A DNA stretch of 41,634 nucleotides from Azospirillaceae bacterium (GTDB lineage: Bacteria; Pseudomonadota; Alphaproteobacteria; Azospirillales; Azospirillaceae). Below are positions 1 to 41,634 of this stretch, one piece after another. The position numbers were made by a program, and so were the translations under genes. The stretch is from contig JANQHG010000236.1 in the NCBI GenBank assembly GCA_028277115.1, positions 1 through 41,634 of the forward strand, given 5' to 3'. The notes beneath the pieces were generated by a model. It was not told the origin of the DNA and made no database searches. It saw only the letters and a program-made list of their open reading frames with translations. How positions within the stretch are numbered: position 1 is the stretch's first letter; each line of letters opens with the position of its first letter.

Positions 1-518
1 ACCAAATCCTGCGATGCTGCCGCCGCGACCGTCAGGGGGCGGTGCCGGTGTTGGCGATCGTCGGCACCGCGGCCGACGGAGCCGTCGGCGGGCCGCGGGT
101 TGCCGGGCTGATCGCCGCGGTCGGCCGCATGCTGGTGACGCCGCCGGTGTCGGCGTCGGCCGCCGAGGTGTTCGACCAAGACACCCTGGCAGCGCTCGGC
201 GCCGACACCCGCGCCGAGTTGGTGCCCGGGTTCCTGCGCAGCTTTCGCGACGACTTGGTGGCCCGGGTCGGTCGGATCGCGTGCGCCGCCGCCCGGGGCG
301 ACCGGGCAACCATCGCCGACGAGGGCGATACTCTGGAGAGCAGCGCCGCCACCTTCGGCGCGGCACGGGTCCATCGGGCGGTCCGTCTGATCGTCGATGC
401 CTGCGCGGCCGGATCGTTCGCAGACGTGCTCGCCGGCGTCGATGACCTGACTGCCGCGGCCGCGGATGTCGTCTCGACCCTGGACGATGGCGCGCCGGGG
501 CACAACCGTCTGGTGTAG
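1..518 (+). CDS. C-terminal part of hybrid signalling protein: degenerate receiver plus Hpt domain (5' truncated)
   Basis: The frame is open from base 3 to a TAG at 516-518, so the gene begins outside the window. The first ~45 residues read like the end of a receiver domain: a VPVLAIVGTA strand resembles the usual PVIALTA, but the conserved Lys-Pro near the domain end is replaced (LVTPPV). Residues ~55-155 form a four-helix Hpt-like domain (ELVPGFLRSFRDDL, then GDTLESSAATFGA). In true Hpt domains the phosphorylated His sits where this protein has Asp (the D of GDTLESS). Both domains therefore look unable to take part in normal His-Asp transfer. A GTG at 42 could start translation but would cut the receiver strand, so read-in from upstream is more likely. 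The assignment rests on motif resemblance only. Confidence 0.6.
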   Translation, partial: QILRCCRRDRQGAVPVLAIVGTAADGAVGGPRVAGLIAAVGRMLVTPPVSASAAEVFDQDTLAALGADTRAELVPGFLRSFRDDLVARVGRIACAAARGDRATIADEGDTLESSAATFGAARVHRAVRLIVDACAAGSFADVLAGVDDLTAAAADVVSTLDDGAPGHNRLV

Positions 519-552
519 CGGCGCGCGCGGCCGGATCAGCCGACAGCGGCAA

Positions 553-582
553 CGGCCCGAACCGCAGCACCGGTTCGGGCCG
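553..582 (+). terminator. Hairpin after the Hpt gene, between convergent genes
   Basis: An 11-bp perfect stem (553-563 with 572-582) and an 8-base loop are followed by a short T-rich stretch (TCTTTC). It lies 35 bases after the stop at 518 and just beyond the 3' end of the convergent livK gene, so it may terminate both transcripts. Confidence 0.65.
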
Positions 583-636
583 TCTTTCAGATCATCCGCC
601 GGATCATCTGCGCGCAGATCGTCCGGTGTCTCTGGA

Positions 637-1749
<1,113 letters not shown>

Positions 1750-1970
1750 GGTGTTGACCTCCTGGTTTGATGTCGCCGGACGCGACGGGTCGCCCCGTTG
1801 GCCCGGCGGTTCGTTATCGACCTTGCGGTCGCTTTGGTCTCGGCGTGACCGTGGCCGGTTCGACCGGGCCACGCGCGTTCGCCGTCCGATCGGGATCGGA
1901 CCGGGCGGCAAACCGGGTCGGCCCGGCGCGCAAGGGCGGGCCGGGCAGGGCAAAGGGGAAAAGGGGGGGA

Positions 1971-2327
1971 TCAAGCCCCGCCCCTCGTCCTCGGGCGCCA
2001 GCCGAACAGGCCGGCCGGCTCGTACAACCAGGGATACTGGGTGACCATCTTGTAGGCCAGTGTCAGGCGATAGGCGGTGAGCCCGATCGCGATCAGGATG
2101 ATCGTATGGGAGATCAAGCCGATCGGGGACAGCAGTTCGCCCTCGAACAAGGCATAGGTCAGGAACCGGTCGGCCAGTGCGAGCAACGCGCCGTAGACCA
2201 CCACGCGCGAGGCCGGGCGCCAGCCGCGGGCCACGGCTTGGCCCATCAAAAAGGCGCAGCCGCCGAACAGCACCACCGTCAACCCGATCAACACCGCGGG
2301 CGATGGGCCGATGATCGCGTCGATCAT
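1971..2327 (-). CDS. DUF6867-type small membrane protein of the liv operon
   Basis: 118 residues from an ATG at 2327 with GGAGC 9 bases upstream; earlier in-frame starts lack a ribosome site. Three or four hydrophobic segments are visible (about residues 6-30, 40-57, 65-85), followed by a YKMVTQYPWLYEPAGLFGWRP end. Proteins of this type (DUF6867) occur in alphaproteobacterial branched-chain amino acid transporter operons; their role is unknown, and an accessory part in the LivHM permease is only an inference from position. It sits between livF and livK on the same strand. Confidence 0.75.
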   Translation of the reverse strand: MIDAIIGPSPAVLIGLTVVLFGGCAFLMGQAVARGWRPASRVVVYGALLALADRFLTYALFEGELLSPIGLISHTIILIAIGLTAYRLTLAYKMVTQYPWLYEPAGLFGWRPRTRGGA

Positions 2328-2375
2328 GGGGGTTTGCTCCTCTTGGTCTCGCTCCGTCCTGAATGACACTCGCCT

Positions 2376-2536
2376 GCGGCACCCAGTGCGGCCTGTCGGC
2401 CGTTCGGGGGGCGCCGCCCCCTCGACCCCCGCAAGGGGTTACCCCCCTGCCCCCCTTAATGGGGTCCAGGGGGCACCCCTGGTCGGGGGGTGTCGGGGGG
2501 TGAAACCCCCTGACCTGGGGGCGCAGCCCCCAAACC
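2376..2536 (-). repeat. G/C-hairpin mosaic repeat, copy 1 of family 1
   Basis: Intergenic block between livF and the DUF6867 gene, built of runs of G and C that form nested hairpins, e.g. CTGGGGGCGCAGCCCCCAA at the livF side. Read on the minus strand it aligns along most of its length with 24646-24777 and its last part with 18584-18660: a hairpin with a GCGC/TTCG-type loop, then GTCAGGGGGTTTCACCCCC, then further G/C runs, ending in GGCCGACAGGCCGCA. In all three places the block points toward a following gene on the same strand. It could attenuate transcription within the liv operon. Confidence 0.75.
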
Positions 2537-2558
2537 TCGCAGCCGGGCGTCGGTGTCT

Positions 2559-3272
2559 TCAGCCGTGCCCGCCCTCGAGATAGGCGGCCCGGACCTCAGG
2601 ATTGGCCAGAAGCTCGGTCCCGGTGCCCGACAGCGCGATCACCCCGTTGACCATGACGTAACCGCGGTGCGCCAGGCGCAACGCGTGGTGGGCGTTCTGC
2701 TCGACCATGAAGATGGTCACCCCCTGGTCGCGATTGATCTCGCCGATCGTGCGGAAAATCTGCTTGACGATCATTGGCGCAAGGCCAAGCGACGGCTCGT
2801 CGAGCAACAGCAGACGCGGCTCACTCATCAACGCGCGCGCGATCGACAGCATCTGCTGCTCGCCGCCCGACAGGGTGCCGCCGCGCTGGTCGGCGCGTTC
2901 CTTTAAAATCGGGAACAGGGTGAACACCCGCTCGAGATTGCGCGCCAGATGCACCTCGGGCGCCGTGGTCGCGCCCAGCTGCAGGTTTTCCATCACGGTC
3001 AGGCGCGGGAAGATGCGCCGGCCCTCGGGCGCCTGGGCGATGCCGCGGCGGATGATCTCGTAGGTCGGCCGGTCGGTGATGTCGGCGCCGTCGAACAGGA
3101 TCCGCCCCTGGCGGGCCCGCGGGTTGCCGCAGATCGTCATCAACAGCGTGGTCTTGCCGGCGCCGTTGGCGCCGATCAGGGTGACGATCTCGCCCGTTTT
3201 GACCTCGACCGAGACGCCGCGCAACGCCTCGATCGCGCCGTAATAGGCGTAGACGTCGGTCAAGCCGAGCAT
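2559..3272 (-). CDS. livF: Branched-chain amino acid ABC transporter ATP-binding protein LivF
   Basis: 237 residues. Walker A GANGAGKT lies near residue 35, the signature is LSGGEQQ, Walker B is LLLLDEPSLGLAP, and VEQNAHHAL holds the switch region; the short APEGRRIFPRLTVMENL stretch is typical of LivF. It is the second ATPase of the heterodimer that powers LivHM. The ATG at 3272 shares one base with the TGA of livG (TGATG), so translation is probably coupled. Length and motifs are fully normal. A block of G/C hairpins follows the stop. Confidence 0.95.
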   Translation of the reverse strand: MLGLTDVYAYYGAIEALRGVSVEVKTGEIVTLIGANGAGKTTLLMTICGNPRARQGRILFDGADITDRPTYEIIRRGIAQAPEGRRIFPRLTVMENLQLGATTAPEVHLARNLERVFTLFPILKERADQRGGTLSGGEQQMLSIARALMSEPRLLLLDEPSLGLAPMIVKQIFRTIGEINRDQGVTIFMVEQNAHHALRLAHRGYVMVNGVIALSGTGTELLANPEVRAAYLEGGHG

Positions 3273-4189
3273 CACGGGTCGCCCCCCGCGACGGCCAGCG
3301 CGTCGTCCGGCTCCTCCTCGCCGAGATAGGCGCGGATCACCGCCGGCGTGCGCTTGATCACCTCGGGCGGTCCCTCGGCGATTTTGCAGCCGTGGTCGAG
3401 CACCACGACATGGTCGGAAATGCCCATGACCACGCTCATGTCGTGCTCGATCAACAGCACGCCGATCTGGTGGCTGTCGCGGATGAAACACAAAAGCTCG
3501 CTCAACTCGGCCGACTCGCGCGGGTTGAGCCCGGCCGCCGGCTCGTCCAGGCACAGCAACACGGGGTCGCTGCACATCGCGCGCGCGATCTCAAGCCGGC
3601 GTTGGGCGCCATAGGGCAGGTTGCCGGCCTGCCAGTCCGCGGCCTCTGTCAGCTGCATGCGCTCAAGCCAATAGCGCGCAAGCTCGACGGCCGCACGCTC
3701 GGCGCGGCGATAGATCGGCAGGCCCAACAGGCCGAACACCGAAAAGCCCGACGCCTTCATTAGCTTGTTGTGCTGGGCGACGATCAGGTTTTCCAACACG
3801 CTCATGCCGGCGAACAGGCGGATGTTCTGGAAAGTCCGGGCGACCCGTGCGTGGCGCGCGATCTTGTAGGCTTCAAGGCGCTCCAACAAGAACACGTCGC
3901 GGCCGGTGTCGAGCGCGAGCCGGCCGGTGGTCGGCGCATAAAACCCGGTCATGCAGTTGAACACCGTGGTCTTGCCGGCGCCGTTCGGGCCGATGATCGC
4001 GGTGATCTCGCGGTCGCGCGCGGTGAACGAGACGTCGCTGACCGCGACCAGGCCGCCGAAGCGCATGGTCAGATGCTCGACCGTCAGCAGGGGCCGCGGC
4101 CGGCCGGCCGCGCTGCCGGCGTCCGGCCGGGCCCCGGCCAGCCCGCGCGGCTCACCCCCGTGCGGCTCCCAGTCGTCGGGTGCGGTCAT
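3272..4189 (-). CDS. livG: Branched-chain amino acid ABC transporter ATP-binding protein LivG
   Basis: 305 residues from the ATG at 4189, which overlaps the livM stop by four bases (ATGA). The first ~35 residues are a Pro/Gly/Arg-rich extension not usual for LivG (~255 residues); the conserved domain begins at LLTVEHLTMRFGGLVAVSDV. Walker A GPNGAGKT, the LivG-type QNIRLFAGMSVLENL, YGAQRRLEIARAM in place of LSGGQ, Walker B LLCLDEPAAGLNP and LIEHDM are all present. It pairs with LivF to energise uptake. The start could lie later if the extension is not translated, but the overlap with livM supports the upstream ATG. Confidence 0.93.
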   Translation of the reverse strand: MTAPDDWEPHGGEPRGLAGARPDAGSAAGRPRPLLTVEHLTMRFGGLVAVSDVSFTARDREITAIIGPNGAGKTTVFNCMTGFYAPTTGRLALDTGRDVFLLERLEAYKIARHARVARTFQNIRLFAGMSVLENLIVAQHNKLMKASGFSVFGLLGLPIYRRAERAAVELARYWLERMQLTEAADWQAGNLPYGAQRRLEIARAMCSDPVLLCLDEPAAGLNPRESAELSELLCFIRDSHQIGVLLIEHDMSVVMGISDHVVVLDHGCKIAEGPPEVIKRTPAVIRAYLGEEEPDDALAVAGGDP

Positions 4190-5712
4190 GTCGCCTCTCC
4201 GCTGGTCGCCGCCGCGGCGCGGCCGAAGCGCCGGCGCGCCAGCGTGATCGTCGGTTCGCGATGCGAAAGCAGGCCGCGCGGCCGCCACAGCATGATCAAC
4301 ACCATCCCAGCGCCGAACGCCAGCATCCGGTACTGTTCGAGCTCGCGGAACCATTCCGGCAGCCCGATCACCACGAACGCCGCGACCACCACCCCGAGCT
4401 GGCTGCCCATGCCGCCCAGCACCACCACCGACAAGATGATCGCGGACTCGATGAAGGTAAAACTCTCCGGGCTGATGAAGCCCTGACGGGTCGCAAAGAA
4501 CGCGCCGGCAAAGCCGCCCCACATCGCGCTGATCGAAAACGCCGCGAGCTTGATGTTGGTCCGGTTGATCCCGAGCGAGGCGCAGGCGATGTCATCCTCG
4601 CGCAACGCCTCCCAGGCGCGGCCGATCGGCAACCGGCGGATCCGCACGGTGAAGAAGTTGACGATCAAGGCGAGCGCCAGGATCAGATAATACAAAAAGA
4701 TCATCCGGTGCAGCGAGCTGTAGTCAAGCCCGAACATCTGGTGAAACGCGACGTCGTCACCGCGCGGCCGCCGGATGAACTCGGCCAGCCCGAAGAAGCT
4801 CGGTCGCGGGATCCCGGCGATCCCGTCCGGCCCGCCGGTGAATTGATACCAGTTGAGCAGGATCACCCGGATGATCTCGCCGAAGCCGAGCGTCACGATC
4901 GCGAAATAGTCGCCACGCAGCCGCAGCACCGGAAACCCGAGCAACAGCCCGGCGAGCGCCGCGAACAGCCCGGCGAGCGGCAGGCAGGCCCAAAAGCTCA
5001 AATCGAAATGATAGGCCATCAACGCGTAGGAATACGCACCAACCGCATAGAACGCGACAAACCCAAGATCGAGCAGCCCCGCCAGACCGACGATTATATT
5101 GAGACCCCATCCGAGCATGATGTAGGTCAGGATCAAAATCGCGATGTCAAGGAACCGCCGGTCGGCGAACGGCAAGAAGGGCAAGAGGACGGCGAAGGTG
5201 ATCGCGATCGGCGCGAGCCAGATCGTCCACACCTGCACCTTGGCGCCGATCGCATCCATCCGCTTCTGACGCTCGGCCCGGCTCAGCGTCGAGCGGCCGG
5301 TGTAGGCGGTCCAGCCGGCGATCATGGCGACGATCAGCCCGCCGGCGACCGCGATCAGCTGCAACGGCGCGGTCGGGAAGTCGATCGCCAGGCTCGCCCC
5401 GGCGACCGCCAACGCCGCCGCCAGCACCGGCACCGGATAGCCGGCCGCGGAGAGCGACAGCCCGAACCGGCCGAGGAACACCAGCGCCACCGCGACCGCA
5501 ACCTCGACGAACCGCGTGTTGATGGCGAGGCCGCCGATTGCGATCTCGGTTCGCAGCCCGACCAGCGGCAGGGTGAACAGGAACGCGACTGCGGCGGCGA
5601 TCACCCCGTCGGCCAGCGCCGTCGCGACCGCACCGCCCAAACCGCCGCCAGTTGTGCCGCCGCGCGGCGGGCGGCGGATCGACGCCGTCGAGGCGAGGCT
5701 CGAGGTGGTCAT
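4186..5712 (-). CDS. livM: Branched-chain amino acid ABC transporter permease LivM (long form)
   Basis: 508 residues. The first ~170 residues hold extra membrane segments of the N-terminal region found in long LivM proteins (DUF3382 type). The permease core begins near LPFLPFADRRFLDIAILILTYIMLGWGLNIIVGLAGLLDLG and carries the EAALR-like loop (WEALREDDIACASLGIN) that contacts the ATPases, then FAGAFFATRQGFISPESF and a C-terminal LMLWRPRGL. It forms the membrane channel with LivH. It starts 7 bases after livH ends and overlaps livG by four bases, so one transcript is expected. Confidence 0.95.
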   Translation of the reverse strand: MTTSSLASTASIRRPPRGGTTGGGLGGAVATALADGVIAAAVAFLFTLPLVGLRTEIAIGGLAINTRFVEVAVAVALVFLGRFGLSLSAAGYPVPVLAAALAVAGASLAIDFPTAPLQLIAVAGGLIVAMIAGWTAYTGRSTLSRAERQKRMDAIGAKVQVWTIWLAPIAITFAVLLPFLPFADRRFLDIAILILTYIMLGWGLNIIVGLAGLLDLGFVAFYAVGAYSYALMAYHFDLSFWACLPLAGLFAALAGLLLGFPVLRLRGDYFAIVTLGFGEIIRVILLNWYQFTGGPDGIAGIPRPSFFGLAEFIRRPRGDDVAFHQMFGLDYSSLHRMIFLYYLILALALIVNFFTVRIRRLPIGRAWEALREDDIACASLGINRTNIKLAAFSISAMWGGFAGAFFATRQGFISPESFTFIESAIILSVVVLGGMGSQLGVVVAAFVVIGLPEWFRELEQYRMLAFGAGMVLIMLWRPRGLLSHREPTITLARRRFGRAAAATSGEAT

Positions 5713-5719
5713 CGGCGCC

Positions 5720-6637
<918 letters not shown>

Positions 6638-6766
6638 GAAGAGGTCCTTGATCCCCGTGTTCACCGCACCGGGCAGTGCGGTGTGCCGACGGCATGGGCA
6701 CGATGTTGCCTGGTTTCCGATCACCGCGGGCGAGCTTGAAAGCGGAGACCGGACGCCGGTGCGCCG

Positions 6767-6809
6767 CCGCACGCGGCCGCGTGCGGGCGCCCGCGGGTTG
6801 ACCCGCGGG
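6767..6809 (-). promoter_or_regulatory. Palindromic leader region upstream of livH
   Basis: A perfect 20-base G/C palindrome at 6767-6786 is followed by two copies of CCCGCGGG (6790-6797 and 6802-6809) separated by TTGA. They lie 130-170 bases before the livH start in an otherwise non-coding stretch (6638-6929). They could be a regulator site or leader RNA hairpins; the sequence does not decide. Confidence 0.35.
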
Positions 6810-6929
6810 ATGAATTGTGCAATGCACGGGCCAAACAAGCCGCTCGGCCATGCTCGTCGCGGACCCTAGCCCAGAGCGAAACGAGGGGGCAATGCGAAAA
6901 CGGGACCTACACGGTTTGGCGGATCCGCG

Positions 6930-7670
6930 GGCGGCGTCGGCCGGCGCCCGATCTGTGTGATCGGCAACGCCGGCACGGTGGCCAACGGCATGAACCGGGC
7001 CGACTCGATGGCGCTCGACATGCAAAAATGGATGTACATGCCGTTCGACGTGGGATGCCTGCTCGCGCGTGATTGCGAAGCACTCGAATCGGCGTTCCGG
7101 ACCACGGTTGGCTATCTCACGAAAACCTGGTGCTGTCTCTTATACCAAATCCGATTGTTTGGTTCCGATAATCCACGCCTGAGGAAGCTGCTCACCGAAC
7201 ATGTAGGTTGGGGCGATCGGCCGGCACGGTCTGCCTGTTTGCATCGCAAGGTGGGGGCCGATCGCCCCAACATTGGCGGTTCAGCTTTGCGGCCCTGTCG
7301 ATGTCGGGGCGCGGGCCTGGGACAGGGCGCTCCCGATCGACCAGGGTGCAGCCCGCGCCCCGACCGACCGGCGGTGCTCCGACAAAACGGAACGGTTCAA
7401 CCGGATTTCGTGTTAAAGCCTATGGGATGAGTGCTTTTGCATCTGCAATCGACGAGAACATACGACAGGCTCGTCACCTTGCCGACCTGATCAGCGAGAA
7501 CCAGAATCTCGAGTTATTGTCGTCAAGCCCGCTTAATGTCGTGCGTTTCCGGTTCATATCACCGGATTTTAGCGATTACGAACCATCGGACCACGATAGA
7601 GGATTTCGACCACCTCGTCGATCAGGTCGTGGCGGAGGGAGTGCTGCTTGCCGAACGGGAGTCCGCCTGA
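6930..7670 (+). pseudogene. PLP-dependent amino acid decarboxylase (DDC family) remnant, split by a small repeat element
   Basis: Two pieces of one gene flank the element at 7142-7413. The left piece (about 6930-7135) reads RRPICVIGNAGTVANG, then NRADSMALDMQKWMYMPFDVG, the region of the PLP-binding lysine, where the usual HK is QK; the ~40-50 residues normally between these motifs are missing. The right piece (7414-7670) resumes with KAYGMSAFASAIDENI, runs to LNVVRFRFISPDF in one frame, then continues in another frame as NHRTTIEDFDHLVDQVV and ends at TGA 7668-7670. The conserved NHRTT end makes the family clear. At least two internal deletions, one frame change and one insertion are visible, and the N-terminal half is absent. 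It cannot encode a working enzyme. Confidence 0.82.
7142..7413 (-). mobile_element. Small inverted-repeat element, copy A of family 2 (inside the decarboxylase pseudogene)
   Basis: The ends are ATACCAAATCCG (7142-7153) and CGGATTTCGTGT (7402-7413), near-perfect inverted repeats. The left ~55 bases and the right ~60 bases match the two halves of the 140-bp copy at 19504-19643; the extra middle holds two further inverted repeats. No transposase frame lies inside, so it resembles a non-autonomous (MITE-like) element. It interrupts a recognisable decarboxylase gene, which shows it arrived by insertion. Confidence 0.75.
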
Positions 7671-8742
7671 AGGATCGCCCGAGTGTCCGGGGCCGGATCT
7701 GGGTGACCTGGCGGCCCGTGTCGTGGCCGCTCTGACCGCCGGCGCCTTGTGGGCCTTGGCGTTCCTCGGCCCACGGGCCGTCCAGCCGGTCGACGAACTT
7801 GCGTTGGTGATCGGCCGGTATGTCGTCTTTGCCGCTTGTGGGCTGGTTGTCCTGGCCAGAAAACGAGCCCGCCTGAAACTGGTCGGCCGGCGCCTGATCT
7901 TGCTCGCGCTTCACCTCGGCGTCGTCGGGTATATCGGGTTCTTTCTTTTCATTGCCTATGCCGTCACCCTGGCCGGCGGGGTGGTTGCCGCGGTGGTGAC
8001 CGGCATCATCCCGTTGGCCGCAGCCGTGATCGGAAACCTGCGAGAAGCGATCGTCCCATGGCGCAGAGTGCTGGGGCCCGTCATGCTTGCCGTCAGCGGT
8101 CTCGTGGTCCTTAATCTCGGCCGGACACCTGCCGCAGGGTTCGATGGGGCGGGGGATCGCACGGCGATTGGTTTTTTCCTCGCGTTGGCGGCGTGCGGTG
8201 CGTGGACCTACTTCGTCTCGGTCAACGCCGCCATTCAGCAAGGGCCGTCCGCGCCGGCGGATACCGAGACCTGGACCGCGCTGATCGGGCTCGGGGCCGG
8301 CCTCGGCAGCCTGATGCTGGTGCCGGTCGCCGCGGTCACCAGCAATCTCCCCGCTCTGTTCGACTGGTCGATCGGCGCCCGCTTCGTCGGCTGGTCGATC
8401 CTGCTCGGTTTCGTCGGTTCCTGGTGCGCAACCGCGCTGTGGGTGTGGGGTGCACGGGGGCTGCCGGCAACCTTGATGGCGCAGCTGATCTCGGCGGAGT
8501 CCCTCTTTGGCGCGGCTTTCAGCCTGCTTTGGGAGCAGAGGCCGCCCACTTGGCCCGAGATCGGCGGCGCTGTGCTGGTCGTCGCCGGCGTGTCCCTTGG
8601 GATTTCCATCTTCGCGCCGCGACGGTCATCCGGTCGGACAATGCCGACTGCAGAACGTACCGCGACCGCCCACCGGTCCAACATCCCCACTTGCGATGCC
8701 GAGCAATGTAAGCAGAACGACAGCAAATGCGCTGATCAGTAG
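7648..8742 (+). CDS. EamA/DMT-family transporter
   Basis: Up to 364 residues. Ten hydrophobic segments in two five-helix repeats (from about AARVVAALTAGALWALAFLG to GAVLVVAGVSLGISIFAP) are the pattern of the drug/metabolite transporter superfamily. The TTG at 7648 follows GGAGGGA at good spacing and overlaps the decarboxylase remnant by 23 bases; a GTG at 7723 is a later alternative. After ISIFAPRR the last ~40 residues are hydrophilic and Cys/Asn/Thr-rich, unlike the family, and end 17 bases from a transposase remnant, so the natural stop may have been lost by rearrangement. Members export amino acids, metabolites or metallophores. The substrate is unknown; proximity to a decarboxylase and a metal-uptake locus is suggestive only. 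Confidence 0.8.
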   Translation: MPNGSPPEGSPECPGPDLGDLAARVVAALTAGALWALAFLGPRAVQPVDELALVIGRYVVFAACGLVVLARKRARLKLVGRRLILLALHLGVVGYIGFFLFIAYAVTLAGGVVAAVVTGIIPLAAAVIGNLREAIVPWRRVLGPVMLAVSGLVVLNLGRTPAAGFDGAGDRTAIGFFLALAACGAWTYFVSVNAAIQQGPSAPADTETWTALIGLGAGLGSLMLVPVAAVTSNLPALFDWSIGARFVGWSILLGFVGSWCATALWVWGARGLPATLMAQLISAESLFGAAFSLLWEQRPPTWPEIGGAVLVVAGVSLGISIFAPRRSSGRTMPTAERTATAHRSNIPTCDAEQCKQNDSKCADQ

Positions 8743-8758
8743 AAGTCTATCCCTTCGT

Positions 8759-9163
8759 TCAGGTTTTTACATGAATATTTCCCAGGCCCATTCCAAATCT
8801 AATTTTTTTGATGTCTCGAAAATTACACTCGACACCCCAGCGCTTCCCATGGGATTTTACAATCCTGGCCGAAGGTTCATCCTCGAGGCTAGTTGCAATG
8901 CACCAAGAGTCCTTCATGTCCTCAGCCTGTATGCAGACCAACGCCGGAACCTCGACGTCTTTGGCCGTCAAACGGGGGCGCTTTTGTTTTCTGGCTCCTC
9001 CGCCTTTCCCGACCCAATCGCCGGCTTTCCGAACCTCGCCACCTGACGATGCGAAATAAATATTCTTGCAAAGATGAATTACATAGCCGAATCCTATACT
9101 TGACAAGAATTGGAGAGGCTTGGTATCATCAAATCCTCTATCAGCAACGATGGTGGGCTTTGC
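8759..9163 (-). pseudogene. IS4-type DDE transposase, C-terminal remnant
   Basis: Continuous frame after a TGA at 9164-9166: AKPTIVADRGFDDTKPL (the second catalytic Asp region of IS4 transposases), GFGYVIHL, then HGKRWGVECNFRDIK, the Y-(2)-R-(3)-E-(6)-K signature with His in place of Tyr, and RFGMGLG. The frame stops soon after, where complete proteins continue for tens of residues, and the N-terminal half with the first Asp is missing. No terminal repeats were found. It is a dead insertion-sequence fragment; base composition here is visibly less G/C-rich than in the flanking core genes. Confidence 0.75.
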
Positions 9164-9189
9164 TCAACGCTTTGCGAGACGTCGCCCCG

Positions 9190-9612
9190 GCCGGTTCGAT
9201 GACGCTCTGCGCCGGCTCGCGTCGTTTTCACCACTAGCCGGTCGCCAAGCAAAGATCGACGAGTTGCGGGTCGTCGCGTTGGAAAAACTGGGGCGTCCTG
9301 CCGAGGCGCAAGCGGTGCGCTGGTCCGCGTTCGAGCGCTCGCTCAGCTATGATCGCTTCGATGACTATCTCACGCACGCGACCGATGATGAGAGGATTGT
9401 TGCTCGAGCCAAGGCGATTTCCCGTGCCGGAACCTACCCCTATGCTGCCCGGGACTTGGTCGCCGCAGATCAAGCGGCGGTCCGGGTCTCCGACTGGCAG
9501 GGACTGGCAGGGCCACGACGACCAGACGACCTACCGGACCAAGCTCAAGAACCGACATGGCCGCAAGTGGGCGTTCAGGCGGCGGGTGAGCGAGGCGGAG
9601 GCACGCGGGTGA
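9190..9612 (+). pseudogene. DUF6880/SWIM-type zinc-finger family protein, C-terminal remnant with frameshift
   Basis: The frame reads RRLASFSPLAGRQAKIDELRVV, then ALEKLGRPAEAQAVRWSAFERSLS, a pattern I associate with the C-terminal half of DUF6880 proteins. At 9493-9512 the 10-mer ACTGGCAGGG is present twice in tandem; removing one copy restores a single frame through WQGHDDQTTYRTKLKNRHGR to the TGA at 9610-9612. The N-terminal part is missing and the left edge abuts the transposase remnant. Function of the family is unknown to me. The decay is certain; the family name is moderate. Confidence 0.6.
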
Positions 9613-9683
9613 CACAACACCGCTTGTTGCGCACGGCCCGGTCTTGCCCATCACCATTTGTCCCAAGCGGGCTTGTGCGAAAT

Positions 9684-9708
9684 CCCAATAAATAGCCCAT
9701 TTATTGGG
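9684..9708. other. A/T-rich perfect hairpin
   Basis: CCCAATAAAT and ATTTATTGGG form a 10-bp perfect stem with a 5-base loop, 71 bases after the DUF6880 remnant. Without a U-tract it is a weak terminator candidate; it might be an insertion-sequence end. The surrounding 9613-9900 holds no gene I can support. Confidence 0.4.
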
Positions 9709-9905
9709 AAGTGGCGCTTGGCGTTCCCTGCACACGGGTCCCCCAGTTCCTCAAAGCACTCTACGGACCCTTCCATATATGGTGTTCCCGCTTGCGTTCG
9801 CTACAAGCGGTAGGATCGAGATCGTCTCGCCGGACAATCCGCCAGCGTGCCTCACTCTCCGGTCAATCTCACATGCTGTCCCCCCGAATGTCACCACGCG
9901 AGAGA

Positions 9906-9942
9906 TTGACAGGCTAAATGCGAATGAGTATCACTCTCATTC
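9906..9942 (+). promoter_or_regulatory. Promoter with overlapping Fur-box-like palindrome
   Basis: TTGACA at 9906-9911, a 17-base spacer and TATCAC at 9929-9934 make a strong sigma-70-type promoter pointing at the AraC gene. A 21-base palindrome (9922-9942) with arms GAATGAG and CTCATTC separated by seven bases covers the -10; this has the form of proteobacterial Fur boxes. Iron repression of the regulator is the natural reading. Confidence 0.7.
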
Positions 9943-10007
9943 AGCGCCGACACGACGCAGGCGGCGCTGGGTGATCGCTTCGCGGCTGTTCGGGAAGAGG
10001 TGGAGCA

Positions 10008-10901
10008 TTGGATTCGACATTTACCTCCAAACTGTTCGGTAAGCCGACAGCGATTTCTGAAGCGATGCCGGGTGTTGTTTCCCGATTTGTGGACCTCGAC
10101 ACGGGGATGGCCGTGGGTGCCTACCACGGCGACGGCATACGTTCAACTCAGGCCGGCATGACGAACGACATCAATGGTGTGGTTTTCTCGTGCCTGTTGG
10201 CCGGGCGGGTGGAACGGAGCACCCGCCGGCGCTCGCTCGTTTCCGATGTCGGTGGTGGCCACATCACTTACACACCGAACGAGCATTTCCTTGTCAAGGC
10301 CAGTTCGACCTTCCGCCAGGTGGAACTCTTGGTTTCGCCCGAACGTTTGATCGAACTCGCGGGAGACGAAGCGGATTGGCTCTTAGAAAACGTCAAGCAC
10401 GGTCTTTTCCTGCTTCGAGACTGCCCGCCGACGTCGCAGACGATGGCGGCGGCGCGATCCCTGACGGAGCGTGTCGAGCGTCAAGGAACCTCATCGCTGA
10501 TGGTCAAGGCCGCAGCGCTCGAATTCCTGGCGTGGCATGTGAGCCATCCTCTTTCCAATCCAGATAAAATCGAAATACCGCCCCGCGAACGAAAGCAGTT
10601 GCTGATCGCCCGTGATCGGTTGTTGATGGATTTGAGCGCACCGCCGACCATAGCCGCGTTGGCGCGCGAAAGCGGGCTCAATCAACTCAAGCTAAAGCGT
10701 GGGTTCAAAATCCTGTTCGGCACCAGCATCTACGCGTTGTTTCTGTGCGAACGGATGAACAGGGCGCGCCAACTGCTGAGAGACCACAATGTCGGCGAGA
10801 CCGCCCATCTCCTTGGCTACAGCAATGTCAGCCATTTCGGCAAGGCCTTTCACAGGCAGTTCGGCGTTTTGCCGGGACAGGCCCGCAAAGAGGTGGTATG
10901 A
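10008..10901 (+). CDS. AraC-family transcriptional regulator, PchR-like
   Basis: 297 residues from a TTG at 10008 preceded by AGAGG; no ATG lies near. The N-terminal ~190 residues are a ligand-sensing region without clear motifs except a typical FRQVELLVSPERLIEL stretch; residues ~205-297 hold two helix-turn-helix motifs (PPTIAALARESGLNQLKLKRGFK and NVGETAHLLGYSNVSHFGKAF). This layout is that of PchR/AlcR-type activators, which sense siderophores and switch on receptor genes. It converges on the TonB-dependent receptor gene, and its promoter carries a Fur-like site, so a role in metal or siderophore uptake is likely. Confidence 0.82.
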   Translation: MDSTFTSKLFGKPTAISEAMPGVVSRFVDLDTGMAVGAYHGDGIRSTQAGMTNDINGVVFSCLLAGRVERSTRRRSLVSDVGGGHITYTPNEHFLVKASSTFRQVELLVSPERLIELAGDEADWLLENVKHGLFLLRDCPPTSQTMAAARSLTERVERQGTSSLMVKAAALEFLAWHVSHPLSNPDKIEIPPRERKQLLIARDRLLMDLSAPPTIAALARESGLNQLKLKRGFKILFGTSIYALFLCERMNRARQLLRDHNVGETAHLLGYSNVSHFGKAFHRQFGVLPGQARKEVV

Positions 10902-10920
10902 AGGCGACGCCCTGGTTGCC

Positions 10921-10981
10921 CAAATACTGCCCCGGATAAGTCGAAAGTGGACACGTCGAAAGCGATCCGGGGCGGTATTGG
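10921..10981. terminator. Long inverted repeat between convergent araC-type and TonB receptor genes
   Basis: A 17-base arm ending in GCCCCGGAT (10921-10937) pairs with ATCCGGGGCGGTATTGG (10965-10981) with about two mismatches across a 27-base loop that contains GTCGAAAG twice. No T-run follows. A bidirectional terminator is plausible. The rest of 10902-11092 shows no gene I can support. Confidence 0.45.
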
Positions 10982-11092
10982 ACCGGGACGCCATCGGCAA
11001 AGGCGGGGACCGACCGGCAGATCAGCGCCATCCCCACCAGGAGGCCAAGGCGGACGATGCTTGTTCGGGGTTGATTTTCTTAGCCTGCAACA

Positions 11093-13279
11093 TCAAAAGG
11101 TCAAGTCGGCTCGGACGCCGAAGATCCTCGGCTCGCCCGACATCTCGGCATTGGCGAACATGTGCACGGCATAGTCCTCGTCGAGAATGTTGCGGCCATA
11201 CAGATAGACCGACAGGTTTTCGGTCTCGTAGCCGAGTTTGGCGTTCAGCAAGGTGTAGGCATCTTGTTCGAACGCGTTGGCTTCGTCGAAGAACTTTGGT
11301 CCGTTGACCGTCACATCCGCCGAGGCGAACAGTCCCGTCGGGTGCCGGTAGATGGTGCCGGCGCTCACGGAAAATTGATTGGCTCTGGGCAGATTCATTC
11401 CGGACAAGTCACCACTGGTGCTGTTTGGAAAGCTGTCGAATTCATAATCGATCAGATAGCTGGCACTACCGAACACCTCCCAGCCCGACACCGGACGGGC
11501 GCGCAACTCCAACTCGATGCCGGTGCTGTGCGCCTCGGCCGCGTTCTGTTTGCGGTAGACGAGCGCCCCCGCCAGGCTGACCGGCGTCTCGACCTGCAGG
11601 TCCTGCCAGTCGATGTAGAAGGCTGCGGCGTTGATCTCCAACCGCCGGTCGGCTACCAGGCCCTTGTAACCGATCTCGTAGGTCGTGGCGTATTCGGGGT
11701 CGACCGCCGCGGTGACAACCGCCGGATCCAGCTGCACGTTGTTGTAGTCGCCCGCTTTGTAACCCCGGGAGACGGATGCGTAGACACGCTGGTCATCCGA
11801 CAGAAGCCAAGCCACCGACGCGGACGGCAACACCGCGAACCAGCTTTCGTCGAATGACTTGTTGACGGCCGGATACATATCGGAGAAGCCCGTCCAATCG
11901 AGGCTTTTGCTCTCGTAGTCCAGCCGCAGGCGCCCGGTGAGTTCCAACCTGGACAGCGGCCGATAGGCGATCTGACCGAACAGCGCCGCCGACCGGGTCT
12001 CGATGGTGGACCGCTGGGCCATGAAAGCGTTGGCGGGTTGGCCCCAAAAACCGGCATCGGCGCCTAAGCGCATGGTGGTTTCGGTATCGAGATCCTCCGC
12101 CATCAGGAACGCGCCGGCCAGCCAGTCCAGATCAGGACCCGCTTGACCTTCCAGGCGGACTTCCTGGGTCAAGGTGTAGAAGTCCTCGTCGTATTCACCG
12201 GTGGAGATGTTCAGCGAAGTGAAGTCCCAGTCGTGCAAAAAGCCGTAGTTCGACCGGGAGTAGCTGGTGATCGACGTCAGCTTGGTGGCCTCGAACTGGT
12301 GTTCCCAGGTCAACGAGACCGCCGCCAGGTAGCCGTCGGTGTAGCCCGGTTCGTCGTTGACGGTCTCGGTCCCGCCACCGGCGACGTAGCTGTCGAAACC
12401 GCCGTCGAAGCGATCGCCCGTCAAGCTGAGGGTGAGCTTGTCCTCGTCGGTCGGCCGCGCAACCAGCTTGCCGCGCACCGAAAACTGTTCGTGATCGTTG
12501 CTGTCGTCCGTCCCGAGAAAGGTGTTCTCAAAAAAGCCGTCGCTCGAGCGGTACCCCACGGCCAGCCGAAAACCGAGGTCGTCGGTGATCGGGCCGCCGC
12601 CGGCAGCGCTGAGCTTCAGGGTGTTGTAGCTTTCGTAGGAGGCGCCACCGTCGAAGGTGAAATCGTCACCGGGGTCCCGGGTGACCAGATTCACGACGCC
12701 GGCGTGGGTGTTGCGGCCGTAAAGCGCGCCCTGGCTGCCGCGCAGCACCTCGATCCGCTCCACGTCCAGCAGGGTGTCGGTCGCCACATAGGGCAGCGTC
12801 ACGCCGTCGGTGTTGATGTTCCAGACCTTGTTCATGTTGGTGGTGCCACCAATGCCCCGATAGATCAGGTAAATGGTGTGGCTGTCGGCGCGGTAGAAAC
12901 TGACGTTCGGAGAGCGGCTGACCACGGATTCCAACGTGTCGACGCCGAGGTCTTCCAGAGTGTAGCCGTCATACACGCTGACGCTGGCCGGAACTTCCTG
13001 CTTATCCCTTTCAACCTTGCCCGCGGTTACGGTGACGGGTTCCAGAATCACCGCGCCATCGTCACCGTTTTCGTCAGGAACGCCGGTTGATGTTGCGTTG
13101 GTATTCTGCACGACCTCAATCACCTGGCCGTCCCGGATTCTCGCGGCGGCGACGGTATCCTGGTCCCCGGCGACGGCCGTCAGATCCTGTGCAAGTGCCG
13201 GAAAACTGGTATCGACAGCCATCATGACCCAAACGGGAACAGACAGCAGCAATTGATTCGCAATTTTTGAGCGCATCAT
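11093..13279 (-). CDS. TonB-dependent outer-membrane receptor
   Basis: 728 residues, normal length. A signal peptide ends near residue 30 (FPALAQD); a TonB-box-like stretch VILEPVTVTAG lies around residue 80; the plug follows (VPASVSVYDGYTLEDLGVDTLESVV, VERIEVLRGSQGALYGRNTHAGVVNLVTRDP); then a 22-strand barrel ends in the terminal Phe (FGVRADLTF), needed for outer-membrane assembly. The GAAGGA before the ATG at 13279 is a good ribosome site. It should import a metal chelate such as a ferric siderophore. It neighbours a PchR-like regulator and a helical-backbone binding protein, which supports that; the ligand is unknown. Confidence 0.92.
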   Translation of the reverse strand: MMRSKIANQLLLSVPVWVMMAVDTSFPALAQDLTAVAGDQDTVAAARIRDGQVIEVVQNTNATSTGVPDENGDDGAVILEPVTVTAGKVERDKQEVPASVSVYDGYTLEDLGVDTLESVVSRSPNVSFYRADSHTIYLIYRGIGGTTNMNKVWNINTDGVTLPYVATDTLLDVERIEVLRGSQGALYGRNTHAGVVNLVTRDPGDDFTFDGGASYESYNTLKLSAAGGGPITDDLGFRLAVGYRSSDGFFENTFLGTDDSNDHEQFSVRGKLVARPTDEDKLTLSLTGDRFDGGFDSYVAGGGTETVNDEPGYTDGYLAAVSLTWEHQFEATKLTSITSYSRSNYGFLHDWDFTSLNISTGEYDEDFYTLTQEVRLEGQAGPDLDWLAGAFLMAEDLDTETTMRLGADAGFWGQPANAFMAQRSTIETRSAALFGQIAYRPLSRLELTGRLRLDYESKSLDWTGFSDMYPAVNKSFDESWFAVLPSASVAWLLSDDQRVYASVSRGYKAGDYNNVQLDPAVVTAAVDPEYATTYEIGYKGLVADRRLEINAAAFYIDWQDLQVETPVSLAGALVYRKQNAAEAHSTGIELELRARPVSGWEVFGSASYLIDYEFDSFPNSTSGDLSGMNLPRANQFSVSAGTIYRHPTGLFASADVTVNGPKFFDEANAFEQDAYTLLNAKLGYETENLSVYLYGRNILDEDYAVHMFANAEMSGEPRIFGVRADLTF

Positions 13280-13349
13280 ACGTCCTTCAATCCAAAGTTT
13301 TCACTTGGATGGTGCTGGACAGGACGCTAGTCGCTGCTGCGGTCCGGGT

Positions 13350-13378
13350 GTTATTCGAATCGGGATTATTGTGCTCAA
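13350..13378 (-). promoter_or_regulatory. Probable promoter of the TonB receptor gene
   Basis: On the minus strand TTGAGC (13378-13373), a 17-base spacer and AATAAC (13355-13350) match sigma-70 elements at 4/6 each, 71 bases before the start codon. The spacer contains ATTCGAAT, a possible regulator half-site. Confidence 0.45.
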
Positions 13379-13419
13379 AGCGGTATTCTTTTGTAGACGC
13401 CGGTCGAAAGCGCCAGCCA

Positions 13420-13530
13420 GGTCGGTCGGGGCGCGCTTGTTCTTCGGTCGATCGGCAGGTTCCCGTTGCCCGCGCCCCGACCGACCGGCGGTGCTCCGAC
13501 CAAACGGAAAGGTTCAACCGGATTTCGTAT
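13420..13530 (-). mobile_element. Small inverted-repeat element, copy B of family 2 (partial)
   Basis: The end CGGATTTCGTAT (13519-13530) and the ~60 bases inside it match the conserved half of copies A, C and D. An inner 16-bp inverted repeat pairs 13420-13435 with 13471-13486. The opposite terminal repeat is not found, so the copy is truncated or rearranged. It sits 66 bases after the DUF4198 stop codon, between that gene and the TonB receptor promoter. Confidence 0.65.
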
Positions 13531-13595
13531 GAGACAGCGCCTGAGCGGGGCGACGCGCCGACCCACGGATGCGAACGGGCGGCGCCCCGTCCGGA

Positions 13596-14480
13596 CTAAC
13601 GAACGGTGAAGGTCAGGCTGGCGCCGTGGTAGACTTGGTCGGCCTTCCCGACGAGGTCCCCCAGCGGTCCGTCGGGCGTCACATCGTCCTTGTGGTTGAC
13701 GGAAATCAGCCACTGGCCCCGGCTCTGCACCCGGAACTGCGCCCGCCCGTCCTTGAGATACGAGAACAGGGCGAAGCCGTCGCTCTGGCCGAACCCTGTC
13801 CCCTGGGCCGTGATGTACTCGATGCTCCGGGCCGTCGCGTTGAGGGGCTGGCCGTGGAACAGAACGTCGACCTCAACGAGGTCACCCACATGGAGGTCCG
13901 CAAGGTTGGTGCGCGGGACGATCTCCAGGTCATGCCCGAGGGGCGCCGGCTCCGTCCAGGTGCCGAATGTCACCGCGGACTTGGCGAAGGCCTGGTACTT
14001 GACCGACATCTGCACCGTCTCGATGCCGTCGATTTGGTCACGCGGTTTGAGGGCCAGACGGGTGCGCCCCGCGCTGTCGATGTACTGGGTATAGAAGTTG
14101 GCCTGGGAGACCGCCTCGATCTGGTAGACGCCCGGCGCGCTGTCTTTCGCGAACGCAAGCTTGCGAGCGCCGAGATCGGCCGCGAACAAGGTCACGTTCC
14201 CGGACCTCGCCATCGGCTCCGCCACCCGGGCGTTCGGGAGGGCCAACGCGGTCCGGCTGCCGTCGGGCTCGATCAGGGCGAAGCGGTCGATGACGACCCG
14301 GCCGTTCGGGCTGTTCAGCATGTCGTCGAGGGGCAGGGTGTGGCCCCAGCCCAACGAGATCATGGCATGAGGCGGTTGGTGGGTGTGGGACTCGTGGGCG
14401 TTGATCCAAAGTGAATGGGCCCGCGCGGACAGGGGCACGACCAGAACCAGCGCGACCAATACGCTCAAGCGCGGTGTCAT
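13596..14480 (-). CDS. DUF4198 family periplasmic protein
   Basis: 294 residues from an ATG at 14480 with AAGGAG 8 bases upstream. A clean signal peptide (MTPRLSVLVALVLVVPLSARA) is followed by HSLWINAHESHTHQPPHAMISLGWGH, a His-rich N-terminus typical of DUF4198 proteins, and later beta-rich segments (DLVEVDVLFHGQPL, FSYLKDGRAQFRVQSRGQWLISV). Family members occur near cobalt, nickel or other metal uptake genes and are thought to bind metals in the periplasm. The same-strand neighbours here are a TonB receptor and an ABC binding protein, which fits. The exact metal is unknown. Confidence 0.78.
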   Translation of the reverse strand: MTPRLSVLVALVLVVPLSARAHSLWINAHESHTHQPPHAMISLGWGHTLPLDDMLNSPNGRVVIDRFALIEPDGSRTALALPNARVAEPMARSGNVTLFAADLGARKLAFAKDSAPGVYQIEAVSQANFYTQYIDSAGRTRLALKPRDQIDGIETVQMSVKYQAFAKSAVTFGTWTEPAPLGHDLEIVPRTNLADLHVGDLVEVDVLFHGQPLNATARSIEYITAQGTGFGQSDGFALFSYLKDGRAQFRVQSRGQWLISVNHKDDVTPDGPLGDLVGKADQVYHGASLTFTVR

Positions 14481-14651
14481 ACGGGAGACTCCTTTCGGAC
14501 CGGGAACCGGACGCTCACCTTCAGGTCGGGTGGGCGCCCGCACAAATGGTGGAATAGCGTCGCGATAGTCAGTTTGTTGCAGTGCGGCCGTGGACGCCGC
14601 CGGTCACCCCGAAACTGGCCTCGTCGGTGAGCACGGCGGCGACCACCGTGG

Positions 14652-15671
14652 TTACTTCGCGCGCACCGCGGCGGCGAGGGTCACGGCCCAGCGCCGCAGC
14701 ACCGCCGGGTACTCGATGACGCCGGAGTCCACGTAGGCCGGCAGAGCGAACACGGCGCCGTTCGCGATCGCCGGGATCTCGGCGAATGCCGGATCGCGCT
14801 GTCGGGCCGCTGCCAGCTTGCGCTGGACGACGTCGGCGTCGCCGGTCGCCACCAGAACGTCGGGCTGGATGGTCTTCAACGGCGCCAGCGAGACCACCAT
14901 GGCGAAGCCGTGCCGCGCCATGGCGCCGGCCTCGACGAACGTGCCGCCGACGTTGGTCAGGCCGAGCGGTTCCAGCAGGAAGGCGTCGGCGTAGCCGCCG
15001 GGGAGTTCGACCCGCACGAAGCCCCGGCCGGTGTCGTGCTGGTGGACGCCGTTGAGGATCACGACCTCGGTGTCGGCGCCGGCCGCCGGCAGGCGGGCCC
15101 GAACGGTTTCCATCTGCGTCGCGTACGCACGGGCAAGAGCCTCGGCCTGCTCGGTCCGGCCCACAAGGGCGCCGACCCGGCGGATCGCCGGCTCAAGCCC
15201 GCTGCCGAACGCCACGACCTCGACCGTTACGTCCAGCTCGTCGAGCACGCCGGATTTTTCCAGCATCGGCACCGCGTTCATCGGGTCCCGGAACGGTTTC
15301 AGCCGATCGAACCCGGGCGTGTGTTCGATCAGAACCCGGCGGATCCCGGTCTCCCCCAAGGTTCGCGGCACGATCTCCGGGTCTTTGGCCACGATGTAGT
15401 GCGGGCAGCCGAGGATCATCGACGACGTCTCGGCCAAGGTCCGGCCGAACGCCCACACGTCGCCCCGGATCGACATGGCGCGCGGCACGACGCCCAAATG
15501 GTAGGCGACGTTCACCAGTCGGTCGCCGATCATCACCACGTCCTGGCGTTCGGGCGGCGGCATGCCGGGCCGCACCTTGGCGGCGACCCCGGTGGACGCG
15601 ATCATCAGCACGGCCACGAGCACGATCAGGGTCGCGCAGACCCGGGTCCGCACGGAAGTCACTGCGATCAT
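14652..15671 (-). CDS. ABC-type substrate-binding protein, helical-backbone metal/siderophore/cobalamin type
   Basis: 339 residues if started at the ATG at 15671, which has AGGAG at ideal spacing; a GTG at 15680 would overlap that ribosome site. A signal peptide (about residues 1-30) is followed by the two-lobe class III fold: DRLVNVAYHLGVVPRAMSIRGDVWAF, RTLGETGIRRVLIEH, a long linking helix (VGRTEQAEALARAYATQMETVRARLP) and a C-terminal lobe with QPDVLVATGDADVVQRKLAA. Members deliver ferric siderophores, haem or cobalamin to BtuCD-like importers. No cognate permease or ATPase is in this window, so the partner is elsewhere or lost. Confidence 0.8.
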   Translation of the reverse strand: MIAVTSVRTRVCATLIVLVAVLMIASTGVAAKVRPGMPPPERQDVVMIGDRLVNVAYHLGVVPRAMSIRGDVWAFGRTLAETSSMILGCPHYIVAKDPEIVPRTLGETGIRRVLIEHTPGFDRLKPFRDPMNAVPMLEKSGVLDELDVTVEVVAFGSGLEPAIRRVGALVGRTEQAEALARAYATQMETVRARLPAAGADTEVVILNGVHQHDTGRGFVRVELPGGYADAFLLEPLGLTNVGGTFVEAGAMARHGFAMVVSLAPLKTIQPDVLVATGDADVVQRKLAAARQRDPAFAEIPAIANGAVFALPAYVDSGVIEYPAVLRRWAVTLAAAVRAK

Positions 15672-15743
15672 GTCGGTCACTCCTGTTAGAGATCTTGGAA
15701 GATGGCGGCCGCCGGCGGGGCCCGCGGTTCGTCGAACGCTTCT

Positions 15744-16478
15744 TCAAGGCGGAACCGACCCGCCGAGACCGCGCGCGTCACCATCTCGAAGGCGTCGATC
15801 GCCCCGGTCGAGGATGCGGATCACGTCGTGGGCCGTGCGGTGCGGCCCCCTTGCCGCAAGGGTGAACGACGGCGGCGCGATTTGGCGCAACTCGTGCAGC
15901 TTCTCCGGCGCTTGATCGAGAATGGTGCGGCAGAGCCGGCCCTGTCCGATCTCGACTGACCGCATCTCTTCCGCGGTCAGGGAGCCGGTGAGGTGGCGAC
16001 GCGCCAGGTCCGAGAACGCGGGCGAAAACAGCGGCCGCGCGGGCCAGACGGCGCAGCCGCGCCCATCCAAGAACAGCTCGAAGCAGCAGCGCCCGATCGG
16101 GGCGGGCGGCGCCTCGGGCGGGCCGCAGGCGAGATCCACCCAGACCCGCCCCTCCTCGGTCCCGCGGCATGCCATTTCGAGGCAGTCGAGAACGCCGCGG
16201 CCGGGGAAGGCCGTTCTGACGAACAGCCGATCTCGGTCGGCCGGACGTCCCGGCGAGAGGACCGGCAAGGCGCGCGCCAAAACGCTGAACACCAGCGCCG
16301 CCGCAACCGGGTTGTGCGCGCCGGCATACAGCTGGAACACGCCGGGGCCGAAGCTGAGTGTCTCGCCGTGATCTTCAAGCTCGATCATGTCCAGCTTGGT
16401 TCCCATCTTCGAATTCAAGATGCGGGTGCGAACCCATGACGCTGGCAGATGCGCGTGATCGCACCCGCAGTGCGTCAA
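15744..16478 (-). CDS. Uncharacterised protein with Cys/His-rich N-terminus in metal-uptake locus
   Basis: 244 residues from a TTG at 16478 that overlaps the stop of the nickel-binding-protein remnant (TTGA); ATGs at 16406 and 16388 are alternatives. The N-terminus MTHCGCDHAH could bind metal if translated. The body contains FGPGVFQLYAGAHNPVAAAL, FVRTAFPGRGVLDCLEM and a conserved-looking C-terminal half with FSPAFSDLARRHLTG. No signal peptide or membrane segment is seen. There is a faint likeness to the FmdE fold in the AHNPVAAALVF region, too weak to name it. Its place between nickel/peptide ABC remnants and a binding protein suggests a cytosolic metal-handling role, inferred from context only. 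Confidence 0.55.
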   Translation of the reverse strand: MTHCGCDHAHLPASWVRTRILNSKMGTKLDMIELEDHGETLSFGPGVFQLYAGAHNPVAAALVFSVLARALPVLSPGRPADRDRLFVRTAFPGRGVLDCLEMACRGTEEGRVWVDLACGPPEAPPAPIGRCCFELFLDGRGCAVWPARPLFSPAFSDLARRHLTGSLTAEEMRSVEIGQGRLCRTILDQAPEKLHELRQIAPPSFTLAARGPHRTAHDVIRILDRGDRRLRDGDARGLGGSVPP

Positions 16479-16768
16479 TCCGCGGGCACCAGAGCGAGCC
16501 GGACCTCTTTAAAATTGTAGAAGAAGCCGGACGGGTGGATACGGTAGCCCCCCACCCGATCGCTGGATGCGGACACCGCGACCTTGTGCACGAGCGGGAC
16601 GATCGGGGCGTCCTCGTGGATCAGGGTCAGGGCTTGATGGTATGTCTCCTGCCGCTCGGCGCCGAACGGCAGCCCGCGACCGGCGACCAGCAGGTCGTCG
16701 AGCGCCTCGTTGGCACAGCCGTTGTACATAAGGTTCTGGGCCGAATGGACATGCGGGGTCAGATTTTG
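16475..16768 (-). pseudogene. Nickel/peptide ABC transporter substrate-binding protein (NikA/DppA-type), C-terminal remnant
   Basis: The frame reads NLTPHVHSAQNLMYNGCANEA, LDDLLVAGRGLPFGAERQ, then TLIHEDAPIVPLVHKVAVSA and ends at TGA 16475-16477. The APIVPLVHK stretch and its distance from the C-terminus are standard for family 5 binding proteins of nickel/peptide importers. Only the last ~95 of ~500 residues remain; the upstream side joins the permease remnant. Confidence 0.75.
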
Positions 16769-17288
16769 CCCGCGCTGTCCTGACGTAGTCGGCGCCGAAC
16801 TCTACGGAGAACAGCAAGATCGCGAGCAGGCCGTACCAGAAGCTGGGCAAGGCCGGACCGACGACCGCCAGCGCCATCGCCGCCCGGTCGACCAGTGAGC
16901 CTGGGCGGGCCGCCGCCGCAACGCCCAGGCCGGTGCCAAGAACAACCGCGATCGCCAAACCGGCCGCGGCAAGATGGGCGGTGGCGGCAAGCCGCAGTCC
17001 CAGCTCCTCGGCCACCGGATCGTCGGTGCGGAACGACACGCCCAAGTCCCCGACCACCGCCCGTTCGAGCCAATCCAGGTACTGGTGCCAGAGGGCTCGA
17101 TCGAAGCCGTTGTCCGCCTTGAACCGCTCAAGGGTCGCACGGTCCGGGAGGTCGCCGTCCATCTGCCCGATCAGGAGCAGCTCCGCGACGTCGCCCGGCA
17201 GGAGGTGGAGAAGGCTGAAGCTGAACACCGACAGCGCCAACAGCAGGAGTGCAGCGTGCAACAGACGGCGCGACAGGGTGGTGACCAC
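16766..17288 (-). pseudogene. Nickel/peptide ABC transporter permease (NikB/DppB-type), internally deleted and truncated
   Basis: Starts at a GTG at 17288 (GAGAGG upstream) with LSRRLLHAALLLLALSVFSF, SLLHLLPGDVAELLL, a periplasmic loop and VGDLGVSFRTDDPVAEEL, all normal for the first permease of the family. After GLLAILLFSVEFG it jumps directly to ADYVRTARAK, the ATPase-contact motif normally ~60 residues later, then leaves the family. The in-phase jump shows an internal deletion; a second deletion fuses it to the binding-protein remnant. The frame stays open to 16509 as a meaningless chimera. Confidence 0.75.
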
Positions 17289-17336
17289 GGGACCTCTCGT
17301 GGCGCTCCGGTGCCGGGAACGCTACTCTCGCCAAAT

Positions 17337-17357
17337 TGCGAGTGCGTGTCATTCGCA
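17337..17357 (-). promoter_or_regulatory. Fur-like palindrome upstream of the permease remnant
   Basis: A 21-base imperfect palindrome with arms TGCGA-N-TG and CA-N-TCGCA. On the minus strand it starts TGCGAATGA, the same nine bases found at the left of the Fur-like site at 9920-9942. It lies ~50 bases before the remnant's start codon. Confidence 0.45.
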
Positions 17358-17652
17358 TATAAGGCGCCGCACAAGAGGGCCGATGGGGTCGGATGTCGCA
17401 GGCGCGCACCATCAACCTGTTCCGGCCATTGGCCGCGACCTGGAGAGCTTCGCCATCACGCCAAGATGAAGAGTGCGCCGCGGCGGGCCACTGACAGCTG
17501 AACGTTACGTCCGCCGTGGTGGACCAGGGTCCCACCGGCAGCGCCGTTGACCCCATCCGGCCGCCGGCGCGGCAACCTGCCCCCGCTTGGCCGGAGGCAG
17601 GACTGTGGCCGGTCGCGATACGACGTGGGCCGCACCGTCTCTCCACCGCCGA
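17358..17652. other. Non-coding stretch between dapF and the metal locus
   Basis: No reading frame here resembles a known family, and codon-position G/C bias is not that of the neighbouring genes. It probably contains the end of the dapF transcript and upstream DNA of the nickel/peptide remnant. Nothing further is supported. Confidence 0.4.
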
Positions 17653-18516
17653 TCACGCACCCGCGAAAAGCTCGTCCGCCAAGATCCCGGTGAACGCGAT
17701 CGCGGTCGGCCCGGTCATCAGCACGTGATCGTCGGCGGCGCGCCAGTCGATGGTGGGCGCGCCGCCGTCGAGGACGACTTCGAGCGGCCGGCGCGCGCAA
17801 CGCGCGCTTGCGATCGCGGCGACCGCGGCGGCGCTGGCGCCGGTGCCGCAGGCGCGGGTCAGGCCGGCGCCACGTTCCCACACCCGCAGGCGCAGCCGGT
17901 CGGGGCCGAGCAGCGCCGCGACCCCGATGTTGGCCCGCTCGGGAAACAAGGGATCGACCTCGAGCCTCGGGCCGAGGCGGTCGAGCGCGGTCGCCTCGAC
18001 CGCCGCGGCATCGGCGACAAAGAACACCGCGTGCGGGTTGCCGAGGTTGACCGCGACCGGCGCGCGCAACCCGTCGAGCGCAAGCTCGAGCGCGCGCGTG
18101 TCCATCGGCCGCGCGAGCGGGATCTCCGCCCAGCCGAACCGCGGCACCCCCAGATCGACCGCGACCCGGGTGCCGTCGCGCGCGACCTCGGCGCCAAGGC
18201 GACCGGCCGCGGTCTCGATCACCGGCGCGGTGCCGGCGCCTTCGGCCGCCAGCAGGCGGGCGACGCAGCGGGTCGCGTTGCCGCACGCCGCGACCTCGCC
18301 GCCGTCGCGGTTGAAGATGCGCATCCCGACCGTCGCGTCCGGGCTCGGCGCCGGCACCAGCACGATCACCTGGTCGCAGCCGACCCCGAGCATCCGGTCG
18401 GCGATCCGGCGGATCTGCGCCGCCGACGGCGCCGCCGCGGTCGGCGGCAGTGCGCGGTGGTCGAGCACCACGAAGTCGTTGCCGAGCCCGTGCATCTTGG
18501 TGAACCTGCGCGTCAT
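17653..18516 (-). CDS. dapF: Diaminopimelate epimerase
   Basis: 287 residues. It interconverts LL- and meso-diaminopimelate in lysine and peptidoglycan synthesis. The N-terminal MTRRFTKMHGLGNDFVVLDHR is diagnostic. The two catalytic cysteines are in place: C78 in GEVAACGNATRC and C223 in GLTRACGTGASAA; NLGNPHAVFF and PERANIGVA are conserved substrate-binding stretches. AAAGG precedes the ATG at 18516. It is divergent from the nitrilase gene. The usual downstream neighbours mtaB and ftsY are absent here; the gene is followed by the decaying metal locus, which suggests the islet edge lies just beyond its 3' end. Confidence 0.95.
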   Translation of the reverse strand: MTRRFTKMHGLGNDFVVLDHRALPPTAAAPSAAQIRRIADRMLGVGCDQVIVLVPAPSPDATVGMRIFNRDGGEVAACGNATRCVARLLAAEGAGTAPVIETAAGRLGAEVARDGTRVAVDLGVPRFGWAEIPLARPMDTRALELALDGLRAPVAVNLGNPHAVFFVADAAAVEATALDRLGPRLEVDPLFPERANIGVAALLGPDRLRLRVWERGAGLTRACGTGASAAAVAAIASARCARRPLEVVLDGGAPTIDWRAADDHVLMTGPTAIAFTGILADELFAGA

Positions 18517-18583
18517 GCCGAGCCTTTTGCTAGACCGGACCGGGGGTGACAGCAGATTAGACAAAAAAGACGACGCTCGCTCC

Positions 18584-18660
18584 GAGGTTTTTGGGGGGCA
18601 ACCCGTCCGGGGGCCGCGCCCCCGCCACGGCCGACAGGCCGCATTCGGCGCCGTAAGGCG
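18584..18660 (+). repeat. G/C-hairpin mosaic repeat, copy 2 of family 1 (short)
   Basis: Lies in the dapF-nitrilase divergent gap. It begins GAGGTTTTTGGGGGGCA, carries the hairpin GGGGGCCGCGCCCCC and ends GGCCGACAGGCCGCATTCGGC, matching the distal part of copies 1 and 3; the middle section is absent. It points toward the nitrilase gene, 30 bases upstream of its start. Confidence 0.7.
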
Positions 18661-18689
18661 CAACAACCGCAGACCGGGAATGCCGCGCG

Positions 18690-19520
18690 ATGAAGGTAGC
18701 GCTGATCCAGACCAACGCCGACCGCGACAAAGAGGCCAACGTGGCGCGCGCGCTCACTGCGCTCGAGCAGGCGGTTGCCGCCGAGCGCCCGCAGTTCGCG
18801 GTCCTGCCCGAGGCGTTCCCGATGCTCGGCGGCACGGTCGAACAGCGGCGCGCCGGCGCCGAGCCGATCCCGGACGGGCCGCTCTACCGGCGCTTGGCCG
18901 ACACCGCGCGGCGGCTCGGCATCGTGCTCCACGCCGGCAGCCTGTTCGAGACCGCCGGCGACCATGTCTACAACACCAGCGTGGTGTTCGACGCCGACGG
19001 CCGCGAGCTCGCGCGCTATCGCAAGATCCATCTGTTCGACGTCACCCTGGCCGACGGCACGGTCTACCGCGAGTCGGAGCTGGTGCTGCCCGGCACCGAG
19101 ATCGTGACCTATCGGGCGCTCGACCGTACGATCGGCTGTTCGATCTGCTATGACCTGCGGTTTCCCGAGTTGTTCCACCGCCTGCGCACCAAGGGCGCCG
19201 AGGTGATCGTGCTGCCGAGCGCGTTCACACTGATGACCGGCAAGGACCATTGGGAGGTCCTGGTCCGGGCCCGCGCAATCGAGACCCAGTGTTACGTGCT
19301 GGCGTGCAACCAGGTCGGGCGGTTCGACGGCGGGCGCAAGGCCAACTGGGGCCACAGCATGGTGGTGGACCCATGGGGCCATGTGCTGGCCCAGGCGCGG
19401 GACGAGCCGTGCGGGGTGGTCGCAACGCTGGACTTCGACTGGCAGACGGCGGTGCGCGGCCGCCTGCCGGTGCACCGCCACCACCGCTTGATCGATTTCG
19501 ATCATACGAAATCCGGCTGA
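18690..19520 (+). CDS. Carbon-nitrogen hydrolase (nitrilase superfamily, NIT1/NIT2-like amidase)
   Basis: 276 residues. The catalytic triad is visible as E41 (LPEAF), K112 (YRKIHLFD) and C153 (GCSICYDLRFPELF). The order of motifs and the VRARAIETQCYVLACNQVG stretch put it with Nit1/Nit2-type enzymes, which repair deaminated glutathione or act as omega-amidases, rather than true nitrilases. The last residues TKSG and the stop codon come from the repeat element at 19504-19643, so the ancestral C-terminus has been replaced or extended. The catalytic core is untouched and the enzyme is probably active. Confidence 0.88.
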   Translation: MKVALIQTNADRDKEANVARALTALEQAVAAERPQFAVLPEAFPMLGGTVEQRRAGAEPIPDGPLYRRLADTARRLGIVLHAGSLFETAGDHVYNTSVVFDADGRELARYRKIHLFDVTLADGTVYRESELVLPGTEIVTYRALDRTIGCSICYDLRFPELFHRLRTKGAEVIVLPSAFTLMTGKDHWEVLVRARAIETQCYVLACNQVGRFDGGRKANWGHSMVVDPWGHVLAQARDEPCGVVATLDFDWQTAVRGRLPVHRHHRLIDFDHTKSG

Positions 19521-19643
19521 ACCGTTCCGTTTGGTCGGAGCACCGCCGGTCGGTCGGGGCCGCAGAGATGAACCGCCAATGTTGGGGCGATGAACAGCTT
19601 CCTCAGGCGTGGATAATCGGAACCAAACAATCGGATTTGGTAT
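19504..19643 (+). mobile_element. Small inverted-repeat element, copy C of family 2 (140 bp, both ends present)
   Basis: The ends are ATACGAAATCCG (19504-19515) and CGGATTTGGTAT (19632-19643), inverted repeats with one mismatch. It contains no gene. The left half matches copies B and D and, inverted, the right half of A; the right half matches the left half of A (a stretch containing CACGCCTGAGGAAGCTG). It overlaps the last 17 bases of the nitrilase gene and provides its stop. This is the best reference copy. Confidence 0.78.
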
Positions 19644-19801
19644 GAGACCAGACGCGTGGCCCCGGGGCATTCGGCCGCAGATCACCCTGGTATGAAAATA
19701 ATGATAGTTTAACCAATACCTGACATATCTGGTGGCACGCCCGCCCAGCGGCGATTGAGGGTGGTTGGTGGTCTTGTCTTTGGGGGAGTCAAAGCCTGTC
19801 G

Positions 19802-22800
19802 ATGTCGGGGATGGACGTCGCCCCCTTCAAGCTTCTGGATTTGCCGCCGCAGGCGGTGCTTGACGTCTTGCCGGCCAATGTCGCGGTGCTCGATGCGGCC
19901 GGCGTGGTGGTTGCGGTGAACCGCAGCTGGCGCCGGTTTGCTGAGGCGAACGGCTATGCCGCCGCGACCCACGGGCTCGGCGAGGATTACCTCGCGGTGT
20001 GCCACGCCGTGATCGGCGACGATGCCGAGACCGGCGGCGAGACCGCGACGGCGCTCGCCGCGGTGCTCGCCGGCGAGCGGGACGAGTGGATATCCGAGTA
20101 CCCGTGCCACGAGCCGTCGGGCGTCGAGCGGTGGTTTCGGATGTATGTCCGCCCGCTCGACACCGGAACCTTTCGCGGCGCGGTCGTGATGCACATCGAC
20201 ATCACCGCGCGGGTCAAGGCCGAGCAACGGGCCCAGGCGACCGCCGACGCCTTTCGGGCGGCACTGGCCGAGGCGCCGGTGCCGGTGCTGGTCCACGACC
20301 GCACCGGCCGCGTCCACTTGGCCAATCGTGAGTGGGTCGGCGAAACCGGCCACGACGCGACACACGCACCGACGGTTGCGGCGTGGCAGCAGTTGATCGC
20401 GGCGTCGGCGGTCGGCGACCGCGCGACCGGCAGCGCGGCAGCCGTTGCAGCCGGCCCCTGGACCGGCATTCGGGCGGTGACCACCGCGACCGGCGAACGG
20501 CGGCTGTGGGATTTTCGCACGGTCGATGTCGCCGCGGGCGCGACCGACGGTCTGTTGCGCCTGACCGTCGCGGCCGATGTCACCGACCGCGCGCGGCTTG
20601 CCGGCGCGCTCAGATTGACCCAGCAGGTGATCGATCACTCGCCCTACACGATCGCGGTGGTCGACCGCGCCTTTCGCCTCCGGCAGGCCAACCGACGGTG
20701 TACACAGGCGTTGCGCCTGCCACCGGCGCGGATCATCGGCCGTCGGGTGGCCGACCTGGTCGGGCCTGAGACCTTCCGCACCGTCGTGCGACCGCTGCTC
20801 ACGCGTTGCTTTGCCGGCGCCGAGGTCGGGCATGAGGGGTGGTTCGACGAGCCGGCCGGGCGCCGGTACCGCTTGGTCACCATCACGCCGTTGGCCGCGC
20901 CGGACGGCACTGTCGAGTCGGCGATGGTGGTGACCCGGGACTTGACCGAACGAAAGCGCGCCGAGGACGCGTTGCGCCACCGCTATGAGGTCGAGCATCT
21001 GGTGCGCGAGGTCGCCGCCGCACTCGCCGCGATGACGCTGGAACGGGTCGGGTCCACGTTCGACGACATTCTTGAACGGCTGGTCCGGTTCACCGGGGTC
21101 GAGCGCGCGCTGTTCGTGACCACCGGCGCGACCGGCCCGGATACCGCGACACCCGCGGATCGGCTGCCGTGGCTGGTCGCGCGCCTCGGTCAGCAGGTGC
21201 CGGTCGCGTTGCCCGATCGCGCGGATCTGCCGCCGGCCGCCGCGACAGACCGCGCGACCCTGGCCGCCGCCGGGTTGGGCGCGGTCTTGTTGGTGCCGCT
21301 TGCCGGCGGGCCCGAGTTGCGCGGCGCACTCGGCCTCGGTGTTGCCGCAGGCGGGCGGCGGTGGACCCGTGCCGAGCTCGACCTGTTGCAGGTGATCGCG
21401 AGCGTCGTCGCGTCGGCGCTGGAACGCTGCCGGGTTCAGGCGGCGCTGCGCGCCGAGCGGCTGTGGCTCGAGAGCCTGATCGACGCCACGCCCGACATCG
21501 TCTGCCTGAAGGACGGGGACGGACGGTGGCTGATCGCCAACCGGTTCACCCTCACGCTCAACCGGTTGGACCGGGTCGATTATGTCGGGCAGACCGACCG
21601 CGCGCTCGCAGAGCGGTCGCCGGTGATCCGCGCGACCTTGAGCCACCGCGAGGCGAGCGACCGTCGGACCTGGGCGCTCGGCCGGTCGCTGCGCTACGAG
21701 GACACGATCCCCCTGGCCGACGGGACCGAGCGGGTGTTCGATCTGATCAAGGTGCCGCTGTACGAACCGGACGGCCGGCGCAAGGGGCTGGTGGTGGTCG
21801 GCCGCGACATCACCGACCACAAACGGGTCGAGACCGCGCTCGTGCGCGCCCACGAGCGGGTCGAGGCTGTGTTCGAAGGCCTGGACAGCGCGATCTTCGT
21901 TGCGACCGAGACCGGCGACGAGATTCTGTTCCAAAACCAGGCGGCGCGGCGGTTGTGTGGCGACGGGCGCCGGTTTTCCTTCCCCTGCGACGCCGGCGGC
22001 ATGGGAGCGGGCGGTGGCGACGGCGCGGTCGACCCGTGCGCCGCGCTGACCGGCGGTGCCGGAGCCGGGATCGGCCAGGACGATACCTGGACCTGCCGCG
22101 ACCCCGCGACCGGGGCCTGGTATCAGTGTCACACCCGGCCGATCCGCTGGGCCGACGGCCGTGCCGTCCGCTTGGTGATGGCGACCGAGGTCTCCCAGCG
22201 CATCCGCGCCGAACAGGCGCTGGCGGCGGCCAAGGCCGAGGCCGAAGCGGCGAGCCAGGCCAAATCGTGCTTCCTTGCCGCGATGAGCCACGAACTGCGC
22301 ACGCCGCTCAACACGATCCTCGGCTTTGCCGAGATCATCCGCACCGAACTCTCAGGTCCGGTCGGCACACCGGTCTACCGCGACTATGCCGACCATATCG
22401 GCACAAGCGGTCGCCATCTGCTGGCGCTGATCTCCGACATTCTCGACATTTCCAAAATCGAGGCCGGCAAGCTCGAGATCGCGCCGGAGGCGATCGCGGT
22501 CGACCGTCTGCTCGCCGGGATGCGTCGGCTCCAGCGCGACCGCGCGGTCGAGCGCGGGCTTGCGCTCGAGCTCGACTTCCCGGAGGCGCTGCCGCAGTTG
22601 TGGGCCGACGAGCGGGCGGTCAAGCAGATGCTGTTCAATCTTCTGTCGAATGCGATCAAGTTCACCCCCGCTGGCGGTCGGATCACGCTCGGCGCCGCCG
22701 CAGCGCCCGACGGCGGGATCGTGGTGTCGGTCACCGACACCGGGATCGGCATCCCGCCCGACCAGCGGGCCCGGATCTTAAAGCCGTTCGAGCAGGCCGA

Positions 22801-22978
22801 CAACCGCTACGGCCGCTCCGCGACCGGCACCGGGCTCGGGCTGGCGCTGGTGGTCGGGTTGCTCGAGCTCCACCACGGCCGGTTCACCCTCGACAGCACG
22901 GTCGGTGTCGGCACCCGGGTCGAGCTGTGGTTTCCGCCGGCCGACCCGGCGCCGCCGGCGCCGCCGGCCCTGGCGTGA
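19802..22978 (+). CDS. Multi-PAS/GAF sensor histidine kinase
   Basis: 1058 residues, no membrane segments, so a soluble sensor. Order: PAS ~18-140, PAS ~150-265, PAS ~275-385 (ending VVTRDLTERKRAEDAL), GAF ~400-550, PAS ~560-680 (SLIDATPDIVCLKDGDGRWLIANR), PAS ~685-800, a coiled linker (AEQALAAAKAEAEAASQAK), HisKA with phospho-acceptor H830 in AAMSHELRTPLNTILGFAEII, and HATPase with N-box NLLSNAIKF, DTGIGIP and GTGLGLALV. There is no receiver domain and no response regulator in the window, so it is an orphan here. The ATG at 19802 (or 19811) is preceded by a G-rich site at longer than usual spacing. Input signal unknown. Confidence 0.9.
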   Translation: MSGMDVAPFKLLDLPPQAVLDVLPANVAVLDAAGVVVAVNRSWRRFAEANGYAAATHGLGEDYLAVCHAVIGDDAETGGETATALAAVLAGERDEWISEYPCHEPSGVERWFRMYVRPLDTGTFRGAVVMHIDITARVKAEQRAQATADAFRAALAEAPVPVLVHDRTGRVHLANREWVGETGHDATHAPTVAAWQQLIAASAVGDRATGSAAAVAAGPWTGIRAVTTATGERRLWDFRTVDVAAGATDGLLRLTVAADVTDRARLAGALRLTQQVIDHSPYTIAVVDRAFRLRQANRRCTQALRLPPARIIGRRVADLVGPETFRTVVRPLLTRCFAGAEVGHEGWFDEPAGRRYRLVTITPLAAPDGTVESAMVVTRDLTERKRAEDALRHRYEVEHLVREVAAALAAMTLERVGSTFDDILERLVRFTGVERALFVTTGATGPDTATPADRLPWLVARLGQQVPVALPDRADLPPAAATDRATLAAAGLGAVLLVPLAGGPELRGALGLGVAAGGRRWTRAELDLLQVIASVVASALERCRVQAALRAERLWLESLIDATPDIVCLKDGDGRWLIANRFTLTLNRLDRVDYVGQTDRALAERSPVIRATLSHREASDRRTWALGRSLRYEDTIPLADGTERVFDLIKVPLYEPDGRRKGLVVVGRDITDHKRVETALVRAHERVEAVFEGLDSAIFVATETGDEILFQNQAARRLCGDGRRFSFPCDAGGMGAGGGDGAVDPCAALTGGAGAGIGQDDTWTCRDPATGAWYQCHTRPIRWADGRAVRLVMATEVSQRIRAEQALAAAKAEAEAASQAKSCFLAAMSHELRTPLNTILGFAEIIRTELSGPVGTPVYRDYADHIGTSGRHLLALISDILDISKIEAGKLEIAPEAIAVDRLLAGMRRLQRDRAVERGLALELDFPEALPQLWADERAVKQMLFNLLSNAIKFTPAGGRITLGAAAAPDGGIVVSVTDTGIGIPPDQRARILKPFEQADNRYGRSATGTGLGLALVVGLLELHHGRFTLDSTVGVGTRVELWFPPADPAPPAPPALA

Positions 22979-23019
22979 TTGGGGGCGGCGACGCTATGAT
23001 CGCCTGCCCACCCGCCCGC

Positions 23020-23061
23020 AACCGATGACCGCCGACCGATGACCACCGACCGATGACCACC
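23020..23061 (+). repeat. Three tandem 14-bp units, each with an ATG, at the lysK start
   Basis: The unit GACCGATGACCACC occurs at 23034-23047 and 23048-23061, with a 12/14 match at 23020-23033. The ATGs at 23025, 23039 and 23053 fall in three different frames because the unit is 14 bases; only 23053 is in the lysK frame. The other two frames open short peptides. No clear Shine-Dalgarno sequence precedes them. Confidence 0.75.
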
Positions 23062-24618
23062 GGGCAAGACCTGGCGATCGCCGCCAAGGCCTGGCCGTTC
23101 GAAGAGGCGCGCAAGCTGTTGGCGCGCGTCGAGGCCGCGCCGCCGGCCAAAGGCCACGTCCTGTTCGAGACCGGCTACGGCCCGTCCGGCCTGCCGCACA
23201 TCGGCACCTTCGGTGAGGTCTTGCGCACCACCATGGTGCGCCAGGCGTTCCGGCGCCTGTCCGACCTGCCGACCCGTCTCGTCGCCTTTTCCGACGACAT
23301 GGACGGCCTGCGCAAGGTGCCGGACAATGTGCCCAACCGCGAGATGCTGGCCGACCATTTGGGCCGGCCCCTGACCGCGGTGCCCGATCCGTTCGGCAGC
23401 CACGACAGTTTCGGCGCCCACAACAATGGCCGGCTCCAGGGGTTCCTCGACGCGTTCGGCTTCGAGTACGAGTTCCTGTCCTCGACCGACTGCTATCGCT
23501 CCGGCCGGTTCGACCGGACGCTGCGCGCGGTGCTCGAGCGCCACGAGGAGATTTTGGCGGTGATGCTGCCGACGCTCGGGGCCGAGCGCGCCGGCACCTA
23601 TTCGCCGTTCCTGCCGATCTCGCCGTCCACCGGCCGGGTTTTGCAGGTGCCGATACGCGAGTACCGGGTCCAGGACGGTACGGTGGTGTTCGACGATGAG
23701 GACGGCCGCACGGTCGAGCTGCCGGTGACCGGCGGCCATTGCAAGCTGCAGTGGAAACCGGACTGGGGCATGCGCTGGGCGGCGCTCGGGGTCGATTACG
23801 AGATGGCGGGCAAGGATTTGATCCCGTCGGTCGAGCTTGCCTCGAAGATCTGCCGCCTGCTCGGCCACCGGCCGCCCGAGGGCTTTTGCTACGAGCTGTT
23901 CCTCGACGAGGACGGGCGGAAAATCTCGAAATCGCTCGGCAACGGCATCAGTCTCGAGGACTGGCTGCGCTACGCCCCGGCCGACAGCCTGGCGCTTTAT
24001 ATGTTCCAAAAGCCGCGCACCGCGAAAAGGCTGTCGTTCGGGGTGATCCCGCGCGCGGTCGACGAGTATCTGACCCATGTGCGCAAGTTCGCCGACGAGC
24101 CGCCCGAGCGCCGGCTCGAGAACCCGGCCTGGCACATCCATGACGGTGCGGTGCCCGATCGCCGCACCGATCTCGGGTTCAGCCTGCTGCTCAACCTCGC
24201 CGGCGCCGCCAATGCCGAGACGTCCGAGGTTCTGTGGGGCTTCATCACCCGCTACGCGCCCGAGGCAGCGCCGGAGACCACGCCTTATCTCGACCATCTG
24301 GTCGGCCATGCGGTGCGCTATTACCAAGACCAGGTCAAACCGACCAAACGCTATCGCGGCCCGACCCCGATCGAGCGCGCCGCGCTCGCCGATCTCGCGG
24401 CCCGTCTCGCCGTGCTGCCGGACGGGGTCGATGCCGAGCGCATCCAGACCGAGGTCTACGAGGTCGGCAAGCAGCACGATTTTCCGGACCTCAAGAGTTG
24501 GTTCTCGGCGCTCTACGAGACCCTGCTCGGCCAGACCACGGGGCCGCGGATGGGCTCGTTCATCGCGCTCTACGGCGTCGCCGAGACCCGCGCCCTGATC
24601 GCGCGGGTGCTCGGCTGA
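23053..24618 (+). CDS. lysK: Lysyl-tRNA synthetase, class I (archaeal type)
   Basis: 521 residues. It charges tRNA-Lys with lysine. The class I HIGH motif is HIGT at 49-52 (GPSGLPHIGTFGE) and the KMSKS motif is KISKS at 290-294; GHCKLQWKPDWGMRWAALGVDYEM is highly characteristic of the class I LysRS family, distinct from bacterial class II LysS. Class I enzymes are usual in alphaproteobacteria. The C-terminal helical cage domain looks complete. The start codon is the third ATG of a 14-bp tandem repeat. The stop is followed by a G/C-hairpin repeat that may terminate or attenuate transcription. Confidence 0.95.
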   Translation: MTTGQDLAIAAKAWPFEEARKLLARVEAAPPAKGHVLFETGYGPSGLPHIGTFGEVLRTTMVRQAFRRLSDLPTRLVAFSDDMDGLRKVPDNVPNREMLADHLGRPLTAVPDPFGSHDSFGAHNNGRLQGFLDAFGFEYEFLSSTDCYRSGRFDRTLRAVLERHEEILAVMLPTLGAERAGTYSPFLPISPSTGRVLQVPIREYRVQDGTVVFDDEDGRTVELPVTGGHCKLQWKPDWGMRWAALGVDYEMAGKDLIPSVELASKICRLLGHRPPEGFCYELFLDEDGRKISKSLGNGISLEDWLRYAPADSLALYMFQKPRTAKRLSFGVIPRAVDEYLTHVRKFADEPPERRLENPAWHIHDGAVPDRRTDLGFSLLLNLAGAANAETSEVLWGFITRYAPEAAPETTPYLDHLVGHAVRYYQDQVKPTKRYRGPTPIERAALADLAARLAVLPDGVDAERIQTEVYEVGKQHDFPDLKSWFSALYETLLGQTTGPRMGSFIALYGVAETRALIARVLG

Positions 24619-24645
24619 GCCGCGGCGTCCGGCGGAGTTACCGAC

Positions 24646-24777
24646 GCGCTTCGCGCGTGTTTGGGGGCTTCGCCCCCAATGTCAGGGGGTTTCACCCCCC
24701 GACCAGAGGGGTGTGCCCCCCCGGCGGGGGTGTCGGGGGCAGCGCCCCTGACTACGGCCGTCAGGCCGCATACGGCG
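24646..24777 (+). repeat. G/C-hairpin mosaic repeat, copy 3 of family 1
   Basis: Begins 28 bases after the lysK stop with a GCGCTTCGCGCG hairpin, then TTGGGGGCTTCGCCCCCAA, GTCAGGGGGTTTCACCCCC, further G/C arms and the shared end GGCCGTCAGGCCGCATACGGCG. It aligns with the reverse complement of 2376-2536 and, at its end, with 18584-18660. It occupies most of the lysK to metallo-hydrolase gap, and the rest (24778-24951) shows no gene. Confidence 0.78.
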
Positions 24778-24951
24778 TTTCAGCCGGACGACGCATCCGA
24801 AGACCGGTGTCAACCTCACGCAAACGGCACCGACCCGTGCTTGACGGCCCGATCGCCCGAGCGGTACTTGACCACCGAACTGCGACATCGGGTTGCAGGG
24901 GTCGGCGCCCCCCAAGGGTCGGCCGCCGGATGTGCGCTTCGGAGGACCGTC

Positions 24952-25893
24952 ATGCCGTCTCGTCGCGAGGTTCTTGCTCTGTCGGCCGCTCTGTCGCTGG
25001 TACCGCTCGCGCGCCTGGGCGCCGCCACCCAGGTGGTCGGCGTCTATCGCCGCGGTGTCGGGGAGATCACCGTCACCGCGCTGCTCGACGGGGTCTTGGG
25101 CCTTCACCCCGACCAGCTGTTGAGTGGGTCCGACCCCGAGACCAATGCGCGGCTCCTGCGCGCCGCGTTCGTCGCCGGGCCGGCGATCGACACCTCGATC
25201 AACCCCTATGTGATCGAGACCGCGGGCCGGACCCTGGTGGTCGACGGCGGTGCGGCGGGCGCGTTCGGCCCGACCGCGGGCAATCTGCCGGCGGCGCTGG
25301 CGGCGGCCGGGGTGGCGCCCGAGGCGGTCGACACCCTGGTGTGCAGCCATCTCCACCCGGACCATGTCGGCGCCTTCACCACCGCCGACGGCGCGGCGGC
25401 GTTCCCGAACGCGGAGCTGCGGCTCCACCCGGCGGAACACGGCTTTTGGACCGATCCGGCCAACTTCGCCGGCGCCGACGACCAGACCCTGGCGTTCGCC
25501 CAAATGGCGCGCGCCGCGGTCGCACCCTATGCCGACCGGCTGCACCTGACCGAGGACGGCGGCGAACTGGCGCCCGGGGTGAGCCTGGTCCATCTCCCCG
25601 GCCACACCCCCGGCCACAGCGGCGTCATGGTGTCGTCGGCGGGCCAAGAGCTGTTGCTGTGGGCCGACATCGTCCACATCGGCCCGATCCAGTTCGCCCG
25701 GCCCGCGGTCACGATCGCGTTCGACGTCGACCAGCCGCTGGCGGCGGCGACCCGGGCCCGCGTGCTCGACCGGGTCGCGACCGACCGGGTCGAGATCGCG
25801 GGCGCCCACATCGACTTCCCGAGCTTCGGCCATGTCGAGGCCGTCGGCACCGGCTACCGCTTCGTGCCGAGCCGCTGGGACCATCAGCTCTGA
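24952..25893 (+). CDS. Metallo-beta-lactamase-fold hydrolase, exported
   Basis: 313 residues from an ATG at 24952 with GGAGG 6 bases upstream; the frame is open further upstream but crosses the repeat. MPSRREVLALSAALSLVPLARLG resembles a Tat signal (SRREVL). The metal site is H133-L-H135-P-D137-H138, then HLPGHTPGHSG, the Asp of LLLWADIVHIGP, and a late His (GAHIDFPSFGHV). The pattern matches glyoxalase-II/lactonase-like MBL hydrolases acting on small esters or lactones in the periplasm; quorum-signal lactonase activity is possible but not shown. Monocistronic by context. Confidence 0.85.
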   Translation: MPSRREVLALSAALSLVPLARLGAATQVVGVYRRGVGEITVTALLDGVLGLHPDQLLSGSDPETNARLLRAAFVAGPAIDTSINPYVIETAGRTLVVDGGAAGAFGPTAGNLPAALAAAGVAPEAVDTLVCSHLHPDHVGAFTTADGAAAFPNAELRLHPAEHGFWTDPANFAGADDQTLAFAQMARAAVAPYADRLHLTEDGGELAPGVSLVHLPGHTPGHSGVMVSSAGQELLLWADIVHIGPIQFARPAVTIAFDVDQPLAAATRARVLDRVATDRVEIAGAHIDFPSFGHVEAVGTGYRFVPSRWDHQL

Positions 25894-25984
25894 GCGACCG
25901 TGCGAGGGCGGGCGGAACCGGCGGCGCACCTTGTCGGCCGAAAGGGGGACGACGACGCACGTGGTCGAGCCGACGACCTGCGGG

Positions 25985-26018
25985 GGCAAAGGTACCGGGC
26001 ACACCCGGTACCTTTGCC
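25985..26018 (+). terminator. 15-bp perfect hairpin downstream of the metallo-hydrolase
   Basis: GGCAAAGGTACCGGG (25985-25999) pairs perfectly with CCCGGTACCTTTGCC (26004-26018) across a CACA loop, 92 bases after the stop. There is no T-run, so factor-independent termination is uncertain; mRNA stabilisation is another option. The following 26019-26239 contains no recognisable gene. Confidence 0.5.
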
Positions 26019-26239
26019 ATCCGGGTGCCGATTGTGTTGCCGCGTTCGGTAGCCGAACGATATGATGGTCTGTCCGGTCGCGGAAACTGGCGACAATCGC
26101 GTGGCAAGCCATTCGCGAAGGGCTTATCGTCAGGGGCGCGGTCCCTGGAAAAAGCAAATGGCATAAGGGTGTTGGCCGCGGATGCTAGGATACGAGTTCA
26201 AGACGGCGTCGCGGGGCCTCGGGGGAGGTGGAGGACAAC

Positions 26240-26467
26240 ATGACATGGGCGATCAAGGCGTCTGCCCATTGGGTCAAGCGGATCGGATTGCGGCGGCGAT
26301 TGATCGGTGCCTTCGGCACGCTGTTCGACATGGCGCCGGCAGAGCCGATCCGCTATCCGAAGCGGACCGCCGCCGAGGCGTTGCGGAGCGATTGGCTTCG
26401 GATCGGCGCTGATTTGCGAATCGTCGTTCGGCGCTATGACGCGACCACCGAGACCGAGCCGAAATAA
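26240..26467 (+). CDS. Small uncharacterised basic protein
   Basis: 75 residues from an ATG at 26240 preceded by GGAGG at short spacing; a GTG four codons earlier is possible but overlaps the ribosome site. The protein is basic in its N-terminal half (HWVKRIGLRRRLIGAFGTLFD) and has a compact middle PAEPIRYPKRTAAEALRSDW, with no signal peptide or full membrane span. G/C bias at third positions matches the core genes and supports coding. I do not recognise a family; an amphipathic N-terminal helix might bind membranes or nucleic acid. It converges on the rhombosortase gene with a 53-base gap. Confidence 0.6.
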   Translation: MTWAIKASAHWVKRIGLRRRLIGAFGTLFDMAPAEPIRYPKRTAAEALRSDWLRIGADLRIVVRRYDATTETEPK

Positions 26468-26520
26468 ACCGACCCCGCCGGCGGAACGCACCGAAAAGTC
26501 GGCACCGATGCCCAAGATGA

Positions 26521-27165
26521 TCAGGCGGCGCCGGCCGGGCGCGGGGTGGTCTTCCACCACGCCGCGGCCAGCGCCAGGCCGGCCGCGAAGCCGGCGAGAT
26601 GGGCGCCGGGCACCGCGGGCCAGGCCGCGGTGTCGATCACCGCGCCGCCGATCGCGAGCTCGGCGGCGATCTTGACCCCGGTGCTGATCAGCGCGACCAG
26701 GAACAAAGGCCGGCCGGTGGCGCGCCACAGATCGATCAGCCCGACCGCGGCCACGGTGTTGAGCAGGCCGGACAGGCCGGCGTAGCGCTCGATCGCCGGC
26801 TCGCACGCAACCAGCCACAGCCCGACCGCGAGCGCCCCGACCAAGACGGTGACCGCAAGGCGCCCGACCCGCCCGCGGCCCGGAGCGGTTTCGTAGAGCG
26901 CGCCGAACACCAGCCACACCCCGAGGTCGGGGATCAGGTGACCGAGGTCGGTGTGGACCAGGTGACCGGTCAAAAGCCGCCACAGTTCGCCGGCCAGGAT
27001 CGCCTCGCGCTCGGTCAACAGCGGCACCCCGACCGCAGGCCCAAGCGCATAGAGACCAAGCACCAGGACCGCCAGGGTCCCGGTCAGCCACGGCACCACC
27101 GGTGGCCGGCCGGGCGGTCCGGCGGGGCGGAGCGACCCCGCCGGACAGGTTTCGACCAGGCTCAC
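26521..27165 (-). CDS. rrtA: Rhombosortase-like rhomboid-family intramembrane serine protease
   Basis: 214 residues from a GTG at 27165 that overlaps the stop of the VIT/vWA gene (GTGA). About six membrane segments. Motifs: GELWRLLTGHLVHTDLGHLIPDLG (rhomboid HxxxN region, with Asp instead of Asn), catalytic Ser S132 in YAGLSG and catalytic His H189 in PGAHLAGFAAG. The small size and sequence style match rhombosortases, which process proteins carrying a GlyGly-CTERM tail. The adjacent gene encodes such a tail, making an enzyme-substrate pair very likely. A general rhomboid protease is the alternative. Confidence 0.8.
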   Translation of the reverse strand: MSLVETCPAGSLRPAGPPGRPPVVPWLTGTLAVLVLGLYALGPAVGVPLLTEREAILAGELWRLLTGHLVHTDLGHLIPDLGVWLVFGALYETAPGRGRVGRLAVTVLVGALAVGLWLVACEPAIERYAGLSGLLNTVAAVGLIDLWRATGRPLFLVALISTGVKIAAELAIGGAVIDTAAWPAVPGAHLAGFAAGLALAAAWWKTTPRPAGAA

Positions 27166-29264
27166 GACCGGCGGGCCCGCATGCCGGCCCAGCCGAGCGC
27201 GGCCGAGGCCAACAGACCGAGCAGCCCGACGTTGCCGCCGCCGGCCCCGGCGCCACCGCCATAGCTCGGTTGGGCCGAGGCGAACGCCGGCGCCGCCTGA
27301 TCGACCCGATGCGCGACCACCGGGCCGGCCGCCCGCGCTGCCCGCGCGGCCTGTTCGTCCGCGACCCGCTCGGCGGTGGTGCGGGCAAGGCCGCGTTCGG
27401 CGAACACGTCCTCTTCGACCACCAGCATCGAGGTGTAGGGCGTGACCAGGCCGTGGGCGACCGCGAGCGCCTCGACCGCCGCGCGCCGGTCGGGGGTTTC
27501 GCCGAAGGTGTGGATTTCGGTCATCGCGGCCTCGACCCGGGCGAACGCCCACAGCCGCTCGAGCTCGGGATTGCGCGTGGCGGTCGCCGGAACGGCGAAG
27601 CGGGTGCGGTATTCGACCGGGCGGCCGGAGACCCGGCCGCGCACCGTGAGGTCCGCCATGCCGGCACCGCGGTAACGCCCGAACACCACCAGCTGCTCGC
27701 CGCGATAGATGCTGCCGATCGGGTCGGGGACCACGTCGAAGGTCTCGATGCCGTCGAGCGCGAGCGCGACGTCGTGGAACGCCTGGTGGCCGACCTTGCC
27801 GAGCGCGCCCAACAACACCCCGACGATGTCGTCAGCGGTCGACACGCCGACCGCATGGCCGTTGGTCGCCTCGGTCAGCGCGGCGAGCAGCGGCCGGTTG
27901 GCGCCGTTGCCCATGATGAAGGTGAACAGGCGGATGTCGCGTTGCCGGACCAGGTCGAGGAAGGCGCGCTGCTCGGTCTCGCCGACATTGGCGACGCCGT
28001 CGGTGACCAACAAGATCGCCGAGGTCCGGTCGGCGTCGGTGCCCTCTTGGGCAAGACGCAGCCCGTCGTAGAGGTTGGTGCCGCCGTCGGCGCCGATCTG
28101 CCCGACCAGCGCGTCGAGTTGGCGCACCACCGCCGGGGTCGCCGGGACCAGGCCGCCCGACAGGTCTTGCGCGGCGTTGTTGAACGCGATCAGGCGTACC
28201 CGGTCGCGGGCGCCAAGGCGGGCCAGCGCCTGGCGCACGCCGTCGCGCAGATGGGCGATCTTGCCGTCGCGCATCGAGCCCGAGCGGTCGAGCACGAAGG
28301 TCCAGTCGGTGCCGCGGTCGATCGGCGCCAGATCGTCGCCCGGCGTCACCACCAGCATGAAGGTGCCCTCGCCCTCGGCGTCGGGCTTGTGGGTGACCAG
28401 CTCGACCTGGCCCGGCTGACCCTCGGCAAGCCGCCAGTAGACCACGATGTCGGTGTCGAGCCGGCGCGGCGACCCGGAGATCGGGGCGGGCGAGCGCGTC
28501 GCGGCGGGCAGCGCCGCCGGCACCAGCGCGGCGTCGGCGTGATCACGCGGCCGGTCGTCGTTTGGTGTCGGCGGATCGCCCAGGGTCACGGTGAACCAGC
28601 CGTCGCCGCGGCGCCGGATCTCCGCGTCCGGGTGCGCCGGCAGGCGGACCGCCGAGACCGGGGCCGCGAGCCGCAAGGTCAGCGCGAACCGGAACCGGCC
28701 GGTGACCTGGTCGTTCATGTGCCAAAACGCATTGGCCGCTTCGTCCACATTGCCTTCGGCGAGCGGATAGACATAGCGCCCGACCCCGGTGTCGAGGCGG
28801 GCCGGCTGGATGTAGCCGAGCCGTATCCGAACCTCGTCGCCGGCGCGCACCGGCGTGACCCGGATTTCGAAGTCGCGGTGACCGTCTTGCTCGGTCAGCG
28901 CGGTGGCACGGCCGGCCGCCTTTTCCTCCTCGTAGACGGTGCGCGCTTGCTGCTTGGGCAGGACCTCGCCGGTCACCGGCCGGCCGTCGATCCAATAGGT
29001 GAACTCCGACACCGCGGCGGCCTCCGGCACCGGAAAGGCGTAGAGCGCCTCGAGATCGCGCGGGTGCGGGTTGTGGAACCGTTGCTCGACGATGGTGACG
29101 GCGTAGCCGTCTTCGACCACCACCTCGACCAGATGATCTTTGAGTTCGAGCGGCGGCACCCCGCCGCCGACCGGTGTCAACAGCCCGGCCGCGGCGACCG
29201 GCCCGGCCCAGGCGCCGAGCGCCAGCGCGCCCGCCGCGATCATCGTCATCGTTCGCATCCGCAT
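27162..29264 (-). CDS. VIT and von Willebrand factor A domain protein with GlyGly-type C-terminal anchor
   Basis: 700 residues from an ATG at 29264 (GAGGGAG upstream). Signal peptide ~1-26; VIT domain ~30-165 (VEDGYAVTIVEQRFHNPHPRDLEALYAFPVPEAAAV); vWA ~320-500 with a MIDAS metal site D326-x-S328-x-S330 (LDRSGSM) and later TDGVANVGE. The C-terminus (668-700) is a Gly-rich stretch, a hydrophobic segment and RARRS, the GlyGly-CTERM plan; no LPxTG is present. The protein should be exported, anchored, then cut or lipid-modified by the rhombosortase encoded next. It recalls the 'marine proteobacterial sortase target' family, but with a rhombosortase partner. Role at the surface unknown; adhesion or protein binding is likely. 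Confidence 0.87.
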   Translation of the reverse strand: MRMRTMTMIAAGALALGAWAGPVAAAGLLTPVGGGVPPLELKDHLVEVVVEDGYAVTIVEQRFHNPHPRDLEALYAFPVPEAAAVSEFTYWIDGRPVTGEVLPKQQARTVYEEEKAAGRATALTEQDGHRDFEIRVTPVRAGDEVRIRLGYIQPARLDTGVGRYVYPLAEGNVDEAANAFWHMNDQVTGRFRFALTLRLAAPVSAVRLPAHPDAEIRRRGDGWFTVTLGDPPTPNDDRPRDHADAALVPAALPAATRSPAPISGSPRRLDTDIVVYWRLAEGQPGQVELVTHKPDAEGEGTFMLVVTPGDDLAPIDRGTDWTFVLDRSGSMRDGKIAHLRDGVRQALARLGARDRVRLIAFNNAAQDLSGGLVPATPAVVRQLDALVGQIGADGGTNLYDGLRLAQEGTDADRTSAILLVTDGVANVGETEQRAFLDLVRQRDIRLFTFIMGNGANRPLLAALTEATNGHAVGVSTADDIVGVLLGALGKVGHQAFHDVALALDGIETFDVVPDPIGSIYRGEQLVVFGRYRGAGMADLTVRGRVSGRPVEYRTRFAVPATATRNPELERLWAFARVEAAMTEIHTFGETPDRRAAVEALAVAHGLVTPYTSMLVVEEDVFAERGLARTTAERVADEQAARAARAAGPVVAHRVDQAAPAFASAQPSYGGGAGAGGGNVGLLGLLASAALGWAGMRARRS

Positions 29265-29310
29265 GGTCGGTCTCCCTCGGTGAACGGCGGCGCGACCGAT
29301 CGCCCGCCCG

Positions 29311-29352
29311 AATGAACGATGTTCATTTGGGCGGTGAGTGAACGATGTTCAA
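29311..29352 (-). promoter_or_regulatory. Two identical palindromic operators over a candidate promoter of the VIT-rhombosortase operon
   Basis: TGAACGATGTTCA occurs at 29313-29325 (extended to a 17-base palindrome 29311-29327) and again at 29339-29351, start-to-start distance 26 bases. The second copy overlaps a minus-strand TTGAAC (29352-29347) that could be the -35; 17 bases further is a weak -10 (CAAATG) overlapping the first copy. The form is that of a TetR-type operator. No TetR gene is in the window. Confidence 0.6.
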
Positions 29353-29470
29353 TTCTTTTTTCGCGCCGGCGCTGGCGCACGTCGACACGCTGGCGTCCCT
29401 GCCCCGCCGCTGCCCGGTCGCCCGCCACTCGCACCGACCTCTTGGCTGACGGGCGCGGACATCGGTTCTG

Positions 29471-30145
29471 TCAGGTCAGCAGCGTGACGACGTCACTCAG
29501 GCGCACGACGTGCCCATAGATCATGTTCAGGACGGACAGCTCATGATCGTGCAGCGCTTGCGTGGCGGCGGCACAGCAGTCCTCGACGATGAGGACCTCG
29601 AAACTCTCGTCGGCCAGGCTCCGCACGGTCGAAGAGACACACTGGTCGGTGAAGATGCCGGCAACGATGACCGAGCGGATGCCCAGATTATGGAGGATCA
29701 ACCGCAGATTGGTGCCGGTCAGCGCAGAATCTGTGGTCTTGAGCACCGTGATCTCGTCGCCCTTCGGGGTGAGCTCCGGCACGAACTGGCTGGCGTGACC
29801 GCTCTTTGGGAGCAGCAGATTGTTGAAGCCGGGCTTCTTCTGGCTCAGCGAACGGTCGCGGCCGTCCTCAGTCTGGCACGCGATCCGGGCGAACACGACC
29901 TCGACGCCGCGCTGCCGGGCCCGGTCGATCAGGGTCACGGTGTTGGGGATGACGGTCTCGCGCATGCGCTCGAGGAATGGGTGCCAGCGCGCGGCTTCGG
30001 CTGGATTATCGGGTTTGGCGACATACGTATTTTGTATATCAATGACCAGAACCGCGGTGGCCGCCGGGTCCAGCGCGATGTCCGTGGGCTCGGGCGCGGT
30101 GGCATAATAAAAGGATCGGTAGGCCGTCTTCCAGTTCCAGGTCAT
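29471..30145 (-). CDS. Isochorismatase-family cysteine hydrolase
   Basis: 224 residues from an ATG at 30145 with GGGAGGA upstream. Catalytic residues of the family are visible: D36 (VLVIDIQNTYV), K136 (VLKTTDSALTGTNL) and C169 (GIFTDQCVSSTVRSLAD), the last in the usual cis-peptide context. Family members hydrolyse amides or vinyl ethers such as ureidoacrylate, biuret, N-carbamoyl amines or isochorismate. It is divergent from the DeoR-type regulator (105-base gap) and next to an amino-compound catabolic locus, so cleavage of an amide or carbamoyl precursor of the amine substrate is plausible but unproven. Confidence 0.85.
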   Translation of the reverse strand: MTWNWKTAYRSFYYATAPEPTDIALDPAATAVLVIDIQNTYVAKPDNPAEAARWHPFLERMRETVIPNTVTLIDRARQRGVEVVFARIACQTEDGRDRSLSQKKPGFNNLLLPKSGHASQFVPELTPKGDEITVLKTTDSALTGTNLRLILHNLGIRSVIVAGIFTDQCVSSTVRSLADESFEVLIVEDCCAAATQALHDHELSVLNMIYGHVVRLSDVVTLLT

Positions 30146-30250
30146 GCTGGGTCCTCCCGTCAATCAGTCTCGCGATGTCGCGGGCAAGAAGGTGTCGAAA
30201 GGCGTCGTCCGGCTGGCGCGGGTGCGGCCGGGGGCGTAGCGTGCGGTCTC

Positions 30251-31075
30251 ATGGCCACCGGGAAGAAAGCAACGCGCCAGCGGCGCATCGTCGAGGTTTT
30301 GGGCACGCAGCCGACCCTGCGGGTGAGCGATCTGGCCGCACAACTCGACGTGTCGACCGAAACGGTCCGGCGTGACCTCGATGAACTGACCGACGCCGGT
30401 CTGATCAGCCGGACCTATGGCGGTGCCGTGCGGCGGCTGTCGCTGGAGCCGGGGTTGAACGAGCGCCACACCCTGTGGGTGCCACAGCGCCAGTGCATCG
30501 CGCGCCTGGCGGTGCCGCTGCTGGCCGGCGCCAAGCACATCATGATCGGCTCCGGCTCCACCACGGTGCATGTGTCGAACCGCCTGGCCTTCGAGATGAA
30601 CAACCTCACCGTCGTCGCGCACTCCTTCGGCGTGGCCACGGCACTGGCGATGAACCCGACCATCACCGTGCTGATCGCGCCGGGCCATTATCATGCCCAG
30701 GAGGGGGCCCTGCACGGTGCCCAGACGCTGCGTTTCCTCGAGGGCTACCGGGCGGACTGGGCGATCCTCGGCGCCAGCGGGCTGAAGGAGGACGGCGCCA
30801 GCGACGCCCTGATCGAGGCCGCCGAGGTCTACGCCGCCATGGTCCGGCGCGCCGCGCGGGTCATGGTGGTGGCGGACAGCTCGAAATTCGACGAACCGTT
30901 TCCAGCGCATTACGCGGCCTGGGACGACATCGACGTCCTGGTGACCGAGACGCCGCCCAAGGGGGCCTTGGCCAGGGCGATCGCCGCCGGCGGCGCACGG
31001 GTCGTTGCGCACGCCAGCGGCCCCGCTGCGGGTGAGCCGCAAGCGTTTGCGGCCGGGACGACGCCGACTGCCTGA
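30251..31075 (+). CDS. DeoR/GlpR-family transcriptional regulator
   Basis: 274 residues. The N-terminal winged helix (RQRRIVEVLGTQPTLRVSDLAAQLDVSTETVRRDLDEL, then GLISRTYGGAVR) is diagnostic. The C-terminal DeoRC sensor domain has IMIGSGSTTVHVSNRL and RAARVMVVADSSKFDEP, which bind a phosphorylated metabolite in relatives. Such ligands are usually phosphosugars; here the neighbouring kinase would make a phosphorylated amino alcohol, a neat candidate effector. It converges with the aminotransferase gene (25-base gap) and probably controls this locus. The ATG at 30251 has no strong ribosome site. Confidence 0.87.
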   Translation: MATGKKATRQRRIVEVLGTQPTLRVSDLAAQLDVSTETVRRDLDELTDAGLISRTYGGAVRRLSLEPGLNERHTLWVPQRQCIARLAVPLLAGAKHIMIGSGSTTVHVSNRLAFEMNNLTVVAHSFGVATALAMNPTITVLIAPGHYHAQEGALHGAQTLRFLEGYRADWAILGASGLKEDGASDALIEAAEVYAAMVRRAARVMVVADSSKFDEPFPAHYAAWDDIDVLVTETPPKGALARAIAAGGARVVAHASGPAAGEPQAFAAGTTPTA

Positions 31076-31100
31076 ACGGCCGGCCGGGCGGCGCCGACGG

Positions 31101-32543
31101 TCAAGGCGACCGGGTCGCTCTGGGCGACCGTGGTGCTTTCGGCGACCGGGGTGCTTTGGGCGACCGAGGCGCTTTGGGCGACCGGGGTGCTTTCGGCGAC
31201 CGGGTCGCTCTGGGGGACGGGGTCGCTGCCAGGGTTTCGGCGAGCGCGTCCAAGAAGAAGTCCGCCTCGTCACGATTCAGGCACAGCGGCGGCCGGATCT
31301 TGAGGGTGTGGCCATAACGGCCGGCGGCACCGATCAGCACCCGCCGGTCACGCAGACCGTTGATCACGCTGCTGGTCAGCTCCGGATCGGGTCGGGTCGG
31401 ATCACCGTCGCGACACAGGTCGACGCCGATGAACAGCCCGGCACCCCGAACCGCGGCCACGCGCGGGTCCGTGCGCGCAAGGGCGTCCAGCCGGTCCATC
31501 AGGTGGCGACCGATCGCCTGGGCATTGGCCTGCAAACCCTCGTCCTCGATCACCTCCAACACCGCCAGACCGGCGGCGGCGGCGACCGGGTTACCGCCGA
31601 AGGTGTTGAAGTACCCGACGCCCTCGCAGAACCGGGCCAGCAACTCCGGCCGCGTCGCCACCCCGGACATCGGATAGCCGTTGGCCATCGGCTTGCCCAT
31701 GGTGACGATGTCAGGCACCACGCCGTGACGACCGAATCCCCAGAAGGCATCCCCGGTTCGGGCGAACCCGGGCTGCACCTCGTCGGCGATGAACAGGCCG
31801 CCGGCGGCTTGCATGGCGTCCACCGCCGGCGCCAGGAAGCCCGGCGGATCGGCGAACACGCCATCGCTCGAGAAGAGGGAGTCGCAGATCAGCGCGGCCG
31901 GTGCGTGGCCGCGCTGACCCAGCGTCATGATGGCTCGTTCCACGGCGGCCCGGAATCCGCCGGCGATGTCGTCGCCGTAATTCAGCGGGCCGGGGGCCGG
32001 GACCATGCAGACGTGGGACGGCGGTGTCCCGAATTTCGTGGCGGAGGGTGAGATGTCCGTCACCGCCGAGGTGTTGCCGTGGTAGGCGGTTTCGGTGACC
32101 ACGAACCCGGTGTGGCCGGTCGCCGTCATGGCGATGCGCAGGGCCAGGTCGTTGGCCTCGCTGCCGGTGCAGCCGAGCACCACGTTGGACAGGGCGTCCG
32201 GCAAGGTCGTTTTCAGGCGGTCGAGATAGTCCTCGGTCGGATGGTTGAGATAGCGGGTGTGGATGTTCAACGTCGCCACCTGCCGCGAGATCGCGGCGAC
32301 CACGCGCGGGTGGCAATGCCCGACCGAGGGGACGTTGTTGTAAAAGTCCAAAAAGCGGGTGCCGTCGGTGGCTTCGATCCAGCAGCCGCTGGCCCGGGTG
32401 ACCTCCAGGGGGCGACGGTAGAACAGGACCGAGGCGGCGCCGGCGTTGCGCTGCCGGCGGTGCAGGAGGGCGCTGTCTGCCCCCGGGTCCTGGGCCGCGT
32501 CGAAGGCGTTCATGTCCAGGATCGGGCGGGTGGTCGGGGACAT
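31101..32543 (-). CDS. Class III aminotransferase-fold PLP enzyme, probable amino-alcohol-phosphate phospho-lyase
   Basis: 480 residues from an ATG at 32543 (a TTG six codons upstream is possible). PLP lysine K284 lies in PDIVTMGKPMANGYP and D254 in FIADEVQPGF; VPSVGHCHPRVVAAI, HTRYLNHPTEDYLDRL and TGSEANDLALRIA closely follow the pattern of the AGXT2L1/AGXT2L2 group (ethanolamine-phosphate and 5-phosphohydroxylysine phospho-lyases), which release phosphate and ammonia to leave an aldehyde. The adjacent APH-fold kinase supports this over plain transamination. The catalytic domain ends near residue 440; residues 443-480 are an unusual basic hexapeptide repeat. It is followed downstream by the convergent DeoR gene. 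Confidence 0.85.
   Translation of the reverse strand: MSPTTRPILDMNAFDAAQDPGADSALLHRRQRNAGAASVLFYRRPLEVTRASGCWIEATDGTRFLDFYNNVPSVGHCHPRVVAAISRQVATLNIHTRYLNHPTEDYLDRLKTTLPDALSNVVLGCTGSEANDLALRIAMTATGHTGFVVTETAYHGNTSAVTDISPSATKFGTPPSHVCMVPAPGPLNYGDDIAGGFRAAVERAIMTLGQRGHAPAALICDSLFSSDGVFADPPGFLAPAVDAMQAAGGLFIADEVQPGFARTGDAFWGFGRHGVVPDIVTMGKPMANGYPMSGVATRPELLARFCEGVGYFNTFGGNPVAAAAGLAVLEVIEDEGLQANAQAIGRHLMDRLDALARTDPRVAAVRGAGLFIGVDLCRDGDPTRPDPELTSSVINGLRDRRVLIGAAGRYGHTLKIRPPLCLNRDEADFFLDALAETLAATPSPRATRSPKAPRSPKAPRSPKAPRSPKAPRSPRATRSP
31104..31217 (-). repeat. 18-bp tandem repeat encoding a (S-P-K/R-A-P/T-R)n tail
   Basis: Six 18-base units and a partial one encode SPRATR, four SPKAPR, SPRATR and SP at the end of the aminotransferase-fold protein (residues 443-480). 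The tail is strongly basic and unlike anything in the enzyme family. The frame runs straight through the repeat to the TGA at 31101-31103. Confidence 0.85.
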
Positions 32544-32600
32544 CGAATGATCGCTCCGCAAGGCGGGGGACCCGGCGTCTCGGGCCGGGCCAGGGGATGA

Positions 32601-33596
32601 TCAGGCCGCCGAGGTCAGGAAGCGTTCGGCCAGCATCAGCGTGCCCTGGGTGTAGGGAGCGCCCAGCTCCTGGGCGGTCGGGGTCTCGGCGTGGCTGGCG
32701 ATCCAGGCGGTCAGAAGCAGGCGCCGCAGCATCACGAAGGTCGCCAGCATGGCCTGGTCGGCCGGCGCCAGAGAGGCAACGCTGCGGTAGCCCTCGACCC
32801 AGGCGTCCTGGAGCGCCGGGATATAGGGCTCGTGCTCCAGGAAGCTGACCGCGGCGGCGAAGTCGTAGCCGAACCAGCCGAACCCGCAGTCGTCGAAATC
32901 GATCACGCCAAGACGAGCCCCCTCGACCAAAAGGTTGGCCAGGCGCAAATCGGCATGGATCAGGCCGAACCGCTCCGGCGCGGTGCCATAGGCGTCCAGG
33001 CGGCGTTCGAGCTCCCCGCACAGCCGTTCGAGGAGCGCGGCACCGTCCGCCTCCAGCCCCATGGCGTCACGCCAGTCGCCCCAGTGCGGGGTCGGGCCGA
33101 CGGTCGTCTCCCACGTCCAGATCTTGCGCACGAACCCGTCCGGCCGCGTCCAGCGGCGGGCGTGGTCGTGCAGGCGGGCACTGATCGCGCCCAGCGCCCG
33201 GAAACCGTCGGTCAGGTCCTCGGACGCCGAGGGTTCGGCGCCGGACATGAAGCTGAACGCGACCACCTCGCGGTGGGCGCCGTCGAGATCGAAGGTGGCG
33301 ATGTGGCCCCCGTCGGCGACCGTCAAGGGCTCCGGTGTCTCCACGACCTGATGGGTGCGCAGGTCGGTGATCCATGCCAGCTCCGATTCGATCTCCTGGC
33401 GCGTGTGATATCCGGGGCGATGAACCCGCAAGATCACGCGCCGGCCCTGGTCGGGATCTTCGGCGAGAAAGGTCGCGTTTTCGGAGATGTTCAAGAGCGA
33501 CACCCGGGTCCGGGGCGACAGACCCCATGCGCTGGTCAGGCTTTCTGCGCCGCGGCGCAGAGTATCGATGAATTCTTCGTTGTATAGACCGGCCAT
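32601..33596 (-). CDS. APH-fold phosphotransferase, probable small-molecule (amino alcohol) kinase
   Basis: 331 residues from an ATG at 33596 with GAGGT upstream; the frame stays open 93 bases further but lacks a start with a ribosome site. N-lobe: TFLAEDPDQGRRVILRVHRPGYHT. Catalytic loop: LIHADLRLANLL with D216 and N221; metal-binding D233-F-D235 in GVIDFDDCGFG. It resembles homoserine kinase II, hydroxylysine kinase and choline/ethanolamine kinase relatives more than antibiotic-resistance enzymes. It lies 57 bases upstream of the phospho-lyase-type gene on the same strand, a pairing known for hydroxylysine kinase with its phospho-lyase. ATP-dependent phosphorylation of ethanolamine or a similar amine is the preferred role. 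Confidence 0.8.
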   Translation of the reverse strand: MAGLYNEEFIDTLRRGAESLTSAWGLSPRTRVSLLNISENATFLAEDPDQGRRVILRVHRPGYHTRQEIESELAWITDLRTHQVVETPEPLTVADGGHIATFDLDGAHREVVAFSFMSGAEPSASEDLTDGFRALGAISARLHDHARRWTRPDGFVRKIWTWETTVGPTPHWGDWRDAMGLEADGAALLERLCGELERRLDAYGTAPERFGLIHADLRLANLLVEGARLGVIDFDDCGFGWFGYDFAAAVSFLEHEPYIPALQDAWVEGYRSVASLAPADQAMLATFVMLRRLLLTAWIASHAETPTAQELGAPYTQGTLMLAERFLTSAA

Positions 33597-33632
33597 GCCG
33601 CACCTCGCCTTGCGCACCGCAAACGGAATTCG

Positions 33633-33687
33633 GGGGAACGGTAGCGCCGGAATGTGGAACTTACAACATTTTCCTGTTGCGTTCCCC
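33633..33687. promoter_or_regulatory. Divergent control region between kinase and ABC importer genes, with nested inverted repeats
   Basis: GGGGAACG (33633-33640) and CGTTCCCC (33680-33687) form an outer inverted repeat spaced 39 bases; inside, CAACA (33664-33668) and TGTTG (33675-33679) form a 5-6-5 inverted repeat. The region is A/T-rich compared with its surroundings. It lies between divergent transcription units and is the natural place for an operator of the DeoR-type regulator encoded at 30251-31075. Confidence 0.5.
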
Positions 33688-33816
33688 ATAGTTTTGGGTG
33701 ATTCATGTCAAAAGCCTGAGCGGGGTCGCGATGCCCCACGGCCACGTCCGAGACCTTCTGCGGCGCCCGTCCCCCCCGCCTGTTGCACAATAAGGACACA
33801 AGGAGAGGCAACGCTC

Positions 33817-34956
33817 ATGACCCTGACCCTGACCCGACGCTCCTTCACACTGGGCTCCGCCGCCGTCGTTGGGCTGGCCGCGACGGCCCCCCTCAGCCGT
33901 GCCCAGGCCATGCGCACCGACCGCCTGAACATCCTGTGCTGGGAAGGCTACAACACCGATGACGTGCTGGGTCCATTCCGCGACCGTCACCCCGGCGCCA
34001 CCTTGCGCGCGGAGAGCGGCACCTCGGACCCCGACATGATCAACAAACTGCGCGCCGGCGAAGTGAATGTCTGGGATCTGATCAACGTCAACCAGCCGTG
34101 GGCGCGTGGACAGCTCTATCCGGAAGGCCTGATCAAGCCGCTCGACCAGGACCGGTTCCTGCCGTACTTCGAGCGCATGTTGCCCGAATTCACCGCGCCC
34201 TATCCGCTGGCGTTCGCCGACGACGGCAATTTGATCGGGATGCCGCAACGGTACGGCCCGTTCTCCTTCGTGGTCAATACCGACAAGATCAGCCGCGCCA
34301 CCGCCGAGGAGCAAGGCTGGAAGCTGTTCCTCGATCCGGCCATGACGTCTCGGTTCGGCATTCTGACCTACGACAACTGGAATATTATTCACATGTGCTT
34401 GACCGGGGACCTGAACCCGTTCAAGCCGATCGACGAGGCCGGCTTCGAGACTTTCCAAAAGACCGCCGAAACCATCTTCGGCGGCGCCAAGCTGCGGACC
34501 GACGACCTGGTCGCCATGAACACCGCGCTGATCAACGGCGAGATCGACGCCTACTTCACCGGCGGCACCTACACCGCCAGCCCGGCGCGCCTCGACGGCC
34601 TGACCAACATCCGCGGCATCACCCCGTCCGCCGGCCCGATCGACGGCAAGGGTGGCGTGGTCTGGATCGAGTTGACCTCGCTCGTCAACAATCCCGATCC
34701 GTCTTCACTGGCGGCCGATTTCCTCGAATTCGTCCAGGAGCCGGAGATCAGCAAGGCGGTCGGCTTCGCCGAGGGCACTTACAACCCGGTGTCCCAGATG
34801 GGCGATCCGGCGGTGTTCGACCTGTGGGACGCGGAGGAACTCGACGCCATCCAGTGGGACACCCTGGCGGACGAGATGAGCCGGTCGGTCGAGTACGACG
34901 TCGTCGCCTCTTACGACGAGCTGTCAAAAATGTACAACGCCGCCAAGCGGGGCTGA
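33817..34956 (+). CDS. Spermidine/putrescine-type ABC transporter substrate-binding protein
   Basis: 379 residues from an ATG at 33817 (AAGGAGAG upstream). A Tat signal (TLTRRSFTLGSAAVVGLAATAPLSRA) is followed by LNILCWEGYNTDDVLGPFRDRHPG, the typical start of PotD/PotF-like type II binding proteins, and DNLIGMPQRYGPFSFVVN. Members bind polyamines, choline-like amines or other small cations. It is the first gene of a plus-strand importer operon and carries the substrate choice of the whole locus; an amino alcohol or polyamine is expected. Use of the Tat system suggests folding before export. Confidence 0.9.
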   Translation: MTLTLTRRSFTLGSAAVVGLAATAPLSRAQAMRTDRLNILCWEGYNTDDVLGPFRDRHPGATLRAESGTSDPDMINKLRAGEVNVWDLINVNQPWARGQLYPEGLIKPLDQDRFLPYFERMLPEFTAPYPLAFADDGNLIGMPQRYGPFSFVVNTDKISRATAEEQGWKLFLDPAMTSRFGILTYDNWNIIHMCLTGDLNPFKPIDEAGFETFQKTAETIFGGAKLRTDDLVAMNTALINGEIDAYFTGGTYTASPARLDGLTNIRGITPSAGPIDGKGGVVWIELTSLVNNPDPSSLAADFLEFVQEPEISKAVGFAEGTYNPVSQMGDPAVFDLWDAEELDAIQWDTLADEMSRSVEYDVVASYDELSKMYNAAKRG

Positions 34957-35102
34957 TCCCCATGCCCTTGGCGCGATGCTTGCGTCCGGCACCCCGGTTT
35001 GATGTGCCGGCGGTGCCGGGCGAGGTATCACCCGTGCATAATCCGTGCTCAAGCCCCTCCGCGCGACCCGTCCACCCTCTGCCGTTTCGGGATCATGCCT
35101 GG

Positions 35103-36197
35103 ATGACCGAAAAGACCATCCTCGAGATCGCGGGCCTTTACAAACGCTTCGGGGCCTTTACCGCGCTTCACAGCATCGACTTGGAGGTGTATGAGGGCGA
35201 GTTCCTGACCATCGTCGGTCCGTCCGGCAGCGGCAAGACCACACTGATCCGGCTGTTCGTCGGCATGGACGAGCCGACCGACGGCACCATCTGGCTGCGC
35301 GGCCGGCGCATCGACACCGTACCGGCCAACCAGCGGCCGACCTGTATGGTGTTCCAGTCGCTGGCCCTGTTCCCGCACATGACGGTGGGCCGAAACATCG
35401 AATTCCCGCTGAAGATCAGCGGCGTCGATGCGGCGACGCGGCGGCAGCGGGCGCTTGACCTGCTCGACCTGCTGCACCTGCCTCGGGAATATTACGACAA
35501 GCGCATCCACCAGTGTTCCGGCGGCGAACGCCAGCGGGTCGCGCTGGCCCGCGCGCTCGCCTTCGACCCCGAGATCCTGTTTTTCGACGAGCCCTTGTCG
35601 GCGCTCGACTACCGTCTGCGCAAGACCTTGGAAAAGGAGCTGAAGGACCTCCACGCCCGCACCGGCAAGACCTTCGTCTACATCACCCACAGCCTGGAGG
35701 AGGCGATGGTGATGTCGGACCGCATCGCGATCATGCGCGCCGGTCGGTTCGAGCAGATCGGGCCCGCGGACGAAATCTACAGCCGCCCGGCCAGCCGCTT
35801 CGTCGCCGAATTCATGGGCGAAGTGAACCTGTTCCCGGTGCAGGCCGACGACGACGGCGCGGTTCGGGCGGACGGGCTCGCGCTCGATCCCGGGGTGGCC
35901 GAACGGCTGGGCCTGAAGGCCGGCGCGGCCGGCATGCTGATGGTGCGGCCGGAGAACGTCACCATGGTCAATGGCTCCGGTGCTGCCGAACCCGGTCCGG
36001 CCCCGGAAATCACGGTCGGCGGCCATCTGAGAGCCGAATACAATCTCGGGTCCCGCCTTCAGTACGAGGTCGAGGGGCCGTCCGGCCAGCGATTGACTGT
36101 CGAAACCCTGCGCGAGGGTCGCTTTGGCGGCTCGCCGGGGGATGCGGTCACGCTGGGCTGGACCCTCGACCGGTGTCACCTGATCCACGGCGAATGA
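35103..36197 (+). CDS. Polyamine-type ABC transporter ATP-binding protein (PotA-like)
   Basis: 364 residues. Walker A GPSGSGKTT at 39-47, Q-loop MVFQSLALFPHMTV, signature CSGGERQRVALARALAF, Walker B ILFFDEPLSALD and switch His ITHSLEEAM. The C-terminal ~120 residues form the TOBE regulatory domain usual in PotA/MalK-type ATPases (GMLMVRPENVTM, LRAEYNLGSRLQYEV). It powers the two permeases that follow. The ATG at 35103 is 146 bases after the binding protein; no good ribosome site precedes it, so start choice rests on homology. Confidence 0.92.
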   Translation: MTEKTILEIAGLYKRFGAFTALHSIDLEVYEGEFLTIVGPSGSGKTTLIRLFVGMDEPTDGTIWLRGRRIDTVPANQRPTCMVFQSLALFPHMTVGRNIEFPLKISGVDAATRRQRALDLLDLLHLPREYYDKRIHQCSGGERQRVALARALAFDPEILFFDEPLSALDYRLRKTLEKELKDLHARTGKTFVYITHSLEEAMVMSDRIAIMRAGRFEQIGPADEIYSRPASRFVAEFMGEVNLFPVQADDDGAVRADGLALDPGVAERLGLKAGAAGMLMVRPENVTMVNGSGAAEPGPAPEITVGGHLRAEYNLGSRLQYEVEGPSGQRLTVETLREGRFGGSPGDAVTLGWTLDRCHLIHGE

Positions 36198-36212
36198 ACG
36201 GGAGGGCCAACG

Positions 36213-37067
36213 ATGGAACGTCTCGACCGTCGCCTCGGCGCCCTGACCGCCACGCCCATGCTGGTGCTGCTCGCCGTCACGTTCCTGGCGCCGCTGATTG
36301 TTGTCGCCGCGTTCTCGGTGATGCCGTCCAAGGTCTTCAGCCTGTGGCACCAGCCTGACTTCTCGGCTTATGCGGAGTTGTTGCGCCAGGGCTACTGGAA
36401 ATCGCTGGCGTGGTCGCTGGGCATGGCGTTGGCGTCCACCGCCATCCTGCTCGTGCTGTGCTGGCCGCTCGCGTTCGCCATGGCCAAGGTCTATCGCCGC
36501 TTCACGCTGATCTTGACCGTCGGCGTGGTGATGAGCCTGTTCGTGTCGGAGAACATCCGCCTGTTCGGCTGGGTCCTGACGCTGATGAAAGGCGGCCTGA
36601 TCGAGGGCTACGTGCGGCACCTGACCGGCGTGGGCTTCGACAGTCTGCTCTACAATGTGCCCATCATCGTCTTCGGGCTGGTCTACGTCTATTTGCCGTT
36701 CATGCTGTTCCCGCTCGCCCAGGGCATTTCCATGGTCCCGGACGACGCCCGCCAGGCGGCCGCCGACCTGGGCGCGAGCCGCGCCCGCATCCTGTGGGAG
36801 GTCGAGGTGCCGCTGGCTGCGCCGGGCATCGTCGTCGGCTGCCTTTTGACCTTCGTGCTGGCGACCGGCGCCGTCGCCGAGTCCAAGCTTCTGGGCGGGC
36901 AGGTGGTGGTGGTGATCGCCGACGAGGTGGAAACCGCCTTCACCTACGGCCAGGACTGGCCGCTCGGCTCGGCTTTGGCGATGGTGCTGATCGCGATCGT
37001 CGGGACGATCGCGGTCATCGGCGTCAACCGGGTCGACCTGGACGCGATCATGGGGAGGCGGCGCTGA
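36213..37067 (+). CDS. Polyamine-type ABC transporter permease 1 (PotB-like)
   Basis: 284 residues with six membrane helices, from an ATG 15 bases after the ATPase gene (GGGAGGG upstream). The cytoplasmic EAA-type loop is visible as DDARQAAADLGASRARILWEVEVPLAAPGIV. It begins with the extra helix typical of PotB (MLVLLAVTFLAPLIVVAAFSV). It forms the transmembrane pore with the next gene's product. Its TGA shares one base with the next ATG (TGATG), so translation is coupled. Confidence 0.92.
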   Translation: MERLDRRLGALTATPMLVLLAVTFLAPLIVVAAFSVMPSKVFSLWHQPDFSAYAELLRQGYWKSLAWSLGMALASTAILLVLCWPLAFAMAKVYRRFTLILTVGVVMSLFVSENIRLFGWVLTLMKGGLIEGYVRHLTGVGFDSLLYNVPIIVFGLVYVYLPFMLFPLAQGISMVPDDARQAAADLGASRARILWEVEVPLAAPGIVVGCLLTFVLATGAVAESKLLGGQVVVVIADEVETAFTYGQDWPLGSALAMVLIAIVGTIAVIGVNRVDLDAIMGRRR

Positions 37068-37873
37068 TGAAACCGTCCGGCCTGTCCCGCGCCGGCCTGT
37101 TGCTGTACGGCATCCTGACGCTGGCCTTTTTGTACCTGCCGTTGGTGGCGGTGGCGTTCGCCTCGATCTCCAAGGCGCGCTATTTGAGTTTTCCGATCCG
37201 GCGCTACGACACCGGCTGGTACGCCCAGGCAATGGCCAGCGATACCGTCCGCGACCTGCTGTTGGTCTCGCTGAAGGTCGCCGGCATCGTCACCGTGATC
37301 AGCATGGTGGTCGGGTTCTTCGGCGCGCTGGCGTTTGCGCGGTATCATTGGCGCTTCCGCGGCCTGTTCCAGAAGACGATCTTGCTGCCGATCTTCTTTC
37401 CCCAGACCGTGTTGGGATTGGCGCTGTTGATGTGGTTCAACGCGCTCGGCGTGGTGCCGTCGTGGCACACCGCGGTGGTCGCCCACCTCGTGTGGATCTC
37501 GCCGATCGCCACCCTGATCATCGCGATCCGCGCCTACAGCTTCGATGCGACGCTGGAAGAAGCGGCCCGGGACATGGGCTGTTCGACGCTCCAGATTTTC
37601 CGCGAGATCACGGTCCCGCTGCTGATGCCGGGCGTCATCTCGGCCGGCTTGTTCGCTTTCCTGCTGAGCTGGGGGAACTTCCCGCTGTCCCTGTTCACCA
37701 CCGGCGCGGACTCGACCCTGCCCGAGTGGCTCTACGCCAAGATGGTCGCCGGGTATTCGCCGCTGGTGCCGACGGTGGGCGTGCTGAGCGTCTTTGCCTC
37801 GGCCGCGCTGCTGGGGGTTGCCTTGCTGGCGCCGTCGCTGGTGCGGCTTTGGCGCCAAAGGGCGGCGGGCTAG
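37067..37873 (+). CDS. Polyamine-type ABC transporter permease 2 (PotC-like)
   Basis: 268 residues, six membrane helices. The EAA loop reads LEEAARDMGCSTLQIFREITVPLLMPGVI, and ILPIFFPQTVLGLALLMWFNALG and FLLSWGNFPLSLFTTG are typical of PotC. The ATG at 37067 overlaps the previous stop. Last component of the importer; the SDR gene follows after 62 bases, on the same strand and probably the same transcript. Confidence 0.92.
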   Translation: MKPSGLSRAGLLLYGILTLAFLYLPLVAVAFASISKARYLSFPIRRYDTGWYAQAMASDTVRDLLLVSLKVAGIVTVISMVVGFFGALAFARYHWRFRGLFQKTILLPIFFPQTVLGLALLMWFNALGVVPSWHTAVVAHLVWISPIATLIIAIRAYSFDATLEEAARDMGCSTLQIFREITVPLLMPGVISAGLFAFLLSWGNFPLSLFTTGADSTLPEWLYAKMVAGYSPLVPTVGVLSVFASAALLGVALLAPSLVRLWRQRAAG

Positions 37874-37935
37874 ACCCGAGCCCCCGAGACCCATCCAAAC
37901 CCAAAAACCGGAGCGACCAAGGAGAGAGGATCGAC

Positions 37936-38715
37936 ATGCTGACCAGTATCGACGGCAGGAGCTGCATCGTCACCGGTGCCTCGAAGGGCATCGGCAAGGG
38001 CATCGCCCGGGTGTTTGCCAAGCACGGGGCCAAATTGATGGTGGTCGCCCGCGGAGAGGACAGCGCCCGCGCCACCGTCCAGGAGATCCGTGCCGCCGGC
38101 GGCACGGCGGAGATGCACCTGTGCGACGTCTCCGCCTGGGATCAGGTCCAGGCCATGGTGTCTCACACGGCCGAGACGTTCGGCGGCGTCGATATTCTGT
38201 GTTCGAACGCAGGCGTCTTCCCCCTGGCGAAGATGGTCGATCTTGATCCCGACGAGTGGGACCGGGTGATGGCCACCAACCTGAAGAGTGCGTTCCTGTG
38301 CGTGAAGGCGTGCATTCCCTGGTTTGAGAAGGCCGGGCGCGGCCGGGTCGTGGTGACCTCTTCGATCACCGGGCCGGTGACCGGCTTCCCGGGCTGGACC
38401 CATTACGGTGCCTCCAAGGCGGGGCAGTTGGGCTTCCTGAAGACGGCCGCCATGGAACTGGCCCGCTACAACACCACCATCAACGCCGTAAAGCCCGGCA
38501 ATGTGTTCACCGAAGGTTTGGCCGACCTCGGCGAGGACTATCTGGCGACCATGGCCGCCTCCATTCCGTTGAAACGCCTGGGATCGGTCGAGGACATCGC
38601 TCACGCTGCGCTGTTCTTCGCCTCCGACGAGGCCAGCTACATCACCGGCCAGGCGATCGTGGTCGACGGCGGCCAAATCCTGCCGGAGTCGCTGGAAGCC
38701 CTTCAGGAAATATAG
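37936..38715 (+). CDS. Short-chain dehydrogenase/reductase (classical SDR, FabG/UcpA-like)
   Basis: 259 residues from an ATG preceded by AGGAGAGAGG. Cofactor motif TGASKGIGKG (13-22), NAG at 91-93, catalytic S142/S143, Y157 and K161 (HYGASKAGQ) and the C-terminal ITGQAIVVDGGQ are complete. The enzyme would oxidise or reduce an alcohol/ketone with NAD(P). Placed between the importer and the aldehyde dehydrogenase it may act on a secondary alcohol form of the substrate (for instance a substituted amino alcohol), which would widen the pathway beyond ethanolamine. Substrate not determinable. Confidence 0.88.
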   Translation: MLTSIDGRSCIVTGASKGIGKGIARVFAKHGAKLMVVARGEDSARATVQEIRAAGGTAEMHLCDVSAWDQVQAMVSHTAETFGGVDILCSNAGVFPLAKMVDLDPDEWDRVMATNLKSAFLCVKACIPWFEKAGRGRVVVTSSITGPVTGFPGWTHYGASKAGQLGFLKTAAMELARYNTTINAVKPGNVFTEGLADLGEDYLATMAASIPLKRLGSVEDIAHAALFFASDEASYITGQAIVVDGGQILPESLEALQEI

Positions 38716-38865
38716 GTGTTGTCTGAAAAGTACTGTTTTTTTCGGTCATCCTCGCTCGCACGTCGGGGGTGTCCGGTGGAGCGGCGCCCGATACGGCTCG
38801 CGGGTTACAGGTTCCAAGCCCGGAAAGCCGGCGTCGAAAATGAATACAAAGTTTAGGAGGAAACC

Positions 38866-40386
38866 ATGAACCTGATTCAGGCCCACCGTCAGACGAGATA
38901 CAACTTCGCCGCCCGCTACGACAACATCATCGGCGGCAAGCCCACTCCACCGAGATCAGATCGTTATTTCGAGAACACCTCGCCGATTACCGGAGAGGTG
39001 CTGTGCGAGATCGCGCGCTCGGATGCGTCGGACATTGAGGCCGCCTTGGATGCAGCCCACGCAGCCAAGGAGGCCTGGGGCAAGACCGCGCCGGCTGAGC
39101 GGTCCCTGATCCTCAACCGCATCGCCGATCGCATCGAAGAGAACCTGTCCACCCTGGCGACGGTCGAGACCTGGGACAACGGCAAGCCGATCCGCGAGAC
39201 CACCGCGGCCGACCTGCCGCTGGCGGTGGACCATTTCCGCTATTTCGCGGGCGCCATCCGGGCCCAGGAAGGCTCGATCTCCGAAATCGACGCCGACACG
39301 GTGGCTTATCACTTCCACGAGCCGCTGGGCGTGGTCGGGCAGATCATTCCGTGGAACTTCCCACTGCTGATGGCGACCTGGAAGCTCGCCCCGGCGCTGG
39401 CTGCCGGCAATTGCGTGGTGTTGAAACCGGCCGAGCAGACGCCGGCCTCGATCATGGTGATGATGGAGCTGATCCAGGATCTGCTGCCGCCGGGGGTCGT
39501 GAATGTGGTCAACGGCTTCGGCCTGGAGGCCGGCAAGCCGCTGGCCAGCTCGGGGCGGATCGCCAAGATCGCCTTCACCGGCGAAACCACGACCGGTCGC
39601 CTGATCATGCAATACGCCAGCGAGAACCTGATCCCGGTGACACTGGAACTGGGCGGCAAATCGCCGAACATCTTTTTCGCCGATGTCTGCGCCGAAGACG
39701 ACGACTTCTTCGACAAGGCGGTCGAGGGCTTCGTCATGTTCGCCCTCAACCAGGGCGAGGTTTGCACCAGTCCCTCCCGCGCACTGATCCACCAGTCTAT
39801 CTACGACCGCTTCATGGTGCGCGCGCTCGAGCGGGTTAAGGCGGTCGTGCAGGGCGATCCGCTTGACCCAGCGACCATGATCGGCGCCCAGGCCTCGTCG
39901 GAGCAGATGGAAAAGATCCTCAGCTATTTCGACATCGCCCACCAGGAAGGCGCCGAGGTCCTGTTGGGGGGAAGCCGCAACACCTCGCTACCGGGCGATC
40001 TAGCGAACGGCTTTTACGTCCATCCGACCGTGCTCAAGGGGCACAACAAGATGCGCGTGTTCCAGGAGGAGATCTTCGGGCCGGTGGTTTCGGTCACCAC
40101 CTTCAAGGACGACGACGAGGCACTCGAGATCGCCAACGACACGCTCTACGGCCTGGGTGCGGGCGTCTGGTCTCGCGACATCAACCGTTGCTATCGCTTC
40201 GGTCGCGCCATCCAGGCGGGGCGGGTGTGGACCAACTGCTATCACGCCTATCCGGCCCACGCGGCGTTCGGCGGGTATAAACAGTCGGGAATTGGCCGGG
40301 AAACCCACCTGAAGATGCTCGACCACTACCAACAGACCAAGAACATTCTGGTCAGCTATTCGCCGCAGAAGCTCGGGTTCTTCTAA
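38866..40386 (+). CDS. NAD-dependent aldehyde dehydrogenase, ExaC/AldB acetaldehyde-dehydrogenase type
   Basis: 506 residues from an ATG with a strong AGGAGG. It is a full-length ALDH with catalytic C300 ([11 protein letters not shown]), general base E261 ([13 protein letters not shown]) and [17 protein letters not shown]. The N-terminus (YDNIIGG) and the C-terminal [15 protein letters not shown] are hallmarks of the ExaC/AldB group, which oxidises acetaldehyde to acetate. The DUF779 gene following it is the usual companion of this group. The 150-base gap from the SDR gene contains no gene and may hold its own promoter. Acetaldehyde would be the product expected from phosphoethanolamine elimination. 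Confidence 0.93.
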
Positions 40387-40465
40387 GACCGTCGATGTCC
40401 CGGCCGGCACCGTCCGGCCGGAGCGCATCACCGGACCTCAGGTCTTCGGCCTGATGGGGGGGACG

Positions 40466-40837
40466 ATGGACCGGACGACCCGGACAGAGAGCAAGGTCTC
40501 CGCCACGCCCGAGGCTCTGGCGTTTCTTGAAGAGATCGTGGCCGATCACGGCCCCGTGCTGTTCCACCAGTCGGGCGGCTGCTGCGACGGCTCGTCGCCG
40601 ATGTGCTTCCCGCAGAGCGAGTTCAAGGTGGGGGCGTCCGACGTCCGGCTGGGAGAGATCGGCGGCATGCCGTTCTACATCTCCGGCCGCCAGTACGAGG
40701 CCTGGAAGCACACCGATCTGATCATCGACGTGGTGCCCGGCCGGGGTGGTCAGTTCAGTCTCGACAACGGCCGCGAGAAACGCTTCCTGACCCGCTCGAC
40801 GATGCGGGGAACCGGCGGTTACATGAAATCCGGTTGA
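40466..40837 (+). CDS. DUF779 family protein, C-terminus altered by repeat insertion
   Basis: 123 residues from an ATG at 40466 directly after a G-run that serves as ribosome site; an ATG at 40454 is the alternative. The motif LFHQSGGCCDGSSPMCFP, the DVRLGEIGG and FYISGRQYEAWKHTDLIIDVVPGRGG stretches define the family, which is nearly always encoded beside acetaldehyde dehydrogenases and may act in redox or metal handling for them. The usual end after RFLTRS is missing: the last residues (MKSG) and the stop are supplied by the repeat element that begins at 40822. The conserved core is intact. Confidence 0.88.
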   Translation: MDRTTRTESKVSATPEALAFLEEIVADHGPVLFHQSGGCCDGSSPMCFPQSEFKVGASDVRLGEIGGMPFYISGRQYEAWKHTDLIIDVVPGRGGQFSLDNGREKRFLTRSTMRGTGGYMKSG

Positions 40838-40900
40838 ACCGTTCCGTTTGGTCGGAGCAACGCCGGTGGCTGGTCGGGGCGCGGGCCGGGGTGCTTTGCA
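40822..40900 (+). mobile_element. Small inverted-repeat element, copy D of family 2 (one end only)
   Basis: Starts with CATGAAATCCGGTTGAACCG, a slightly diverged form of the conserved end, and matches copies A-C for ~60 bases (GTTCCGTTTGGTCGGAGCA). The other terminal repeat is absent; the sequence passes into the BrnA-like remnant near 40900. It overlaps the last 16 bases of the DUF779 gene. Confidence 0.68.
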
Positions 40901-40901
40901 C

Positions 40902-41038
40902 GATCCGGCGAGCAAGCCGGTCGCCGTGGCGATCGATGCCGATGTCCTGGCGTGGTTCAAAAGCCGTGGCGAAGGGTTCGGGCCCGCATGAACGCGGTGT
41001 TGCGGGAGCATATGGAGAGGCACAAAGGGCAAAGGTAA
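40902..41038 (+). pseudogene. BrnA/DUF4415-type antitoxin remnant with single-base frameshift
   Basis: The first frame reads DPASKPVAVAIDADVLAWFK, then SRGEGFGPA and a stop; the next frame continues MNAVLREHMERHKGQR to TAA 41036-41038. Adding one C in the GGGCCC run at ~40980-40985 joins them as GFGP-R-MNAVLREHM, the ribbon-helix-helix pattern of BrnA-like antitoxins (VxIRLDxDVLxWFK...INAVLR.YM). The N-terminus is lost at the repeat boundary, and no toxin gene is adjacent. Confidence 0.65.
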
Positions 41039-41128
41039 CCTCCCACCCGCCCTTTCGCCTCCGCCCCCGCTCAAGGAGACCCGCCAACAAGGGGGCACCG
41101 CTTTTTCCAAGTCACCAAACAAAAGGTC

Positions 41129-41362
41129 AGTGGTGGCATACGGTCTGAGCAAGAACGCCAGAGCCGGGACACCTTCCTCAGCCTCTTCCAGACAGCGAAG
41201 ACGCCCGGTCTGAAATTCTGGGATTATCTCGGCGCACGGCCCAAATGCAAAGACGCACCCGACGTCCCCGACCTCGCCGAACTGATCATGCGCAAGGCAG
41301 CCGAAAACGCCTGCCCGCCACACATTTTGCCCCTCTTACGGCGTCGCCTGCCAAGTCCTTGA
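41129..41362 (+). pseudogene. Probable transposase C-terminal remnant
   Basis: The frame runs from about 41129 to TGA 41360-41362: SGGIRSEQERQSRDTFLSLF, QTAKTPGLKFWDYLGARP, DVPDLAELIMRKAAE. The GGIRSE...FLSLFQT...FWDYL pattern resembles the last ~70 residues of several transposases that end in this way (IS66-like and related). The rest of the gene is absent. Family assignment is tentative. Confidence 0.45.
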
Positions 41363-41368
41363 AAAAGA

Positions 41369-41443
41369 TGGTGGGCGCGACTGGGATTGAACCAGTGACC
41401 CCTACGATGTCAACGTAGTGCTCTCCCGCTGAGCTACGCGCCC
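41369..41443 (-). tRNA. tRNA-Val (anticodon GAC)
   Basis: On the minus strand a full cloverleaf folds: acceptor GGGCGCG/CGCGCCC, D-arm GCTCAGCGGGAGAGC, anticodon arm CTACG-TTGACAT-CGTAG giving anticodon GAC, T-arm ACTGG-TTCAATC-CCAGT, discriminator A and an encoded CCA (41371-41369). It reads GUC/GUU valine codons. It lies next to transposase and antitoxin debris. Confidence 0.95.
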
Positions 41444-41495
41444 ATCCCGACCGTGGGTCCGCGATGGCGCGCGGACCTCGTCGAACAGGGACCGG

Positions 41496-41524
41496 TTTTT
41501 AGCACCCTGACGTGCCGTGGGCAA
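41496..41524 (-). promoter_or_regulatory. Promoter of tRNA-Val
   Basis: On the minus strand TTGCCC (41524-41519), a 17-base spacer and TAAAAA (41501-41496) form a good sigma-70 promoter, with the tRNA 5' end 53 bases downstream of the -10. The remaining 41525-41634 shows nothing I can identify. Confidence 0.6.
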
Positions 41525-41634
41525 GGGGTGAAACGAGCCAGGATCCCCGATCACCCCACTGGGGGTCCGGTGGGATAGGGGTGCGCTCGGCCGTTTTGGG
41601 GTCGCGTGGGCGGTTTATGACGAACGCAGATGAG

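What the first reader, a model, noticed from the sequence alone, without database searches (positions are those of the whole stretch)
26521..29264. Rhombosortase translationally coupled to its probable single substrate
A small rhomboid protease (S132/H189, LSG motif, GTG start) overlaps by four bases the gene of a VIT/vWA protein whose last 33 residues are Gly-rich stretch, hydrophobic segment and RARRS. Rhombosortase and GlyGly-CTERM pairs are known mainly from gammaproteobacteria with many substrates; a dedicated pair with a VIT/vWA protein is unusual. VIT/vWA proteins of this kind are more often linked with a sortase and LPxTG, which is absent here. The rhomboid HxxxN motif has Asp instead of Asn.
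Basis: partly seen in the sequence, partly recalled or inferred. Interest (0 to 1): 0.62.

Follow-up and report, generated by a model that had tools for sequence, protein, structure and literature searches.

The report
Protease paired with its surface-protein substrate
This is a two-gene unit in which a membrane protease very probably trims and anchors one dedicated, ligand-binding envelope protein; such pairs were already known, but this one belongs to a distinct lineage, not described in the papers I could search, that carries its own regulatory DNA sites and recurs in distantly related bacteria.

Summary
A rhomboid protease (26521-27165, minus strand, GTG start) overlaps by 4 nt the gene of a VIT/vWA protein (27162-29264) with a Gly-rich/hydrophobic/basic tail. 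The protease passes NCBI's rhombosortase model (94.2 bits, cut-off 84) and is the only rhombosortase found in the genome. Dedicated adjacent pairs, and VIT/vWA proteins with GlyGly-CTERM tails, were already described (PMC3237569), so the kind is not new.

What is new is the lineage. The only two other genomes above cut-off among 387 sampled of the same class have the same pair; so does one genome of another class. All four share the 4-nt overlap, and their proteases group together in a tree (96/89). Each pair has 2-4 copies of a palindrome, TGAACnnnGTTCA, upstream; in this 4.77-Mb genome it occurs only at these two places. A TetR-family gene is divergent from the pair in related loci; its homologue lies elsewhere in this genome. 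A fifth genome keeps TetR, operators and a truncated VIT gene.

Asp for Asn is not special (5 of 54). Rarer is Asn at the rhombosortase signature His. The genome's second VIT/vWA protein has a PEP-CTERM tail and its own exosortase. Cleavage, anchoring and repression are inferred, not shown.

The parts
26521..27165 (-). rhombosortase gene, 214 aa, GTG start; catalytic Ser132 (codon 26770-26772) and His189 (26599-26601); Asn136 (26758-26760) at the rhombosortase signature-His position; Asp80 (26926-26928) in HxxxN
   Evidence: TIGR03902 94.2 bits over cut-off 84; PF01694; AlphaFold model pLDDT 89, best PDB matches all GlpG
27162..29264 (-). VIT/vWA protein, 700 aa, probable substrate
   Evidence: PF08487 VIT aa 41-151, VWA aa 322-479; paired homologues 46-53% identical
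27162..27165 (-). 4-nt overlap (GTGA) of substrate stop and protease start
   Evidence: 4-nt overlap also in L020, L021, L073
27165..27266 (-). C-terminal sorting tail: Gly-rich stretch, hydrophobic segment, RARRS
   Evidence: not recognised by TIGR03501
29187..29264 (-). predicted N-terminal signal peptide (about 26 aa, ...GPVAAA)
   Evidence: sequence and hydropathy; no dedicated predictor was run
28812..29144 (-). VIT domain
27828..28301 (-). vWA domain with intact MIDAS residues D326, S328, S330, T396, D422
   Evidence: these residues invariant in all four paired homologues
29313..29325 (.). operator-like palindrome TGAACGATGTTCA, copy 1
   Evidence: only two exact sites in the whole genome; 0 in 100 window shuffles; same element upstream of the pair in L020, L021, L073 and of the broken gene in L089
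29339..29351 (.). operator-like palindrome TGAACGATGTTCA, copy 2 (26 bp from copy 1)

Best explanation
A two-gene operon, probably controlled by a TetR-family regulator, encodes a secreted VIT/vWA protein and its own dedicated rhombosortase. The VIT/vWA protein crosses the inner membrane by its signal peptide and is held by its C-terminal hydrophobic tail. The co-translated rhombosortase cuts the tail in or near the Gly-rich stretch, and the new C-terminus is transferred to a lipid-type anchor, as shown for VesB in V. cholerae. The protein then stays membrane-anchored, or reaches the cell surface through the type II secretion system, where its vWA metal site binds a ligand. Repression through the paired TGAACnnnGTTCA sites would switch substrate and enzyme on together. 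Shown here: gene anatomy, family membership of the protease, conserved pairing and overlap, unique operator sites, a TetR homologue, a GspD gene. Inferred: cleavage, anchor, location, repression, ligand binding.
For: Rhombosortase model above cut-off, only one in the genome. In the class sample, the three genomes above cut-off for rhombosortase are the same three that hold this VIT subfamily, each as an adjacent pair with a 4-nt overlap. A fourth pair occurs in another class. Paired proteases form one group, support 96/89, one change on the tree, 0 of 500 shuffles as low. Ser and His dyad conserved in 54/54; rhomboid fold predicted. Operator: two sites in 4.77 Mb, both here; found only at module loci among 89 fetched loci. 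TetR homologue 43% identical, E 2.4e-49, divergent beside the operators in L020, L021 and L089. GspD 496 bits over cut-off 351. Experimental precedent: PMC6219818, PMC13393428.
Against: The tail is not detected by TIGR03501. The fourth pair's tail (L073: QSTHISAGAVDPVTLLALLLGIAGPAIRRMKS) has no Gly-Gly, so the recognition signal differs or is looser. Asn136 replaces the signature His. In this genome the TetR gene is not next to the operators and has no such site near it. No cleavage, anchor or localisation data exist for these proteins.
Confidence: 0.72

Rival explanations
1. The protease is dedicated to the VIT/vWA protein, but cutting releases it from the membrane (shedding or secretion) instead of anchoring it.
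For: Rhomboids classically release substrates; in V. cholerae, GlpG-cut VesB is released to the medium and VesC is later shed (PMC6219818, PMC13393428). Rhombosortase signature His is Asn here, so the chemistry after cleavage could differ.
Against: The protease is a rhombosortase, and the studied member leads to membrane association and surface retention; VIT/vWA homologues carry other anchoring-type tails (LPXTG with sortase, PEP-CTERM with exosortase).
Confidence: 0.17
2. The protease serves several substrates in this genome, and the VIT/vWA gene is only the nearest one.
For: The GlyGly-CTERM model fails even on this tail, so other divergent tails could be missed; V. cholerae rhombosortase has six targets.
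Against: In PMC3237569 the genes are next to each other mainly where there is a single target, and apart in genomes with several; one-to-one co-occurrence in the class sample; conserved 4-nt overlap; paired proteases form their own group.
Confidence: 0.08
3. The protease is an ordinary GlpG-like rhomboid (quality control), and the coupling to the VIT/vWA gene is incidental.
For: GlpG models also hit weakly (22-26 bits); the signature His is absent.
Against: 94.2 bits to TIGR03902 over its curated cut-off versus 22-26 bits to GlpG models whose cut-offs are 250-335; the pairing is conserved across classes.
Confidence: 0.03

Closest known systems
Dedicated rhombosortase / GlyGly-CTERM pairs (Haft and Varghese 2011, PMC3237569)
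   Same: Single rhombosortase next to a single tripartite-tail substrate; VIT/vWA proteins are among the substrates shown there (Fig. 3C).
   Different: Their text lists gamma-, beta- and deltaproteobacteria, Planctomycetes and Verrucomicrobia; members here are in another lineage, have Asn at the signature His (three of four), tails outside TIGR03501, and a shared operator with a TetR-family gene.
V. cholerae RssP / VesB (PMC6219818)
   Same: Rhombosortase with Ser-His dyad; tail of Gly motif, hydrophobic segment, basic end; T2SS secretin gene present in the genome.
   Different: RssP serves six unrelated substrates encoded apart from it; the substrate here is a vWA/VIT binding protein, not a protease.
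Marine proteobacterial sortase target (TIGR03788) with class GN sortase
   Same: VIT/vWA protein followed by its own sorting enzyme; e.g. Phyllobacterium plasmid.
   Different: LPXTG and a sortase there; a rhombosortase here; TIGR03788 score 233 bits against a cut-off of 552.
VIT/vWA protein with PEP-CTERM tail and exosortase T (XrtT) in this same genome (C34)
   Same: VIT/vWA protein encoded next to its own sorting enzyme.
   Different: Only distantly related VIT/vWA protein (21-29% identity to the paired proteins), different tail, different enzyme superfamily, no TGAACnnnGTTCA site.

Membership tests
Rhombosortase (TIGR03902) | score above curated cut-off (84 bits) | tested here: met
   94.2 bits, E 7.3e-27
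Rhombosortase (TIGR03902) | catalytic Ser-His dyad and AHxxGxxxG motif | tested here: met
   S132, H189, AHLAGFAAG; Ser and His conserved in 54/54
Rhombosortase (TIGR03902) | WRxxS/T motif in loop L1 | tested here: met
   WRLLT
Rhombosortase (TIGR03902) | His at the position of GlpG Tyr205 (in virtually all rhombosortases according to PMC3237569); a typical but not universal feature of model members | tested here: not met
   Asn136; in the aligned set 40/54 have His, Asn only in the three same-class members
Rhombosortase (TIGR03902) | cleaves a GlyGly-CTERM-type tail | not testable with these tools
   needs biochemistry
GlyGly-CTERM (TIGR03501) | match to the model | tested here: not met
   no match at E 10 for tail alone or genome
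GlyGly-CTERM (TIGR03501) | tripartite tail: Gly-rich motif without Cys, hydrophobic segment, basic cluster at extreme C-terminus | tested here: met
   SYGGGAGAGGGNVGLLGLLASAALGWAGMRARRS
GlyGly-CTERM (TIGR03501) | signal peptide and no other transmembrane segment | tested here: inconclusive
   hydropathy peaks at the N-terminus and the tail, but one further 19-residue window near residue 471 scores 1.47 (inside or at the edge of the vWA domain); no dedicated predictor available
Marine proteobacterial sortase target (TIGR03788) | score above cut-off, LPXTG tail, adjacent class GN sortase | tested here: not met
   233.3 bits against 551.65; no LPXTG; the adjacent enzyme is a rhombosortase
MYXO-CTERM (TIGR03901) | invariant Cys in the signature motif | tested here: not met
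   no Cys in the tail

The most novel reading that the evidence does not exclude
A distinct, anciently separated rhombosortase lineage devoted to one VIT/vWA protein, with its own sorting signal outside GlyGly-CTERM (Gly-Gly absent in one class), an altered active-site neighbour (Asn for His), and a TetR-family regulator whose whole regulon in this genome may be this single operon.
Probability: 0.35. Interest if true: 0.55.

Novelty: new variant of a known kind. Interest (0 to 1): 0.42.

Why it matters
Rhombosortase has been studied mainly in bacteria where it handles several substrates. A unit in which enzyme, single substrate and presumed operators travel together lets cleavage, recognition and anchoring be tested with two genes in a non-pathogenic background. 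The conserved regulatory sites suggest when the system is used can be found, which no rhombosortase paper I found addresses. One genome sorting two VIT/vWA proteins by two unrelated enzymes (rhombosortase and exosortase) is also a clean natural comparison of what the tail determines.

Tried and rejected
Fusion of rhombosortase to another domain: the 900+ residue frames in the family search (L005-L008) are large rhomboid-domain proteins below the cut-off, not rhombosortases. Close relatives by peptide patterns in named genomes: four weak hits, none with a VIT neighbour. Plasmid search with the protease: nothing; with the VIT protein: only distant sortase-type homologues. Asp80 as a defining oddity: rejected, seen in 5 of 54. 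Absence of other tails in the genome: could not be established, since the model misses this one. TetR autoregulation in this genome: no site near the C67 gene. Sigma-70 promoter scan upstream: nothing found. Literature on VIT/vWA sorting targets and XrtT: no functional study found.

Full report
Observation. The protease (26521-27165, minus) starts at GTG and shares GTGA (27162-27165) with the stop of the VIT/vWA gene (27162-29264, minus). The residues named (S132, H189, LSG, HLIPD) and the tail are correct.

What the proteins are. The protease scores 94.2 bits on TIGR03902 (cut-off 84), against 22-26 bits on GlpG models, and matches Pfam Rhomboid. Its AlphaFold model (pLDDT 89, pTM 0.86) finds GlpG structures as best matches, though at moderate TM-scores of 0.55-0.62 by query length. 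It is the only rhombosortase found in a genome estimated 94% complete. The other protein has a VIT and a vWA domain. The metal-site residues D326, S328, S330, T396 and D422 are invariant in its paired homologues; calling these the MIDAS rests on my knowledge of vWA domains. Closest solved relatives by sequence are inter-alpha-trypsin inhibitor heavy chains.

Already known. Haft and Varghese 2011 (PMC3237569) described rhombosortase, listed 21 single-target genomes of which 16 have the genes adjacent or one gene apart, and showed VIT/vWA proteins carrying GlyGly-CTERM, PEP-CTERM or LPXTG tails. In V. cholerae, rhombosortase cuts VesB after the second Gly; the end receives a glycerophosphoethanolamine-containing group and the T2SS brings it to the surface (PMC6219818). 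The tail and the enzyme suffice for membrane association, with a second signal needed for outer-membrane passage (PMC13393428).

Comparison across genomes. Only 3 of 387 sampled genomes of the class exceed the rhombosortase cut-off. The same 3 hold the VIT subfamily at E <= 1e-60 in a sample of 385. Each is an adjacent pair with a 4-nt overlap. In 59 genomes of the family, only this one passes the cut-off. In a phylum-wide sample, 53 of 398 had a rhombosortase at E <= 1e-22; of the loci examined around them, one (L073, another class) had the VIT protein next to it, again with a 4-nt overlap. Thirty of these loci had only 1.5 kb of flank, so adjacency beyond that was not tested for them. On a tree of 54 rhombosortases the four VIT-linked ones form one group (96/89; one change; 0 of 500 shuffles as low); L073 is a long branch, so its exact place is less sure.

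Active site. In the alignment Ser and His are invariant (54/54). HxxxN is N in 49 and D in 5, so Asp80 is a recurring variant. The GlpG Tyr205 column, said to be His in virtually all rhombosortases (PMC3237569), is His in 40 of 54 here and Asn only in the three same-class members; L073 has His.

Tails. The three same-class tails have a Gly-containing stretch, hydrophobic segment and basic end, but neither this tail nor the full-length L020 and L021 proteins match TIGR03501. L073's tail has no Gly-Gly.

Regulation. Two copies of TGAACGATGTTCA lie 55 and 81 bp before the VIT start codon. In 4.77 Mb the pattern TGAACnnnGTTCA occurs at these two places only; a simple base-composition estimate gives about 1.2 expected in the genome, so uniqueness alone is weak, but two copies side by side upstream of this operon are not expected, and the backwards-read control pattern had a similar number of sites. 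The strength lies in recurrence: among 89 fetched loci the pattern occurs only at module loci: 4 copies in L020, 3 in L021, 2 in L073, 2 in L089 and 2 here. A TetR-family gene is divergent from the pair in L020 and L021 and beside the operators in L089. Its homologue in this genome is on C67 (43% identity, E 2.4e-49; PF13305) downstream of a purH-like gene (that name is mine from the sequence). Recognition-helix residues GYS.GT.YN.F are conserved in the three aligned. L089 keeps TetR, operators and the first part of the VIT gene; a transposase-like frame that I read as IS110-type follows, and no rhombosortase was found in the 10-kb stretch. Binding and repression are inferred.

Second VIT/vWA protein. 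On C34 the genome encodes another VIT/vWA protein with a PEP-CTERM tail (20.0 bits, cut-off 16) beside exosortase T (558.6 bits, cut-off 250). No operator is present there. The two VIT/vWA proteins are distant (21-29% across the paired proteins).

Mechanism. Best account: co-translated enzyme and substrate; signal-peptide export; tail held in the inner membrane; rhombosortase cut near the Gly stretch; transfer to a lipid-type anchor; possible T2SS passage (GspD present, 496 bits over cut-off 351). Only the genetic and family-level steps are shown here.

Verdict. Correct observation, ordinary in kind, with a new lineage, regulation and active-site variation: a new variant of a known kind.

Noticed in passing
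L019 (G000:C34:24000-34000): 3584-5719 and 5723-7288, minus strand: Second VIT/vWA protein of the same genome, with PEP-CTERM tail, next to exosortase T: two VIT/vWA proteins served by two unrelated sorting enzymes.
   Followed up: partly
window 31105-31227 (3' end of class-III aminotransferase gene 31101-32561, minus): 18-bp tandem repeat, about 7 copies, giving a repetitive (RSPKAP)n-like C-terminus on an aminotransferase; translated repeats are rich in Arg, Ser, Pro, Lys.
   Followed up: no
L089 3400-6400 (G447:C19): Module remnant: TetR gene, two operators and a VIT gene broken off near a transposase-like frame; no rhombosortase found in the stretch.
   Followed up: partly
L073 VIT protein C-terminus (about 6469-6565, minus): Rhombosortase-paired VIT/vWA protein whose tail lacks a Gly-Gly motif; a possible different recognition signal.
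   Followed up: no
L070-L072, L074, L076-L078 (family f168): Group of divergent rhombosortases, several near or below the cut-off, with Met, Cys, Ser or Ala at the signature-His position and no VIT neighbour in the stretches held; substrates not looked for.
   Followed up: no
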